This document shows, in pieces, positions 1 to 64,000 of a DNA stretch of 64,000 nucleotides; within the stretch, counting starts at the first letter, position 1; every line of letters starts with the position of its first letter. A program made the translations under genes and the position numbers. Source of the DNA: Dactylosporangium siamense (GTDB taxonomy: Bacteria; Actinomycetota; Actinomycetes; Mycobacteriales; Micromonosporaceae); NCBI RefSeq assembly GCF_016862795.1, contig NZ_BONQ01000038.1:1-64000 (forward strand), written 5' to 3'. The notes beneath the pieces were generated by a model. The model ran no database searches. It saw nothing but the letters and a program-made list of their open reading frames with translations, and was not told the DNA's origin.

Positions 1-239
1 CGAGGGCACGGACCGGAACCACGCCACCCTGTCGCGCGGCCCGCCAGGGCCGTGCGGAACCACCGAGGCCCCGAGGACCGACACCAGCGAGGCTCCAAGC
101 GAATGACCCTCACCAGGACCTCAACAGGCAGCTACCAACAGGTTCTTCGGGAAGAACGCACCACAGCACCGGAAAGCAGCGAGCCATCCGGACATGCAAC
201 CCCCCCCCAGGCCTGACGACCCAGCGGACCAGGAAACAG
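1..239. other. non-coding stretch downstream of ligA
   Basis: No convincing reading frame starts or ends here, and base composition is less codon-like than in the neighbours, with a run of nine C around position 205. The one structure I see is a short perfect hairpin at 142-157, GTTCTTC-GG-GAAGAAC. It lies about 85 bases past the ligA stop on the minus strand and could be a weak terminator. The window edge cuts the region, so a gene to the left cannot be excluded. Confidence 0.5.
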
Positions 240-2366
<2,127 letters not shown>

Positions 2367-2393
2367 TTACCGCCCGGGTACGACAAAAAATCC

Positions 2394-3344
2394 CTACAGA
2401 TGGTCCGTGAGCCGGCGCCCGGCGTCGCGCACGGACCGCAGGACGGCAAGAGGCGGCACCGAGATGCCGCACGGCGGCGTGACGACCACCTGCACCGGCA
2501 GCGCGCTGAGCGGGAACCCGAGCTTGCGCCACAGACCCCGGACGGCATCCGCCGGAGACGGCCCGGACACCCCGGCGAACAGACCCGCACCCTCATCGAG
2601 GAACTCGCCCAAAGCGTCCAAGTCTGAAATGAGCGACAGATCCAAGGCAACCGCCATGGCGCCCGCCGTGCGCAGCAGAGAAAGCGGCACGTCAGCCGCG
2701 CAGCAGTGCACCACCACCGGCACATCAGCCGCCGAGATCACCGACGCCAGCGACGAGCGGGCCAACGACGGATCCACGGAACGCAGCGTGGCGTACCCAC
2801 TCTCCGACGGCACCCGCCCCGCCAGCACCGCGGGCAGTGACGGCTCGTCGATCTGGAGCAGGATCGTCGCCTGCGGCAGCCGCGCCCGCACCGACGCGAC
2901 GTGCAGGGCCACCCCATCGGCGAGGGAAGCGGCAAGATCGCGGGTTGCCCCGGGATCACGCAGGACGGCCCCGCCGATCGGCAGTTGCAGCGACGCGGCA
3001 AGCGTCCACGGCCCCGGCACCTGGATCTTGAACAGGCCGCCGAACTCCGACGCCTGCGCCGTCATCGTGTCGAGGTCGCGCTCCAGGTAGTCGAGCCCCA
3101 CCCGCAGGTCGTGTCCGGGGCGGGAGGCGACGCGCCAGCGGCCCGCGTAAAGCTCGACGGGCAGCTCGGTCAGCAGCGCGCCGCCCCGGCCGATCATGTC
3201 GGCGCCGGGTCCCCGGTCCGGCAGCTCCGGCAGGTGCGGCAGGTCGGGCAGCTCGCCGAGCACGATCCGCTGGGCTTCGGCGATGTCGGTGCCGGGCATG
3301 GACCCGATCCCGGTGGCGGACCCCGCCGGCCAGGGAAATGTCAT
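2394..3344 (-). CDS. MetE-like (cobalamin-independent methionine synthase C-terminal-like) protein
   Basis: A 316-residue protein of the UROD/MetE-like TIM-barrel superfamily, often annotated 'methionine synthase'. It opens with the family pattern [13 protein letters not shown] and has two cysteine-bearing motifs, [11 protein letters not shown] and VVTPPCGIS, that resemble the zinc-binding His/Cys sites of MetE. It is far shorter than true MetE (about 750 residues), so the substrate is unknown and methionine synthesis is not shown. Its start overlaps the mnmA stop by four bases (ATGA), indicating translational coupling. The same position between mnmA and ligA is occupied by a homologue in mycobacteria (from memory), which argues for a conserved role near thiol or one-carbon metabolism. 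Confidence 0.8.
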
Positions 3345-4411
3345 GAAGTTTCCGAAATGGTGGCAGAACCGAGCACGATGTCCCCGTCAGGTGAGGGCTG
3401 ATAGCAGACCATGGCCTGCCCGGTCGCGACCCCGCGCGCCGGCGACGCCAGCGAGGCCACCAACGACGAACCGTCGAACGCCACCGACGCCGGGAACACG
3501 GAGCCGTGGGCCCGCAGCTGGACGGAACACTCGACCGAAAAGTCCGAAGAATGCCAGATAGGCCGTGTCCCGACGACCGTGGACACCTCCAGCGCCGAGG
3601 CAGGCCCGACCGTCACCGTGTTCGTCGAAGGAGTGATCGACAGCACGTAGCGAGGGTTGCGATCCGGCGCCGAGATCCGCAGGTCCAGTCCTCGCCGCTG
3701 GCCCACGGTGTAGGCATATGCCCCCGCGTGCTGCCCGACGACCGCCCCCGTGGTCGCCTCGACGATGTCGCCGGGCTGGGAGCCCAGCCGATCGGCGAGG
3801 AACTTGCGGGTGTCGCCGTCGGCGATGAAGCAGATGTCGTGGCTGTCCGGCTTGTCCGCCACCGCGAGCCCACGCGAGGCAGCCTCCGCGCGCACAAGCG
3901 CCTTCGTCGAGTCACCCAGCGGGAACATCGCCCGGGACAGCTGCGCGGCGGTCAGGACCGCCAGGACGTAGGACTGGTCCTTGCCGTAGTCGACGCTGCG
4001 GCGCAGCAGCCCGTCGGCGCCGAGCCGGGCGTGGTGGCCGGTGACGACGGCGTCGAAGCCGAGGGCGACGGCGCGGTCCAGCACCGCCTCGAACTTGATC
4101 TTCTCGTTGCACCGCAGGCACGGGTTCGGCGTGCGGCCGGCCGCGTACTCGGCGACGAAGTCGTCGACCACCGACTCGTGGAACTGCTCGGCCATGTCCC
4201 ACACGTAGAACGGGATGCCGATCACGTCGGCGGCGCGCCGCGCGTCGCGGGCGTCCTCCAGGGTGCAGCAGCCCCGGGCGCCGCTGCGATACGTCTGCGG
4301 GTTGCGGGCCAGGGCGAGGTGGACCCCGGTCACGTCGTGACCGGCCTCCGCCGCCCGGGCGGCCGCCACCGCCGAGTCGACCCCTCCGGACATCGCCGCC
4401 AGCACTCTCAC
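3341..4411 (-). CDS. mnmA: tRNA-specific 2-thiouridylase MnmA
   Basis: MnmA activates U34 of Lys, Glu and Gln tRNAs with ATP and installs sulfur as 2-thiouridine. The N-terminal PP-loop SGGVDS is at residues 8-13. The catalytic cysteine pair is present: C98 in NPCLRC and C194 in [10 protein letters not shown]. The C-terminal barrel domains follow, and the 356-residue length is normal. Its sulfur source is plausibly the cysteine desulfurase encoded 20 bases upstream on the same strand. The stop overlaps the start of the MetE-like gene, so the three are probably co-transcribed. Confidence 0.96.
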
Positions 4412-4431
4412 ACCAGAAGCCTAGCCAAGCG

Positions 4432-5598
4432 TCAACGCGATTTGACCGCGCCCGCCCGCCGCGCCCGCTCCACGGCGCCGGGCAGCGCCGCCACGAGCGC
4501 GTCGACATCGGAGACGGTCGACGTGTGCCCGAGCGTGAAACGCAGCGACGAGCGCGCCTCGGCGTCGCCGGCACCCATCGCGATCAGCACGTGCGAGGGC
4601 TGCGCCACCCCCGCCGAACAGGCCGAACCGGTCGAGCAGGCGATGCCCTGCGCGTCGAGCAGGAGCAGCAGCGCGTCACCCTCGCAGCCGGGGAACGAGA
4701 AGTGCGCGTTGCCGGGCAGCCGGCCCGTGGGATCGCCGTTGAGGATCGCGCCGGGCACCGCGGCGTGGACCCGGGCGACCAGGTCGTCGCGCAGCCGGCC
4801 GATCCGCTCGGCGGTCTCGCGCTGGGTCTTGACCGACAGCTCGACCGCCACGGCGAGGGCCACGATGCCGGGCACGTCGAGGGTCCCGGACCGCACGTCG
4901 CGCTCCTGGCCACCGCCGTGCAGCAGCGGCGTGCACTCGACCTCCCGGCCGAGCAGGAGGGCGCCGACGCCGATCGGGCCGCCGATCTTGTGCCCGCTGA
5001 CGGTGAGCGCGGCGGCGCCGCTGGCCGCGAAGTCGACCGGGACCTGCCCGACGGCCTGCACCGCGTCGGTGTGGAACGGCACCCCCGCCGAGGCCGCGAG
5101 CGCCGCCAGCTCGGGCACCGGCTGCAGCGTGCCGACCTCGTTGTTGGCCCACATCACGGTGGCGACCGCCACATCGTCGCCGGACACGGCCTCCGCGAAG
5201 TCGGCGGCGGAGACCCGGCCCGACCGGGAGACCGGCAGCCACGTCACCGCCGCGCCCTCGTGCCGCTCCAGCCAGGTGACCGCGTCGAGCACCGCATGGT
5301 GCTCGACGGAGCTGGCCACGACCCGGTTGCGCCGCGGGTCGGCGGCCCGCCGGGCCCAGAAGATGCCCTTGGTGGCGAGGTTGTCGCTCTCGGTGCCACC
5401 GCCGGTGAAGATGACCTCGGACGGTCGGGCGGTGAGGGCATCGGCGATCTGCTCGCGCGACTCCTCCACCCGGCGGCGGGCCTGGCGGCCGGGAGCGTGC
5501 AGCGACGAGGCGTTGCCGACTGCACGGGCCGCGGCGACGAAGGCGTCGAGCGCCTCCGGGAGCATCGGCGTGGTGGCGGCATGGTCGAGGTACGACAT
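4432..5598 (-). CDS. cysteine desulfurase (IscS/NifS family, class V aminotransferase fold)
   Basis: A PLP enzyme that turns cysteine into alanine plus enzyme-bound persulfide. Counted from ATG 5598, the PLP lysine lies in TVSGHKIGG (about K204) and the catalytic cysteine loop is [10 protein letters not shown] (C321/C327), as in group I IscS-like desulfurases. The HHAVLDA and NNEVGT stretches bind PLP. An in-frame TTG at 5607 would add three residues; I prefer the ATG because [12 protein letters not shown] is the usual N-terminus. Directly followed by mnmA, it probably supplies sulfur for tRNA thiolation, and it could also serve Fe-S assembly. Confidence 0.93.
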
Positions 5599-5627
5599 CG
5601 GGCCCAAGCCTAACGGCCGCCCGCTCC

Positions 5628-6299
5628 TTACCGCGCTGCCGGTTGCGCGGTGATCACCACGTTGTCACGGTAGTGGCGGGTGCGCGCGTCGAATGGGCCA
5701 CCGCACGTGATCAGTGTCAGCCGCACCACGCCGTCCCGGGCGAAGTACCGCTCCAGCGGAACAGCGGTTTTGGCGAACACCTCCCTGGCCACGACGGTGA
5801 ACACGCGCACCGAACCGTCACTGCCCGTCACCTTCAGCACATCCCCGGGCGCCAATTCGCGCAGTCTGAAAAATGCCCCCTTGCCCTGCTCCGCGCTGTC
5901 GACATGCCCGGCGATCACGATCGAGCCCGCGGTCGCCTCCAGGCCGGGGCCGAAGCGATACCAGCCGACCTCGTCGACGCTCGGCGGGACCGCGAAGTCA
6001 CCCGTCGCGGCGTCGATGCCGACCGCGTCGACCCGTGCGGCCAGCTTCAGCTTGCCGATCTCCAGCCGCGCCGGCGCGACGACGGCGGCCCCGCTCGGCA
6101 ACGCCCCGCCCTGCACCGGCACCCCGCCGCTCGCCGGTGCGGCAGGGCTCGCGAGCGCCGACACGGTCGCACCGCCGACGCTCGGCGCCGGCTCACCGGA
6201 GCACCCCGGAAGGGCAAGAAGCAGCAGGGCCGCCATCGGTACGGCCTCGGCCAGGCGCGCCCCGGTACGGAGCGCGCCTTCCCCGGTGGGACGGTGCAT
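5628..6299 (-). CDS. class F sortase, predicted lipoprotein
   Basis: A transpeptidase-fold protein of 223 residues with the sortase catalytic triad: H132 in IAGHVDS, C199 in LTLITCGG and R211 in HYRDN. The domain spans about 75-223 and matches the class E/F group typical of actinobacteria. The N-terminus is odd: [10 protein letters not shown] with C33 reads as a signal peptide II lipobox instead of the usual transmembrane anchor, and is followed by an Ala/Ser/Pro/Gly-rich linker. ATG 6299 shares bases with the TGA of the DUF4397 gene upstream (TGATG), so the two are translationally coupled. A longer frame to 6383 exists but would overlap the DUF4397 gene heavily. The substrate is unknown and the neighbouring surface protein is the obvious candidate. 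Confidence 0.87.
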
Positions 6300-7117
6300 C
6301 AGGCGCGGACCCTGCGCCGCAGGACCACGCCGGCTCCGACGGCGGCGATCAGCGCGGCCGTCGCCAGGGCGTACCAGCCCCACGGAGTGCGCTGCTCGAG
6401 CAGGCCTCCGGTGCCACTGGGCACGCCACCCGGCGTCGAGTGCAGTCCTTCGATCTTCTGTGCCACGACCCCCAGCGTCTTGCCCTCGGCCGAGCCGACC
6501 GCGTAGACGATGGTCGAGGTGCCCTCGGCGAGGGTCAGGCTCGCCGCGGGGATCGCCACGGTGGTGGTGCCGGCCAGGACGACGTCGGCGCTGACGGTGC
6601 CGGCGGCGATGTCGGCCTTCGCCTCGTTGGGGTTGGTGAGGTTCTTGAACACGGGCTGTCCGCCGGCCCGCACGTCGACCGCGGGCGCCGCCGCCGTGTG
6701 CCGGACGACCAGGCGGGCCTTGCCGGCGGCGACCTTGCTCACGTCGTTGACGAACGGGGTGAGGGTCGGCTTGCCGTCGGCGGTCAGGTGGGCGACCAGC
6801 GTGATGTTCGCGTCCGCCGGGACCGCGGCCTGGTCGACCTTGATGATCGGGCTGCTCACCGGGTCACCCGGCTTCACGATCACGATGTCGTACTTGCCGG
6901 CCGGCAGGTCCAGCGGGCCGGCGACGGTGGAGGGCTGGAAGTTGTTCAGCGTCTTGGCGCCGTTGACGTAGACGTCGACCGGCTGGCCGGGGATGCCGTG
7001 CACGACCGAGACCTTCGAGGGCCCGGCCGCGTGCGCGGGGGCCGTGGCCAGGGCACCGGCGCCGACCGTGGCGGCGGCCACGACGGCGAGCCCGGCGAGC
7101 GTCCTGCGAATGCGCAT
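6299..7117 (-). CDS. DUF4397-domain surface protein with C-terminal membrane anchor
   Basis: A 272-residue secreted protein. The signal peptide is 1-30 (MRIRRT ... APAHA), followed by a DUF4397 beta-sandwich region beginning SKVSVVHGIPGQPVDVYVNG (about 34-215). A short Gly/Pro linker then leads to one transmembrane helix (about 247-266) with an RRRVR tail. No LPXTG-like sorting motif precedes the helix. Start 7117 is chosen because AAGGAG lies 9 bases upstream; the long frame to 7354 would run through the divergent promoter region. The function of DUF4397 is unknown. Coupling to a sortase and divergence from sigK/rskA suggest a cell-surface protein made under control of that sigma factor, much as mycobacterial SigK controls secreted MPT70/MPT83. 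Confidence 0.85.
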   Translation of the reverse strand: MRIRRTLAGLAVVAAATVGAGALATAPAHAAGPSKVSVVHGIPGQPVDVYVNGAKTLNNFQPSTVAGPLDLPAGKYDIVIVKPGDPVSSPIIKVDQAAVPADANITLVAHLTADGKPTLTPFVNDVSKVAAGKARLVVRHTAAAPAVDVRAGGQPVFKNLTNPNEAKADIAAGTVSADVVLAGTTTVAIPAASLTLAEGTSTIVYAVGSAEGKTLGVVAQKIEGLHSTPGGVPSGTGGLLEQRTPWGWYALATAALIAAVGAGVVLRRRVRA

Positions 7118-7155
7118 CTGGGGTGCTCCTTGTCTGGATGGAGTGACGGCCAGGG

Positions 7156-7182
7156 TTTCGCGGTGCGCCGCCGGGCCGGATG
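7156..7182 (-). promoter_or_regulatory. candidate SigK-type promoter for the DUF4397-sortase operon
   Basis: On the minus strand CATCC (7182-7178), a 17-base spacer and CGAAA (7160-7156) lie about 40 bases before the DUF4397 start. The same boxes with the same spacing occur on the other strand at 7209-7235. The pattern resembles what I recall of mycobacterial SigK promoters; no experimental evidence is available here. Confidence 0.45.
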
Positions 7183-7208
7183 CGGTGAGTGGAAATGGCC
7201 ACGAAGTG

Positions 7209-7235
7209 CATCCAGCGGACCCGTCCGCGCCGAAC
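7209..7235 (+). promoter_or_regulatory. candidate autoregulated SigK-type promoter
   Basis: CATCC (7209-7213), a 17-base spacer and CGAAC (7231-7235) lie about 55 bases upstream of the sigma factor ATG. They mirror the minus-strand copy upstream of the divergent surface-protein operon. This fits an ECF sigma factor that activates itself and its target operon. Confidence 0.45.
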
Positions 7236-7289
7236 ACGTATGCGGAAGTCCTCCCTTGAGATGCGATAGCTTCAGGACGTGCCTGTGCG

Positions 7290-7910
7290 ATGGCGGCAAC
7301 CACGGTGAGCTCGGCGAGCGTCGATGACACCACCGACGGCGACGACGGCTTCACGAGCCTGTTCCGGGCCGGTGACGAGCGTGCGCTGCGGCAGGCGTAC
7401 GAGCGCTACGGGCCGGCCGTGTTCCATCTCGCCGCCCGGGGCCTGGCGAGCACGACCGACGCCGAGGACGTCACCCAGGCCACCTTCGTCGCGGCCTGGC
7501 TCGGCCGGGAGGGCTTCGACCCCGCCCGCGGCTCGATGCTCGGCTGGCTGCTCGGGATCGCCCGGCGCAAGGTCGTCGACCAGATCCGCGCCACCGCCCG
7601 CGACGACCGGATCGCCGACTCGGTGCGGCGGCTCGCGCCCGTGGGCGAGGTCGAGGCGCCACCGGACCGGGTGGTCGACCGGCTCGTCGTCGCCGACGAG
7701 ATGGCCCAGCTGCCCGGCGAGCAGCGGCGGGTGCTGGAGCTGGCGTTCTACGACGACCTGACCCATCCGCAGATCGCGGCGGTGACGGGCCTGCCCCTGG
7801 GCACGGTGAAGAGTCACCTGCGGCGCGGCATGGCGAGACTACGCAGTCGATGGGAGGTGGACGGTGTCACATTTGGAGCCCGAGCGGCTGGTGCTTCTGG
7901 CGCTCGGTGA
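7290..7910 (+). CDS. sigK: ECF RNA polymerase sigma factor, SigK-like
   Basis: A 206-residue ECF sigma factor. Region 2 is seen at about 25-95 (AEDVTQATFVAAWLGRE, then GWLLGIARRKVVDQIRA). Region 4, with its helix-turn-helix, lies at about 135-190 (LPGEQRRVLELAFYDDLTH ... LPLGTVKSHLRRGMARLR). It directs RNA polymerase to extracytoplasmic-stress promoters. The anti-sigma gene begins 47 bases before its stop, the usual coupled arrangement. The link to SigK rests on the RskA-like partner and on the secreted-protein operon facing it; another ECF subgroup such as SigL is possible. Start 7290 has AGGACG about 10 bases upstream. Confidence 0.9.
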   Translation: MAATTVSSASVDDTTDGDDGFTSLFRAGDERALRQAYERYGPAVFHLAARGLASTTDAEDVTQATFVAAWLGREGFDPARGSMLGWLLGIARRKVVDQIRATARDDRIADSVRRLAPVGEVEAPPDRVVDRLVVADEMAQLPGEQRRVLELAFYDDLTHPQIAAVTGLPLGTVKSHLRRGMARLRSRWEVDGVTFGARAAGASGAR

Positions 7911-8820
7911 GGGGACCCTCGACCAGCACGAGACCGGCCACCTCGACACGTGCGGGCAGTGCCGCACCGAGATGGACGAGCTGCGCGGCGTGGCCGGCCT
8001 GGGCCGGCAGACGCAGCGGCTGCGGGAGCTGCCGCCACCACCGGAGCACGTGTGGCAGCGGATCCGCGCGGAGCTGGCGGCCAGCGACCGTGCCACGCCC
8101 CCGCCCGCGGTGACCCTGCACACCGACCCACCGCCGGCGATCCCGACCGGCGGGCAGCCGCGGTCCGGCGTGCCCGGAGCGCTGTCCGACGGCAGGACCG
8201 AACACCACGCGCTGATCAATGCGGCCCCGGTCGGCGGATCGGGCGCTCCGGGCCCGGCCAACGGCCAGGCCGGTCCGGTGCCCGGCGGCGACGAGGTCGG
8301 GCGGCTGCGGGCCGCCCGGCGTTCGGCCGGGCGGCGGGCGCCCGGCTGGCGCGCCACCGCCGGCATCGCCGCGGCCGCCGCGATCGTGGCGGCGGTCGTC
8401 GCCGCGGCCGGCACGGCCCTGGCCCTGCGGGACGAGCCGGCGGCCGCCCCGGTCGCGGCCTGCCCCGCCGGCGCGCCGAGGGTGTCCCTCGAGGCGCTGC
8501 CGGGCGCGCCCGCGGGCGCCGGCGGGTTCGCCTGCCTGGTGACCGTGGACGGCGAGCGGAAGCTGGTCGTGCACGCGGAGGGCATGCCGGCCCAGGCCGA
8601 CGGGGACTACGAGGCCTGGCTGCTGGACTCGACCAGCCTGCAGGGTCCCGGCCTGCGGATGCAGGCGCTCGGCCCGATGGGCGCCAAGGCTGACCAGCAG
8701 CTGAACGTGCCCGGCAACCTGGACCTGCACAAGTTCAACATCGTCGACATCTCCGCGGAGCCGCACGACGGCGACGCGACCCACTCCGGCAAGAGCCTGC
8801 TGCGCGGCACGCTGCCGTAG
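7864..8820 (+). CDS. rskA: anti-sigma factor, RskA-like
   Basis: A 318-residue single-pass membrane protein. The cytoplasmic N-terminus has the zinc-associated anti-sigma pattern H26-x3-C30-x2-C33 (GHLDTCGQC). A disordered Pro-rich stretch and a transmembrane segment (about 165-190, alternating A, I and V) follow. The extracellular C-terminal RskA domain includes DGDYEAWLLDS and SAEPHDGDATHSG. It should hold the sigma factor inactive until the outer domain is cleaved or senses a signal. The GTG start at 7864 is supported by GGGAGGTGG just upstream. The terminating palindrome lies 6 bases past the stop. Confidence 0.9.
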   Translation: MSHLEPERLVLLALGEGTLDQHETGHLDTCGQCRTEMDELRGVAGLGRQTQRLRELPPPPEHVWQRIRAELAASDRATPPPAVTLHTDPPPAIPTGGQPRSGVPGALSDGRTEHHALINAAPVGGSGAPGPANGQAGPVPGGDEVGRLRAARRSAGRRAPGWRATAGIAAAAAIVAAVVAAAGTALALRDEPAAAPVAACPAGAPRVSLEALPGAPAGAGGFACLVTVDGERKLVVHAEGMPAQADGDYEAWLLDSTSLQGPGLRMQALGPMGAKADQQLNVPGNLDLHKFNIVDISAEPHDGDATHSGKSLLRGTLP

Positions 8821-8826
8821 ACAGCA

Positions 8827-8876
8827 ATGATCCGGAAGACCTTGCACACAGGGGTACACAAGGTCTTCCGGATCAT
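8827..8876. repeat. dispersed palindromic element, copy 1 (convergent-gene spacer)
   Basis: Two perfectly complementary 18-base arms, 8827-8844 and 8859-8876, beginning ATGATCCGGAAGACCTTG, enclose 14 bases. The element fills nearly the whole gap between the ends of rskA and etfA. It shares the arm core TGATCCGGAAGA with copies at 30708 and 33596, also between convergent genes. A bidirectional terminator is the simplest role. Confidence 0.85.
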
Positions 8877-8888
8877 GAGCAGGGCGCG

Positions 8889-9839
8889 CTACTTGCGCTT
8901 GCGGATCTCCTCGGCGGCCTGCGGGACGACCTTGAACAGGTCGCCGACCACGCCGAAGTCGGCCAGTTCGAAGATCGGCGCCTCGGCGTCCTTGTTGACC
9001 GCGATGATCGTCTTCGACGTCTGCATGCCGGCCCGGTGCTGGATGGCGCCGGAGATGCCGAGCGCCACGTACAGCTGCGGGGACACCGTCTTGCCGGTCT
9101 GCCCGACCTGGAACTGGTGCGGGTAGAAGCCCGAGTCGACGGCCGCGCGGGACGCGCCGACGGCACCGCCGAGCAGGTCGGCCAGCTCCTCGACCAGCTT
9201 GAAGTTGTCGGCGCTGCCGACGCCGCGTCCGCCGGAGACGACGATCGAGGCCTCCGCCAGCTCGGGCCGGGCACCCTTCGCCTCGACCTTGCGCTCGACG
9301 ACCTTGGCCAGCTTGTCCTTGTCGGTCAGGGCGACCTCGACCTGCTCGACCGACGGGGTGGCCGGCGCCGGGGTGGGCGTGAGCGAGTTGGGCCGGACCG
9401 TGACGATCGGCAGGCCCTTGCTGACCTTCGACTTCACGATGGTCGAGCCGGCGAAGACGACCTGCGTGCCGACCCCGTCGGCGTCCAGGGCGACGACGTC
9501 GGTGAGCAGCCCGTTGTCGAGCTTGACGGCGACCCGGCCGGCGATCTCCTTGCCCTCCTGGCTCGAGGCGAGGAGGACCGCGGCGGGCGACACGCGCTGG
9601 ATCAGCGCCGCCAGGACGGTGGCCTTGCCGGCCACCAGGTAGCCGTCGAGGTCCTCGCCCTCGGCGGCGTAGATCTTCGAGGCGCCGAACTCACCGAGCT
9701 TGTCGGCGAGCGCCGCAGCCGACCCACCGAGCACGACGGCGGAGACGTCGCCGAGCGTCCGGGCCAGGGTCAGCATCTCGAGGGTGACCTTCTTGGCGAC
9801 ACCCTGGGAGGCCTCGACGACGACCAGTACTTCAGCCAT
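8889..9839 (-). CDS. etfA: electron transfer flavoprotein alpha subunit
   Basis: The 316-residue large subunit of the heterodimeric ETF, which accepts electrons from acyl-CoA and other dehydrogenases. The N-terminal alpha/beta domain ([20 protein letters not shown]) is followed by the C-terminal FAD domain with [20 protein letters not shown], the [20 protein letters not shown] segment and [12 protein letters not shown], all characteristic of EtfA. It lies 14 bases after etfB and is surely co-transcribed with it. Its partner dehydrogenases and ETF:quinone oxidoreductase are not in the window, but the acyl-CoA genes at 27 kb and 59-62 kb are consistent users. Confidence 0.96.
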
Positions 9840-9853
9840 GGTTTCGAACTCCC

Positions 9854-10633
9854 TTAGACGAACTTCTCGGAGGCCAGGTATTCGACGAGCTTGCTGCCGC
9901 CGTCGTCACCCGCGTCGATCTTGTTGCCGGCCTGGCGCGGCGGGCGCTTGCTGTGCTCGACCACGGTGCTGGTCGCGCCGTCGAAGCCGACCTCGCCCGC
10001 GGCGATGCCCAGGTCGCCCAGCGACAGGGTCTGCAGCGGCTTCTTCTTGGCGGCCATGATGCCCTTGAACGACGGGTAGCGCGGGTCGTTGATCGTGTCC
10101 CAGACGCTGACCAGGGCCGGGGTCGAGGCGGTGACGACCTCGTAGCCCTCGTCGGTCTGCCGCTCGATGGTCAGCGAGGTGCCGTCGACGGTGAGCTTGC
10201 GGGCGCCGGTGAGCGCCGCGATGCCGAGCCGCTCGGCGATCATGTGCGGCAGCACCTGCACCCGGCCGTCGGTCGACTCCGCACCGCAGATGACGAGGTC
10301 GGCGCCCTGCTGGGCGATGGCGGCCGCGAGGACCTTCGAGGTGGCGACGGCGCACGAGCCGTGCAGCGCGTCGTCGACCACGTGGACGGCGGAGTCCGGG
10401 CCCATGGAGAGGGCCTTGCGGATCGACTCGGTGGCGCGGTCGGGGCCGACGGTCAGGATGACCACCTCGCCGCCGTGCGCCTCCTGGAGGCGGAGCGCCT
10501 CCTCGATCGCGTATTCGTCCATCTCGTTGATCACATTGCTGGCCGACGCGCGGTCGACGGTGTTGTCGTCACTGCGCAGGTTGCGGTCCGCGCCGGAGTC
10601 CGGCACCTGCTTGACGAGTACGACGATTTTCAT
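9854..10633 (-). CDS. etfB: electron transfer flavoprotein beta subunit
   Basis: The 259-residue small ETF subunit that binds AMP and docks with EtfA. Signature stretches are KIVVLVKQVPDSGADRNL at the start, NEMDEYAIEEALRLQE, and the recognition-loop region PHMIAERLGIAALTGA followed by PALVSVWDTINDPRYPSF. An AGGAGG lies 14 bases upstream of the ATG, a slightly long spacing. First gene of the etfBA operon, divergent from a small Cys-rich gene. Confidence 0.96.
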   Translation of the reverse strand: MKIVVLVKQVPDSGADRNLRSDDNTVDRASASNVINEMDEYAIEEALRLQEAHGGEVVILTVGPDRATESIRKALSMGPDSAVHVVDDALHGSCAVATSKVLAAAIAQQGADLVICGAESTDGRVQVLPHMIAERLGIAALTGARKLTVDGTSLTIERQTDEGYEVVTASTPALVSVWDTINDPRYPSFKGIMAAKKKPLQTLSLGDLGIAAGEVGFDGATSTVVEHSKRPPRQAGNKIDAGDDGGSKLVEYLASEKFV

Positions 10634-10812
10634 CGCGGTCCGAGGTCCTCCTGCTTGACAGTCGCCGCGTCATCGCGGCCCACTTGCGCCCCACGTTACG
10701 GCTCAACTCCGGCGGTAACAGGTTTGCCTCCCGGATGTTACTCGACAGTAGGTTGAGAAGAGCGGTGAAAACTGTCACCCGACGGCTCACCCTGAACCCG
10801 GGGGTGGGGGAA

Positions 10813-10998
10813 ATGTCACAGAACACCGGACTCATCGAGCCCGCGCGACCGCTCTCGGCGGCGGTTGCCCAGCACGCTGCGGAAAAGGTCACACACCGCC
10901 GCTGCGAGGAACCGGACGGGCACCTGTGCACCTGTGGCCGCCCGCGCGAGCACTGCGTCACCGAGACCATCCGCGAGCTCTGGCAGATGCCCGTCTAG
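10813..10998 (+). CDS. small cysteine-rich protein of unknown function
   Basis: A 61-residue reading frame from ATG 10813, behind a G-rich stretch that could act as a ribosome binding site. The product has a compact cluster HRRCEEPDGHLCTCGRPREH followed by another cysteine: four Cys plus His residues, which could bind zinc. A longer upstream extension to 10684 looks non-coding. The stop overlaps the stop of the convergent FtsX gene within the tetranucleotide CTAG. I do not recognise a named family. Coding potential rests on the Cys/His pattern and third-position GC, so this is only a probable gene. Confidence 0.6.
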   Translation: MSQNTGLIEPARPLSAAVAQHAAEKVTHRRCEEPDGHLCTCGRPREHCVTETIRELWQMPV

Positions 10999-13520
10999 TC
11001 GTCGGCCATGACGGCCGCGACCTCGGTGCGGGCGGCGCGGCGGGCCGGCAGCACGGCGGCGACCGCACCGGCGACGGCGGCGATGACGACGTAGAGCAGC
11101 AGCTGGCCGTACGGGACGACCGGGTGCCCGTGGCCGAACTGGCGGATCAGGCCGACCGAGGCGGACACGCCGACGAGCACGCCGAAGCCGACGCCGACCA
11201 CGGCGCCGACGAAGGCCATCAGCATCGCCTCGAGGATCAGCATGCCGCGCAGCTGGCCGCGCGACAGCCCGAGGGCCCGCAGCAGCGCCGACTCCCGGGT
11301 GCGCTCCAGCACCGACAGGGCCAGGGTGTTGGCGATGCCGGTCAGGCCGATCACGATCGACATGCCCAGCAGCGCGGAGAACACGCCGAGCTGCTCGTCG
11401 AGGGAGCCGGTGATCCGGGCCCGCCACTCCGCCTGGCTGCTGATCTGGGTGAGCGGGGCCTGGACCAGCGCCGCGTCGACCGCGGCCCGGGAGTCCGCCG
11501 GCGCCACCCCCTCCGCCGCCTTGACCAGCACCTGGTCGGGGTCGCCGGGGCCGAACACGGTGGCGTAGTCGGCCCAGTCCAGCAGCGCCTGGCCGTCGGT
11601 CGGGGCGTCGTCGTAGAGCGCGGCGACGGTCAGCGTCAGCGTGCGCACCCGCACCTCGGAGCCGACCCGGGCGCCGATCTCGTCGGCGAAGAACCGGTTG
11701 AGCGCGACCGCGCCGGGCTTGAGCGCGCCCGCGGAGCCCGCGGTGATCTCGGGGCGCAGCACGGTGTCGAGCGCGCCCGGCTCCATCGACCAGATCTCCG
11801 CCTGCCGGCCGTCGACCTCGCCGCCGCGGCTGCGGGCGGCCGCGACCGCGGCCAGCTCGCGGTGGGAGCGCAGGGTCGCGGTCACGGCCAGGGGCACCTT
11901 CCGGCTCTGCCCACCGGGGGTGTAGACGCCGCTGATGATGTAGTCGACCGCGAAGTTCTCGTCGAGCTCCTGCTCGGCCTGGGCCCGCGCGGTCGCCAGC
12001 AGGACGCTGAAGACGCTCATCAGCGCCAGGCCGACCATGAGGGCGCTGGTGGTGGCCGCGACCCGCTTGGGGTTGCGCAGCGCGTTGGTGACCGCGAGCC
12101 GGCCGGCGGCGCCGAACAGCCTCGCCGGCAGCCAGCCCGCCCAGGCGGTCAGCCGCGACACGATCAGCGGCGCCCCGATCACGATGCCGGTGAAGACCGC
12201 GATCGCGCCGAGGAAGACGATCGGCACGCCGGTGAACCCGGGCACCGTGGTCCCGTACAGCATGAGCAGCCCACCGGCCGCGGCCGGCACCGCCGCGAGG
12301 GCGACCCGCAGCAGCCGGCGCCCGGGTGCGACCTCGGACAGTGCGGTCGTGCGCAGCGCGGCGATCGGCGGGATCCGGCTCGCGGTGGCCGCCGGCAGCA
12401 GCGACGCGATCACCGTGAACAGGGTGCCGGCGAAGACGCCGACCAGGATCGTGGTGGGCGTGACGATCAGCCGGTCGACCCGGACACCGCTGCCGACGGT
12501 GTTGCGGCCGATCAGCAGGCCCTCGCCGACGACGGTGCTGACCAGCAGGCCGCCGAGGGAGGCGACGACGCCGACGACGACCGCCTCCAGGATCACCGAG
12601 CCGAACAGCTGGCCCTTGGACGCCCCGACGCAGCGCAGCAGCGCCAGCTCCCGGATCCGCTGGGCGACCAGGATCGCGAACGTGTTGTAGATGACGAAGA
12701 CCGACACCGCGAGCGCGATCAGCCCGAAGCCGAAGATCACGATCAGGAAGCCGTCGACGTACTTGGCGGCGGCCTGTGCGTACTCCTCGCGCAGCTGCGC
12801 ACCCGTGGTCACCCAGGCGCGGCTGCCGAGGGCCGACTCGATGCGGCCGGCCAGCTCCTGCTGCGACACGCCCGGCTGCCCGGACACGACGACCTGGGCG
12901 TAGCCGTCGGCGCCGGTGAGCGTCCGCATGTCCCCGGGCGTGAGCGCGGCCACGGTGAAGCCCGCGAAGCGCTTGTTGGCGCCCAGGTCCATGATGCCGA
13001 CGAGGGTCAGCGCGACCGGCTTCTGGTCGAGGCCGACCACCGAGACCTGCTGGCCGACGGTGAAGCCGTAGATCTCGGCGGTGGTGTCGTCGACCGCGAT
13101 CTCGCCGGCCCGCTGCGGCTGACGGCCGGTGCCGATGTCGTACATCGACAGGTGATCGTCGCCCGGCGTGGACAGCGCCCAGCCGATCCGGCCCAGGTAG
13201 GAGATCAGCCGGCCCTTGCCGTCGAGCATGGGCAGCCGCTCGGCCATCCGGCCGTCGGCGTGCGTCACGCCGGGCACGGCCTTGATCTCCTCGACGATGC
13301 CGGGGTCGAACCGCTGCCCGGACTCGCTGAAGCCGGACGATCCGACGGAGACGTCGACGTTCTTCGCGGCCCGGGCAAGGTCGTCGTAGAAGGCGGCCTT
13401 GGCCGTATCGCCATAGACCAGGGTGCCGGCAAGGAAACCGACACCGATCATGATGGCAGTCGCGGTCAGCAGCAACCGGAGTTTGTGAGCACGCAGCCCG
13501 GCGAGAGTTGTTCGCAGCAT
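10995..13520 (-). CDS. ABC transporter permease, FtsX/MacB type, duplicated
   Basis: An 841-residue membrane protein with two FtsX halves. It starts with a cytoplasmic positive stretch and a helix (LRAHKLRLLLTATAIMIGVGFLAGTLVYGD), then a large extracellular MacB_PCD-like domain, helices around 260-400 with the FtsX pattern FVIYNTFAILVAQRIRELALLRCVGAS, a second extracellular domain, and a terminal set of helices with NTLALSVLERTRESALLRALG. Such permeases export lipoproteins, antimicrobials or peptides, or act as mechanotransmitters. No ATPase gene adjoins it, so its ATPase must be elsewhere. Divergent from the DUF202 pair. Confidence 0.88.
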   Translation of the reverse strand: MLRTTLAGLRAHKLRLLLTATAIMIGVGFLAGTLVYGDTAKAAFYDDLARAAKNVDVSVGSSGFSESGQRFDPGIVEEIKAVPGVTHADGRMAERLPMLDGKGRLISYLGRIGWALSTPGDDHLSMYDIGTGRQPQRAGEIAVDDTTAEIYGFTVGQQVSVVGLDQKPVALTLVGIMDLGANKRFAGFTVAALTPGDMRTLTGADGYAQVVVSGQPGVSQQELAGRIESALGSRAWVTTGAQLREEYAQAAAKYVDGFLIVIFGFGLIALAVSVFVIYNTFAILVAQRIRELALLRCVGASKGQLFGSVILEAVVVGVVASLGGLLVSTVVGEGLLIGRNTVGSGVRVDRLIVTPTTILVGVFAGTLFTVIASLLPAATASRIPPIAALRTTALSEVAPGRRLLRVALAAVPAAAGGLLMLYGTTVPGFTGVPIVFLGAIAVFTGIVIGAPLIVSRLTAWAGWLPARLFGAAGRLAVTNALRNPKRVAATTSALMVGLALMSVFSVLLATARAQAEQELDENFAVDYIISGVYTPGGQSRKVPLAVTATLRSHRELAAVAAARSRGGEVDGRQAEIWSMEPGALDTVLRPEITAGSAGALKPGAVALNRFFADEIGARVGSEVRVRTLTLTVAALYDDAPTDGQALLDWADYATVFGPGDPDQVLVKAAEGVAPADSRAAVDAALVQAPLTQISSQAEWRARITGSLDEQLGVFSALLGMSIVIGLTGIANTLALSVLERTRESALLRALGLSRGQLRGMLILEAMLMAFVGAVVGVGFGVLVGVSASVGLIRQFGHGHPVVPYGQLLLYVVIAAVAGAVAAVLPARRAARTEVAAVMADD

Positions 13521-13550
13521 CGGCCGCGACTGTACCTAGGGAGTCTGACA

Positions 13551-13925
13551 ATGGTGTCGATGTGGGCAATCATCCGACGCTGGTTCGACCCGCGGGAGGT
13601 GCGGTCCGTCGGGACGACCCCCGACTACCGCTTCTCCCTGGCCAACGAACGCACGTTCCTGGCCTGGCTGCGCACCGCCCTGGCGCTGGTCGGCGGCGGG
13701 CTCGCGATCGCGCAGTTCCTGCCCGGGCACCGGCTGCGGGTCGTGATCGCGGTGTCGTTGTTCGCCCTCGGCGGCCTGGTCGCGATCCGCGCGATCGACC
13801 ACTGGGCCCGCAGCGAACGGGCGATGCGGCTGGGTGAGGCGCTGCCGCCGTCGCGCTTCCCCGGCATCCTGGCCCTGATCGTCGCGGCCGGCGCGGTGGC
13901 CCTGCTGGTGGCGACGTTCCTGTGA
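13551..13925 (+). CDS. DUF202 (YidH-type) membrane protein
   Basis: A 124-residue protein with the DUF202 hallmark SLANERTFLAWLRTALALVGGG near its start and three predicted membrane helices (about 43-62, 67-84 and 103-122). The start ATG 13551 has GGGAG nine bases upstream. It overlaps the next DUF202 gene by four bases (GTGA), so the two are probably a paired membrane complex. Biochemical function is not established for the family. Confidence 0.85.
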   Translation: MVSMWAIIRRWFDPREVRSVGTTPDYRFSLANERTFLAWLRTALALVGGGLAIAQFLPGHRLRVVIAVSLFALGGLVAIRAIDHWARSERAMRLGEALPPSRFPGILALIVAAGAVALLVATFL

Positions 13926-14230
13926 GCCCACCGGCTACCGATGACGGTCCACCGGGCGCGCAGCTGGAGCGCACCATGCTGTCGTGGCGGCGCACGACCG
14001 TGTCGTTCACCGCGGTGGCGCTGCTGCTGGCGAGGCTCGCCGTGATCGAGGCGCCCCGGCCGCTCGCCCTTGTCGCCGTCGCGGCCGTCGGTCTCACCTG
14101 GGCCGGAGCAATTCACCTGATCAGGATGAGAATCCGCGGCCTCACCCTGCCGGTGGGCCGCACGCTGCCGCTCGTCGTCACTCTCACCCTGCTGTACTGC
14201 GCGACGGGCACCCTGTTGCTGGTGTCATAG
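13922..14230 (+). CDS. DUF202 membrane protein, second of a coupled pair
   Basis: A 102-residue protein from GTG 13922. The conserved segment QLERTMLSWRRTTVSFTAVA corresponds to the ERTFLAWLRT motif of its neighbour but is more diverged, and three membrane helices follow. Translational coupling (GTGA) to the preceding DUF202 gene suggests equal synthesis and perhaps a heteromer. Function unknown. Confidence 0.82.
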   Translation: MSPPATDDGPPGAQLERTMLSWRRTTVSFTAVALLLARLAVIEAPRPLALVAVAAVGLTWAGAIHLIRMRIRGLTLPVGRTLPLVVTLTLLYCATGTLLLVS

Positions 14231-14257
14231 GGCGCTTCGCTGCGTCATGATGGCGCC

Positions 14258-14620
14258 ATGGGACGTGCACTGCCCTTTCTCATCGTGCTGGTCGCGACGC
14301 TGGTGGCGTTGATCGACTGCCTGTCCACGGACCGCGACGACGTCCGGGGGCTACCGAAGGCCGTCTGGTGTCTCGTCATCCTGCTGCTGCCCGTCGTCGG
14401 CGTCATCGCCTGGTTCTTCGCGGGCCGTCCGCTCGCGACCGAGGAGCCCGCCGGGGTCGCCTCGGCCGGCGGCACGCGCCGCCGGCAGACCAAGCCGGTC
14501 GCCCCCGACGACGACCCCGACTTCCTGCGTGGCATCGACACAAGCCGCTCCCGCGACGACGCCGAGCTGCTGCGCCGCTGGGAGGAGGACCTCAAGCGGC
14601 GGGAGGACGAGGGCCCCTAG
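14258..14620 (+). CDS. PLDc_N domain membrane protein
   Basis: A 120-residue protein with two membrane helices (about 5-22 and 35-56) carrying the phospholipase-D-nuclease N-terminal domain pattern (RGLPKAVWCLVILLLPVVG, then AWFFAGRP). A charged cytoplasmic tail ends SRSRDDAELLRRWEEDLKRR. These proteins lack the catalytic PLD domain, and their role is unknown. The stop shares the tetranucleotide CTAG with the stop of the convergent lipid kinase gene. Confidence 0.82.
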   Translation: MGRALPFLIVLVATLVALIDCLSTDRDDVRGLPKAVWCLVILLLPVVGVIAWFFAGRPLATEEPAGVASAGGTRRRQTKPVAPDDDPDFLRGIDTSRSRDDAELLRRWEEDLKRREDEGP

Positions 14621-15522
14621 GGTCGCGGCACGCAGAGCAGGAGGGCCCCGGGGGAGATCCGGGCCACGAGCATCCGGGCCGGCGCGACGACGTCGCCGTC
14701 GAGCTCGCGGGCCTGTTCGCGGTCGCTGTGCACCTCGACCCTCCTCGCCCGGAAGGTCTCCAGCTGCCGGCTGCCGCCGCGGCGCATGATCACGCCCCAG
14801 CCGAGCCGCACCCAGTCGGTGAGGTCGCGGGGCGTCAGGACCGCCACGTCCAGCCAGCCGTCGTCGGGTTCGGCGCCCGGCAGCAGCGGGATCCCGCCCT
14901 GCAGGCGGCCCACGTTGGCGACGAGCACGCTGCGGGCGCGGCGGCGCAGCCAGCGGCCGCCGTCCAGGCGGATCCGCATCGGGACGCGCTTGCGGCGCAA
15001 CCGGCGGGCGCCCGCCGCGACGTAGGCCAGCCAGCCGAACCGGCGCTTCGCGGTGTCCGGGGTGGCGTCGAGCATCTCCGCGTCGAATCCCATCCCGGCC
15101 ATGACGGTGAACGTGCCCGGATGCCCTGTGGCGGTGTCGGCGCCGTCGACGATGCCGACGTCGATGCGGCGCCGGTCGCCCCGGACCGCCACGTCGACGG
15201 CCGCCCGCACGTCGCGGGTGACCCCGAGGTTGGTCGCCAGGAGGTTGCCGGTGCCGGACGGGACCAGGGCGAGCGCGACGTCGGTGCCGGCAAGCACGGA
15301 AGCGACGGCCATGACCGTGCCGTCGCCGCCGCAGGTGAACACCACGTCCACCCCCGCCTCGACCGCCTGGACCGCCATGCCGCAGCCGGGATCCTCGGGG
15401 GTGGTCGTCAACCAGAGCGGCTCGGGCCAGCCGGCCTCGGCGAGCAGCCCGCAGAGCTCCTCGCGCCGCTCGTCGAGGTCGACGACCTTGGCCGGATTGA
15501 CGATGACGGCACTGGTGGTCAT
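14617..15522 (-). CDS. diacylglycerol/sphingolipid kinase-family lipid kinase
   Basis: A 301-residue protein of the DAGK catalytic family, which phosphorylates lipids such as diacylglycerol with ATP. N-terminal VIVNPAKV, the nucleotide loop CGGDGTVM (about residue 65) and LVPSGTGNLLATNLG are the canonical motifs. The C-terminal lobe contains DDGWLDVAVLTP and RELDGDVV. The start (ATG 15522) overlaps the stop of the DUF1206 gene upstream (ATGA). Its place beside PAP2, PLD and PLDc_N genes suggests a role in membrane phospholipid turnover. Confidence 0.9.
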   Translation of the reverse strand: MTTSAVIVNPAKVVDLDERREELCGLLAEAGWPEPLWLTTTPEDPGCGMAVQAVEAGVDVVFTCGGDGTVMAVASVLAGTDVALALVPSGTGNLLATNLGVTRDVRAAVDVAVRGDRRRIDVGIVDGADTATGHPGTFTVMAGMGFDAEMLDATPDTAKRRFGWLAYVAAGARRLRRKRVPMRIRLDGGRWLRRRARSVLVANVGRLQGGIPLLPGAEPDDGWLDVAVLTPRDLTDWVRLGWGVIMRRGGSRQLETFRARRVEVHSDREQARELDGDVVAPARMLVARISPGALLLCVPRP

Positions 15523-16334
15523 GTGCCGACCTTGCGGTACTTGGCCTGGAAGAAGCAGTAGACGCCGAACGCGGCCACCCCGAGTGCCACCGCGAGCAGC
15601 AGGAACTTGCCGAACGGCTGGGCGACCAGCGTGTGCAGCGCCGCGTCCAGGCCACGGGACTTGCCGGGGTCGTTGGTGACGGCCGCCTGCAGCAGCAGGA
15701 TCCCGACGATGCCGAAGGCGACCCCCTTGGCGATGTAGCCGACCTGCCCGGCGCGGATCGCGGACTTGCGGGTCTTGGGCGTTGCCGTGCCGAAGTTCAG
15801 CTTGCGTTCGAACTTGCGCTTCCAGCCGTACCACAGCATCCCGACGCCGAACGCGATGACACCCAGTCCGGTCAGCCCGATGAGCCACTCGCCGGCGGGC
15901 TTGGACATGAGATCGGCGGTGAACTGCTGCTGCTGGTCGGCGCTGGAGGACGGCGCGCCGGTGACGACCTTGCCGGCGGTCCAGGCGAGCGCGGCGTAGA
16001 TCACCACGCGGGCGGCGGAGGCGACCCGCTCCCAGATCCGCTCCTTGCCCCGCACGTCGCGGTGCCCCCAGATCGCGAGCGCCAGCTGCCACACGGCGAG
16101 CGCGACCAGGCAGATCAGCACGAACCAGAGCAGCACCTTGCCGAAGGGCTGCTCCGCGAGCTTCTGGAAGGCACCGGACTGGTCGCCCTCCTGGCCGCCC
16201 TCGCCGAAGGCGATCTGCGCCGCCACCCAGGCGAGCGCGAGGTGCAGCAGCCCGTATCCGATGAACCCGACCTTGGTGAGATTCTTGAACAACTCGCTCT
16301 GCGTGGCACGGCGTGCGGTATTGGCGGCGGTCAT
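15519..16334 (-). CDS. DUF1206 membrane protein
   Basis: A 271-residue protein built of three similar two-helix DUF1206 units. Each has a pattern like KVGFIGYGLLHLALAWVAAQ, ASAARVVIYAALAWTAGK or RAGQVGYIAKGVAFGIVGIL, followed by a helix after a QPFGK motif. Six membrane helices are predicted. Start 16334 is taken over longer upstream extensions, which would overlap the divergent PAP2 gene. Function unknown; it is coupled by ATGA to the lipid kinase. Confidence 0.88.
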   Translation of the reverse strand: MTAANTARRATQSELFKNLTKVGFIGYGLLHLALAWVAAQIAFGEGGQEGDQSGAFQKLAEQPFGKVLLWFVLICLVALAVWQLALAIWGHRDVRGKERIWERVASAARVVIYAALAWTAGKVVTGAPSSSADQQQQFTADLMSKPAGEWLIGLTGLGVIAFGVGMLWYGWKRKFERKLNFGTATPKTRKSAIRAGQVGYIAKGVAFGIVGILLLQAAVTNDPGKSRGLDAALHTLVAQPFGKFLLLAVALGVAAFGVYCFFQAKYRKVGT

Positions 16335-16371
16335 GTTTCTCGTTTTCCCCCGACTGGGCATGCTGGCAAAC

Positions 16372-17802
16372 GTGAGGACCTCCAGAAGCGCCCTTTGGCG
16401 CATGGCCGGCTTCGGCGGCACCGCGCTGCTGTTCACCCTCTTGATCATTGCGGTACGGGTGCGCTGGGTGCCGATGGAATCCGTGGACCACGGCATCGCC
16501 GAGTGGCTCAACCAGGCCGTCGCGCCGAGTGACTTCCTGGTGACGCTGATGGGTGGCATCAGCCGGCTCGGCAGCTTCGGCGTCATGGCCTGGCTGGTCG
16601 TGATCGGCGCCACGCTGGTGCTGATCCGCAAGCAGTACCGGCTCGCCGGGTTCCTGGTCGCGACCACCGTGGGCGGGCTCATCCTGGACCCCACCCTCAA
16701 GCTGGCCGTCGGCCGGCTGCGCCCGGTCGTCGACCAGCCCGTCGCGCAGGGCGGCGGCAACAGCTTCCCCAGCGGCCACTCCCTCAACTCGCTCATCTGC
16801 TACACCGCGCTGCTGCTGGTGTTCCTGCCGGCACTGCGGCCCCGCTGGCGCAGGGTGGCGGTGATCGTGGTCGGCGCGCTGGTCGCGCTGATCGGGTTCA
16901 GCCGGCTGGCGCTGGGCGTGCACTTCCTGTCCGACGTGATCGGCGGCTGGTCGCTCGGCGTCGCCTGGATCGGACTGTGCGCGACCGCGTTCGAGCTGCT
17001 GCGGTATCACGAGGGCCGGCGCGTGACCGAACCCCTCGAGGAGGGCCTGGAGCCCGAGGCCGCCGAGGACCTGCGTCCCACGGAGCCGCACGAGCACCGC
17101 ACCGGCGTCGGCTGGGCGGTGGCGGGCGGGGTGATCGCCTGGGTATTCACGTTCGGCGCGCTCGTCGTGATCGGGTTGCCGCTCGCCCGGTACCACGACG
17201 GCAACGGCAACGTCCTGTGGGACTCCACGGTCCCGCACTGGTTCGCCGCCCACCGCAGCGACGCGCTCGGCCACCTGAGCATCGTCGGCAGCGAGGTCGG
17301 CAACACCCACGCGATCCTCGCGATCGGCCTCGTCATCGGCGCCGTCTCCCTCGCCGCCGTGCGCCGCTGGCGCCCGGTGATCTTCCTGCTCGTGGTCATG
17401 TTCGGCGAGCTGACCCTGTTTCTGGCCAGCGCCGCGATCGTCGACCGGGCCCGCCCCGACGTGGAGAACATGGACGGGCCGATGCCGACGTCGAGCTTCC
17501 CCTCCGGCCACGTCGCCGCCACGATCCTCATCTGGGCGACCGCCGCCGTGCTGGTCTGGCCGCGGACCCGGGCCTGGTGGCGGTGGGTGCTGCCGGTCCT
17601 CGCGGTCGCGATGCCGCTGTGGGTGGCGGTGTCGCGGATGTACCGCGGGATGCACCATCCCACCGACATCCTCGGCAGCGTGGTGCTGTCGGCCCTGTGG
17701 CTGTACGCGGTGTACTGGCTGGTCAAACCCAACGCCGACGTATCTCTTGAGGAACTTCCCCCGCCCGCCGGTGAGCTTCAGGACATGGGTGTCGCACGAT
17801 GA
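16372..17802 (+). CDS. tandem PAP2-family phosphatase membrane protein
   Basis: A protein of about 476 residues with two PAP2 (phosphatidic acid phosphatase type 2) domains. The first has the full triad: K...GRLRP, FPSGHSLN and SRLALGVHFLSD. The second has FPSGHVAAT and SRMYRGMHHPTD, but its first motif reads AAIVDRARP, with Ala where the usual Lys stands. About a dozen helices are predicted. It would dephosphorylate lipid phosphates at the outer membrane face. The start is uncertain: GTG 16372 gives a basic N-terminus but no clear ribosome site, and ATGs at 16333, 16360 and 16402 are alternatives. The stop overlaps the PLD gene start (ATGA). Confidence 0.85.
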   Translation: MRTSRSALWRMAGFGGTALLFTLLIIAVRVRWVPMESVDHGIAEWLNQAVAPSDFLVTLMGGISRLGSFGVMAWLVVIGATLVLIRKQYRLAGFLVATTVGGLILDPTLKLAVGRLRPVVDQPVAQGGGNSFPSGHSLNSLICYTALLLVFLPALRPRWRRVAVIVVGALVALIGFSRLALGVHFLSDVIGGWSLGVAWIGLCATAFELLRYHEGRRVTEPLEEGLEPEAAEDLRPTEPHEHRTGVGWAVAGGVIAWVFTFGALVVIGLPLARYHDGNGNVLWDSTVPHWFAAHRSDALGHLSIVGSEVGNTHAILAIGLVIGAVSLAAVRRWRPVIFLLVVMFGELTLFLASAAIVDRARPDVENMDGPMPTSSFPSGHVAATILIWATAAVLVWPRTRAWWRWVLPVLAVAMPLWVAVSRMYRGMHHPTDILGSVVLSALWLYAVYWLVKPNADVSLEELPPPAGELQDMGVAR

Positions 17803-19310
17803 GACAGGACTGGTTCCTCACGGAGGAGGAGCGGGGCAACCCGCACACCAGGATCACGGCGTGGACCGACGGCAACGCCGTGCGGCCGCTGGTCGACGGC
17901 AAGGAGTACTTCGCCGAGCTGTACACCGCGATCGAGCGGATGGAACGCGGTGACCTGCTGCTGTTCACCGACTGGCGCGGCGACGCGAGCCAGCGGGTCA
18001 GCAAGAACGGCCCGTCGATCGGGGACGTGCTGTGCGACGCGGCTCGCCGCGGGGTCCGCGTCAAGGGCCTCATCTGGCGCTCGCACTGGAACGCGCTGCA
18101 GTTCAGCGCGGCCGAGAACCGGCGCTTCGCCAGGAAGATCGAGGCCGCCGGCGGCGAGTGCCTGCGCGACATGCGGGTCCGCGTCGGCGGGTCGCACCAC
18201 CAGAAGCTGGTCGTGCTGCGCCACCCCGGCCGCCCAACGCTGGACCGGGCGTATGTCGGCGGCATCGACCTCTGCCACGGCCGCCGCGACACCACCGCAC
18301 ACGAGGGCGACCCGCAGGCGGTGGAGATCACGCCGAAGTACGGCAAGCGGCCACCCTGGCACGACGTGCAGCTGGAGCTGCGCGGGCCGGTGGTCGGCCA
18401 GGTCGAGGCCACGTTCCGGGAGCGCTGGGAGGACCCGTCGGTGCTGTCCCGAAACCCGCTGCACTGGTTTCAGGGCAAGGTCGAGGACGAGAACCTGGAC
18501 CCCGACCGGCTCCCGCCGCAGCAGCCCGACCCCGCTCCGGCCGGCGAGCTGAGCGTGCAGCTGCTGCGGACGTACCCCTACCGCCGTGGCGGCTACCCGT
18601 TCGCCCCGGACGGCGAGTTCAGCGTCGCGCGCGGCTACGGCAAGGCGGTCCGCCGGGCCCGGCGGCTGATCTACCTGGAGGACCAGTACCTCTGGTCGCC
18701 GAAGGTCGCCAGCTGCTTCGCCGACGCGCTGCGGGAGCACCCCGACGTGCACCTGGTCGCCGTCGTGCCACGCCATCCCGACCGGCCCGGCACGTTCGGC
18801 AGCATGCCGCAGCTGTACGGCCGGTCCCGCGCACTCGCCATGCTCCGCGAGGCGGGCGGCGACCGGCTGCACGTCTTCAGCCCGGAGAACGCTCTTGGCA
18901 CTCCCATCTACGTGCACGCCAAGGTCTGCGTCGTCGACGACACCTGGGCCACGACCGGCTCCGACAACGTGTCGCTGCGCTCGTGGACCCACGACTCGGA
19001 GCTCACCTGCGCGATCCTCGACCCCTCGGGCGCCTACCCCCGCGCCCTGCGCGAACGGCTCTGCCGGGAGCACCTCGAGCTCGACGAACTGCCCGAGGGC
19101 CCGATCGAGGAGATCTTCGACGCGTCCGCCAAGGCGCTGCAGGCCTGGCACGACAGCGGCCGGATCGGCCCCCGCCCGCCCGGCCGGCTCCTGCCCTACC
19201 GCCCGCCCCGGGTACCCCGCCGCACCGCGACCTGGGCCCGTGTGGTCTACAACACCATTCACGACCCCGACGGCAGGCCACGGCGGCTGCGCCGGGCGGG
19301 TGCCTTCTGA
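17799..19310 (+). CDS. phospholipase D-family protein
   Basis: A 503-residue cytoplasmic-looking protein with two PLD catalytic motifs. The first is HHQKLVVL (His-x-Lys present, but Arg where the motif Asp is expected) followed by GGIDLCHGR. The second is HAKVCVVDD with TGSDNVSLRSW, a complete HxKxxxxD. Eukaryotic-type PLD features such as HDVQLELRGP and YLEDQYLWSPKVA are present, so true phosphodiesterase activity on phospholipids is plausible. Start ATG overlaps the PAP2 stop; together they could turn phosphatidylcholine or related lipids into phosphatidate and then diacylglycerol, with the kinase at 14617 reversing the last step. Confidence 0.88.
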   Translation: MRQDWFLTEEERGNPHTRITAWTDGNAVRPLVDGKEYFAELYTAIERMERGDLLLFTDWRGDASQRVSKNGPSIGDVLCDAARRGVRVKGLIWRSHWNALQFSAAENRRFARKIEAAGGECLRDMRVRVGGSHHQKLVVLRHPGRPTLDRAYVGGIDLCHGRRDTTAHEGDPQAVEITPKYGKRPPWHDVQLELRGPVVGQVEATFRERWEDPSVLSRNPLHWFQGKVEDENLDPDRLPPQQPDPAPAGELSVQLLRTYPYRRGGYPFAPDGEFSVARGYGKAVRRARRLIYLEDQYLWSPKVASCFADALREHPDVHLVAVVPRHPDRPGTFGSMPQLYGRSRALAMLREAGGDRLHVFSPENALGTPIYVHAKVCVVDDTWATTGSDNVSLRSWTHDSELTCAILDPSGAYPRALRERLCREHLELDELPEGPIEEIFDASAKALQAWHDSGRIGPRPPGRLLPYRPPRVPRRTATWARVVYNTIHDPDGRPRRLRRAGAF

Positions 19311-19361
19311 GTGTTTTGTGCCGTTCACCAACCCGCCTTGTCGGCGTGGTCGGATAGGGCG

Positions 19362-20042
19362 ATGACAGCGTGGCAGCTCGCCTGCATCGACATGGCGGGG
19401 ACGACGGTGCGGGACGACGGCCTGGTCGAGCAGGCCTTCACGGTCGCCTTCGCGGGCGAGGGCGTGGCGCCCGGCACCCCGCAGCACGACCGGATGCTCG
19501 CCGTCGTGCGCAAGACGATGGGACAGAGCCGCATCGAGGTCTTCCGGCTGCTGCTCGACGGCGATGAGCGCCGCGCCCAGGCCGCCAACGACACCTTCGA
19601 GGAGGCGTACGGCCTGCTCGTCGACGAGGGCGCGGTGCTGCCCATCCCGGGCGCCCTGGAGGCGATCAAGACGCTGCGGACCGCCGGCATCAAGGTGGCC
19701 CTGACGACCGGGTTCGCCCGCGCCACCCAGGAGGCGATCATGGACGCCCTCGGCTGGTGGGGCCAGGTCGACCTGGTCCTCTCCCCCGCCGACGCCGGCC
19801 GTGGCCGCCCCTTCCCGGACTTCATGCTGGTCGCCGCGCTGAAACTCGGCGTCGAGGACGTGCGCCGCATGGTCGTCGTCGGTGACACGCCGCTGGACCT
19901 GATCGCCGGCCAGCGCGCCGGGGCCGGCCTCCTCGTCGGCGTCCTCACCGGCGCGGGCGACCGCCAGGCCCTCCAGGCGTCGGGCGCCCACGAGGTGATC
20001 GGCTCGATCGGCTCGCTCCCCCGCCTCCTGGGCCTGGAGTAG
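19362..20042 (+). CDS. phosphonatase-like HAD-family hydrolase
   Basis: A 226-residue HAD hydrolase from ATG 19362. Motif I is CIDMAGTTV: the second position after the nucleophile Asp is Ala instead of Asp, as in phosphonoacetaldehyde hydrolase (DWAGTT). Motif IV is VVVGDTPLDL. The cap segment reads RKTMGQSRIEVFRLL, with Arg where PhnX has its Schiff-base Lys, so it belongs with phosphonatase-like proteins of unknown substrate and not PhnX itself. No phosphonate genes are nearby. Followed by a decayed spacer. Confidence 0.85.
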   Translation: MTAWQLACIDMAGTTVRDDGLVEQAFTVAFAGEGVAPGTPQHDRMLAVVRKTMGQSRIEVFRLLLDGDERRAQAANDTFEEAYGLLVDEGAVLPIPGALEAIKTLRTAGIKVALTTGFARATQEAIMDALGWWGQVDLVLSPADAGRGRPFPDFMLVAALKLGVEDVRRMVVVGDTPLDLIAGQRAGAGLLVGVLTGAGDRQALQASGAHEVIGSIGSLPRLLGLE

Positions 20043-20096
20043 CCACCCCCTGCCGCCGTTGCGTCCGCCGCGTCGACGACCAAGCGACCGCCCGGT

Positions 20097-20150
20097 GCCT
20101 TCGATCCAGCCGGCGCCTTCGATCCAGCCGGCGCCTTCGATCAAGCGGCC
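20097..20150. repeat. 18-bp tandem repeat, three units
   Basis: Units GCCTTCGATCCAGCCGGC at 20097-20114 and 20115-20132 are identical; the third, 20133-20150, has diverged. They sit 55 bases past the HAD stop in a spacer that otherwise looks non-coding. Confidence 0.8.
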
Positions 20151-20160
20151 TAGATCGTGA

Positions 20161-20182
20161 GGGCCGGGTGCGAACCCGGCCC
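20161..20182. terminator. GCGA-tetraloop hairpin, probable bidirectional terminator
   Basis: A perfect 9-bp stem, GGGCCGGGT / ACCCGGCCC, closes on the loop GCGA (a GNRA-type loop). It lies between the convergent HAD and TPP-enzyme genes. No U-tract follows, which is usual for terminators in this GC range. Confidence 0.6.
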
Positions 20183-20421
20183 GCGCCCTGATGCGGGTGA
20201 TGTGTTCGACGTGCTTGGCGCCGGCGACGGTGTGACGCCACCGGACCACGCCCTCGACGGCACTGGGACCGTGCGGGATCGGACGGAGCGAGCCACGCAT
20301 GGACAGCGTGCGATCGTCCTGCGGGTGGATCGCCCGCTGTCCATTTCCCGAAGCGCACCAACCTGGCATTGACCAACGCGCGTGCGGTCCGGTGGCGTCG
20401 GGGAGCGGCGGCACGCGGGGT

Positions 20422-20490
20422 CAGGAGCGCATGGTCGCCGGGGTGGTGGCGCACGACCTGCTCAACCCGCTGACCACCATCGACGGCTGG
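20422..20490 (+). pseudogene. remnant of a sensor histidine kinase (HisKA H-box)
   Basis: The plus strand encodes MVAGVVAHDLLNPLTTIDGW at 20431-20490, which reads as the phosphoacceptor H-box of a HisKA domain (AHDLxNPLTTI). It is cut off 21 bases before the stop codon of the convergent TPP-enzyme gene. No catalytic ATPase domain follows and nothing kinase-like is readable upstream in one frame. The rest of 20183-20421 holds no feature I can name. I infer a deletion that fused the start of an old kinase gene to this junction. Confidence 0.5.
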
Positions 20491-20510
20491 CGGTGCCGAC
20501 GCGGGTGCGG

Positions 20511-22133
20511 CTACGCCAGGTTCGACGAGCGCGGGTAGGCGTCCTCGGGGTCGGTGAGCACGTTGACCAGGTAGGGCACGCCCGAGGCGAACGCCCGGTC
20601 GAACGCGCCCGCGAGGTCGCCCGGCTTCTCGACCGTCTCGCCGGCGCCGCCGAGTGCCTTGACGACGTCGTCGTAGCGCAGGCCCGGCTGGAGGTCGGCG
20701 GCGACGTCGTAGCCGTAGATGTTGCGCATCGGGTGCTTCTCCAGGCCCCAGATGCCGTTGTTGCCGACCACGATCACGACCGGCAGCTGCTGGCGGACCA
20801 GCGACTCGACGTCCATCAGCGAGAAGCCGGCGGCGCCGTCGCCCATCAGGACGCAGATCTGGCGGTCCGGATACGTCACCCGCGCGCCCATCGCATAGCC
20901 CATGCCGGTGCCGAGGCAGCCATACGGGCCCGGGTCCAGCCACGTCCCGGGCTGCGACGGCTCGAGGTACTTGCCGGCATAGGAGACGAAGTCGCCACCG
21001 TCGCCGATGGTGACGGCGTCCTCGGCGAGGACCTTGCGCAGCTCGCCATAGACACGGCTCGGCTTGATCGGGTCGGTGTCGGCCTCCAGGGCCTGCTGCT
21101 CCCGGGCCCGGCCGGCGTCCTCCGCGGCCCGCAGCGCCTCGATCCACTCCTCGTGGTCGGCGACGAGGCCGGTGTACGACGCGAACGCCGCCAGGATCGC
21201 CCGCAGGTCACCCGACGGCGCGGCGGCCGGTGTGACGTGCCCGGCCCGCTGCGACGGGGCGTCGGTGACGTGCACGACCTGGGCGCCGCCGAAGTCGCCG
21301 AAGCCGAGCCGGAAGTCCAGCGGGGTGCCGACGACGGCGATCACGTCCGCGCCGCCGAACGCCGCCTTGCGGGCCCGGGAGAACGCGAGCGCGTGCGACG
21401 GCGGCAGCGTGCCGCGGCCCATGCCGTTGGCGAACACCGGCACCCGCAGCGCCTCGGCCGCCTCCCGCAGCGCGGCGGTGGCGTGCCCGGCCCACACGTC
21501 GGAGCCGGCGACGATCACGGGCCGCTGGGCGGCGGCGAGCAGCCGGACCGCCCGCGCGACCTCGTCCGGGTCCGCCTCCTCGTGCGGCACTGCCGGCGCC
21601 GGTGCCGCGTCGACGCCGTCGGCCTGCGAGAACACCACTTCCAGCGGCAGGTCGACGAAGACCGGGCCGCGGTGCGGGGTGAGCGCGGCGAGGGCCGCCG
21701 CCTGCATCCTGGAATACACCTCGTCGGTGGCGAAGATGGTCTCCGCGTGCTTGGTGACCGCGCGGACGATCGGCAGGTGGTCCATCTCCTGCAGGCTGCC
21801 CGAGCCCCAGCGGAACTGCGGCGCCCGCCCGCCGATCACGACCACCGGAGCGCCGTTGAACGAGGCGCTGGTCAGGCCGGACACGCCGTTGGTGACGCCG
21901 GGGCCGGCGGTCAGGACAGCCAGTCCGGGACGGCGCTGCAGCTTGGCGACGGCCTCCGCGGCGAAGACCGCGGACTGCTCGTGCCGCACGTCGACGATCC
22001 GCACGCCGTTCTTGTGGGCGGCGTCATACAGCGGGAAGACATGGGCCCCGGAGAGCGTGAACAGCTCCTCGACCCCGAACCCCCGCAGCGCCGCGAGCGC
22101 CAGGTCCCCGCCGTGCCCGTCGATCTGCGTCAT
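20511..22133 (-). CDS. thiamine pyrophosphate-dependent enzyme, acetolactate synthase-like
   Basis: A 540-residue enzyme of the POX/ALS family. The N-terminal TPP domain has the activating glutamate in VDVRHEQSAVFAAEA and the TAGPGVTNGVSGL loop. A central domain follows (about 190-330). The C-terminal TPP domain has GDGAAGFSLMDVESLVRQQL ending in VVGNN, the GDG-NN cofactor motif. Acetolactate synthases, oxalyl-CoA decarboxylases and 2-hydroxyacyl-CoA lyases share this layout. The lack of an adjacent regulatory ilvN-like subunit argues against biosynthetic ALS. The exact substrate cannot be read from the sequence. Confidence 0.82.
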   Translation of the reverse strand: MTQIDGHGGDLALAALRGFGVEELFTLSGAHVFPLYDAAHKNGVRIVDVRHEQSAVFAAEAVAKLQRRPGLAVLTAGPGVTNGVSGLTSASFNGAPVVVIGGRAPQFRWGSGSLQEMDHLPIVRAVTKHAETIFATDEVYSRMQAAALAALTPHRGPVFVDLPLEVVFSQADGVDAAPAPAVPHEEADPDEVARAVRLLAAAQRPVIVAGSDVWAGHATAALREAAEALRVPVFANGMGRGTLPPSHALAFSRARKAAFGGADVIAVVGTPLDFRLGFGDFGGAQVVHVTDAPSQRAGHVTPAAAPSGDLRAILAAFASYTGLVADHEEWIEALRAAEDAGRAREQQALEADTDPIKPSRVYGELRKVLAEDAVTIGDGGDFVSYAGKYLEPSQPGTWLDPGPYGCLGTGMGYAMGARVTYPDRQICVLMGDGAAGFSLMDVESLVRQQLPVVIVVGNNGIWGLEKHPMRNIYGYDVAADLQPGLRYDDVVKALGGAGETVEKPGDLAGAFDRAFASGVPYLVNVLTDPEDAYPRSSNLA

Positions 22134-22198
22134 GCACCCTCCTCGATCAGCTCCGACCGACGCGAATGTTACTCACTTTCACCCACTCGCGGCGCCTT

Positions 22199-24430
22199 TC
22201 ACCGCGGTTTCGAGTCGAACCACGTGCTGGGCGCCGGAGGCCAATGATCGGCGGTGAGATAGAAGGAGACATATCCGGCGGCGACCGGGGTCGCGATCAG
22301 CAGCACGAGCACCAGCAGGGTGAGCATCACGCGGGCGAACGGCCCCCGCCGCCTGGTCCCGCCACCCGGCCGCCGCTCGTCGCCCCGCTGCGTGGGACGG
22401 CCCTGCCCGGGACCACCCTGCGCGGGCTGCTGATACGTGGGGCGCTGCTGGGCGCCGCCCTGGCGGACCGGGCTGCCGAACTCGTCATAGCGGGTCGCCG
22501 GCTCCACGGGCGGCGCCGGGCTGACCGGCACCCCACCGCTCGACCTGAAGATCTGCCCGGCCGCCCGGTTCGGCGGCGCGGAGACCGGCGGCCCCCCGTA
22601 GTTCGCCGGCGGACCCGACATCGGCTGGTTGTAGTTGGCCGGCGGCCCGGACATCGGCTGGTTGTAGTTCGGCGGCGCCGACGACGGCTGGCTGTAGTTC
22701 GCCGGCGGGGCCGACGAAGGCTGGTTGTAGTTCGGCGGCGCCGACGACGGCTGGTTGAAGTTCGCCGGCGGCACCGACACCGGCGGGCCGTAGTTCACCG
22801 GCTGACCGGTGGCCGGCACGCCATAGCCACCCTGCTGGCTCGTCGCCTGGCTCCCGGCGTAGTTCCCCGGCGGCGCCGACGCCGGATAGGCCGGATATCC
22901 ACCGCCGACAGGAGGCGACGAGACCGGCGGCGCCGACATCGGCACCCCCGACATCGGCGCGGCACTCGCGGCCGACTCCGTGGCGAACGTCCCCGCCTCC
23001 GGCCACAACGGCGCGTCCGCCCCGCCCTGCCCCGCCCCGGGCTGCTGCCCCACCCCAGGCCGCCCGACCCCAGGCTGTTGCCCCACGACAGGCTGCGCCG
23101 CTCCGCCCTGCTGCCCCACTCCGCCCTGTTGCCCCACGACAGGCTGCTGCGCCACTCCGCCCTGCTGTCCCACGACAGGCTGCTGCGCCATTCCGCCCTG
23201 CTGCGCCGCGGCGGGCTGCTGCGCCGCGCCGAACTGCCCGGCACCGGGCTGCGGGCCGCCCGACGTCGGCGCCGGTGGCTGCCAGTCGAAGCCCGGCACC
23301 CGCGGGATCACCCCCGTCGCCGGCCCGGGAGCAGGAGCCGCCGTCGCCGGGATCTCCGTCGACCCGGTCAGCATGCTGCCCTCGGCGACCACCAGCTCGG
23401 GCTGCTCGATCACCACCGGGGCGGTGCCCAGCGCACGGTGCAGCAGCGTGCCGACCAGCGGCATCCGGCTGGACCCGCCGACCAGGAACACGCCGGCGAT
23501 GCTGCCCTCGCTCAGCTGCGCCCACCGCATGACGCCCTGCGTGACGCGGACCGTCTGCTCCAGCAGCGGCCGCGCGAGCCGCTCCAGCTCGTCGCGGGTG
23601 AGGTGCACGTCGATGTTGAGCAGCGGCACCGTCAGGTCCGACGCCGGCTGGCGGGACAGGCGCTCCTTGGCCACCCGGGCGTCGTCGAACAGCAGCCGCC
23701 GGGCCCGCCGGTCCTCGATCGTCTGCGGGCTCATCAGCCGCTGCCACTCCTGCGGTGCCTGCGGCTCGCAGATCGCGCCGATGTGCGCCACGATCGCGTT
23801 GTCGAGGTCGACGCCGCCGATGTCGTCGCGGCCGTCGACGGCCAGGACCTCGAAACCGTCCCTGGTGCGGGCGACCACGCTGGCGTCGAAGGTGCCGGCA
23901 CCGAAGTCGTGGACCACCACGACGGAGCCGACCGGCACGTCCTTGCCCAGCACCTGGGTGAAGTAGGCGGCGGCCGCGACGGGCTCCGGCACCAGCCGGA
24001 CCCGGCCCAGGCCGGCGGCGGCCGCGGCGTCGGCGACGGAGAGCCGCCGGGTCGCGCCCCACGACGCCGGGAACGTCACGGTCACCTCGGACGCCACGTC
24101 GCCGACGGTGCGGGTCCACTCGTCGCGGACCCGCCGCAGGACGGTGGCGACCAGGTCGTTGACCGGGATCTCCCGGTCGCCGAGCAGGACCGTGCCGTCG
24201 TCGATGCGGCGCTTCGGGTTGGGCTCGAAGCGGGCCGGCTCCAGCCGGGCGCTGTGCACGGCGTCCCGGCCGACGATGACGGTGCCGCCGGGCTCGGCAT
24301 AGACGGCGGATGGCAGCAGCGGAGAGCCGTCGAACAGCAGCGCGCGGGACCGTCCGTCCGGCCACCGCACCACGGCGACGGTGTTGGAGGTGCCGAAGTC
24401 GACACCGAGCCGAATCCCTGGCGTTGGCAT
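22199..24430 (-). CDS. membrane-anchored Hsp70-family ATPase with repeat-rich linker
   Basis: A 743-residue protein. Residues 1-375 are an Hsp70/actin-fold ATPase: phosphate-1 LGVDFGTSNTVAVVRW, phosphate-2 VVVHDFGAGTFDASVV (GAGT instead of GGGT) and adenosine loop GVFLVGGSSRMPLV. There is no substrate-binding domain. Instead come 330 residues of Gln/Gly/Pro/Ala repeats (GQQGGVAQQPVV type, then PPANYNQPSSA type), an Arg-rich segment, one transmembrane helix near the C-terminus (about 706-728) and a short tail. The ATPase would thus sit in the cytoplasm tethered to the membrane by a long flexible linker. It is 33 bases behind a paralogue. Function unknown. Confidence 0.87.
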   Translation of the reverse strand: MPTPGIRLGVDFGTSNTVAVVRWPDGRSRALLFDGSPLLPSAVYAEPGGTVIVGRDAVHSARLEPARFEPNPKRRIDDGTVLLGDREIPVNDLVATVLRRVRDEWTRTVGDVASEVTVTFPASWGATRRLSVADAAAAAGLGRVRLVPEPVAAAAYFTQVLGKDVPVGSVVVVHDFGAGTFDASVVARTRDGFEVLAVDGRDDIGGVDLDNAIVAHIGAICEPQAPQEWQRLMSPQTIEDRRARRLLFDDARVAKERLSRQPASDLTVPLLNIDVHLTRDELERLARPLLEQTVRVTQGVMRWAQLSEGSIAGVFLVGGSSRMPLVGTLLHRALGTAPVVIEQPELVVAEGSMLTGSTEIPATAAPAPGPATGVIPRVPGFDWQPPAPTSGGPQPGAGQFGAAQQPAAAQQGGMAQQPVVGQQGGVAQQPVVGQQGGVGQQGGAAQPVVGQQPGVGRPGVGQQPGAGQGGADAPLWPEAGTFATESAASAAPMSGVPMSAPPVSSPPVGGGYPAYPASAPPGNYAGSQATSQQGGYGVPATGQPVNYGPPVSVPPANFNQPSSAPPNYNQPSSAPPANYSQPSSAPPNYNQPMSGPPANYNQPMSGPPANYGGPPVSAPPNRAAGQIFRSSGGVPVSPAPPVEPATRYDEFGSPVRQGGAQQRPTYQQPAQGGPGQGRPTQRGDERRPGGGTRRRGPFARVMLTLLVLVLLIATPVAAGYVSFYLTADHWPPAPSTWFDSKPR
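22598..22800 (-). repeat. in-frame tandem repeat of 30-33 bp (Asn-Tyr-Asn-Gln-Pro type)
   Basis: Alternating 33-bp and 30-bp units encode PPANYNQPMSG and PPNYNQPSSA variants within the Hsp70-like gene at 22199-24430. About seven units are readable and they differ mainly at third positions, which implies selection for the peptide. Confidence 0.8.
23080..23225 (-). repeat. in-frame Gln-rich repeat (GQQGGVAQQPVV type)
   Basis: Units of 12 residues, GQQGGVAQQPVV and shortened versions, occur about four times in the linker of the same Hsp70-like protein. The DNA shows the repeated motif CTGCTGCCCCAC or CTGTTGCCCCAC. Confidence 0.75.
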
Positions 24431-24463
24431 GCCCCGAAGTCTAGGCGCCGGGTACGACCATTC

Positions 24464-26440
24464 TCACGCCTCGACGCCTCCGGTCGCGTTGCCGACTGAC
24501 GGGGACGCCGGCGGCCGGCCCAGCGGCCGGACCCAGGCCCGCGCGCTGGGCAGCAGGAGCAGCAGCGCGGCCCCGAGGTAGACCACCGTGACCGCGAACC
24601 AGGCCGGCTGCCCCGAGTCCGAGACGGCGAACACCCCACCGGCGGCGAGGAGTCCGCACAGCGCCATCGGATACCACAGGTGGCCGTTGCTGCCCCGCCG
24701 CAGCCGCCGGGCGCCGTGCGTGAACAGCACCGTGAGCGCGATGGCGGCGATCGTGACGTAGAGCCCGATATTCCAGTTCGCGTCCGACATCCGCAGTTCG
24801 GACTGCGGCAGCTTGGAGACCACGAGCACCACCGCGGCGATGGCGGCGTAGATGGCGGAGAGCACGCCGAACAGTTTCAGGAAGCCCGCCGGCCAGCGGA
24901 TCGCACCGGGCGCGAACCGGCGCATCGGCGGCGGCACGGGTGGCATGACGTATTGCGGCACGTAGACGACCGCCGGGGGAGGCGGCTGGTAGAAGACCGG
25001 CCGTGGTGGCGGATACGCCCTCGGCGGTGGCTGCATCGGTGGCGGCATCCGGCGAACCGGCGGCGCGGGGCTGAACGGCACCGGGCTGACCGGCACCGCC
25101 CCCGGCGACACCGGCGCCTGCCCACCGGAAACCGGCGCGATCCCACCGGAAACAGGTGTAATTCCACCGGAAACAGGCGCGACCCCGCCCGAAACAGGTG
25201 CGATCCCATCGGCGAGCGAAACCGGCGAACCCGGCTCCGCGGACACCGGAATCACGGCGCTCCCGGCGGTGACCGGCCAGCCACCACTCACCGCCACACC
25301 AGCGGGTGGGACGCCGGGCCGTGCGCTGCCCCGTACACCACCCGGAGGCTGACGGGACGCGGGCACGACCGCGCCCGACGGTTTGTCGACCCGTGCGCCG
25401 ACGAGCACGCTGCCCTCGGCGACCACCATCTCCGGCTGCTCGATCGTCACCGGCGCCTTGCCGAACGCGCGGTGCAACTCGGTCGCGACGAGCGGGATCT
25501 GGCTCGCCCCGCCGACCAGGAAGATCCCGGCGACCTGCTCGGCCGTGACCCGCGACAACCGGACCGTCTCGGTCAGCACCCGCACGGAGCGCTCCACCAG
25601 CGGGCGGGCCGCCGCGTCGAACTCCTCCCGGGTGAGCTGCACGTCGACGTCCAGCAGCGGGACCAGGACGGTGACGGCGGAGGTGCGGGAGAGCCGCTCC
25701 TTGGCCTCGCGGACCTCGTCCCGCAGCGCCCGGGCGGCGCGCGCCTCCTCGACCGTCGAGGGGGCGATCAGCCGCTGCCAGCGCTCCGGCGGCAGGGTCC
25801 GGCCGATCATCGCCAGGACGACCTCGTCGAAGTCGAGGCCGCCGAGATCGTCCCGGCCGTCGACGGCGAGGACCTCGAAACCCTCCCTGGTGCGGGCCAC
25901 GACGCTGCCGTCGAACGTGCCGGCGCCCAGGTCGTACACCACCACGGCGGAGCCGACCGGCACCAGGTGGCGCAGCACCCGCACGAAGTAGGTCGCGGCC
26001 GCCACCGGCTCCGGCACCAGGGTCGCGTCGGGGAGCTCGGCCGCCCGCACCGCCGCCGCGAGGGCCTTGCGCCGGGTCGAGGCCCAGTTGGCCGGGTGGG
26101 TGACGGTGATCGTGGCGGGTGGTCCGCCGGCGGTCCGGACGAACTCGGCGCGCACCCGCTGGAAGACGGCGACGAGCAGGTCGTGGACCGGCACCTCCTG
26201 ATCGCCGAGGAACACCTGCCCGTCGTCGATGCGGCGCTTCGGGTTGGGCTCGAAGCTGGCCGGCGCGCGGCGGGCGCTGTGCACGGCGTCGCGGCCGACG
26301 ACGACCTCGCCGCCCTCGAAGAACGTCGCGGACGGCAGCAGCGGCGTGCCGTCGAAGAGCAGGGGGCGGGCCCGGCCGTCGGGCCACCGCGCCACGGCGA
26401 CGGTGTGCGACGTGCCGAAGTCCACGCCCAGGGCCACCAT
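24464..26440 (-). CDS. membrane-anchored Hsp70-family ATPase with four C-terminal helices
   Basis: A 658-residue paralogue of the following gene. The ATPase part (1-370) has LGVDFGTSHTVAVARW, VVVYDLGAGTFDGSVV and GIFLVGGASQIPLV. In place of a substrate-binding domain there is a linker with PVSGGIAPVSGG-like repeats and a proline-rich segment (about 380-510), then four predicted membrane helices (roughly 520-640). ATG 26440 is chosen because it places the phosphate-1 motif at the N-terminus; the upstream extension lacks homology. The two ATPases share the EPNPKRRIDDG segment, so they arose by duplication, while their membrane parts are unrelated. They could work as a heteromer on one membrane site. 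Confidence 0.86.
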   Translation of the reverse strand: MVALGVDFGTSHTVAVARWPDGRARPLLFDGTPLLPSATFFEGGEVVVGRDAVHSARRAPASFEPNPKRRIDDGQVFLGDQEVPVHDLLVAVFQRVRAEFVRTAGGPPATITVTHPANWASTRRKALAAAVRAAELPDATLVPEPVAAATYFVRVLRHLVPVGSAVVVYDLGAGTFDGSVVARTREGFEVLAVDGRDDLGGLDFDEVVLAMIGRTLPPERWQRLIAPSTVEEARAARALRDEVREAKERLSRTSAVTVLVPLLDVDVQLTREEFDAAARPLVERSVRVLTETVRLSRVTAEQVAGIFLVGGASQIPLVATELHRAFGKAPVTIEQPEMVVAEGSVLVGARVDKPSGAVVPASRQPPGGVRGSARPGVPPAGVAVSGGWPVTAGSAVIPVSAEPGSPVSLADGIAPVSGGVAPVSGGITPVSGGIAPVSGGQAPVSPGAVPVSPVPFSPAPPVRRMPPPMQPPPRAYPPPRPVFYQPPPPAVVYVPQYVMPPVPPPMRRFAPGAIRWPAGFLKLFGVLSAIYAAIAAVVLVVSKLPQSELRMSDANWNIGLYVTIAAIALTVLFTHGARRLRRGSNGHLWYPMALCGLLAAGGVFAVSDSGQPAWFAVTVVYLGAALLLLLPSARAWVRPLGRPPASPSVGNATGGVEA

Positions 26441-26457
26441 GCCCGGAATCCTAAGGG

Positions 26458-26928
26458 TTAGGCGGACTGCTCGACCGCCCGCTGTAAGGCTCGGTAGATC
26501 TGCCCGAACTTCGGCGAGTCGGTGGTCGAGTAGATCATCGAGTCGCCGGAACGGGTCCGGACCCAGATCTCGTGCACGCCCTTGCCGTGGTCGTGCGCCC
26601 GGTCGAGCAGGTCGAGCAGGCCTTCGACGCTGAACGCGACGATCCCGCCGATCACGATGATGCCGAGGATCCCGCCGGCGACGTACATCGTGGAGTCCGG
26701 CCCGTCGAAGTCGATCCGCCGCGCGGCCATGCCCGCCGCGATGAGCAACCCGATGATCAGCAGGATCGCGCCGCCGCGGGTGGCGAGCATGTAGACGCCG
26801 CGCACCAGCCGGCCGGATCGACTGTGCCAGATGTAGCTGAGGGTCTCCAGCGGATACCACGTGTCATCGACGCGCACACCGTCGGAGCTGATGTGCACCA
26901 CGTGGTCGCGGTAGTACGTGGTTGCCAT
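26458..26928 (-). CDS. DUF6232-family membrane protein
   Basis: A 156-residue protein with an N-terminal soluble beta-rich stretch (TTYYRDHVVHISSDGVRVDD, then TWYPLETLSYIW), two membrane helices (about 48-66 and 82-105) and a cytoplasmic C-terminus (GVHEIWVRTRSGDSMIYST). This matches what I know as DUF6232. It heads the operon of the two Hsp70-like genes, 17 bases before the first, so it probably belongs to the same complex. No function is established. Confidence 0.78.
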   Translation of the reverse strand: MATTYYRDHVVHISSDGVRVDDTWYPLETLSYIWHSRSGRLVRGVYMLATRGGAILLIIGLLIAAGMAARRIDFDGPDSTMYVAGGILGIIVIGGIVAFSVEGLLDLLDRAHDHGKGVHEIWVRTRSGDSMIYSTTDSPKFGQIYRALQRAVEQSA

Positions 26929-26990
26929 GGCATCTCAGACGGTACGCCGGAATACGCTGCGGGCAACGACAACGACGTTGAGGAGACACT

Positions 26991-27764
26991 GTGGGCGACA
27001 GCAGGCTGGTCCGGCTGGAGATCGAAGACGGTATCGGCACGATCCGGCTGGACCGTCCGCCGGTCAACGCGCTGAACATCCAGATCCAGGAGGAGCTGCG
27101 CGAGGCGGCCGCCGCCGCGACGGCGGACCCTGATGTGCGGGTCGTCATCCTGTACGGGGGAGACAAGGTCTTCGCGGCCGGCGCCGACATCAAGGAGATG
27201 GCCGGCATGGGCTACTCCCAGATGGCCGCCAGGGCCACCGCGCTCACCGGCGCGTTCGACGCCGTGGCCCGCATCCCGAAGCCGGTCGTCGCGGCGATCA
27301 ACGGGTACGCGCTCGGCGGCGGCTGCGAGCTCGCACTGACCGCCGACTGGCGCGTCGCGGCCGAGGACGCGACCCTGGGCCAGCCGGAGATCACTCTCGG
27401 CATCATCCCCGGCGCGGGCGGCACGCAGCGGCTGGCGCGGCTCGTCGGGCCGGCCCGGGCCAAGGATCTGATCATGTCCGGACGGTTCGTCAAGGCCCCC
27501 GAGGCGCTGTCGATCGGCCTGGTCGACAAGGTTGTCCCGCCGTCGGAGGTGTACGCGGCCGCGAAGGCTCTCGTCGAGCCGTACGTGCATGGCCCGGCAC
27601 ACGCGCTGCGCGCCGCGAAGCTCGCCGTCGACGGCGGCCTCGACATGGACCTCGCCTCCGGCCTGGCGTGGGAGAGCCAGCTGTTCGCGGCACTGTTCGC
27701 CACGGAGGACAAGACCGAGGGCATGGCCGCGTTCGTGGAGAAGCGCAAGCCGAACTTCAGTTGA
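26991..27764 (+). CDS. enoyl-CoA hydratase/isomerase
   Basis: A 257-residue crotonase-family enzyme that hydrates trans-2-enoyl-CoA to 3-hydroxyacyl-CoA. Oxyanion-hole segments AAGADIKEM and [13 protein letters not shown] are complete. The catalytic acids lie in [20 protein letters not shown]; the first Glu sits in GGCELAL and the second in GQPEITLG. The GTG start is supported by GAGGAG six bases upstream. Downstream acyl-CoA genes and etfBA in the window fit a role in short-chain acyl-CoA breakdown. Confidence 0.93.
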
Positions 27765-27779
27765 CGCTTTGGAGGGTCG

Positions 27780-28562
<783 letters not shown>

Positions 28563-28641
28563 GGCCCAATCCAACCACGTCCCTGCGCTGGCACGGGCCC
28601 GGCCCCCCATTCCATGGACAAAAGCCGTATCGTGCGCGGGG

Positions 28642-29703
28642 ATGAGTGCCGTACTGGAAATCGCCGGTCTGGTGAAGACCTACCAGACGCTGTTCGGCAA
28701 GCCGCGCGTCGCACTGGACCACCTCGACATGGAGGTCCACCAGGGGCAGATCCACGGGTTCCTCGGGCCCAACGGATCCGGCAAGAGCACGACGCTCAAG
28801 ACCCTGCTCGGCCTGTTGCGCGCCGACTCGGGGCACATGCGCATCCTCGGCCAGCCGGTCCCGAGGGCGCTGCCGCAGGTCGTGTCGCGGGTCGGCGCGA
28901 TCGTCGAGGCGCCGGCGTTCTTCGGCAACTTCACCGGCCACAAGACGCTCCTGCTGCTCGCCAGGGCGGGCGGCGTGCCGAAGCAGCGCGTCGACGTGGT
29001 GCTGGACCAGGTCGGCCTCGCCAACCGCGCCGAGGACCTGGTCAAGACCTACTCCCTCGGTATGAAGCAGCGCCTCGCGGTGGCCTCGGCCCTGCTGAAG
29101 GACCCCGAGCTGCTGATCCTCGACGAGCCGAGCAACGGCCTCGACCCGGCCGGCATCCGCGAGATGCGCGACCTGCTCCGCGAGCAGGCCGACCGCGGCG
29201 CGACCGTGGTCATCTCCAGCCACATCCTCGCCGAGATCCAGCAGATCTGCGACTCGGTCACGATCATCTCCCGGGGCCGCCGGGTCGCCGCCGGGCCGGT
29301 GTCGGAGGTGCTCGCCGCCAACGACCGAGGCACCTACCGGGTCCGCGTCGACGACCTGCGGCGGGCCGCGCAGATCCTCGCCGACGCCGGCGCGCAGATC
29401 ACGGTCTCCGGCGACCAGATCGTCGTGCACGACCTCGCCGATCCGGCCTGGATCTCCCGCGCCCTCGGCCTGCACGACCTGTGGGTGCGCGAACTGGCAC
29501 CCGTCGCGCAGCTGGAGGACGCGTTCCTCACCCTGACCGGCGGCGGCCCGCGGCGCGGGCAGTTCCGGCCGGTCGACAACTCGGAGTGGCCGCATCCGTC
29601 GCATGACGCGCCGCCTTTGCACGACGCGCCTGCTTTTCATGACGGGCCCCAGCGGTCCACCGAGATCACCGGCCAGATCATCGAGAACGGACGGCAGGCA
29701 TGA
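28642..29703 (+). CDS. ABC-2 transporter ATPase
   Basis: A 353-residue DrrA/CcmA-type ATPase. Walker A GPNGSGKSTTLKTLLG, Q-loop region GAIVEAPAFFGNFTGH, signature TYSLGMKQRLAVASALL, Walker B LLILDEPSNGLDPAG and the switch SSHIL are all intact. The C-terminal 110 residues (YRVRVDDLRRA ...) form the extension typical of bacitracin/daunorubicin-type exporters. Its stop overlaps the permease start (ATGA). Substrate unknown. Confidence 0.92.
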   Translation: MSAVLEIAGLVKTYQTLFGKPRVALDHLDMEVHQGQIHGFLGPNGSGKSTTLKTLLGLLRADSGHMRILGQPVPRALPQVVSRVGAIVEAPAFFGNFTGHKTLLLLARAGGVPKQRVDVVLDQVGLANRAEDLVKTYSLGMKQRLAVASALLKDPELLILDEPSNGLDPAGIREMRDLLREQADRGATVVISSHILAEIQQICDSVTIISRGRRVAAGPVSEVLAANDRGTYRVRVDDLRRAAQILADAGAQITVSGDQIVVHDLADPAWISRALGLHDLWVRELAPVAQLEDAFLTLTGGGPRRGQFRPVDNSEWPHPSHDAPPLHDAPAFHDGPQRSTEITGQIIENGRQA

Positions 29704-30698
29704 CCGCGCTGCTGCGGGCCGAGTGGACCCGCCTGTTCAGCCGCCGGGTCACGCTGGTGACCCTCGTGCTCATCGCGACCCTGCTCGCGTTCCTGACGTT
29801 CGGCTTCACGCTGACCCGCAGCGACCCGACGGCCGAGGAGGTCCGCGTCGCCGGCCAGCGCGCCGAGGCGGCCGCGATCCTCTACGACCGTAACGTCGCG
29901 CTGTGCGAGGCCGTGCAGAGCGGCACGCAGTCCGCGCCGGCCGGCGTGGACTTCCCGCGCGGCTGCGACTACGGCGCCCGCCCCACCGCCGACTCGCTGC
30001 TCGAGTTCGGCTTCTCGTTCGCCCGCCAGTGGCCGCAGCTGTTCACGACCGCGGCGATCGTGCTCACGGTCGCCGGTTTCGTGCTCGGCGCGTCGTTCGT
30101 GGGCGTGGAGTGGAGCTCCGGCGGCATGCTCAACCTGCTCCTCTGGGCGCCCCGCCGCTGGGCGGTGCTGGCCGGCAAACTGATCGCCGTCTGCGCCGGG
30201 ATCGCCCTGGTGTCGGTGGTGTACCTGGCCGCCTGGACCGGCGCGTTCGTGGCCGTCGACGCCCTCGGTGACTCGGTCAGCGTCATGACGTTCGGGGACT
30301 GGGCCTCGCTGGTGATCACCGCGGTCCGCGTGGCCCTGCTGGCGATGGCCGGCACCGCCCTGGGCTTCGCGATCGCCTCGATGGGCCGGCACACGTCGAC
30401 CGCGCTCGGGGTCGGGATCGCCTACCTGCTCATCTACGAGCTGGGCGGCATCATCCTCTTCCAGCTGATCGGCGGCACCGACTACTCGGCGAGGTACCGG
30501 CTGTCCAGCTGGGTTTCGGCGTGGATGAACAAGTCGTACGCGTTCGAGAGCAACCCGGCGTACTGCGACGACAAGGGCTGCGTCCCGGCCGCCACCACGC
30601 AGCTGGGCAGCTGGCCGCAGGCCGGTGTGGTCATCGCGCTGGTGGTGGCGGTCCTGCTGGCGGGCGCGTTCGCGACGATGCGGCGGCGCGACACCTGA
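29700..30698 (+). CDS. ABC-2 type transporter permease
   Basis: A 332-residue permease with six predicted helices. The first, LVTLVLIATLLAFLTFGF, is followed by an external segment of about 80 residues with two cysteines (VALCEAVQ, PRGCDYG). Then come five helices, and a second external segment with CDDKGC before the last helix. It starts inside the stop of the ATPase gene and is its obvious partner. The paired cysteines suggest disulfides outside the cell. Palindrome copy 2 follows ten bases after the stop. Confidence 0.88.
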   Translation: MTALLRAEWTRLFSRRVTLVTLVLIATLLAFLTFGFTLTRSDPTAEEVRVAGQRAEAAAILYDRNVALCEAVQSGTQSAPAGVDFPRGCDYGARPTADSLLEFGFSFARQWPQLFTTAAIVLTVAGFVLGASFVGVEWSSGGMLNLLLWAPRRWAVLAGKLIAVCAGIALVSVVYLAAWTGAFVAVDALGDSVSVMTFGDWASLVITAVRVALLAMAGTALGFAIASMGRHTSTALGVGIAYLLIYELGGIILFQLIGGTDYSARYRLSSWVSAWMNKSYAFESNPAYCDDKGCVPAATTQLGSWPQAGVVIALVVAVLLAGAFATMRRRDT

Positions 30699-30707
30699 CC
30701 TCCCTTT

Positions 30708-30764
30708 CCATGATCCGGAAGATCTCGTGTACCCAGGGGGTGCACAGGATCTTCCGGATCATGG
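30708..30764. repeat. dispersed palindromic element, copy 2 (convergent-gene spacer)
   Basis: Perfect 17-base arms, 30708-30724 and 30748-30764 (CCATGATCCGGAAGATC and its complement), flank 23 bases containing the partial inner palindrome GTGTACCC / GGGTGCAC. Relative to copy 1 the arm has T for C at one position with the matching change in the other arm. It lies between the ends of the ABC permease and the ROK gene. Confidence 0.85.
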
Positions 30765-30770
30765 CGTGCG

Positions 30771-31943
30771 TCAGGCCGTGTCGCCGAACACCTCTTCGCG
30801 GACGGCGTCGAGGCCGGTGAGGATCGCGCCGTTGAGCACCGGCTCGCTGGAGACCTCGGTGGCCACGACCCGTGGCGACACCACGGCGATCGCGGCGACC
30901 TCGTGCTGCACCCGCTGCGCCAGGTCGGCGCCGCCGGCCTGGCCGATCTCACCGGCCAGGACGACCAGCTCCGGGTCGAGCACCAGCCCGACCGACGCCA
31001 CCCCGAGGGAGATCCGGCGGGCCAGCTCGTCCAGGAAGGGGCTGCCGGCCGTGCCGGCGGCGATGGCCGCCCTGATCGCCTCGCCGGCGCCCGCGGCCTT
31101 GAACCCGTGGGACCTGGCGACCGTCTTGACCGCCGCCGCGTCGGTGAGCATCCGGAAGCCGCTCTTCGCCCGGCGCGACGCGTCGCGGCTCACCTGCGTG
31201 CCCGCCACCGGCAGGTAGCCGATCTCGCCGGCCGCGCCGACGCTGCCACGGTGCAGCCGGCCGCCGAGGACGACGGCGGTGCCGACGCCACGGTCCAGCC
31301 AGACCAGCACGAAGTCCTTCGCGCCGAGCGCGGCGCCGCTGTGCTGCTCGGCGATGGCGGCGAGGTTCACGTCGTTCTCGAAGGCGACGGGGCGCCCGAG
31401 GTCCTCGCGCAGCGCCGTGAGCAGCCCCCGGTGCCAGCGCGGCAGGTCCCAGGCAAACGTGATCTCGCCGCTCTTCGGGTCGACCAGGCCCGGCGTGCCG
31501 AGCACGATCCTGCGGATGCGGTCGATCGGCGCGCCCGCCTCGCCGGCCGCCTCGACGACGGCGGCGTGCACGACCTTGACCGGGTCGTCGCCCTCGCCGA
31601 TCGACACGTCGGTGCGACCGACGATCCTGCCCGTGATGTCCGCCACGCCGGCCACGACGTGCTGCGGGCCGGCCTCGACGCCGACGACGTAGGCGGTCGA
31701 GGGGACCACGGCATACATCTGGGCGTTGGGTCCGCGGCCGCCGGCCTGCTCGCCGACGCGTGCCACGAGCCCCCGCTCCTCGAGGCGTTCGACCAGCTGG
31801 GACGCGGTGACCTTGGACAGCCCGGTCAGCTCGCCGAGCTGCGCGCGGGTCAGTGGACCCTTGCTGAGCAGCAGCTCGAGCGCGGCGCGGTCGTTGAGCG
31901 CGCGCAGCAACCTAGGGGTGCCGGGAAGACGAGCAGAACTCAT
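30771..31943 (-). CDS. ROK-family transcriptional regulator (NagC/XylR type)
   Basis: A 390-residue repressor. The N-terminal winged helix-turn-helix spans about 10-65 (GPLTRAQLGELTGLSKVTAS, VERLEERGLVARVG). The ROK fold follows, with ATP-binding-like GVEAGPQHVVAGVADITG and the sugar-site segments ENDVNLAAIAEQ and GRLHRGSVGAAGEIGYLPV. The zinc-binding CxCGxxGC segment usual after GELGHLP is missing; the sequence continues VAGTQVSRDASRR. Divergent from a beta-N-acetylglucosaminidase gene, it probably senses an amino sugar and represses that gene. ATG 31943 is preferred, with AGGGGTG upstream; GTG 31955 is possible. Confidence 0.88.
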   Translation of the reverse strand: MSSARLPGTPRLLRALNDRAALELLLSKGPLTRAQLGELTGLSKVTASQLVERLEERGLVARVGEQAGGRGPNAQMYAVVPSTAYVVGVEAGPQHVVAGVADITGRIVGRTDVSIGEGDDPVKVVHAAVVEAAGEAGAPIDRIRRIVLGTPGLVDPKSGEITFAWDLPRWHRGLLTALREDLGRPVAFENDVNLAAIAEQHSGAALGAKDFVLVWLDRGVGTAVVLGGRLHRGSVGAAGEIGYLPVAGTQVSRDASRRAKSGFRMLTDAAAVKTVARSHGFKAAGAGEAIRAAIAAGTAGSPFLDELARRISLGVASVGLVLDPELVVLAGEIGQAGGADLAQRVQHEVAAIAVVSPRVVATEVSSEPVLNGAILTGLDAVREEVFGDTA

Positions 31944-31965
31944 GGTGACGAACACCCCTAGTATT

Positions 31966-31980
31966 TAAGAAACTTTCCTA
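31966..31980. promoter_or_regulatory. candidate ROK operator
   Basis: TAAGAAACTTTCCTA is a 15-base imperfect palindrome (one mismatched pair around a central base) of the TTAGGAAA/TTTCCTAA kind associated with actinobacterial ROK regulators. It lies 23 bases upstream of the ROK start and within the divergent region to nagZ. A further inverted repeat, TTGCC-TCG-GGCAA, sits at 31986-31998. Confidence 0.55.
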
Positions 31981-32118
31981 TTAGATTGCCTCGGGCAACG
32001 TATACCGGAAAGCGTACGGTCACACCACCCATACGACCTACGCACAACTGGTCAAGATGCTCCTACGATCGTGGATAGCGCAACAGTCTCGCACTGCTCG
32101 CGCTGAGGGGGGACTACC

Positions 32119-33582
32119 GTGTCGAACGATCCAGGACTCCGCCGGCTGGCGCTGGGCACGCTGCTCGGCGCATTCCCGGGTGCACAGGCCCCGGCCTGGG
32201 CCGTCGACCTGGTCGCCGAGGGGATGGCCGGACACCTGCTGTTCGGCTACAACATCGTGGACCGTGACCAGGTCGCCGCGCTCACCGCCGGCCTGCACGC
32301 CGCCCGCGACGGCGTCCTCATCGCCATCGACGAGGAGGGCGGCGACGTCACCCGCCTGGCACACCGGCTCGGCAGCCCGTATCCGGGCAACGCCGCCCTC
32401 GGCGCGCTCGGCGATCCGGCGATCACCCGCCGGGTGTACCGCACCATCGGCGCCGAGCTCGACCAGCTGGGGCTCAACCTCAACCTGGCACCCACGGTCG
32501 ACGTCAACACCGCCGACGACAACCCGATCATCGGCACCCGCAGCTTCGGCGCCGACCCGCACCTCGTCGCCGCGCACACCGCCGCCGCCGTGCTCGGCCT
32601 GCAGAGCGCCCGGGTGGCCGCCTGCGCCAAGCACTTCCCCGGCCACGGCGCCACGCTCGCCGACTCGCACCTCGAGCTGCCGACGGTCGACATCTCCCTC
32701 GACGAGCTCCGCGGCCGCGAGCTGCCACCCTTCGTCGCCGCCGTCGAGGCGGGCGCCAAGTCGATCATGAGTGCGCACATCCGCGTACCCACCCTGACCG
32801 GCGACGCTCCGGCAACCTTCAGCAAGGCCGTCCTCGTCGACCTGCTCCGGACCGAGCTCGGCTTCACCGGCGTCGTCGTCACCGACGCCCTGGAGATGCT
32901 CGGCGCCGCCCGCTACGCCGGCAGCACCCAGGCCGGTGCCGTCCTCGCCCTCGCCGCCGGCGCCGACCTGCTGTGCATCGGCGCCGACGTCGATCTCGAA
33001 CTGACCCTGGCGTGCGTCGACGAGATCGTCACCGCCGTCCAGGACGGCCGCCTGCCGCTCGCCCGGCTGGAGGAGGCCGTCGCCCGCGTCCAGGCCCTGT
33101 CCGACTGGACCCGCCAGGGCGACCGCACCGACCGGGAGGAGCCCGGGCTCGGGTACCCGGCCGCGCTGAGCGCCGTGCGCGTCGAGGGCTCCGTCGACCG
33201 CCCGCTCAGCAGCGCCGATGCCCCGCTGATCGTCCAGCTGGAATCGGAGTCGTCGATCGCCGCCGGCCGTGTCCCGTGGGGCCTCGGCCCGCACGTCAAC
33301 GGCACCGAGCAGATCCGCGTGGTGGCCGAGCAGGCCGCCCCGGACGAGCTGCGCGCCCAGGCCGGCACCCGCCCGATCGTCGTCGTGGGCCGCAACGTCC
33401 ACCGCCTGCCCGGCGCCCGCACCCTGGTCGACGCCCTGGCCGCGACCCACCCGGTCACCGTCGTCGAGATGGGCTGGCCGTCCTCCTGGCGCCCCACGGG
33501 CGCCCGCGCCTTCATCACCACCTGGGGCGCCAGCCACGCCAACGGCCGCGCCGCCGCCGAAACCCTGGGCCTGGCCGCCTAA
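32119..33582 (+). CDS. nagZ: glycoside hydrolase family 3 beta-N-acetylglucosaminidase, NagZ-like
   Basis: A 487-residue GH3 enzyme. The NagZ-specific His/Asp loop is complete: KHFPGHGATLADSHLELP (about 172-189). The nucleophile Asp lies in VVVTDALEM (about 255), and FGYNIVDRDQ and IDEEGGDVTRL form the sugar site. It should release terminal beta-GlcNAc from cell-wall fragments or chitooligosaccharides. There is no signal peptide, so action is cytoplasmic. The C-terminal 150 residues form an additional alpha/beta domain, longer than in Gram-negative NagZ. GTG start with a GGGGGG ribosome site; divergent from the ROK regulator. Confidence 0.92.
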   Translation: MSNDPGLRRLALGTLLGAFPGAQAPAWAVDLVAEGMAGHLLFGYNIVDRDQVAALTAGLHAARDGVLIAIDEEGGDVTRLAHRLGSPYPGNAALGALGDPAITRRVYRTIGAELDQLGLNLNLAPTVDVNTADDNPIIGTRSFGADPHLVAAHTAAAVLGLQSARVAACAKHFPGHGATLADSHLELPTVDISLDELRGRELPPFVAAVEAGAKSIMSAHIRVPTLTGDAPATFSKAVLVDLLRTELGFTGVVVTDALEMLGAARYAGSTQAGAVLALAAGADLLCIGADVDLELTLACVDEIVTAVQDGRLPLARLEEAVARVQALSDWTRQGDRTDREEPGLGYPAALSAVRVEGSVDRPLSSADAPLIVQLESESSIAAGRVPWGLGPHVNGTEQIRVVAEQAAPDELRAQAGTRPIVVVGRNVHRLPGARTLVDALAATHPVTVVEMGWPSSWRPTGARAFITTWGASHANGRAAAETLGLAA

Positions 33583-33595
33583 CCCCTTCCATGCT

Positions 33596-33651
33596 CCGTG
33601 ATCCGGAAGACCTCGTGCACCCCTGGGTACACGAGGTCTTCCGGATCACGG
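33596..33651. repeat. dispersed palindromic element, copy 3 (convergent-gene spacer)
   Basis: The longest copy: perfect 22-base arms 33596-33617 and 33630-33651. The interior 12 bases continue the inner palindrome with one mismatch, giving a nearly closed hairpin. Its arms start CCGTGATCCGGAAGACC; the A-to-G change relative to the other copies is matched in the opposite arm. It sits between the ends of nagZ and the glutamate dehydrogenase gene. Confidence 0.87.
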
Positions 33652-33656
33652 AAGGG

Positions 33657-36600
33657 TCAGGCGGCGGAGGCTCGGACCAGGGTGCGGATCTGGCGGAGGA
33701 GGACGGAGAGCGCGGCGAGGTCGCCGGGGGACTCGCCGAACTCGCCGATGGCGTTGCGGGTGCGGGCGATCGACGTGGCGTTGCTCTGCTCCCACTCGTC
33801 GACGCGGGCCTCGGCGTCGTCGGAGGGGGCGGTGCCGTTGAGCACCTCGGCGGTCAGGGCCGCGAGCGCCGCATACAGGTCGTAGCGCAGCGCCATGCGG
33901 GCCAGGGTCTGCCAGCGGTCCTCGCGGGGCAGGTCGGAGATCTTCGACAGCAGGTCGTCGATGCGGAAGCGCTCCGACAGCACGTAGTAGACCGTGGCGA
34001 CCTCGTTGACGTCGCGGCCGGTCTGGGAGGCGACCTCGACGATGTCGAGCAGGCCGAAGCCATACATGATGCGGGTGGTGAGCTCGGCCAGCTCGTCCGG
34101 AAGGCCAAGCTCGCGCAGCTGGACGGCGTTGGCGTGCAGGGCCTCGCGCTCGCGGCCCCGGAAGAGGGTGTCGAGCTCGCCGAGCAGGCGCGAGATGCCG
34201 GGGCGCAGCCGGGCGATCTCGCCGGGCACGTCGATCGGCAGGCGGCGGTTGGAGACCAGCCAGCGCACCGCACGGTCGAGGAGGCGGCGGATCTCCAGGT
34301 AGACCTCGGTCTGCGACTCGGTCGGGATCTGGTTGTCCAGGACCTCGACGGCGGTGCGCAGCGCGTTGAGCCCATACACCTCGCGGATGACGACGGAGGC
34401 GCGCAGGACGTCGGCCGAGCCGGCGCCGGTCTCCTCCGACGCGCGGTGGAAGAACGACGTGCCGCCCCGGTTGACGGCCTCGTTGACCACGGCCGTGGTG
34501 ACGATCTCGCGGCGCAGCGGGTGCTCGGCCATCGCCTCGACGAACCGATCGCGCAGCGCGGTCGGGAAGTAGGCGACGAGCACCTCGTTGGTCCACTCCT
34601 CGTCGGGCAGGCCGGAGTCGAGGATCTCGTGCTCGAGGACGATCTTCACGTAGGACAACATGACCGCGAACTCGGGTGAGGTCAGGCCGACGCCGAGCGC
34701 GGCGCGGGAGTCGAGCTCCTCGTCGGTCGGCAGCCCTTCCAGGGCCCGGTCGATCTGCCCGCGCTTCTCGAGATCGGCGATGAGCCGCTTGTGCACCGGC
34801 AGCAGCGACCGGGACTGGGCGCGGGCGTTGCCCAGCGCGGTGGCCTGGTCGTAGTTGTCGCGCAGGACCAGGTCGCCGACCTCGTCGGTCATCTGGGCCA
34901 GCAGCGGGTTGCGGTCGGCCTGGTCGAGCTGACCGGCGGCGACGGCCCGGTCGAGCAGGATCTTGATGTTGACCTCGTGGTCGGAGCAGTCGACGCCGGC
35001 GGAGTTGTCGATGAAGTCGGTGGCGATGTGGCCGCCGCCGAGCGCGAACTCGATCCGGCCGCGCTGGGTCAGGCCGAGGTTGCCGCCCTCGCCGACGACC
35101 TTGACGCGCAGCTCCCGCCCGTTGACCCGCAGATAGTCGTTGGCCTTGTCGCCGACGTCGGCGTGCGACTCGCTGGTGGCCTTCACGTAGGTGCCGATGC
35201 CACCGTTCCAGAACAGGTCGACGGGGGCCGCGAGGATCGCGTGCATCAGCTCGTTGGGCGTCAGCGAGATCACCGACGACGGGATGCCCAGCGCCGCCTT
35301 CGCCTCCGACGTGAGCGGGATCGACTTCGCCGTCCGTGGGTAGACCCCGCCACCGGTCGAGATGATCGACTTGTCGTAGTCGTCCCAGGACGAGCGCGGC
35401 AGGTCGAACAGCCGCCGCCGCTCCTCGAACGACGCCGCCCGGTCCGGCGTGGGGTCGATGAAGATGTGCCGGTGGTCGAAGGCCGCGACCAGCAGGATGT
35501 GCCGAGAGAGCAGCATCCCGTTGCCGAAGACGTCGCCGGACATGTCGCCGACGCCGACGACGGTGAAGTCGGTGGTCTGCGTGTCGACGCCCAGCTCGCG
35601 GAAGTGCCGCTTCACCGACTCCCAGGCGCCCTTGGCGGTGATGCCCATCTTCTTGTGGTCGTAGCCGGCCGAGCCGCCCGAGGCGAACGCGTCGCCGAGC
35701 CAGAACCCATACCTCACCGAGATCTCGTTGGCGATGTCCGAGAACGTGGCGGTGCCCTTGTCCGCGGCGACGACGAGATACGGGTCGTCGGGGTCGTGCC
35801 GGACCACGTCGGCGGGGGCCACGACCTTGCCGCCGTCGAGGTTGTCGGTGACGTCGAGCAGGGCGGAGATGAACAGCTGGTAGCAGGCGACGGCCTCGTC
35901 ACGGTCGCCCGGCACCTGCTTGAGCACGAAGCCGCCCTTGGCGCCGGTCGGCACGATCACCGCGTTCTTCACCATCTGGGCCTTGACCAGGCCGAGGATC
36001 TCGGTGCGGAAGTCCTCGCGCCGGTCGGACCAGCGCAGCCCGCCCCGGGCGACCGCGCCGAAGCGCAGGTGCACACCCTCGAACCGCGGCGAATACACGA
36101 AGATCTCGAACTTCGGCCGCGGCGCCGGCAGGTCGGGGATCGACTGCGGGTCGAGCTTGAACGCCGTGTAGGACTTCGGTCGCCCGGCCTCGCCCCGCTG
36201 GAAGAACGACGTCCGCAGCGTCGCCTGGATCAGCATCAGGAACGAGCGCAGGATCCGGTCCTGGTCGAGGCTGGTCACCTCGTCGAGGTCGGCGTGGATG
36301 GCCGTGACCAGCTCCTTGGTCTGCACCGCCCGGCTGTCCTCGGACAGCTGCAGCCGCGGGTCGAACCGGGCCGCGAACAGCGCGACGAGCTTGGAGGCGA
36401 TCGCCGGATACTGCAGCAGCGTCGACTCCATGTAGTCCTGCGAGAACACCGTGCCGGCCTGGCGCAGGTACTTCGCATAGGCCCGGAGCACGACCACCTC
36501 ACGCCAGGTGAGGCCGGCCTTGATGACCAGGGTGTTGAACCCGTCGACCTCGGCCTCGCCGCGCCAGGTGGCGGAGAACGCGTTCTCCAGGTGCGGCCGG

Positions 36601-38516
36601 ACCTCGGCGATCGCCCGCGAGTCGGCGGGCAGCTGCAGGCCGAAGTCGTAGAGGTAGATCGTGCCGTCGACGCGGTGCATCTCATACGGCCGCTCGTCGG
36701 TGACCCGCACGCCGAGGGAGTGCAGCACCGGCAGGACGGCGGAGAGGATCATCGGCTCGCCGTAGCGATACACCTTGAACCGGATGTCCGACTCGTCCTG
36801 GCGGCGCCGGTAGACGTGCATGACGAGCTGGCCGGGCTCGTCGAGCAGCTCCAGCTTCGCGACGTCCTTCACCGCCTCATACGGCGTGTGCTCGTCCTTG
36901 TAGGTCTCCGAGATCGCGCCGCCATAGCGCTGGTACAGCAGCTTCGCCTGGTGCTCGTCGTCGAGCTTGCGCTCCAGGACGAGGCGGAAGTCGTCGTCCC
37001 AGAGGCGGGTGGCCTCGGCGAGCCGCTCGGTCAGGTCGTCGACGTCGACGTCGCCGGGCGGGTTGCCGGGCTCGGTGCGCACGATGAAGTGGACCCGCGC
37101 GAACTTCGACTCGCTGACCCGGGTCGTGTAGTCGACGCCGATGCCGTTGAGCTCCGCGAGGAGGATCTGCTGGATGCGCAGCCGGTTGGCGGTGGTGAAC
37201 CGGTCCCGGGGCAGGTAGACCAGGCACGAGATGAAACGGCCGTAGGCGTCGCGGCGCAGGAACAGCCGCAGCTGCCGCCGCCCGGCCAGGCGCAGCACGC
37301 TCATCGCGGAGCGGTACAGCTCGTCGGTGGTGATCTGGAACAGCTCGTCGCGCGGATAGGTCTCCAGGGTCTCCATCAGGTCCTTGCCGGAGTGGGAGCG
37401 CGGCGAGAGGCCCGAACGCTCCACCACCTCGGCGACCTTGCGCTTGACCACCGGCAGGTCCCGCACGCTGGTGCGGTAGGCCGCGGACGAGAACAGCCCC
37501 AGGAAGCGCTTCTCGCCGGTCACGTTGCCGTCGGCGTCGAACTGCTTGAAGCCGATGTAGTCCAGGTAGGCCGAGCGGTGCACGGTGGCCCTGGAGTTGG
37601 CCTTGGTGATGATCAGCAGCCGCTTCTCGAGGGCCTTGGCATACGCCTCGGCGGTCATCGAGCTCAACATCCGCGGATGCGGCTGGTCGGCGCGCAGGAT
37701 GCCCAGGCCGGTGCCGAGGACGGCCTGCAGCAGGTCGTCGCCGTTGTCGCCCTTGATCAGCTTGTATTGCCGGAAGCCCAGGAACGTGAAGTGGTCGTCG
37801 GCGAGCCACCGCAGCAGCTCGACGGAGTCGGTGATGTCCTTGTCCGGCACTGGCAGCTGCGCGCTGCCCAGCTCGTCGGCGAGCGCGAGCGCCTGGGTGC
37901 GCATCTTCGGCCAGTCCTCGACCGCTTCGCGCACGTCGTTGAGCACGCGGGCCAGGTCCGTGCGGACCGTCTCCAGGTCCTGCTCGTCGCGGATGCGGTC
38001 GATCTCGATGCGGATCCAGCTCTCGACGATGTCGCCGGGGGCGGCGTCCTCGGGCTCGAGGCCGACCCGGACCCCCTCCAGGGCGCCCAGCGGCTGGCGG
38101 CGCACCACGACGAGCGGGTGGACGAGCAGGTTGACGTCGAGATTGCGCGCCGACAGGGCACTGGTCACGGAGTCGACCAGGAACGGCATGTCGTCGGTGA
38201 CGATCTCCAGAGATGTGCCGCCGGTCACACTGAGCCCCAACCGGAGCTTCAGCTCCCCCGGGACCCGCTGGCCGGCGAGCTCCAGGTGCGACGCCGTGGC
38301 CGCGACCATCTTCGACACCTGGCAGCTGGCCAGCTCCTCGTCGGGAACGAGTCGCCAGTAGTGCGCGACCAACTCGGGATCGACGTCCTGCGCGGCGGCC
38401 AGGACCACCGCTTCGGCGACGAGGTGCTCAGCGTTGGGCACTGGCTGCGTTAACTCGTCGTCCTCGATCGCTGGCTCGGCGACCGCAGTGCGCACCGTTG
38501 CCGTGGGCCGGTTCAT
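33657..38516 (-). CDS. gdhB: NAD-specific glutamate dehydrogenase, large 180-kDa type
   Basis: A 1619-residue enzyme of the GDH-L180 class, first defined in Streptomyces clavuligerus, that deaminates glutamate to 2-oxoglutarate with NAD+. The N-terminal half carries ACT-like regulatory segments (SLEIVTDDMPFLVDSVTSAL). The catalytic region lies around 780-1200: VARGGLRWSDRREDFRTE, the lysine motif VIVPTGAKGGFVLKQ near residue 855, and a nucleotide-binding stretch VVGVGDMSGDVFGNGMLLS. The length is typical and there is no frameshift. It may link nitrogen catabolism to the neighbouring amino-sugar hydrolase, although the two are convergent and not co-transcribed. Confidence 0.96.
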   Translation of the reverse strand: MNRPTATVRTAVAEPAIEDDELTQPVPNAEHLVAEAVVLAAAQDVDPELVAHYWRLVPDEELASCQVSKMVAATASHLELAGQRVPGELKLRLGLSVTGGTSLEIVTDDMPFLVDSVTSALSARNLDVNLLVHPLVVVRRQPLGALEGVRVGLEPEDAAPGDIVESWIRIEIDRIRDEQDLETVRTDLARVLNDVREAVEDWPKMRTQALALADELGSAQLPVPDKDITDSVELLRWLADDHFTFLGFRQYKLIKGDNGDDLLQAVLGTGLGILRADQPHPRMLSSMTAEAYAKALEKRLLIITKANSRATVHRSAYLDYIGFKQFDADGNVTGEKRFLGLFSSAAYRTSVRDLPVVKRKVAEVVERSGLSPRSHSGKDLMETLETYPRDELFQITTDELYRSAMSVLRLAGRRQLRLFLRRDAYGRFISCLVYLPRDRFTTANRLRIQQILLAELNGIGVDYTTRVSESKFARVHFIVRTEPGNPPGDVDVDDLTERLAEATRLWDDDFRLVLERKLDDEHQAKLLYQRYGGAISETYKDEHTPYEAVKDVAKLELLDEPGQLVMHVYRRRQDESDIRFKVYRYGEPMILSAVLPVLHSLGVRVTDERPYEMHRVDGTIYLYDFGLQLPADSRAIAEVRPHLENAFSATWRGEAEVDGFNTLVIKAGLTWREVVVLRAYAKYLRQAGTVFSQDYMESTLLQYPAIASKLVALFAARFDPRLQLSEDSRAVQTKELVTAIHADLDEVTSLDQDRILRSFLMLIQATLRTSFFQRGEAGRPKSYTAFKLDPQSIPDLPAPRPKFEIFVYSPRFEGVHLRFGAVARGGLRWSDRREDFRTEILGLVKAQMVKNAVIVPTGAKGGFVLKQVPGDRDEAVACYQLFISALLDVTDNLDGGKVVAPADVVRHDPDDPYLVVAADKGTATFSDIANEISVRYGFWLGDAFASGGSAGYDHKKMGITAKGAWESVKRHFRELGVDTQTTDFTVVGVGDMSGDVFGNGMLLSRHILLVAAFDHRHIFIDPTPDRAASFEERRRLFDLPRSSWDDYDKSIISTGGGVYPRTAKSIPLTSEAKAALGIPSSVISLTPNELMHAILAAPVDLFWNGGIGTYVKATSESHADVGDKANDYLRVNGRELRVKVVGEGGNLGLTQRGRIEFALGGGHIATDFIDNSAGVDCSDHEVNIKILLDRAVAAGQLDQADRNPLLAQMTDEVGDLVLRDNYDQATALGNARAQSRSLLPVHKRLIADLEKRGQIDRALEGLPTDEELDSRAALGVGLTSPEFAVMLSYVKIVLEHEILDSGLPDEEWTNEVLVAYFPTALRDRFVEAMAEHPLRREIVTTAVVNEAVNRGGTSFFHRASEETGAGSADVLRASVVIREVYGLNALRTAVEVLDNQIPTESQTEVYLEIRRLLDRAVRWLVSNRRLPIDVPGEIARLRPGISRLLGELDTLFRGREREALHANAVQLRELGLPDELAELTTRIMYGFGLLDIVEVASQTGRDVNEVATVYYVLSERFRIDDLLSKISDLPREDRWQTLARMALRYDLYAALAALTAEVLNGTAPSDDAEARVDEWEQSNATSIARTRNAIGEFGESPGDLAALSVLLRQIRTLVRASAA

Positions 38517-38722
38517 CGGTCTGTTCTCCCCTCACCCACGACGCTGTGGGTTGTCCCGCACAGCCTAAGACGTACCCCCGACATTTCTGATCGGCGCATA
38601 CCCCGGCAACCGGTTCAGCAGCGTCGGTTACCCGATCGACCAGTACGCCCCTATACCAATTGTCCAACTTTTCCGATCTTGGGGCGTGCGGATCGTGGCT
38701 TTCATGACGCAGAATCGCCCCC
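38517..38722. promoter_or_regulatory. divergent promoter region, gdhB / PBP
   Basis: This 206-base gap separates two divergent starts. On the gdhB side a small hairpin, ACCCAC-GACGCT-GTGGGT (38534-38551), would lie in the leader. On the PBP side TTACCC and TATACC with 18 bases between them are a possible -35/-10 pair near 38628-38657. I see no other structure. Confidence 0.35.
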
Positions 38723-40612
38723 ATGGCCGTTTCATTTCGTCGCATGATCGCCCTCCTCGCCGGGCTGACGCTGCTGGGCGCCCTCCCGGCCTGCTCCAGC
38801 AAGCCACCGGACGACGCGCTGAAGACGTTCCTCGCCGCGTGGGAGCAGGGCAACATCGCCGGGATGAAGTTCGTGGGCACGGACGGCAAAGCGCTCAGCG
38901 GCGACGCGGCGCAGAAGCTGTGGACCACGGTCGCCGGCGACCTCGCCGCGACGCCGCCCAAACTGGCCATCAAGGGCTCGCCGGCCGTCAAGAAGGACGA
39001 GGCCAGCGCCGTGGTGACGGTCAAGTGGCCGGTCTTCGGGTCGACCTGGGAGTACGACACCACGGTCAGCGCGAAGCGCGTCGACAAGCAGTGGACCGTC
39101 GTCTGGGGCGCCAAGACCATCAACCCGACCCTGGAGGCCACGGACAAGATCGCGGTGCGCAAGTCGGCGGGTCCCCGCGGCAGCATTCTCGACGGCGCCG
39201 GCCAGCCGATCGTGAGCAGCAAGCCAGTGGTCATCGTCGGCATCCAGCCACGCTCGGTCACCGACATCAACATCGTGACGAAGAACCTCGGCGACGCGTT
39301 CGCCGCGGCGAAGGTCCAGGTCGACCTGTCCGGCCTGCCGAACAAGGTGAAGGCCGCGAAGCCCGACGCGTTCGTCGAGGTCGTGACGCTCCGCAAGGAG
39401 GTCTACGACACGATCGCCAACAAGCTCAACTCGACGCCCGGCGTCGTCACCCGCAACTCGACGCAGACGCTCGGTCCCTCGGCCCAGTTCGCCCGGGCCC
39501 TGATCGGCACGTCCGGCGAGGTGACCAAGGAGATCATGGACAAGAACCCCGGCAAGTACAAGGTCGGCGACGTCGTCGGCCTGTCCGGGCTGCAGCAGCG
39601 CTACGACACGGACCTGCAGGGCAAGCCGGGCGTCTCCGTCGTGGTGCCGATGCCCACCGGCACCCCGGACAAGAAGCTCTTCAGCACCGAGGCGGCACCG
39701 GGCGCGGCGATCAAGCTCACCCTCGACGTCAACATCCAGAACGCGGCCGAGGCGGCCCTCGCCCTCGACACCCGCCGTTCCGCCCTCGTCGCGATCCGCG
39801 TCAGCGACAACTCGATCGTCGCGGTCGCCAACGGCCCCGGCGCGGCCGGCAACAACTTCGCGCTGGTCGGGCAGACCCCGCCCGGCTCGACGTTCAAGGC
39901 GATCACCGCGCTCGGCGTGCTCGACAAGGGCACCACCGGCGAGACCGTGGTCCCCTGCCCGAAGAACCTCACCGTCGACGGCCGCACGTTCAAGAACTCC
40001 CACGACATGGAGCTCGGCAACGTCCCGCTCCGGGTCGACTTCGCGAAGTCGTGCAACACCGCGTTCGCGTCCCTCGCCCCGCAGCTCGCCCCGGACGGCC
40101 TCGCGAAGACCGCGCAGAGCGTCGGCATCGGCATCCCGTGGGACCTCGGCGTCGACGTCTTCACCGGCAAGGTCTCCGCGAACGGCTCCAAGTCCGAGCA
40201 GGCCGCGGCCGCGTTCGGGCAGGGCACCACGCTCTCCTCGCCGGTCGCGCTCGCCGGCGCCGCCGCCGCCATCGCCCGCGGTCAGTGGAAGCAGCCGCAG
40301 CTCGTGCTCGACCCCGCCCCGAAGAGCCCGGCGGCCGACGGCCCGCAGCTCAACCAGGCCTCCCTGGACGCGTTGCGGCAGATGATGCGCGAGGTCGTCA
40401 CCGCCGGCACCGCCGACCAGCTCAAGAACCTCCCCGGCGACCTGCGGGGCAAGACCGGCACCGCCGAATACGACAACGACCCGGCGCACACCCACTCCTG
40501 GTTCATGGGGTACCGCGGCGACATCGCCTTCTGCGTCTTCGTCGAGAACGGCGGCGCCAGCACCGCGGCGGCCGTCCCGATCGCCGGGAAGTTCTTCCAG
40601 ACCATCGGCTGA
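38723..40612 (+). CDS. class B penicillin-binding protein (transpeptidase), lipoprotein-like
   Basis: A 629-residue cell-wall D,D-transpeptidase. The signal sequence ends in LPAC with Cys24 as candidate lipidation site. An NTF2-like MecA_N-type domain (about 28-140) is followed by a dimerisation domain starting at RKSAGPRGSILDGAGQPI (146-163). The transpeptidase domain has S389-T-F-K392, S443-C-N445 and K577-T-G579, the full SxxK/SxN/KTG set. It crosslinks peptidoglycan outside the membrane. A classic N-terminal membrane helix is replaced by the lipobox. The MecA-like N-domain occurs in low-affinity PBPs, but resistance cannot be read from sequence alone. Confidence 0.92.
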   Translation: MAVSFRRMIALLAGLTLLGALPACSSKPPDDALKTFLAAWEQGNIAGMKFVGTDGKALSGDAAQKLWTTVAGDLAATPPKLAIKGSPAVKKDEASAVVTVKWPVFGSTWEYDTTVSAKRVDKQWTVVWGAKTINPTLEATDKIAVRKSAGPRGSILDGAGQPIVSSKPVVIVGIQPRSVTDINIVTKNLGDAFAAAKVQVDLSGLPNKVKAAKPDAFVEVVTLRKEVYDTIANKLNSTPGVVTRNSTQTLGPSAQFARALIGTSGEVTKEIMDKNPGKYKVGDVVGLSGLQQRYDTDLQGKPGVSVVVPMPTGTPDKKLFSTEAAPGAAIKLTLDVNIQNAAEAALALDTRRSALVAIRVSDNSIVAVANGPGAAGNNFALVGQTPPGSTFKAITALGVLDKGTTGETVVPCPKNLTVDGRTFKNSHDMELGNVPLRVDFAKSCNTAFASLAPQLAPDGLAKTAQSVGIGIPWDLGVDVFTGKVSANGSKSEQAAAAFGQGTTLSSPVALAGAAAAIARGQWKQPQLVLDPAPKSPAADGPQLNQASLDALRQMMREVVTAGTADQLKNLPGDLRGKTGTAEYDNDPAHTHSWFMGYRGDIAFCVFVENGGASTAAAVPIAGKFFQTIG

Positions 40613-40617
40613 CCCAC

Positions 40618-40658
40618 AGCACGCGGCCCCACTCGCCAGCGGCGGGTGGGGCCGTGCT
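40618..40658. terminator. bidirectional hairpin terminator
   Basis: The left arm 40618-40637 and right arm 40641-40658 pair as AGCACG[CG]GCCCCACTCGCC with GGCGGGTGGGGCCGTGCT: 18 pairs with a two-base bulge, one G-T pair and a three-base loop. It fills the gap between the convergent PBP and arginase-family genes and reaches the latter's stop codon. Confidence 0.75.
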
Positions 40659-42973
40659 CATCGCTGCTTCGGTGTTCGCTCTTCGTCCGGTGTACGCGCG
40701 GCAGGCACCACATCCGTCAACGGCGACTCGGGCGGCTCCACAGGCTCACGGGGGGTCCGGCTCTGCGCCGGCACGAACGGCACGGCACCCTCCCGGTCCT
40801 GGCCGGGCGCGTCGTCCGCCGAGGCCGCGCGGCGGGCGAGGCGACCCGAGGCCGGCGGTCCGGAGGTCGGCGCGAGCGTCAACGCCAGCCGGGGCGCGCG
40901 GCGGCTCTTGCGCCCGGCCCGCCCGAACGGCAGCGCCCCGCCACCCTCCTCGGCGGCCGGCTCGGCGGCGGTGCCCTGGTCGGTGGGCCGGTCCAGGCCG
41001 GTGGACGGCTCACTCACCGCGTCCGGCCCGCCGACGGTGACCCAGCCGTCGTCCGCGGCGGGCGCCACGTCGTCGAGGTCGATCGGCTTGCGGGTGGTGA
41101 TACCGATCACAGCCCCGCGGCTGTACGCGGGAAGCCGGGGCGTCTCGGCCTGCCCCGCCCGACCGGTGCCCCGGTCCGCGGCGAGGTCGACCACCGCGCC
41201 GGTCCGCGTGTCGACCCAGGCGACGGGCGGCAGCTCCAGGTCATGATCCTCGGCGGCCTCGCCCGGCACGCCGGCGGAGGCATCGACCAACGACCCGGCG
41301 AGATCGGGGAACGCCGCCGGGTCATCCACCGGGTCATCCACCGGCTCGTCCTGCGGCTCACCCGGACGGCCGGCCATCGAGCCGTCAGCACCGCCGTCCG
41401 ACAGGTCGGCAGGAAGACCGGCCGCAGCCTCGGCGGGAAGGCCCGCCGCGTCGGCAGGAAGGCCCGCCGCGTCGGCGGGAAGGCCCGCCGCGTCGGCGGG
41501 AAGCTCGTCCGGATCGGTGGGAAGCTCGTCCGGATCGGCGGGCTCACCCTGCGAGGCGGCATCGGAGCCGGCCGCCGGATCGGTGACCTGGCCGGCCGGT
41601 TCGTCGCCGGCCGGACCAGCGGCCCATTCGGCGTCGGCACCGTCAGCGGGGTCACCGGTCGGGTGATCGACGGCATCGCCGGACGCCACGGCAGTCGCCT
41701 CGTCCGCCGGCCCGTCAGCCTCCTCGTCGGCCGGCTCGAACACCGGCGCGAAACCAAGCTCCGACACCGGCACGGGCTCCGACACCGGCGACGAGGCAGG
41801 CTCCGACACCGGCACGGGCTCCGACACCGGCGCGACGGCAGGCTCGGACACCGGCGCAACAACAAGCACCGGCACCGGCACCGGCACTTCCGGCACGGGC
41901 ACCGGCGCGACGGCAGGCACCGGCACGGGCTCGGACACCGGCATGGGCGTAAACCCCGGCGCACCGGCGGCCGGGGCGTGCAGCGGAGGCGCACCGGCGG
42001 GCGGGGCATGCAGCGGCGGGGCGGACACCACCGGGGTGAGGTCGGCGGCGGCCAGGGCGGAGGACGTCACGAGGGGCTCGAGGCCGGCGACGAGGACGTC
42101 GGTGACCTCCCGGGCGTACTGCCCGTCGGGGTCGTAGTCGGGGTCGAAGACGGTGACCTGGACACCCACGCAGCGAGGGTCGGACACCAGCCCGCTGAGC
42201 AGGATCTCCAGCTCCCGGTAGGCGATCCCGCCCACGTCGGGGGCGTCGACCGCCGGCATGACCGCCGGGTCGAGCACGTCGACGTCGACGTGGACCCAGA
42301 AGCCGGCGCAGTCGCGCAGCTGGTCGCGGGCCCACTGCGCGGAGCGGGCCGCGCCGTGGGAGCGCAGCTCCGGCACCGCGCGGGCGACGATGCCGGCCGC
42401 CTGCAGGTCGAGGCGGTATTCGTCGTGGGTGCGGATGCCGAGCAGGACGACGTCGACGTCGCGGAAGTAGGGCCGGCGCTGCTCGATCGAGGCGAGATTG
42501 CTCTGGCCGCGGCCGGTGGCCAGGGCCAGGGCCTCCCCGCCGGCGGCCCCGACATAGGACGCGTTGCCCTCGTGACGGAAGTCGGAATGCGCGTCGACGT
42601 AGACCAGGCCGACCCGGCCGGCGAGGTCGGCGGAGTACCGCCGCATCGCCAGGCCGGCGCCGAGCAGGATCGAGCAGTCGCCGCCGAGGACGACCGGGAA
42701 GTCGCCGGCGGCGAGGACGGCGCCGATCCGGTCGGCCAGCCGGCGGATGAACACCGCGATCTCGTCGGCCTGGGCGACGCCGTCGCCGGGCTGCCAGCCG
42801 GCCGGGTCGTAACGCGGCGGGGTGATGCACCCCGCGTCGCGGGCGCCCAGCCGGGCCAGCAGGCCGCTGTCGCGCAGGGCGCCGGGAGCTTTCGCGCAGC
42901 CGGGGACCGAGGTTGCGGTCGGTGGCCGCAACCCCAGGTTGCTCGGTGCGTCGACGACGGCGATCCGGCGCAT
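40658..42973 (-). CDS. arginase-family protein with long low-complexity C-terminal tail
   Basis: A 771-residue protein. Residues 1-310 are a ureohydrolase (arginase/agmatinase/formiminoglutamase) domain with the Mn-site motifs GGDCS (Cys100 in place of the usual His), D127-A-H129-S-D131 and H-V-D230-V-D232-V-L-D-P. Residues 313-771 are unlike any enzyme: Pro/Val/Ser/Glu repeats (VPVSEP), then acidic Pro/Ala repeats (LPADAAG, PDELPTD), and a final Arg/Pro-rich part. The frame is open throughout with no sign of a frameshift. The substrate is uncertain; Cys for His occurs in other arginase-fold proteins. It is the last gene of the permease-permease-ATPase-YbbN series, 11 bases after the YbbN stop. 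Confidence 0.83.
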   Translation of the reverse strand: MRRIAVVDAPSNLGLRPPTATSVPGCAKAPGALRDSGLLARLGARDAGCITPPRYDPAGWQPGDGVAQADEIAVFIRRLADRIGAVLAAGDFPVVLGGDCSILLGAGLAMRRYSADLAGRVGLVYVDAHSDFRHEGNASYVGAAGGEALALATGRGQSNLASIEQRRPYFRDVDVVLLGIRTHDEYRLDLQAAGIVARAVPELRSHGAARSAQWARDQLRDCAGFWVHVDVDVLDPAVMPAVDAPDVGGIAYRELEILLSGLVSDPRCVGVQVTVFDPDYDPDGQYAREVTDVLVAGLEPLVTSSALAAADLTPVVSAPPLHAPPAGAPPLHAPAAGAPGFTPMPVSEPVPVPAVAPVPVPEVPVPVPVLVVAPVSEPAVAPVSEPVPVSEPASSPVSEPVPVSELGFAPVFEPADEEADGPADEATAVASGDAVDHPTGDPADGADAEWAAGPAGDEPAGQVTDPAAGSDAASQGEPADPDELPTDPDELPADAAGLPADAAGLPADAAGLPAEAAAGLPADLSDGGADGSMAGRPGEPQDEPVDDPVDDPAAFPDLAGSLVDASAGVPGEAAEDHDLELPPVAWVDTRTGAVVDLAADRGTGRAGQAETPRLPAYSRGAVIGITTRKPIDLDDVAPAADDGWVTVGGPDAVSEPSTGLDRPTDQGTAAEPAAEEGGGALPFGRAGRKSRRAPRLALTLAPTSGPPASGRLARRAASADDAPGQDREGAVPFVPAQSRTPREPVEPPESPLTDVVPAARTPDEERTPKQR

Positions 42974-42984
42974 CCCGCCCCGGC

Positions 42985-43866
42985 TCAGAAGAGCGCGCTC
43001 GCCAGCGCCCGGCGGGCCTTGGCGACCGCGGGGTCGTCGGGCCCCGCGACGGTGAACAGCGAGACGAGGTGCTTGCGCACCGTCTCGCGTTCGTCGCCGG
43101 GGGTGCGGCGGACAAGGTCGATGAGGCGCTTGTAGGCGAGGTCGGCCTGGCCGGTCAGCACCTCGATGTCGGCGGCGAGCAGCTGGGAGGCGAGATCGTC
43201 CCCGGCCGCCGCCAGGACGGCCGCGGCGTCCAGCCCGGAGGTCCGGCGCAGCAGGGCGACCTGGGCGAGGCCGGACTCGGCGATCGGGTCCGCCGGCGTG
43301 TCGGCCAGGATCTGCTTGTATGCCACCTCGGCACCGTCGAGGTCGCCGTCCATCAGGGCGTCGTCGGCGGACAGCAGGCGCGGGTCGTCGCCGTGCTGGA
43401 CCTCGACGCCGGCGGCCTTGAGGACCGCGTCGATCCACTGGCGCAGGTGGGTCTCGGGCAGCATCTGGTTGAACGCGTCGACGGGCTGCCCGCCGACGAT
43501 CGCGACGACGAACGGGATGCCCTGGATGCGGAACATCTGGGCCAGCCGCGGGTTGGCCTCGATGTCGACGCGGCCGAGCAGCCAGGTGCCCTCACCGTCG
43601 CCGGCGAGCTTCTCCAGCAGTGGCGAGAACTGCTGGTGCGGCTGGCTGCCCTCGACGTAGAAGTCCAGGACGACCGGGGTGGTGACCGAACGCTGCAGGA
43701 CGGCGTCCTGGAAGTTGGTCTCGGTGGCATCGAACACGAACGCGGAGCTCGGCGCGGCGGCAGGCTGAGCAGATCGCTGCGCCGCGGCCTGATTGCTCCG
43801 GGCCAGGGCGCCGAGGTCCACCGCCCCGCGGGTGAAGATCGACTGGGTCTGCCTTGGGTCGCTCAT
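42985..43866 (-). CDS. thioredoxin-fold/TPR protein, YbbN (CnoX)-like, without CxxC
   Basis: A 293-residue protein with a thioredoxin-fold domain (about 43-150) and TPR-like helices after it (about 165-290). The region that normally holds WCxxC reads VEGSQPHQQF (S74-Q-P-H77), so it cannot do thiol redox chemistry. It keeps the fold features LLGRVDIEANPRLAQMFRIQ and GIPFVVAIVGGQPVDAF. YbbN/CnoX proteins act as chaperones or holdases. Four bases separate it from the ABC ATPase upstream and 11 from the arginase-family gene downstream, so it is translated with them. Start 43866 avoids an extension that overlaps the ATPase gene. Confidence 0.85.
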   Translation of the reverse strand: MSDPRQTQSIFTRGAVDLGALARSNQAAAQRSAQPAAAPSSAFVFDATETNFQDAVLQRSVTTPVVLDFYVEGSQPHQQFSPLLEKLAGDGEGTWLLGRVDIEANPRLAQMFRIQGIPFVVAIVGGQPVDAFNQMLPETHLRQWIDAVLKAAGVEVQHGDDPRLLSADDALMDGDLDGAEVAYKQILADTPADPIAESGLAQVALLRRTSGLDAAAVLAAAGDDLASQLLAADIEVLTGQADLAYKRLIDLVRRTPGDERETVRKHLVSLFTVAGPDDPAVAKARRALASALF

Positions 43867-43870
43867 GGAG

Positions 43871-44743
43871 CTAGTTTTGCACGTGCCCCAAGTGGTCCGC
43901 CGCAAGTGACCGGTCGGATCCACCCGCCACCAGTGTGACGGCGCCGTCGATGTGCTCCACGGTGAAGAGGGTGCCGGGCGGGAAGTCGCCGAGGACCTCG
44001 GGCGGCAGCTGGACCGTGCCGTCGCCGGCGACCACGGCGAAGTCCTGGCCGTCGCGGCCCTCGGCGCCGACGCGGCCGTCGCGGATGGTCACGGCGCGGC
44101 CGAGGCGGGTGCCGACGTCGCCGTCGTGGGTGACGACGACGATCGTGGTGTTGCGCTCCTGGTTGACCGTCTCGAGGGCCTCGAGGACCTCGTCGCGGCC
44201 GGCGGTGTCGAGCTGGCTGGTCGGCTCGTCGACGAGCAGCAGGCCGGGCCCGGCGGCGATGCCGACGGCGAGCGCGGCGCGCTGGCGGGCGCCGGGCGCG
44301 AGCTCCTCGATCCGGGAGCGGCCGAGGCCGGGCAGGCCCACCAGGTCCAGGATGCGGTCCGGGTCGTCGAGCTTGATGCCCTCGGTGCGGGCGGCGCGCC
44401 GCTGGGCCAGCCAGATGTTGCGGTGCAGCGTCGCGTAGGGCAGCAGGTTGCGGGCGGCGCCCTGCAGCACCACGCCGATCTCGGTGCCGCGGAGCCGGGC
44501 GATCTCACCGTCGGACAGCTTGCCCATGTCGTAGGTGCCGATGTTGACCCGGCCGGCCGACGGGCGCATGAGCCCGGCGAGCAGCGCGATCAGCGTCGAC
44601 TTGCCGGAGCCGGACGGCCCGACCAGGGCCAGGGTCTCCCCCGGCCCGATCGACAGGTCGACACCGGCGAGGGCCACGACGTCGCCCGCCTCGGCCCGGT
44701 AGATGTGCACGACCCGCCGGCAGGCCACCGCCAACCCGTTCAT
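43871..44743 (-). CDS. ABC ATPase (LolD/MacB class) with AbrB-like C-terminal segment
   Basis: A 290-residue ATPase. Walker A is LVGPSGSGKSTLIALLAG, the Q-loop region GVVLQGAARNLLPYATL, Walker B LLLVDEPTSQLDTAG and the switch VVVVTHD. The signature is degenerate (ELAPGARQRAALAV). After the ATPase core, about residues 243-280 (FAVVAGDGTVQLPPEVLGDF, then PGTLFTVEHIDG) look like an AbrB/SpoVT-type swapped hairpin, also present in the paralogue at 54009. It serves the two FtsX permeases encoded just upstream, 13 bases away. Substrate unknown. Confidence 0.88.
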   Translation of the reverse strand: MNGLAVACRRVVHIYRAEAGDVVALAGVDLSIGPGETLALVGPSGSGKSTLIALLAGLMRPSAGRVNIGTYDMGKLSDGEIARLRGTEIGVVLQGAARNLLPYATLHRNIWLAQRRAARTEGIKLDDPDRILDLVGLPGLGRSRIEELAPGARQRAALAVGIAAGPGLLLVDEPTSQLDTAGRDEVLEALETVNQERNTTIVVVTHDGDVGTRLGRAVTIRDGRVGAEGRDGQDFAVVAGDGTVQLPPEVLGDFPPGTLFTVEHIDGAVTLVAGGSDRSLAADHLGHVQN

Positions 44744-44756
44744 GAGCAGTCCCCTT

Positions 44757-47700
44757 TTATCGCTGTCTGGTCGCGGCACGGAGTCGGGCACCGGCGAGGA
44801 GGGCCACGCCGGCGAGGGTCAGCACGGCCGCCGCCCAGGCGACGGCCACCGGGAGCGGCGACGGCCAGATCGGCACCGGGAAGGTGTCGGGGTCGTCGGT
44901 GAACACCGGAAGATGTTCGCGCACCAGGAGCCAGCTTGCCAGAGCGGCGAACGGCCCGATGACCGCCGCGGTGCCGACCAGCGCCAGGTAGCCGTTGGCG
45001 GACGCGTCCCGGCGGGCCACGCCCTGCGCCCGCAGGGCCCGCAGCTCGCCGCCGCGGCGCTGCCGGTCCAGGGCGGTGACGAGCCACATCGCGCCACCGG
45101 CGAGCAGGACGGCGAGGCTGGCCGCGAGCTCGTGGAAGCGCAGCGCGACCGCCGGCCCCTGCTCGTCGAGGGCCGCCCGCAGCGGGCCGATCCGCTGGTC
45201 GGACATGACGCGCAGGCCCTGCGCCTCGACCCGGGCGAGGATGTCGGCGGGAGCCTTCGCGTTGAGCCAGATCTGCGGGCTGATCGTGTCCGCGCCGCCG
45301 GAGGAGAGCCGCTCGGCGTAGTCGAGGTCGACGATGCCGCCCTTGGACCCCATGCGGGGGACCTGGTCGACCTCGCCGGCCGTCTTGACGACGATCCTGG
45401 ACCCGTCGAAGCCCGCCATGTGATCGCCCATGCCGGCGGCCCGTGCCATGACGACCGGCATCGGCACCGGCGCGTCCGTCGGCATGAGCGTGAACGCGAC
45501 GTCGGCGCCCTTGTACCCGGACACGTCCATGCGCAGCCCGCCGTCGGCGGAGGTGAGCTCGGGCACCATCAGCACGGGACCGGGGGTCTCCGGGACCCGC
45601 CACTGCTCGCCGTCGCTGAAGTCGGTGATGGTCTCGCCCCGCTGGGCCATGGAGTGCAGGGTGATCGTGGCGTCGAAGCCGCGGTCCTCCGGCTGCCTGA
45701 TCCGCAGCGCGGCGAGGCGGCACTTGTTCACGCACATCGGGAGGTTCCTGATGTACGTGCGGCGGCCCAGCTGCGGCGCGCCGAAGTCGACCTCGCCCGC
45801 GGCCGACCCGTCCAGCGGGATCACGACCATGACGAACCTGACCCGGAACGCGTCGACGAGCTTGTTGACGGTGATGTCGAGGGTCACGTCCTTGTTGTCC
45901 ACGATGATGCTGTCGCGGGGGACGTCGGGGCGCAGCAGGGCGGCGGCCTCGGCGGCGGTGAGCCGGGAGTCGTTCCACAGCGCGACCTTGGCGAGGCGTT
46001 CGCTGTCGACGCCGAGCACCCGCGGGACCGCCGGGTCCTCCGACTTCGGCAGCATCGCCGTGGCCATGGCGAAGTCGCCGGCAGGATCCAGCGCCCGGAC
46101 CTTGCTGAGCAGCTCGGTGCGGCTGACCGGCTCGACGGTGAGGATCCGGTCGGCGCCGAGCTCGACCCGGATCCGCAGGTCACGGTTGTCGTCGGAGGCG
46201 GTCGCCGCGGTCGCCGCGAAGCAGGCGAGGGCGATCGCGACCACGAACAGGGCGAGGGTGCGCTGGCTGCCCGGGCGGCGGGCCATCGCATACGCGGCGA
46301 GCGTCGGCCCGATCCGGCCACGGCGCAGGGCCCGCCGGCCGTTGCGTTCGGCGAGGGGCAGCACGCCGCGGGCGGCGAGCAGGCCGAACGCGATGACCAC
46401 CAGCGACGGTCCGAAGATCGCGAAGCCGGTGAGCCCGCCGTCGCCCTCCCGCAGTTGCAGCACCGCGACGACGGCGAGGACCACCACGGCCACCTCGAAC
46501 ACCGGCGCGCCCCAGCGGGACAGCCGGCTGGGCACGTTGCGGAGCAGGTCGATGGTCTTCTTGGCGAGCTCGGCCCGCTGGGCGAGGACCGCCGCGGCCA
46601 CGGCACCGGCGACGGCGACGGCGGCCCACAGGTTGGCGCCCTCCGACAGCGGCACGTCGCCGCTGGAGCCCAGCAGCAGCCAGGCGGCGAGCCGGACGAG
46701 GTAGTGGCCGAGGACGAAGCCGGCGGCGGCGCCGAGGAGGATCGGCACGATGCTCTCGCCCGCGGCGAGCCACCAGCGGCGCGGGAAGGTGACCCCGCGC
46801 AGGGACATCAGGCCGAGCTCGAGCCGGCGTTCGGCGGTCGCCGAGGCGACCGCGACGAACAGCACGAACCAGCACAGCAGCACGAGCGGCACCGCGCCGA
46901 CCGGCACGACCTGGGCGACCAGGCTCCGGTCGTGCTCGATGCGGCTCAGCAGGTGCGGTAGGTCCGCCTTGACCGTCGGCGACCCGGACAGGCCGGCGAG
47001 CTGGGCCCGGCCGCTCTCGATGGCGGCGTTGACCGCGACCAGGCTGTCGCCGGTGATCGCGGCGTGGTCGATGACGACGTCGAGGGCCTGCCGCTCGGTC
47101 AGGCGCTCGATCGACTCCAGCGAGAGCCGGTTGGCGAGGACCGGGGCGGTGACGCGCCGGGCGGACGGCCGGTCGTCGAAGTAGCCGAAGTCCGCCCAGT
47201 ACTGCTCGGTCGCGTCGATCGGCTCGTACGCGCCGACGACCGACATCGTCGTGGGCTTGCCGAGCGGCACCCACTCCTGGCCCTCGGCGTCGAACGTGCC
47301 CCAGTCGACGCCCAGGACGGCGCCCACCTTGATCTTGAGCTGGTCGAGCGTGGGCTTGCTGAGGATGATCTCGCTCTGGCTGATGAAGCAGCGGCCCTCG
47401 ACGACCCGGACGTGCGCGCACGCGTCGTCGCGGTACACGAACCGCGGCGCGATCGCTTCGACGCCCTCCACGGGGCTCTGCACGTAGGCGTTGGTCTCGG
47501 CGCTGAAGACGGTCGAGAAGCCGGGGAAGACGAAGACCTTCGGGGCGAGGTCCTCGAAGGCCCGGTCGCCGGCCTTCGTCTCGCGGCGGGCCTGCACGAC
47601 CAGCTCGTTGACGGGCGCGGCGGCGACCTCGCTCGCCACCACGGCACGGTCGGCGGTGGTGATGTAGACGGGCGCGCTCACCGCGGCCGCCATGGCGAGC

Positions 47701-47771
47701 ATGGCCAGGACGAACGCGGTGACGGCCTGCCCGGGCCGGGCCCGGATCATCGACAGCACGAGCCCGATCAT
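44757..47771 (-). CDS. large FtsX-type ABC permease (A1)
   Basis: A 1004-residue permease. An N-terminal helix (GLVLSMIRARPGQAVTAFVL) precedes an external domain of about 220 residues, a set of helices around 280-520 with the FtsX-like VASATAERRLELGLMSLRGV, a second external domain (about 525-880) with a cysteine-containing stretch MCVNKCRLAALRI, and final helices with LDRQRRGGELRALRAQGVARR. ATG 47771 overlaps the stop of the sister permease (ATGA). The size is above the usual 800-850 residues of MacB-like duplicated permeases. The partner ATPase follows. Probably exports or extracts something at the outer membrane face. Confidence 0.88.
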   Translation of the reverse strand: MIGLVLSMIRARPGQAVTAFVLAMLAMAAAVSAPVYITTADRAVVASEVAAAPVNELVVQARRETKAGDRAFEDLAPKVFVFPGFSTVFSAETNAYVQSPVEGVEAIAPRFVYRDDACAHVRVVEGRCFISQSEIILSKPTLDQLKIKVGAVLGVDWGTFDAEGQEWVPLGKPTTMSVVGAYEPIDATEQYWADFGYFDDRPSARRVTAPVLANRLSLESIERLTERQALDVVIDHAAITGDSLVAVNAAIESGRAQLAGLSGSPTVKADLPHLLSRIEHDRSLVAQVVPVGAVPLVLLCWFVLFVAVASATAERRLELGLMSLRGVTFPRRWWLAAGESIVPILLGAAAGFVLGHYLVRLAAWLLLGSSGDVPLSEGANLWAAVAVAGAVAAAVLAQRAELAKKTIDLLRNVPSRLSRWGAPVFEVAVVVLAVVAVLQLREGDGGLTGFAIFGPSLVVIAFGLLAARGVLPLAERNGRRALRRGRIGPTLAAYAMARRPGSQRTLALFVVAIALACFAATAATASDDNRDLRIRVELGADRILTVEPVSRTELLSKVRALDPAGDFAMATAMLPKSEDPAVPRVLGVDSERLAKVALWNDSRLTAAEAAALLRPDVPRDSIIVDNKDVTLDITVNKLVDAFRVRFVMVVIPLDGSAAGEVDFGAPQLGRRTYIRNLPMCVNKCRLAALRIRQPEDRGFDATITLHSMAQRGETITDFSDGEQWRVPETPGPVLMVPELTSADGGLRMDVSGYKGADVAFTLMPTDAPVPMPVVMARAAGMGDHMAGFDGSRIVVKTAGEVDQVPRMGSKGGIVDLDYAERLSSGGADTISPQIWLNAKAPADILARVEAQGLRVMSDQRIGPLRAALDEQGPAVALRFHELAASLAVLLAGGAMWLVTALDRQRRGGELRALRAQGVARRDASANGYLALVGTAAVIGPFAALASWLLVREHLPVFTDDPDTFPVPIWPSPLPVAVAWAAAVLTLAGVALLAGARLRAATRQR

Positions 47772-50734
47772 GGCGTCTTCCATCCATCGGCGAAGTAGGG
47801 CAGGACATCGCCGATGTAGGCGCGGATGAGCACGACGAGCAGCAGCCCGACGAGGATCGAGACGCCGACGAGGATGAGGTACCCCTCGACGGCCACCCGT
47901 TGCACGACGCGGGCGGGCGCGCCCTGGATCCGCAGCGCGTTGAGCTCCGCCGCCCTGGGCCGGCGCTCGACGGCGGCGACCACCGTGGCGGCGCCGATCG
48001 CGAGCGCGACCCCGATGACCGCCGACAGCAGCATGAACTGCAGCGTCAGCGGCGGCCCGAAGGACGCGTAGCGGGCCGCGACGGTGTCGATGGACTCCTC
48101 GCCCTGCACGATCAGCCCCTGCTGCCGCAGCCGGTCGACGATGTCGCGCGGCGCGCCGGGTGCGAGCCAGACCTGCAGCGACTCGCCCGCGCCGAAGTCG
48201 GCGCCGAGCCGGTCGGCGTATTCGAGGTCGACGAGCACGCCCTGGTCACCGAGGCGGGGCAGACGGGTCGCCGTGCCCACGATGCGCTCGGAGATCGACG
48301 CCGAGCCGTAGGTGACCCGCTGATCGCCGGCGATGCGCTGCTGCAGCCGCTTGGCCCGGATCGTGGCGATCGGCGCGGGCGTGTCGATCGGGTAGACGCC
48401 GGCGTCGGACGCCGGGCCGGGCCGCAGCGGTGCGACCCGCAGCAGCAACCCGGCCGCGGTCGGCGTGACGATGAGGTTGGGTGGCGCCGGGGAGACGGCG
48501 AGGCGCCATCGGGTCCGGTCGGCCAGGGCGTCGGCGCCGAGGACCGGCGATCCGGCTGACAACCCGCGGACGGTGACGTCGATGCCGGGGCGCGCGGCGA
48601 AGAACACCTTCTGGTCGAGGGTGCTCTGGGTGATCGCCAGGGAGCTCAGCCGGCACCCGGGCGCCGTGGTGCAGGCGGGCACCTGGGCCTTGAGCACCGC
48701 GGCGCCGGCCACGAGCGGACCGACGCGGGCCACCAGCCGGTCGCCCTTGGGGTCGGCGAGCACCGCCTCGAAGAACAGCGTCCGGCCCGACTCGGGCGCG
48801 GTCATCACCACGTCCAGGTCGAACGTCAGCTCGCCGCCGGTGACCATGACCGGGGCCGGCGCCCCGGGGTGCAGCGCGGCGGCGGCCTGCTCGGCGGTCA
48901 TCCCGTACTCAGGGCGCCAGGTGGCCACGGCGGGCAGGCGCGGGCTGTCCACGAGCAGGACCCGGTCCTGGCCGGAGCGCAGCGACTGCACGGCCGCCAT
49001 CGCCTGCTTGCCGGACGGATCGGCGGCACGGACCGCGTTGAGCAGGGCGAGCCGGTTCTCGGCGCGGACGGTGAGCACCCGGTCGGCGCCGACCTCCAGC
49101 TCGGCCCGCGCGCGCCCGGCGTGCTGCCCGGCATTCCAGGTGAGGAACGACGTGCCGAGCAGCGCGACCGTCACGATCATGAGCGCGGCGAGCCGGTGCA
49201 CACCGGGGCGACGGGCCAGGTAGATGGCGGTGAGCGCACGGGCCGGGCGGCCGTGCCGCAGCGCGCCCTCGACCAGCCGGCCGGCCACCGCCGTGATCGC
49301 CCGGGACGCGACCAGCGCGAAGGCCAGCGCGGCGAGGCCGGGTGCCAGCAGGGCGAGCCCCGCCGCGTCGCCGGAGGCGCGGTGCTTCACCTGGTACACC
49401 GCGATCCCCGCGATGATCACCAGCACCAGGTCGAACAGGTCCCGCCACGCCCGGGCCTTGCCCGGGGACTGCCGCAGCAGCTCGGCGACCGTCGCGCCCA
49501 ACGAGCGCCGCTCGGCGAGCAGCGCGGCCAGCAGCGCGCCGACCACGGCGACGACCACCGCGCCGACGGACAGCGTCGCGGCCTGCGAGACGACCGCGGG
49601 GTCGTCGATCGCGCCGGTGACCGCGGTCGCCACCAGATACCCCAGCGGCAGCCCGAGCACCGCCCCGACCAGCATCGGCACCGCGCTCTGGCCGCCGACG
49701 AGCGCCCAGGTGCGGCCGCGGGTCGCGCCGCGCAGCTTGACCAGGCCGACGTCCGGGCGGCGTTCGTCGCCGGTGTACTTCACCGCCAGGTACAGCGCGA
49801 ACCAGCACAGCAGGAGCAGCTGGAACGCGCCCACGGGGACACCGAGGCTGAGCAGCCGCCGGTCCCGCTCGACCCGCTCCACGGTGGAGTAGATGCTGGT
49901 GTACATGGTGAGCCGGTTGTTGGCCGCCTTGACCGTCGCCGCGTCGAGGAACGCGCGGACCTCCGACGGGGTGTTGTCCACGAAAAGCTTCGGCTCGGCG
50001 ACCATGTCGACGACGAAGCGCAGCTTCTCGGGCTTCATCTGGTCGAAGACGGCCGGGCCGGCGAGGATCGCGTCGTCGACCGGCTCGGTGATCTCCGGCG
50101 GCGCGCCGGTGGGCAGGTCGACCGCGATGAGCTGGGGGTTGCTGCTCCAGAACGGGTCGACCGGGTCGACCGGCCGGTAGATCCCGACGACGGTGAGCTG
50201 GGCCGACCCGAGGACGTTGGTCGCCTCGTAGGAGACCGTGTCGCCGGGTTTGGCGCCCAGCCAGTGGGCGGTGCGGTAGCTGAGCATCACCTCGTTCGCG
50301 GCGGTGGCGCAGCGCCCCTCGATCGTGGCGTGCTCGCACGCGCCGGTGCGCAGCATCAGCGGGGAGTCGGTCTCGCGCCGCACGCCGACCGCGCTGCCGT
50401 TGTTCTGCGGCGCGGCGGCCAGCAGCGAGCCGACGAGGTAGGCCCCCGTGTAGGTGGTGAACCCGCCCAGCTCCACGACCGACTGGGTGAGCAGGGCGTT
50501 GGCCTCCAGGTGCGCCGCGACGGAGCCACCCTCGATCGCACCCTCGCCGACCGTCTCGAGGGCCCGCTCCTGGATCGGCGCGGACTCCACATGGCGGGTG
50601 GCGATGCGTTCGGTGGACGCCAGGACGTACCAGGGCGCGGCGGCCGCGGCGGCCGCGGCGAGCGTGCTCAGCAGCAGCAACGTCATCGCCTGCGTCCGCC
50701 GGGCCCGCAGCGCTGCGAGCACGAGTGCCAGCAA
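47768..50734 (-). CDS. large FtsX-type ABC permease (A2)
   Basis: A 988-residue sister of the next gene. I place the start at TTG 50734: GGGGGAGGGG precedes it, and the N-terminus LLALVLAALRARRTQAMTLL then aligns without gap to MIGLVLSMIRARPGQAVTAF of the sister. The layout is the same: helix, external domain, helices with KYTGDERRPDVGLVKLRGAT, a second external domain with CTTAPGCRLSSLAI (a Cys pair like the MCVNKC of the sister), and terminal helices with VERRPRAAELNALRIQGAP. The two probably form a heterodimer with the ATPase at 43871. Confidence 0.87.
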   Translation of the reverse strand: MLALVLAALRARRTQAMTLLLLSTLAAAAAAAAPWYVLASTERIATRHVESAPIQERALETVGEGAIEGGSVAAHLEANALLTQSVVELGGFTTYTGAYLVGSLLAAAPQNNGSAVGVRRETDSPLMLRTGACEHATIEGRCATAANEVMLSYRTAHWLGAKPGDTVSYEATNVLGSAQLTVVGIYRPVDPVDPFWSSNPQLIAVDLPTGAPPEITEPVDDAILAGPAVFDQMKPEKLRFVVDMVAEPKLFVDNTPSEVRAFLDAATVKAANNRLTMYTSIYSTVERVERDRRLLSLGVPVGAFQLLLLCWFALYLAVKYTGDERRPDVGLVKLRGATRGRTWALVGGQSAVPMLVGAVLGLPLGYLVATAVTGAIDDPAVVSQAATLSVGAVVVAVVGALLAALLAERRSLGATVAELLRQSPGKARAWRDLFDLVLVIIAGIAVYQVKHRASGDAAGLALLAPGLAALAFALVASRAITAVAGRLVEGALRHGRPARALTAIYLARRPGVHRLAALMIVTVALLGTSFLTWNAGQHAGRARAELEVGADRVLTVRAENRLALLNAVRAADPSGKQAMAAVQSLRSGQDRVLLVDSPRLPAVATWRPEYGMTAEQAAAALHPGAPAPVMVTGGELTFDLDVVMTAPESGRTLFFEAVLADPKGDRLVARVGPLVAGAAVLKAQVPACTTAPGCRLSSLAITQSTLDQKVFFAARPGIDVTVRGLSAGSPVLGADALADRTRWRLAVSPAPPNLIVTPTAAGLLLRVAPLRPGPASDAGVYPIDTPAPIATIRAKRLQQRIAGDQRVTYGSASISERIVGTATRLPRLGDQGVLVDLEYADRLGADFGAGESLQVWLAPGAPRDIVDRLRQQGLIVQGEESIDTVAARYASFGPPLTLQFMLLSAVIGVALAIGAATVVAAVERRPRAAELNALRIQGAPARVVQRVAVEGYLILVGVSILVGLLLVVLIRAYIGDVLPYFADGWKTP

Positions 50735-50772
50735 GGCCCCTCCCCCGTGGTCAAGGTCGTTCGTAGGAAGAC

Positions 50773-50794
50773 CAACCGGGGAGGGGACCGGTTG
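50773..50794. terminator. short hairpin between icmA and the permease operon
   Basis: A 7-bp stem, CAACCGG / CCGGTTG, encloses 8 bases. It lies 25 bases past the icmA stop and 39 bases before the permease TTG start on the minus strand. It could weakly terminate icmA or shape the permease leader. Confidence 0.4.
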
Positions 50795-50818
50795 CATCTC
50801 GATTCGGTAACCGCGTCC

Positions 50819-52492
50819 TTAGAACCGCGCCGGCTCGCGGTAGATGCCCCATTCGTCCTTCAACGCGCCGCAGATCTCGCCGAGGGTCGCCTCGGCGCGG
50901 CACGCGTCCAGCATCGCCGGGATCATGTTGCCGCCCGTGCGCGCGACCGCCACCATCTCGGCGATCCGCTGCTCCACCAGGGCCTTGTCGCGTCCGGCCC
51001 GGCGGGCGCCGAGCAGCTTGTTCTGCTCGATCTCGACCTCGTGCGAGACCCGCATGATGTCCAGCTCCCGGGTCAGCGAGCCGGTGTGCACGTTGACGCC
51101 GACGACCCGCTTGTCGCCCTTCTCGACGGCCTGCTGGTAGACGAAGGCGCTGTCGGCGATCTCCGACATGAACCAGCCGTCCTCGATGCCGCGCAGGATG
51201 CCGGCGGTGATGGTGCCGTCGCCGCCCAGATCGCGGATCCGCTGGAAGATGGCCTCGGCCTCGGCCTCGATGCGGTCGGTGAGGTCCTCGACATACCAGG
51301 AGCCACCGAGCGGATCGGCGACGTTGGTGATGCCCGTCTCCTCCATCAGCACCTGCTGGGTCCGCAGGGCGATCTCGGCGGCCTCGTCGGTGGGCAGCGC
51401 CAGGGTCTCGTCCAGGGCGTTGGTGTGCAGCGACTGGGTGCCGCCGAGGACCGCGCTGAGCGCCTCGACCGCGGTGCGGACCACGTTGTTGTAGGGCTGC
51501 TGCGCGGTGAGCGACACCCCGGCGGTCTGCGTGTGGAACTTGAGCCAGAGCGCCTTCTCGCTGGTGGCGCCGTACACGTCGCGCAGCCAGCGGGCCCAGA
51601 TCCGGCGTGCGGCGCGGAACTTCGCGATCTCCTCGAAGAAGTCGATGTGCGCGTCGAAGAAGAAGCTGAGACCGGGCGCGAACGCGTTGACGTCCAGGCC
51701 CCGCGACTGGCCGAGCTCCACGTAGCCGAAGCCGTCGGCGAGCGTGTACGCCAGCTCCTGCGCGGCGGTCGAGCCGGCCTCACGGATGTGGTAGCCGGAG
51801 ACGGACAGCGGCTTGTAGCGCGGGATCTCCTTGCCGCAGAACTCCATCAGGTCGCCGATGAGGCGCAGGTGCGGCTCGGGCGGGAAGAGCCACTCCTTCT
51901 GCGCGATGTACTCCTTGAAGATGTCCGTCTGCAGGGTGCCGTCCAGCACCCGCAGGTCGGCGCCCTGGCGCTCGGCCGCCACCAGATACATGCAGAACAC
52001 CGGGACGGCCGGCCCGGAGATGGTCATGCTGGTGGTGACGTCCGCGAGGGGGATGCCGTCGAACAGCACGTCCATGTCGGCGGCCGAGTCGATGGCGACG
52101 CCGCAGTGGCCGACCTCGCCGAGCGACTGCGGCTCGTCGGAGTCGCGGCCCATCAGGGTCGGCATGTCGAAGGCGACGGACAGGCCGCCGCCGCCCGCGC
52201 CGAGCAGCATCTTGTAGCGGGCGTTGGTCTGCTGGGCGTTGCCGAAGCCGGAGAACTGCCGGATCGTCCAGGTGCGGCCGCGATACCCGGTCGGGTGCAG
52301 CCCCCGCGTGTAGGGGAACTCACCGGGCCAGCCGATGCGCTCGAAGCCCGGCACGTCGGCACCCTCGGGCGGGCCGTAGACCGGGTCGACCGGGGTCCCG
52401 GACAGGGTGGTGAAGTCGGCGTCGCGCTTGCGGGCGTCGTCGTAGCGACGCTGCCAGCGGGCGCGGCCATCGGCGATGTCGTGGGCGTCCAT
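50819..52492 (-). CDS. icmA: isobutyryl-CoA mutase large subunit
   Basis: A 557-residue acyl-CoA mutase TIM-barrel subunit without its own B12-binding domain, so it needs a separate small subunit (not in the window). Residue 80 is Phe (WTIRQF80SGFG) and residue 198 is Gln (YIAQ198KEWLFPPEP). In methylmalonyl-CoA mutase these are Tyr89 and Arg207; Phe80/Gln198 is the pair reported for isobutyryl-CoA mutase of Streptomyces, with the same numbering. It interconverts isobutyryl- and n-butyryl-CoA, which connects valine breakdown with the ccr reaction encoded at 60845. GAGGAG stands 11 bases upstream of the ATG. Confidence 0.9.
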   Translation of the reverse strand: MDAHDIADGRARWQRRYDDARKRDADFTTLSGTPVDPVYGPPEGADVPGFERIGWPGEFPYTRGLHPTGYRGRTWTIRQFSGFGNAQQTNARYKMLLGAGGGGLSVAFDMPTLMGRDSDEPQSLGEVGHCGVAIDSAADMDVLFDGIPLADVTTSMTISGPAVPVFCMYLVAAERQGADLRVLDGTLQTDIFKEYIAQKEWLFPPEPHLRLIGDLMEFCGKEIPRYKPLSVSGYHIREAGSTAAQELAYTLADGFGYVELGQSRGLDVNAFAPGLSFFFDAHIDFFEEIAKFRAARRIWARWLRDVYGATSEKALWLKFHTQTAGVSLTAQQPYNNVVRTAVEALSAVLGGTQSLHTNALDETLALPTDEAAEIALRTQQVLMEETGITNVADPLGGSWYVEDLTDRIEAEAEAIFQRIRDLGGDGTITAGILRGIEDGWFMSEIADSAFVYQQAVEKGDKRVVGVNVHTGSLTRELDIMRVSHEVEIEQNKLLGARRAGRDKALVEQRIAEMVAVARTGGNMIPAMLDACRAEATLGEICGALKDEWGIYREPARF

Positions 52493-52561
52493 CGGGTGTC
52501 GGCGCTCCTCGAAAAGCTCGGTGTGATCGGGGTGTCCGTCTCACCGTCGATGGTATGCGCT

Positions 52562-52581
52562 TCCTGAACGATCGCTCAGGA
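52562..52581. promoter_or_regulatory. candidate TetR-type operator upstream of icmA
   Basis: TCCTGAACGATCGCTCAGGA is a 20-base palindrome with one mismatched pair, 70-90 bases upstream of icmA. Its CTGAACGAT half also occurs between thiolase and mce at 60180. It is of the kind bound by TetR-family acyl-CoA regulators. Confidence 0.5.
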
Positions 52582-52604
52582 GGGTGGGTGAACTCCCACC
52601 CTCC
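52579..52604. terminator. strong hairpin terminator of the Gls24 gene
   Basis: A perfect 10-bp stem, GGAGGGTGGG / CCCACCCTCC, with the six-base loop TGAACT. It lies 11 bases past the Gls24 stop on the minus strand and touches the icmA operator. Confidence 0.75.
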
Positions 52605-52614
52605 GTCCCATGAC

Positions 52615-53295
52615 TTATGCCGCCGACGCCTCGACGGACTCGGGCAGCTTGTCGCTGACGTGCACGTCGTCCACGACGATGTCCACCGAGGTGACCTCGA
52701 GGCCCAGCAGGTTCTCGACCGCGCCGATGACGTTGGCGCGGACCTTCTCGGCCACGGAGTACAGCACGAAGCCGTACTCGATCACGAGCGTGACCCGCAC
52801 GGCGGCGGAGGTGCCCTCGAGCCGGACGCTCACGCCGCGGTTGCCCTGCTCGCGCTCGTCGTCGCCGAGGCCGATCCGGTCCCGGACGGAGGCGAAGACG
52901 CGGGCGACGTCGCCGCCCAGGTCGTAGACACCGGGCACCTCGCGGGCGGCGATGCCGGCGATCTTCTCGACCACCTCGTCGGCGATGGTGGTGGTGCCCC
53001 GCTCGGCGGCGAGCTCGGCGTTGTTGCGCAGCCGGTCGACGACCTGCGAGGCGATCCGCCCGGACGCGGCGGCGGTCGTCGAGGCGAACTCCCCGACCCG
53101 GTCGGCCGTGGTCGAGGCGAACTCGCCGACCCGCTCGGCGGTGTCGGAGGCGAACGCGCTGACCCGCTCGCCGGTGGTGGCGGTGCCCGCCACGGAGCCC
53201 GGGGCGGCCGGCTCGATCGAGAGTGCGTCGCCGGTCATGTCCGGGTCGTCCACGTCGGTGCGCTGCGCGGGGAGGCCCGCGGTCACGTCGGTCAT
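52615..53295 (-). CDS. Asp23/Gls24-family envelope stress protein
   Basis: A 226-residue protein. The C-terminal half (about 100-215) is the Asp23/Gls24 domain: ERGTTTIADEVVEKIAGIAA, REVPGVYDLGG, VSVRLEGTSAAVRVTLVIEY and VIGAVENLLGLEVTSVDIVV. The N-terminal part holds three 11-residue amphipathic repeats (AERVGEFASTT type) that could lie on the membrane. In Staphylococcus, Asp23 is membrane-tethered and involved in envelope homeostasis. Two hairpins flank the gene, so it is probably a single transcription unit. Confidence 0.87.
   Translation of the reverse strand: MTDVTAGLPAQRTDVDDPDMTGDALSIEPAAPGSVAGTATTGERVSAFASDTAERVGEFASTTADRVGEFASTTAAASGRIASQVVDRLRNNAELAAERGTTTIADEVVEKIAGIAAREVPGVYDLGGDVARVFASVRDRIGLGDDEREQGNRGVSVRLEGTSAAVRVTLVIEYGFVLYSVAEKVRANVIGAVENLLGLEVTSVDIVVDDVHVSDKLPESVEASAA
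53078..53176 (-). repeat. 33-bp in-frame tandem repeat, three units
   Basis: Units at 53078-53110, 53111-53143 and 53144-53176 encode eleven-residue repeats of the form AERVGEFASTT. The first two differ mostly at third positions and the third is more diverged. Confidence 0.8.
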
Positions 53296-53317
53296 CTCTG
53301 TACTCCCCTAGGTCGGT

Positions 53318-53347
53318 GGCCGAGCGCGAGCGTACTCGCGCCCGGCC
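53318..53347. terminator. hairpin terminator after the B-type ABC operon
   Basis: Arms GGCCGAGCGCGAG and CTCGCGCCCGGCC pair over 13 positions with one A-C mismatch around the loop CGTA. It lies 15 bases beyond the ATPase stop on the minus strand and before the Gls24 gene. Confidence 0.75.
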
Positions 53348-53361
53348 AACGCTGGGAGAAC

Positions 53362-54012
53362 CTAACGGACCAGTTGGGCGATCCCGTCGGAGAGGTGCAG
53401 CTCGCGGTCGCAGGCGGCGGCCGCCTCCGGGTCGTGGGTGGCGAAGACGACCGCCGCGCCGCGGCGGGCCTCCTCCTGCAGGAGCTCCATGACCTTCTGC
53501 CGGTTGGTGGAGTCCAGCTCGCTGGTCACCTCGTCGGCGAGCACCACGGCGCCGTGCAGGGCCAGCCCGCGGGCGATCGCGGTGCGCTGCTGCTGACCGC
53601 CGGAGAGCTCCTCGACCAGCTGGTCGGCCTGGCCGGCGAGGCCGAGCCGCTCCAGCGACGACACGGTCGCCCGGCGGGCGTCGGCCGGGGCCGACCCGCC
53701 GGCGATCATCGCCACCTGGATGTTCTCCTGCGCGGTGAGGATCGCGGCGAGCCCGTTGTCCTGCGGGATCAGCACGACCTTCTCGGCCACCGCGTGGTCG
53801 CGGTCGCGCAGCGGCGTGCTGTCCACGGCCACGGTCCCGGCCGCCGGCTTCAGCAGCCCCGCCATCGCCCACAGCAGCGTCGTCTTGCCGGCCCCGGACG
53901 GGCCGGTGACGGCGAGGATCTGCCCTGGGGAGACGATCACGGACACGTCGCGCAGCACCGGATGGTCCCGCTCGTACGCCACCGTGACGCTGTCGACCGT
54001 CAACGTCTTCAC
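53362..54012 (-). CDS. ABC ATPase (B1), LolD-like, minimal
   Basis: A 216-residue ATPase with only the core: Walker A VTGPSGAGKTTLLWAMAGLL, signature ELSGGQQQRTAIARGLA (canonical), Walker B VVLADEVTSELDS (Val replaces Pro after the catalytic Glu) and switch FATHDPEAAA. It overlaps the upstream ATPase B2 stop by four bases. Two different ATPases with a single giant permease suggests an ATPase heterodimer; B1 has the intact signature that B2 lacks. Confidence 0.88.
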   Translation of the reverse strand: MKTLTVDSVTVAYERDHPVLRDVSVIVSPGQILAVTGPSGAGKTTLLWAMAGLLKPAAGTVAVDSTPLRDRDHAVAEKVVLIPQDNGLAAILTAQENIQVAMIAGGSAPADARRATVSSLERLGLAGQADQLVEELSGGQQQRTAIARGLALHGAVVLADEVTSELDSTNRQKVMELLQEEARRGAAVVFATHDPEAAAACDRELHLSDGIAQLVR

Positions 54013-54878
54013 TGCATGTCCTCCAACATCTGTGACGACAACCCGGACCCGGCCGGCACCAGCAGCACCGTGCCGTCGGGCTGCGGCTCGACCCCGACCA
54101 GCGAACCGGGCGGCAGCAGGCGCAGCGCCTCCTGCGGCAGGTGCACCGTACCGTCGCGACCGACCACCGCGTAGTCCTCTCCGCGGCGGCCTTCGGCGCC
54201 GACCCGGCCGTCCCGGATGGTGACGGTGCGACCCATCCGGTGGCCGACGTCCGGGTCGTGCGTCACGACGACCACCGTCGTGCCGGCCCGGCGGACCGCG
54301 TCCAGGGCGTGGAGCACCTCGTCGCGGGCGTGCGTGTCGAGCTGGCTGGTCGGCTCGTCGGCGAGCAGCAGTCCCGGCCGGGCGGCCAGCCCGACGGCGA
54401 GCGCCAACCGTTGACGCTCACCAGGAGAGAGTCGCTGCGGCCGCTGCCGGTTGCGTCCCCGTCCGTTCAGACCGACGGTGGCCAGCACCTCACGTGGGTC
54501 CGGCAGCTGCCGGCGCCGCCCGCCGGGGATGCCGCGCTGGGCGAAGCGCACGTTCTGCTCCGCGGTCAGGTAGGGCAGCAGGTTGCGCGAGGCACCCTGC
54601 AGCACCACCCCGACGTCGGTGGCGCGCAGCTGCTGCAGCTCGGCCGCGGTGGCCCGGGCCAGGTCATGCGTGCCCACGCTGACCCGGCCCGCCGACGGCG
54701 GCAGGAGGCCGGCGAGCAGCGACAGCAGCGTCGACTTGCCCGACCCGGACGGGCCGAGCAGGGCGACCGACTCGCCCGGGGAGATGTCGAGGTCGACCCC
54801 CGACAGGGCCACGACGTCGTAGCCCTCCAGGCGGTAGATGTACACCAGCCCCCGGCACGTCACCGCAAGCCCGCTCAC
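54009..54878 (-). CDS. ABC ATPase (B2) with AbrB-like C-terminal segment
   Basis: A 289-residue paralogue of the ATPase at 43871. Walker A LLGPSGSGKSTLLSLLAGLL, GVVLQGASRNLLPYLTAEQN, Walker B LLLADEPTSQLDTHAR and VVVVTHDPDVG are clear. The signature is RLSPGERQRLALAV. The C-terminal part (YAVVGRDGTVHLPQEALRLL, then PGSLVGVEPQPDG, then VLLVP) again resembles an AbrB/SpoVT swapped hairpin. The GTG start shares bases with the stop of the permease gene (GTGA). Together with B1 it should energise the permease at 54875. Confidence 0.88.
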   Translation of the reverse strand: MSGLAVTCRGLVYIYRLEGYDVVALSGVDLDISPGESVALLGPSGSGKSTLLSLLAGLLPPSAGRVSVGTHDLARATAAELQQLRATDVGVVLQGASRNLLPYLTAEQNVRFAQRGIPGGRRRQLPDPREVLATVGLNGRGRNRQRPQRLSPGERQRLALAVGLAARPGLLLADEPTSQLDTHARDEVLHALDAVRRAGTTVVVVTHDPDVGHRMGRTVTIRDGRVGAEGRRGEDYAVVGRDGTVHLPQEALRLLPPGSLVGVEPQPDGTVLLVPAGSGLSSQMLEDMQ

Positions 54879-57800
54879 TGTGCACCGTCCCGCAGTCGTT
54901 CCGGCGTGGCGCGGCCCATCAGGCGGAGCACCATCAGCACCACCGCCAGAAGACCGCCCACGATGACGGCGACCGCCACGGGCAACGCGCCCATGCCGAG
55001 CCGCAGGGTGAAGGGCTCGGCGACCCCGACCGTGACGAGCGGGATGCCGGGCAGCATCACCATCGCGCCCACCAGCCCGGCGGCGAGACCGACGACGAGC
55101 GGCAGGCCGAGCAGCGCCCGGTACTCCCGGAACACCGCCCGGCGCAGCTGCCCGGCGCGCACCCCGGCCACCCGCAGCGCGGCGAGCTCGTAGAGGCGGG
55201 CCCGGACCCCGACGTACGCGGTGAGCAGCACCACGCCGATCGCGAGGAGGATCGCCGCGCCACCGGCGAGCAGGTAGAGCCACAGCCCGAGGGCCGGTGC
55301 GCGGCGGGCCAGCTGCGCGAGCTGCCCGTCGATGGTCTCGGTGCGCAGCACCTGCACCCCGGCCGCGGCGAGCCGCCGGTCGAGGTCCGCGGGTGCGGCG
55401 GAGGAGGCCCACACCTCGTAGCGCAGGGTGGCGTTGTCGGCGAGGCTGGCGCCGCGCTCGGCCATCCGGGTGGCGTAGTCGAGGTCGAAGAGCACCCCGC
55501 GACGGCCGGCCCGGGGCAGCTCCGTGGCGTGCGCCGCGACCGTGAACGGCTGCGGCTGGTCGGAGAACCCGGGCAGTTTGAACGTCGCCGCGGCCGCGTC
55601 GTCGGTGGGCGCGCCACCGGCGAGGACCGCGGGCAGCGCCTCGGGCGTGTCGACGTGCTCCACGACGGCGTCGGCGGGGTCGCTGCCGGCGACGTCGACG
55701 CCGAGCGCCGCGCCGGACCGGACGGTGACCTGCGCGCCGCCGGTGGACAGGCGCGGCCGCCAGCGGCCGGCGAGGTCGAAGCCCGCCGTGAGGGGCGCGC
55801 CGTCGGTGCTCAGGCCGCGGACGGCGACGCTGACCGCGAAGGGTTCGCTGCCGCCGGCGGCCCGCCCGATGGCCAGGCCGACGAGCCGGCAGCCGGTCGC
55901 GCAGCCGGTGAGGGCCGCGTGGTAGGACTTCGTGCCCTTCCCCAGGCCGCCGAGCGGCACCGTGCGGGGCGGCTGCCCGGGCGCGGCGACGATCGCGGCG
56001 ACCCGCAGCGCCGGTTTGGCCGGCAGCGCGTCGACGGAGATCTCGGCGGCGAGGTCCTTGCCCACCCGCAGCGGCGCGGCGACGTTCGGGTGCAGCCGCG
56101 CGGCCAGGTCGCCGACCTCGGCCCGGGAGTGCCCGCGCCAGACGGCGACGTCCGCGAACCGGCCGGACTGCACCCCGATCAGCTCGACCGGGACGTTGTC
56201 GAAGCGCTGGCTGGCCCGCACGACGGCCATGGCGTGACCGCCGGGGTCGGCCTTGTCGACCGCGGCCTCCAGCGCGGCGGGGTGGTCGGCGGCGACGGTG
56301 AGGACCCGCTGCGCGCCGACGGTGTCGTCGGCGGCGTCGCGGCGGGCCTGCGCGGCGGCGTCCCACGCGGTCGCGGCGAACGTCAGCAGCGCCACCGCGA
56401 CCGTGACCACGACGACCAGCCGCTGACCGCCGGGACGGCGGGACAGCTGCGCGGCGGACAGCAGCGGCACGATCCGGCCGCGGCGGCGGGCGATCCGCAG
56501 CCGGGCCTGCGACCACAGGCCGAGCAGCCGGGCCGCGGCGATGCCGAGGACGACGGCGAGCAGCGGCGGCGCCAGCAGTGCCAGGGGTGAGCCGCGGTCG
56601 TTCACGGCGGCGGCGAGGCTGGCCGCGGCGAGCGCCACGACGACGCCGTCCGCGACGCCGGCCCGCCAGCCACCCCGCTCGGGGACGCGCCGCAACAGAC
56701 CCAGGACCGGCCGGGCCAGGGTCTGCCGGCCGGCCAGGAGGGCGGCGGCCAGGCCCGCGACCAGGGCCAGGCCCGCGGCGGCGAACACCGGCCAGCGCAC
56801 CTCGACCCGGACGCCGTCGGCGAGCAGCGCCCCGGCGGCGGCCTGCACGAGCAGCAGGCCGGCGGCGATCCCGACGGGCACCGCGGCGGCGGTCAGCAGC
56901 AGCACCTCACCCAGGCCGAACCTGGCGGCCCGCCCGGCCGGATAGCCACGAAGCTTCGCCAGCGCGATTTCCGGCGCCCGTTCCTCGGTCAGCGACGCGA
57001 CGAGCAAAAAGAGCACAAACCAACACAAAAGCAGCAATGGTACGGCGATGACCGGCGCTGTCCGTCCGATGCTGGACTGGTCGGTGTCGATGTCGCGAAG
57101 GACCGCCGGGAGGGTGGTGGTCACCTCGAGCTCCTCGCCCCGCAGCCGGTCACCCAGGATCTGGATGCCGTCGCGGAGCCCGGCGACGTCGTCGAGCCTG
57201 ATCCGGTCCGCCCGCAGCGGGTATTCCAGCCGGGTCGTCAGGGTCGCCGCGCGGTCCAGGCGCAGGTCGTCCTCGGTCATCGAGAACACGGCGTCGACCG
57301 TGGAATCGCTGGCGCTGAAGTAGGAGGTGCGGCCCCAGTACGCGGCGTCGCCGTCCTTCGGGGTGTAGACGCCCCGGATCGTGAAGGTCTTGTCATGCCC
57401 GCCGGTCGCCGGCCCCATGCGGACGGTGAGCCGGTCGCCGACCTTCAGGTTCTGGGCCGTGGCGGTGCGCCGGCTGACCGCGATCTCGCCCGGGTTGTCC
57501 GGGCAGTCGCCGTCGATCGTGAGGTGATAGCAGGCGTTGTCGCGGTACGCGAGCCGGCCGCTCACGTCACCCACCGCGATCTCGGTGTCGATGGCCGCGA
57601 CCGGCAGGTCGAGCCGGTCGGCGAGCAGCTGGTCCTTGGCGAGCGCGGTGTTCATGGCCAGCCGGATCTCGGCGAGGTCCTTGAACGCGGCGCTGTCTGC
57701 GGTGCCCTTTGCCCCGACGGTCAGCCCGGTCGCGTCGGTGGACGCGGCGGACAGGCCATCGGTGAGCACGGACTGCTGCGCGGCACGGCTGTACGCGGGT

Positions 57801-57904
57801 GCGAGCACGGCCGCCGTGGTCGCCGTCACGGCGAGGAGGAAGACCACGAACGACCGGCCGGCCCGGTATCTGATGCCACGCAGCATGACGGTCCAGGCCG
57901 TCAA
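54875..57904 (-). CDS. large FtsX-type ABC permease (B)
   Basis: A 1009-residue permease of the same design as A1 and A2. The N-terminal helix (RSFVVFLLAVTATTAAVLAP) precedes an external domain with a cysteine pair (NACYHLTIDGDCPDNPGEIA). Helices around 285-510 include LVASLTEERAPEIALAKLRGY. A second external domain (about 520-880) has LTGCATGCRLVGLAIG, and terminal helices follow with ARLYELAALRVAGVRAGQLRR. The start is TTG 57904, with AGGGGG six bases upstream. It starts the operon permease-B2-B1. All three giant permeases keep a short C-x(n)-C-R-L segment in the second external domain. Confidence 0.88.
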   Translation of the reverse strand: MTAWTVMLRGIRYRAGRSFVVFLLAVTATTAAVLAPAYSRAAQQSVLTDGLSAASTDATGLTVGAKGTADSAAFKDLAEIRLAMNTALAKDQLLADRLDLPVAAIDTEIAVGDVSGRLAYRDNACYHLTIDGDCPDNPGEIAVSRRTATAQNLKVGDRLTVRMGPATGGHDKTFTIRGVYTPKDGDAAYWGRTSYFSASDSTVDAVFSMTEDDLRLDRAATLTTRLEYPLRADRIRLDDVAGLRDGIQILGDRLRGEELEVTTTLPAVLRDIDTDQSSIGRTAPVIAVPLLLLCWFVLFLLVASLTEERAPEIALAKLRGYPAGRAARFGLGEVLLLTAAAVPVGIAAGLLLVQAAAGALLADGVRVEVRWPVFAAAGLALVAGLAAALLAGRQTLARPVLGLLRRVPERGGWRAGVADGVVVALAAASLAAAVNDRGSPLALLAPPLLAVVLGIAAARLLGLWSQARLRIARRRGRIVPLLSAAQLSRRPGGQRLVVVVTVAVALLTFAATAWDAAAQARRDAADDTVGAQRVLTVAADHPAALEAAVDKADPGGHAMAVVRASQRFDNVPVELIGVQSGRFADVAVWRGHSRAEVGDLAARLHPNVAAPLRVGKDLAAEISVDALPAKPALRVAAIVAAPGQPPRTVPLGGLGKGTKSYHAALTGCATGCRLVGLAIGRAAGGSEPFAVSVAVRGLSTDGAPLTAGFDLAGRWRPRLSTGGAQVTVRSGAALGVDVAGSDPADAVVEHVDTPEALPAVLAGGAPTDDAAAATFKLPGFSDQPQPFTVAAHATELPRAGRRGVLFDLDYATRMAERGASLADNATLRYEVWASSAAPADLDRRLAAAGVQVLRTETIDGQLAQLARRAPALGLWLYLLAGGAAILLAIGVVLLTAYVGVRARLYELAALRVAGVRAGQLRRAVFREYRALLGLPLVVGLAAGLVGAMVMLPGIPLVTVGVAEPFTLRLGMGALPVAVAVIVGGLLAVVLMVLRLMGRATPERLRDGAQ

Positions 57905-57949
57905 GATGTGCCCCCTGTGCTGGTCGAGCTGAAGGTTGACCCGCAGACC

Positions 57950-58930
57950 TTAGCGGCCGTTCGGCGCTTCGGTCATGGTCACCAGCTCTCCTGCCGCGGT
58001 GTGCGGATCCAGGTCACCGTCCGCGACCTGCCGCGCCAGGTCCGCCAGCACCGCACCGTCCCTGAGGGCTTCCATCCGGGCACGCAGCGTGCCCAGGGCG
58101 ATCGCCTCGATCTCGGCGGCGGCCCGGCGCTCCCGCCGTTTCCGGAGCTCGCCGGTGTCCTGCAGGTGCTCCCGGTGCTCCGTGATCGCCGCCACGATCT
58201 CCTCGACGCCCTCGGCCCTGGCCGCGACGGCGCGCAGCACCTTGGGCCGCCACTGGCCGGGGGCCCGCTCGCCGAGGCCGATCATGCCCTGGATGTCGCG
58301 GTACGTGGCGTCGGCGCCGTCCCGGTCGGCCTTGTTGACCACGAAGATGTCGGCGATCTCCAGCACCCCGGCCTTGGCCGCCTGGATCGAGTCGCCCATG
58401 CCGGGGGCGAGCAGCACGAGGGTGGTGTCGGCGAGCCCGGCGATCTCGACCTCGGCTTGGCCGACGCCGACCGTCTCCACGACCACCGGGTCGCAGCCGG
58501 CGCCGTCGAGCACCCGCACCGCCTGCGGGGTCGCCGCCGACAGCCCGCCGAGGTGGCCCCGGCTGGACATCGAGCGGATGTAGACGCCGGGGTCGGTGGC
58601 GTGGTCCTGCATCCGGACCCGGTCGCCGAGGATCGCCCCGCCGGTGAACGGGCTGGACGGGTCGACGGCGAGCACACCGACCCGCTTCTGCTGCTTCCGG
58701 AAGATCCGGACCAGCTCGTTGGTGGTGGTCGACTTGCCCACGCCGGGCGAGCCGGTCAGCCCGATGACGTGGGCGTCGCCGGCGAACGGCGCGAGGGCCG
58801 CCGCGACCTGCGGCAGCACCTCGTCACCGTCCTCGACCAGCGACACCAGGCGCGCGACGGCGCGGGGGTCACCCTCCCGCGCCCTCGTGACCAGCTCTGG
58901 AACGTCCCGCGATCGGCGGATACCTGTCAT
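57950..58930 (-). CDS. meaB: MeaB-type GTPase, acyl-CoA mutase chaperone
   Basis: A 326-residue SIMIBI-class GTPase that protects and reloads B12-dependent acyl-CoA mutases. P-loop GLTGSPGVGKSTT, then VLAVDPSSPFTGGAILGDRV, the MeaB segment YIRSMSSRGHLGGLS, ETVGVGQAEVEIA and the base-specificity motif VVNKADRDGA are all typical. ATG 58930 is chosen; upstream codons would overlap the thiolase gene. It follows thiolase by 19 bases. The icmA product seven kilobases away is the likely client, and methylmalonyl-CoA or ethylmalonyl-CoA mutases elsewhere are other candidates. Confidence 0.95.
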   Translation of the reverse strand: MTGIRRSRDVPELVTRAREGDPRAVARLVSLVEDGDEVLPQVAAALAPFAGDAHVIGLTGSPGVGKSTTTNELVRIFRKQQKRVGVLAVDPSSPFTGGAILGDRVRMQDHATDPGVYIRSMSSRGHLGGLSAATPQAVRVLDGAGCDPVVVETVGVGQAEVEIAGLADTTLVLLAPGMGDSIQAAKAGVLEIADIFVVNKADRDGADATYRDIQGMIGLGERAPGQWRPKVLRAVAARAEGVEEIVAAITEHREHLQDTGELRKRRERRAAAEIEAIALGTLRARMEALRDGAVLADLARQVADGDLDPHTAAGELVTMTEAPNGR

Positions 58931-58949
58931 GTGTTGAATGATCGCCGCT

Positions 58950-60137
58950 TCAGGACTTCGGCACCCGGAGCAGCAGCGCGTCACCCTGGCCGCCGCCGCC
59001 GCACAGCGCCGCGGCACCGAGGCCGCCGCCGCGGCGGCGCAGCTCCAGCGCGAGCGTCAGGGCCAGCCTGGCGCCGGACATGCCGATCGGGTGGCCGAGC
59101 GCGATGGCGCCGCCGTTGACGTTGACGATCGCGGGGTCGATGCCCAGGTCGGCGGTCGACTGCACGCCCACCGCGGCGAACGCCTCGTTGATCTCCACGA
59201 GATCAAGGTCGGCGGTGGACAGGCCGGCCTTGCCCAGGGCGTGCTTGATCGCGCTGGACGGCTGGCTGGTCAGCGAGTTGTCGGGGCCGGCGACGTTGCC
59301 GTGCGCGCCGATCTCGGCCAGCCAGGTCAGCCCGAGCTCCTCCGCCTTGGCCCTGCTCATGACGACGACCGCGCAGGCCCCGTCGGAGATCGGCGAGGAC
59401 GTCGCGGCGGTGATGGTGCCGTCCTTGCTGAACGCGGGCCGCAGCTTGGCCAGGGTCTCGACCGTGGTCTCCGGCCGGATCTGCTCGTCGTCGGTGACCA
59501 GCAGCGGGTCACCCTTGCGCTGCGGGATCTCCACCGCGACGATCTCCTCGGCGAAGCGCCCGTCCTTCTGCGCGGCGGCGGCCTTCTGGTGGCTGGCCGC
59601 GCCGAACGCGTCCTGCGCCTCGCGGGTGATCCCGAGCCGGGCGACGTGCCGCTCGGTCGACTCGCCCATCGACACCTGGTCGTAGGCGTCGGTCAGGCCG
59701 TCCAGGGCCATGTGGTCCCTGATGACGACGTCGCCGTACTTGTAGCCCTGCCGCTGCCCGACCAGCAGGTGCGGGGCGTTGGTCATCGACTCCATGCCGC
59801 CGGCGACCACGATGTCGAACTCGCCGGCCCGGATGAGCTGGTCGGCCAGGGCGATCGCGTCGAGGCCGGAGAGGCAGACCTTGTTGACGGTCAGCGCCGG
59901 CACCGACATCGGGATGCCGGCGTCGATGGCGGCCTGGCGGGCGGGGATCTGGCCGGCGCCGGCGGTCAGCACCTGACCCATGATCACGTACTGCACCTGC
60001 TCGGGCGCGACGCCCGAGCGCTCGAGCGCCGCCTTGATGGCGACACCGCCGAGCTTGGTGGCGGGAAAGTCCTTGAGCGCACCGAGCAGTCGCCCCATCG
60101 GCGTGCGGGCGCCGTTGACGATCACCGATTGAGTCAT
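58950..60137 (-). CDS. acetyl-CoA C-acetyltransferase (thiolase)
   Basis: A 395-residue biosynthetic-type thiolase that condenses two acetyl-CoA into acetoacetyl-CoA or does the reverse. The acylated Cys88 lies in [15 protein letters not shown], the [13 protein letters not shown] loop follows, and the C-terminal catalytic motifs are [19 protein letters not shown] and [15 protein letters not shown] 60137 has GGAAGG seven bases upstream; the GTG at 60164 would enter the operator. Divergent from mce and upstream of meaB. In the ethylmalonyl-CoA or butyryl-CoA routes it provides the C4 unit. Confidence 0.95.
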
Positions 60138-60177
60138 CGGGAGGCCTTCCGAGAGATGGTTCACATCGCACCGTCGC

Positions 60178-60203
60178 GACTGAACGATTACTAGGGTTCA
60201 GAC
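60178..60203. promoter_or_regulatory. candidate operator in the thiolase / mce divergent promoter
   Basis: GACTGAAC, ten bases, GTTCAGAC: eight-base arms with one mismatched pair, centred between the thiolase and mce starts. The left half CTGAACGAT equals the icmA operator half. Position suits control of both genes by one regulator. Confidence 0.5.
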
Positions 60204-60210
60204 TATCGCC

Positions 60211-60687
60211 ATGACCTCCTCCGACCCGCAGTTGGATATCTCACCCGTCGGCATCCTGCGCATCGACCACGTCGGTATCGCGGTCGCGGATCTCGACGTG
60301 GCGATCGAGTTCTATGCCCGCGTCTTCGGCATGCGCGTCGTGCATGAGGAGACGAATGAGGAGCAGGGTGTGCGCGAGGCGATGCTGTCGGTCGGGCCGG
60401 CCGACGACGGCGGTCGCCTGCAGCTGCTCGCCCCACTGAGCCCGGCCTCGACCATCGCGAAGTTCCTGGACCGCAGCGGTCCGGGCCTCCAGCAGCTCGC
60501 GTACACGGTGACCGACATCGATGCCACGAGCGCCGAGCTGCGCTCCCGCGGCGTGCGGCTGCTCTACGACGAACCGCGCCGCGGCACGTCGGATTCGCGC
60601 ATCAATTTCGTGCACCCGAAAGACGCCGGAGGCGTACTCGTGGAGCTGGTGGAGCCGTCCCGAGCAGCTTCGAGCAACCACTCCTGA
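60211..60687 (+). CDS. mce: methylmalonyl-CoA epimerase
   Basis: A 158-residue vicinal-oxygen-chelate protein that interconverts (2R)- and (2S)-methylmalonyl-CoA and often also ethylmalonyl-CoA. Metal-site positions are H20 (RIDHVGIAV), Q71 (LQLLAPL), Q95 (LQQLAYTV, where many homologues have His) and E145 (VLVELVEP). There is no Shine-Dalgarno sequence before ATG 60211, and the mRNA may be leaderless because the operator lies immediately upstream. Neighbours ccr, thiolase and meaB support the assignment. Confidence 0.94.
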   Translation: MTSSDPQLDISPVGILRIDHVGIAVADLDVAIEFYARVFGMRVVHEETNEEQGVREAMLSVGPADDGGRLQLLAPLSPASTIAKFLDRSGPGLQQLAYTVTDIDATSAELRSRGVRLLYDEPRRGTSDSRINFVHPKDAGGVLVELVEPSRAASSNHS

Positions 60688-60719
60688 ACCGCCCAGTGGA
60701 CTTCTTCACAGGCCGGTTC

Positions 60720-60803
60720 CTGATTTAGCTACCGTTCAGTAACGTCCGGGTCAGGGCATCGAGATGTGTTGCCGATCCCCATAGGCACCCCGCTTTCCGG
60801 GGT
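60720..60803. promoter_or_regulatory. ccr upstream region with half-site and hairpin
   Basis: CTGATTTAGCTACCGTTCAG at 60720-60739 contains CGTTCAG, the complement of the CTGAACG half-site found at icmA and thiolase/mce. A small hairpin, ACCCCG-CTTTC-CGGGGT, follows at 60787-60803, 41 bases before the ccr start. The first could be a weaker operator and the second a leader structure or mce terminator. Confidence 0.35.
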
Positions 60804-60844
60804 CCCACCCTTGATGCCTTCATCCCTGACGTTAGGAGCCACCG

Positions 60845-62194
60845 GTGCAGCAGATCCTCGACGCGATCATGCAGGCGGAAGGTGCCGCGGACCCGGCGGC
60901 CGAGCTGCGCGCCGTGGCCGGCCTGCCGGTGCCCTCGTCGTATCGCGGCGTGGTCGTGCGCGCCGACGAGACCGACATGTTCGACGGCCTCGCCACCCGC
61001 GACAAGGACCCCCGCAAGTCCCTGCACGTGCAGGAGGTCCCCACCCCCGAGGTCGGCCCCGGCGAGGCGCTGATCGCGGTCATGGGCAGCGCGGTCAACT
61101 ACAACACCGTCTGGACCTCGATCTTCGAGCCGGTCTCGACGTTCGGCTTCCTGCAGCGGTACGGCCGGCTCAACGACCTGTCGAAGCGCCACGACCTGCC
61201 CTATCACGTGGTCGGCTCGGACGCCGCCGGCGTGGTGCTCAAGGTCGGCCCGGGCGTGAGCAAGTGGAAGCCGGGCGACGAGGTGGTCGCGCACTGCCTG
61301 AGCGTCGAGCTCGAGGACGCCACCGGCCACGACGACACGATGCTCGACCCGCAGCAGCGGATCTGGGGCTTCGAGACCAACTTCGGCGGCCTCGCCGAGC
61401 TGGCCCTGGTCAAGGCCAACCAGCTCATGCCGAAGCCCACCCACCTGTCCTGGGAGGAGGCGGCCTGCCCCGGGCTGGTCAACTCCACCGCCTACCGGCA
61501 GCTGGTCTCCCACCACGGCGCGCAGATGAAGCAGGGTGACACCGTCCTCATCTGGGGCGCGTCCGGCGGCCTCGGCTCCTACGCCACGCAGTTCGCCCTC
61601 AATGGCGGCGCGACCCCGATCTGCGTGGTGTCCAGCCCGCAGAAGGCCGACCTGTGCCGGGCCATGGGCGCCGAACTGGTGATCGACCGCTCGTCGTACA
61701 CCTTCTGGAAGGACGAGCACACCCAGGACACCGCGGAGTGGCGCCGGTTCGGCGCCGAGATCCGCGCCCTGACCGGCGGCGACGACCCGGACATCGTGTT
61801 CGAGCACCCCGGCCGCGAGACCTTCGGCGTGAGCGTCTACGTCGCCAAGCGCGGCGGCACGATCGTCACCTGCGCCTCGACCTCAGGGTTCATGCACCAG
61901 TACGACAACCGGTACCTCTGGATGAACCTCAAGCGCATCGTCGGCAGCCACTTCGCCAACTACCGCGAGGCATGGGAGGCGAACCGGCTCATCGCGCTCG
62001 GGCGGATCCATCCGACGCTGTCGCGCGCGTATCCACTGGACCAGACCGGCCAGGCCGCGCACGACGTGCACCGCAACGCGCACCAGGGCAAGGTCGGCGT
62101 GCTCTGCCTGGCACCCACCGAGGGCCTCGGCGTCCGCGACCCCGAGCTGCGCGCCCGGCACGAGCCGGCGATCAACCGCTTCCGGAACCAGTAA
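60845..62194 (+). CDS. ccr: crotonyl-CoA carboxylase/reductase
   Basis: A 449-residue NADPH-dependent medium-chain reductase that carboxylates crotonyl-CoA to ethylmalonyl-CoA. The nucleotide loop is IWGASGGLGSYATQF (about 236-250). Residues that hold CO2 in characterised carboxylating reductases appear conserved: N87 (NYNTVW), F176-E177 (GFETNFGG) and H369 (VGSHFAN), offset by 4-6 from the numbering I recall for Kitasatospora. It should therefore be a true carboxylase. GTG start with GGAG nine bases upstream. It supplies ethylmalonyl-CoA for C2 assimilation or polyketide extender units. Confidence 0.96.
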   Translation: MQQILDAIMQAEGAADPAAELRAVAGLPVPSSYRGVVVRADETDMFDGLATRDKDPRKSLHVQEVPTPEVGPGEALIAVMGSAVNYNTVWTSIFEPVSTFGFLQRYGRLNDLSKRHDLPYHVVGSDAAGVVLKVGPGVSKWKPGDEVVAHCLSVELEDATGHDDTMLDPQQRIWGFETNFGGLAELALVKANQLMPKPTHLSWEEAACPGLVNSTAYRQLVSHHGAQMKQGDTVLIWGASGGLGSYATQFALNGGATPICVVSSPQKADLCRAMGAELVIDRSSYTFWKDEHTQDTAEWRRFGAEIRALTGGDDPDIVFEHPGRETFGVSVYVAKRGGTIVTCASTSGFMHQYDNRYLWMNLKRIVGSHFANYREAWEANRLIALGRIHPTLSRAYPLDQTGQAAHDVHRNAHQGKVGVLCLAPTEGLGVRDPELRARHEPAINRFRNQ

Positions 62195-62292
62195 CCGCGT
62201 TCCAGAGACTCCGCGACGGGACGGTCACAACGATGTGGCCTCCCGCCGCGGTTTATTTTGCCCGGAACCGGCAGAACGCCCACGTCACCCGG

Positions 62293-62319
62293 GGTGAAAC
62301 CGGTCTCCACCGGCTCACC
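62293..62319. terminator. hairpin downstream of ccr
   Basis: GGTGAAACCGGT (62293-62304) pairs with ACCGGCTCACC (62309-62319) across the loop CTCC with one bulged base. Another small stem, CACCG-TT-CGGTG, directly overlaps its end. It is a plausible ccr terminator. The rest of 62195-62480 holds no gene I can see. Confidence 0.55.
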
Positions 62320-62480
62320 GTTCGGTGACCTTGAAGTGGCCGGACGGCTAGTCGACACGCCGACAAAGCGTGACAAAAACGTGGCGTGTCCTGCCACGGT
62401 GAAGTTGACCTTGTGACCATCTCGGATGAGTGCCGCTGCACCCTTGCGAAAGCCCCCCCGTGGTCTGCAAGTATGTGCCA

Positions 62481-63728
62481 ATGCCCCAGCAGCAGTCCTC
62501 GGTTGACTTCTTTCAGAACGGCTCGGATCACGAAGAGCTGAGTGTCGTCCTGCGCGGTTACGACCGTGCGCAGGTCGACGCCAAGCTGCAGCGGATCAAC
62601 GCGCAGCTCCAGCAGGCCAACCAGGCTCGCGAAGAGGCCGAGGGTCGCCTCGCCGAGTCCCAGCGGCGCATCCGTCAGACCGAGCAGCGGCTCGGCACGA
62701 TGGAGCAGAAGCTGAGCGACACGAACAAGCAGCTGGAGGAGAACAACCGGCCGACGCTGTCGGGGCTGGGCACCCGGGTCGAGCAGATCCTGCGGCTCGC
62801 CGAGGAGCAGGCCAACGACCACCGGGGCGAGGCCAAGCGGGAGTCCGAGGGCATCAACTCCGCCGCCCGGCTCGAGGCTCGCGAGATCACCGACAAGGCG
62901 CGGGCCGAGTCCGCCGCCATGAAGGCGACCGCTGAGCGCGAAGCCGGCAACCTGCGCACCGCCGCCGAGCGCGAGGCCGCCGAGGTCCGGGTCCAGGCCC
63001 GGCGCGAGGCCGACACGCTGCGCGCCGACGCGGAGCGCGAGACCAAGCAGCTGCGCACGGCCACGGCGCACGAGGTGGCCGAGCTGAAGGCGACCGTCGA
63101 GCGCGAGGTGGCGACGCTGCGGGCCACCGCCGAGCGGGAGATCACCCAGCTGCGCGCCAAGGCCGCCCGCGAGGCGGAGGAGAAGCGCGCCGAGGCGACC
63201 AAGCTGCTCACCGACGCCCGGGACAAGCGCGACAAGGACCTGCAGTCCCTGGCGCTGGAGATCGCCGAGCGGCAGGAGAAGGCCGAGCGCGACGAGTCCG
63301 CCCGCCACGCCTCCGCGGTCGCCGCGACCCAGAAGCTGGTCGGCGAGGCCGAGAGCCGCGCCCGGGCCGCCGAGGACCGGGCCAAGGAGATCGAGCAGCG
63401 GGCCGAGGCCCGCCGGGTCGAGTCCGAGCGCAGCGCCGCCGAGACCCTCGAGAAGGCCAAGAACCTGTCGGAGAAGACGGTCAACGAGGCCCGCGCCGAG
63501 GCCCACCGTCAGCTCAGCGAGGCTCGCGCCGAGGCCGAGGAGACCACTCAGCGGGCCCGGCGCGAGGTCGAGGACCTCACCCGCCAGAAGGACGCGGTCA
63601 CCTCGCAGCTCGGTCAGATGCTCTCCGGCCTCGCCGGGATCATGCCGTCGGTCCAGCCGCCGCAGCAGGGCGGCCCGGCCGACGCCAAGAAGGCCAAGTC
63701 CGGAGACGGCGACAAGGTCTCCGCCTGA
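62481..63728 (+). CDS. DivIVA-like N-terminus with long coiled coil, FilP/Scy-like cytoskeletal protein
   Basis: A 415-residue protein. The first 35 residues (LSVVLRGYDRAQVDAKLQRI) match the DivIVA membrane-targeting segment. Residues 36-90 are heptad coiled coil, 90-110 a short break (PTLSGLGTRVEQILRLAEEQ), and residues 115-390 a continuous coiled coil. Residues 150-237 are eight consecutive 11-residue repeats of the xAEREaxxLRa type. The C-terminus is a short Gln/Pro/Lys-rich tail. In Streptomyces, FilP and Scy have this design and organise polar growth, and their genes adjoin mce. ATG 62481 has no good ribosome site; GTG 62475 is an alternative. Confidence 0.85.
   Translation: MPQQQSSVDFFQNGSDHEELSVVLRGYDRAQVDAKLQRINAQLQQANQAREEAEGRLAESQRRIRQTEQRLGTMEQKLSDTNKQLEENNRPTLSGLGTRVEQILRLAEEQANDHRGEAKRESEGINSAARLEAREITDKARAESAAMKATAEREAGNLRTAAEREAAEVRVQARREADTLRADAERETKQLRTATAHEVAELKATVEREVATLRATAEREITQLRAKAAREAEEKRAEATKLLTDARDKRDKDLQSLALEIAERQEKAERDESARHASAVAATQKLVGEAESRARAAEDRAKEIEQRAEARRVESERSAAETLEKAKNLSEKTVNEARAEAHRQLSEARAEAEETTQRARREVEDLTRQKDAVTSQLGQMLSGLAGIMPSVQPPQQGGPADAKKAKSGDGDKVSA
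62928..63191 (+). repeat. 33-bp in-frame repeat, eight hendecad units
   Basis: Eight back-to-back units encode AAEREAAEVRV, QARREADTLRA, DAERETKQLRT, ATAHEVAELKA, TVEREVATLRA, TAEREITQLRA and similar. Eleven-residue periodicity favours a straight or slightly right-handed coiled coil. Confidence 0.85.
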
Positions 63729-63786
63729 CGCTCGCGGGGCGCGGTGATCAGACCGCTTCTCGATCATTCACGGGGAGTTCGATCGC

Positions 63787-63829
63787 ACGTCCCGTCATGC
63801 GCGGTGGGTAATTGCGCGTGGCGGGACGT
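63787..63829. terminator. hairpin between the two coiled-coil genes
   Basis: Sixteen-base arms, ACGTCCCGTCATGCGC and GCGCGTGGCGGGACGT, pair fully with two G-T pairs around an 11-base loop. It lies about 60 bases after the first gene and 20 bases before the next start, so it may terminate one and shape the leader of the other. Confidence 0.65.
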
Positions 63830-63849
63830 TGCGTGTGAGGATGGGTGTT

Positions 63850-64000
63850 ATGTCAGACGGCGACCTCTTCGACACGGGCCCGGGCGGCGTCTCTTCAGAG
63901 CCCGACTTCGAGACCGCACTGCGTGGCTACAACCGCGGCCAGGTCGACAAGTACTGGACGCAGTCAGAGAACGAGATCCATGCCCTGAAGCTGGAGAACG
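63850..64000 (+). CDS. second DivIVA-like coiled-coil protein, N-terminal part
   Basis: Only 50 residues are inside the window. ATG 63850 has GAGG nine bases upstream; the ATG at 63841 lacks such support. The segment FETALRGYNRGQVDKYWTQS is the DivIVA-type N-terminal motif also seen in the preceding gene (VVLRGYDRAQVDAKL), so this is a paralogue. By position it is the candidate for the other member of a FilP/Scy-like pair. The rest lies beyond the window edge. Confidence 0.8.
   Translation, partial: MSDGDLFDTGPGGVSSEPDFETALRGYNRGQVDKYWTQSENEIHALKLEN

Follow-up and report, generated by a model that had tools for sequence, protein, structure and literature searches.

The results of this analysis, which covered a window of 64,000 nucleotides (the whole stretch of Dactylosporangium siamense DNA that was studied), lead us to propose that one of its genes encodes a non-canonical arginase-fold metalloenzyme with an altered substrate and a lineage-specific disordered tail, and that the motif at the end of this tail docks the enzyme; we consider this reading somewhat probable. 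The most likely arrangement is a tethered enzyme, in which the folded domain would be a metal hydrolase acting on something other than free arginine, the tail would be an elastic disordered spacer of loosely selected length, and the terminal motif would dock the enzyme on a putative partner. SSB and FtsZ both possess a fixed domain, a variable disordered spacer and a conserved terminal peptide, and the tailed enzyme resembles them in this layout, with no relation to them claimed. The tail is an intact in-frame extension kept across one Micromonosporaceae clade; its middle changes fast, also in length, and stronger constraint acts on the last 45-60 residues, which often carry short conserved motifs. 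The gene offers a clearly delimited example of an enzyme acquiring a disordered tail, the length of which then came to vary from 12 to 1055 residues with the tip more constrained, and about a hundred natural tail variants are at hand for comparison. The original prediction, an arginase-family enzyme fused to a low-complexity tail, is confirmed and strengthened as an observation, and its interpretation was half right.

The 771-residue frame runs on the minus strand from an ATG at 42973 to a stop at 40658, according to the open reading frame list and its translation (Table 1). AlphaFold, supplied with a 48-row alignment, is confident from about residue 1 to 310, with a pLDDT of at least 90 at 241 residues, which agrees with the domain end first placed near residue 310. 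The frame does stay open beyond the domain, and since position 42037 is residue 313, the tail length of 459 residues first given is correct. Beyond residue 310, pLDDT falls to 26-48 in ten-residue blocks and nearly all residues lie below 50. Proline and alanine make up 36% of the tail, cysteine and asparagine are absent from it, and the low-complexity repeats noticed at the outset are indeed tandem units, with periods of 42, 24, 21 and 12-18 nt. The block PPVAWVDTRTGAVVDLAADRG..TTRKPID is well conserved in D. aurantiacum and not in the other five congeners. The basic end that had been described holds for a stretch from near residue 687 (GRKSRR) but not for the last 45 residues, which are the conserved part of the tail in the Dactylosporangium alignment and carry mixed charge.

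Table 1. Positions of the gene, its parts and adjoining features in the window
Feature	Position	Strand	Basis or remark
Arginase-fold domain and disordered tail, whole gene, 771 aa	40658..42973	-	ORF, Pfam, AlphaFold
Arginase-fold domain, residues 1-300	42074..42973	-	PF00491, AlphaFold, fold match to 1cev
Cys100, first metal-ligand position	42674..42676	-	Cys in 48/48 and 101/101 aligned rows
Low-complexity tail, residues 301-771, predicted disordered	40661..42073	-	pLDDT, composition, tandem repeats
VPVSEP-type repeats	41733..41943	-	Periods 42/24/18 nt
LPADAAG and DELPTDP repeats	41405..41542	-	Period 21 nt, 5.4 copies over 41430-41542
Block PPVAWVDTRTGAVVDLAADRG..TTRKPID, residues 582-632	41078..41230	-	Alignments
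Conserved C-terminal block FVPAQ ... PPESPLTDVVPAARTP, residues 733-762	40688..40777	-	Alignment, 7/7 Dactylosporangium
YbbN/CnoX-like gene, thioredoxin fold and TPR_20, no CxxC	42985..43866	-	Directly upstream
Hairpin between two convergent genes	40616..40656		-32 kcal/mol, z -3.4

Distribution and evolution of the tail

A comparison of orthologues, which the original prediction had suggested, found both tailed and tail-less kinds. The tail is present in all seven Dactylosporangium genomes, D. siamense included. Among 176 relatives confirmed in genome contigs, the best 80 were retained as named loci and all have a tail of at least 35 residues (75 complete, 5 cut by an end), in a sample that consists of the closest relatives of the query and leans to tailed genes. 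Across 101 different family domains (tail complete in 96), the length beyond position 300 ranges from none to 1050 residues with a median of 177. When one genome was taken for each of 30 genera, the extension past position 300 was 20 residues or more in 24, 100 or more in 13 and 12 or fewer in six, a count in which L184 was measured with an over-long N-terminus; the tree analysis gives L184 28 residues. The family gene had no match in the same-family genome G031, which is 80% complete.

In a tree of 40 catalytic domains (32 family rows and 8 outgroup rows), the presence of the tail requires two changes. The tailed clade comprises 26 Micromonosporaceae rows from 24 genera, with support of 93/81, or 96/89 without its first branch, and none of its rows has a tail shorter than 12 residues. 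Its sister group, weakly supported (91/58), holds five tail-less family rows and the short-tailed L184, and the tail is absent from these five basal rows and from all eight outgroup rows. Outside the family, 19 of the 20 orthologues examined (L120-L139; 43-56% identical to the query by tblastn) are 295-323 residues long, and L137 has 369. One main gain of the tail with a separate change at L184 would be the simplest history; an earlier gain with later losses would need more steps and is not favoured. Genes with a stop near residue 300, once named as part of a finding that would speak against the tail, occur in 5 of the 30 family genera and in all 8 outgroup rows, and they mark the gain of the tail without refuting it.

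The rates of change differ along the protein. The pN/pS of the domain is 0.01-0.23 across ten selected pairs; the middle of the tail gives 0.48-0.85 and its final 45-60 residues 0.15-0.62, with the C-terminal value below that of the middle in all ten, although the alignments of tail repeats are unsure and the constraint is modest between D. siamense and D. vinaceum (0.62). All seven Dactylosporangium tips align in a FVP[AS]Q + SP[LV]xDVVPAARTP block with small changes. The tails of Actinoplanes type have RPLG-APLLDS-PLPATRPGMLRPR in common (22 rows), several also carrying F[ST]LP[AV]QRP, and many Micromonospora tails carry EPVGPPASAGPGLLRR or a close form. The short lineage motifs often held by the tips include PGxLRR/PGMLRPR and hP[AV]Q(R). 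Of 101 tails, 57 contain the pattern [GRP]PG[LMRGS]LR[RP] (motif A), for which shuffled tails give a mean of 0.06 and a maximum of 1; the hP.Q type occurs in 34 (mean 2.0, maximum 7) and the P.RTP type in 13 (mean 3.2, maximum 8), counts that overstate independence, as the shuffling ignores relatedness. In 51 of the 57 tails with motif A, its final copy is 15-60 residues from the end; for the hP.Q type the distance is 10-60 residues in 29 of the 34. By genus (n=30), PGxLR[RP] is found in 8, a looser hP.Q form, given without a shuffle control, in 10, and either in 16. The protein thus has a disordered, length-variable spacer with a conserved terminal motif, although the motif is missing from some tails: 22 of 101 have none of the three patterns, four of these being cut and L020 carrying a related motif that the patterns miss.

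These observations are also open to a neutral explanation, which we hold to be rather unlikely, namely that slippage at repeats in GC-rich DNA extended a tolerant C-terminus and that the motifs are functionless relics of common descent. The high pN/pS of the middle (0.48-0.85), the range of lengths from 12 to 1055 residues with many tandem repeats, and the genera with only 12-30 residues are what such drift would leave. Against it, every row of the 26-row clade (24 genera) has at least 12 extra residues and the tip shows higher conservation than the middle in 10/10 pairs. Neutral descent alone is disfavoured because a tail left to drift would not be spared at its tip. The docking of a tethered enzyme has its own difficulties, as some tails in the clade, at 12-30 residues, are too short for a tether, and the motifs differ between clades. 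In searches with two tips, no clear case of a tip motif in a second protein was found: the best match to the Dactylosporangium tip outside the gene had an E-value of 0.11 in 13 genomes, and the best outside match to the Actinoplanes-type tip was weak (E 0.0168) in 5 genomes. The latter lies in another long frame of a Spirilliplanes genome (G355:C42:43173-43286, L162).

Metal site and substrate residues

The folded domain has the three-layer fold of the arginase/ureohydrolase superfamily. Pfam PF00491 matches residues 4-290 (E 5e-31), the predicted domain superimposes on Bacillus caldovelox arginase 1cev with Z 39.0 over 291 residues (rmsd 2.5 Å), and the metal motifs DxHxD and DxD occur in 101/101 family members. 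Alignments to arginases bear out Cys100 as the replacement of the first metal-binding histidine, at a position that we take to be His101 in rat and human numbering. As an oddity of this one protein the cysteine does not stand: it is invariant in the subfamily (48/48 aligned rows, 101/101 family domains) and known from the enzymes zmARG and DcsB. The canonical histidine of GGDHS is absent from all 101, each of them retains the full set of six metal-ligand positions with cysteine at the first, and in the wider alignment this cysteine goes with a H-[IV]-D-x-D motif (His228 in 46/48). In ten of the 48 aligned rows, all from outside Micromonosporaceae (L121-L126, L131-L134), the second metal-ligand histidine is replaced by serine (six) or falls in a gap (four), and their metal site may differ from that of the family. 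The D. siamense genome also holds a second Cys-type arginase-fold paralogue (G000:C29:35408-36247, L004), with GGDCS, 295 residues, no tail and about 40-44% identity.

The positions involved in substrate binding have changed. Alignments that include 2eiv and 1cev place Ala or Gly at the catalytic His141 position of arginase and Val or Ile at the guanidinium-binding Glu277 position in all 101 family domains; in the wider 48-row alignment the latter position has V or I in 45 rows, with D in two others and C in the remaining one. Two canonical paralogues of the same genome (L001, L002) retain the glutamate. The 1cev and Thermus thermophilus 2eiv enzymes share the fold and the Asp/His metal motifs, but differ from the tailed protein in having His as first ligand, equivalents of both His141 and Glu277, and chains of 291-299 residues. 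Closer in its metal site is 6lug, which we take to be DcsB, an N-omega-hydroxy-L-arginine amidinohydrolase; aligned to the relative L146, it has the first-ligand cysteine, Gly at the His141 position and the W-x-H-I-D-x-D motif. Unlike the tailed protein, DcsB keeps glutamate at the Glu277 position (LAELNAP), where the family has V/I in 101/101, and its solved chain is 281 residues long. According to the available part of its description, zmARG, a dimeric arginase of Zymomonas mobilis in which Cys92 binds the first zinc, resembles the tailed protein in its arginase fold, first-ligand cysteine (GGDCL), DSHPD and HIDLDVLDP motifs and two metals, a comparison that covers the first-ligand cysteine and the metal motifs; that part describes a protruding C-terminal helix and no long tail (PMC6988801).

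Could the protein be a true arginase or guanidine hydrolase to which a localisation tail was added? Its best sequence and fold matches are arginases, and zmARG, with the same cysteine, is reported to be active on arginine with Mn (PMC6988801). We nevertheless judge this improbable, as the equivalents of Glu277 and His141 are lost in 101/101 domains and the scores fall far under the NCBIfam equivalog cut-offs (arginase 94, cut-off 228; hutG 68, cut-off 229; agmatinase 48, cut-off 174). Glu277 interacts with the guanidinium group in arginase (PMC9224512). "Arginase" is probably the wrong function label for the tailed protein, because the His141 and Glu277 positions are changed with the metal ligands kept. 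The cysteine ligand being already known, this combination would be the more telling feature. Of the original assignment to the arginase family, the fold stands and the ureohydrolase role is doubtful. We infer that the enzyme is an active two-metal hydrolase whose substrate is not free arginine, a view favoured because a dead enzyme would hardly retain every ligand. The subfamily scores as arginase by Pfam without the key substrate residues, and another activity may await assay.

Another role for the tip, which seems to us very unlikely, is that it enters the protein's own arginase-like site in cis, as a substrate or autoinhibitory pseudo-substrate, with the Arg-bearing ends (PGxLRR, PGMLRPR, PAQRP, PAARTP) reaching back on the flexible spacer. 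Peptide arginases act on Arg residues within peptides (PMC12703449), and were the tip such a ligand, the protein would be a self-modifying relative of theirs. The missing Glu277 would count against guanidine hydrolysis here too. A limited literature search found no paper on a disordered C-terminal extension in the arginase family, on CnoX/YbbN with arginase, or on a bacterial disordered linker length with a conserved C-terminal motif, and none joining arginase with Dactylosporangium, Actinoplanes arginase with intrinsic disorder, or DcsB with cycloserine and hydroxyurea.

Reading frame and gene neighbourhood

That the tail might arise from a frameshift, an assembly error or a stop near residue 310 falsely read through has next to no probability, and for the D. 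siamense gene it is refuted by its congeners: tail-less orthologues exist and two Phytohabitans tails end unlike their relatives, but seven Dactylosporangium genomes keep the frame and have the conserved C-terminal block in common, and third-position GC stays high (0.854 in the tail, 0.957 in the domain). The tail frame has no stop in 7/7 of these genomes, compared with 1-11 in each shifted sense frame. The two Phytohabitans genes (L067, L073; the end is Arg/Pro/Ser-rich in L067) are themselves perhaps frameshifted, in the assembly or in the gene. Six in-frame GTGs inside the tail have some Shine-Dalgarno-like letters upstream. The best candidate for an internal ribosome start, GTG731 with GGAGG, the only one of the six compared between genomes, was rejected since GGAGG is absent from the six other Dactylosporangium genes. 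An 829-residue antisense frame crosses the gene on the plus strand; it was rejected as a real gene, as antisense frames have 0-7 stops over the seven Dactylosporangium tails and none is stop-free in all seven. No RNA family reached its gathering score in the window, and no tRNA was found there.

The order first described, ABC permease, ABC ATPase, YbbN-like and arginase-like gene, is correct for D. siamense, where 11 nt separate the ybbN stop from the start of the arginase-like gene. The YbbN-like protein is probably not redox active, judging from its sequence. As a general setting, the ABC exporter fits Dactylosporangium, where an ABC ATPase match lies directly upstream in the six named loci, and few others: it lies about 8 kb upstream in L067, L072, L073 and L093, L027 and L032 likewise have it upstream, and no match was found ahead of the gene in the other 70 named loci, several of which are cut. 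The exporter is therefore not the general context, and the constant neighbour is the YbbN-like gene, directly upstream in 81/81 loci (D. siamense and the 80 named) at a gap of 9-138 nt (median 33). If the terminal motif did bind YbbN or another partner, this would account for the preservation of the two genes as a pair throughout the family. Their adjacency by itself says nothing about binding of YbbN by the tail, because a ybbN match likewise precedes the gene in the basal loci L182, L183, L185 (at a distance of about 340 nt) and L186, which have no tail; we rejected the inference of binding, as the ybbN neighbour predates the tail. No ybbN match was found upstream of the basal L184, counted there as tail-less, or within about 1.5 kb of L120-L146 outside the family.

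On the downstream side, 68 of the 80 named loci have a convergent penicillin-binding protein gene; it is reversed in two others, and in the remaining 10, some of which are cut, none was found. In L038 (Dactylosporangium sp. AC04546) and L039 (D. sucinum), the downstream PBP and GDH genes are reversed relative to D. siamense. The hairpin at 40616-40656 is probably a two-way terminator shared by the convergent genes.
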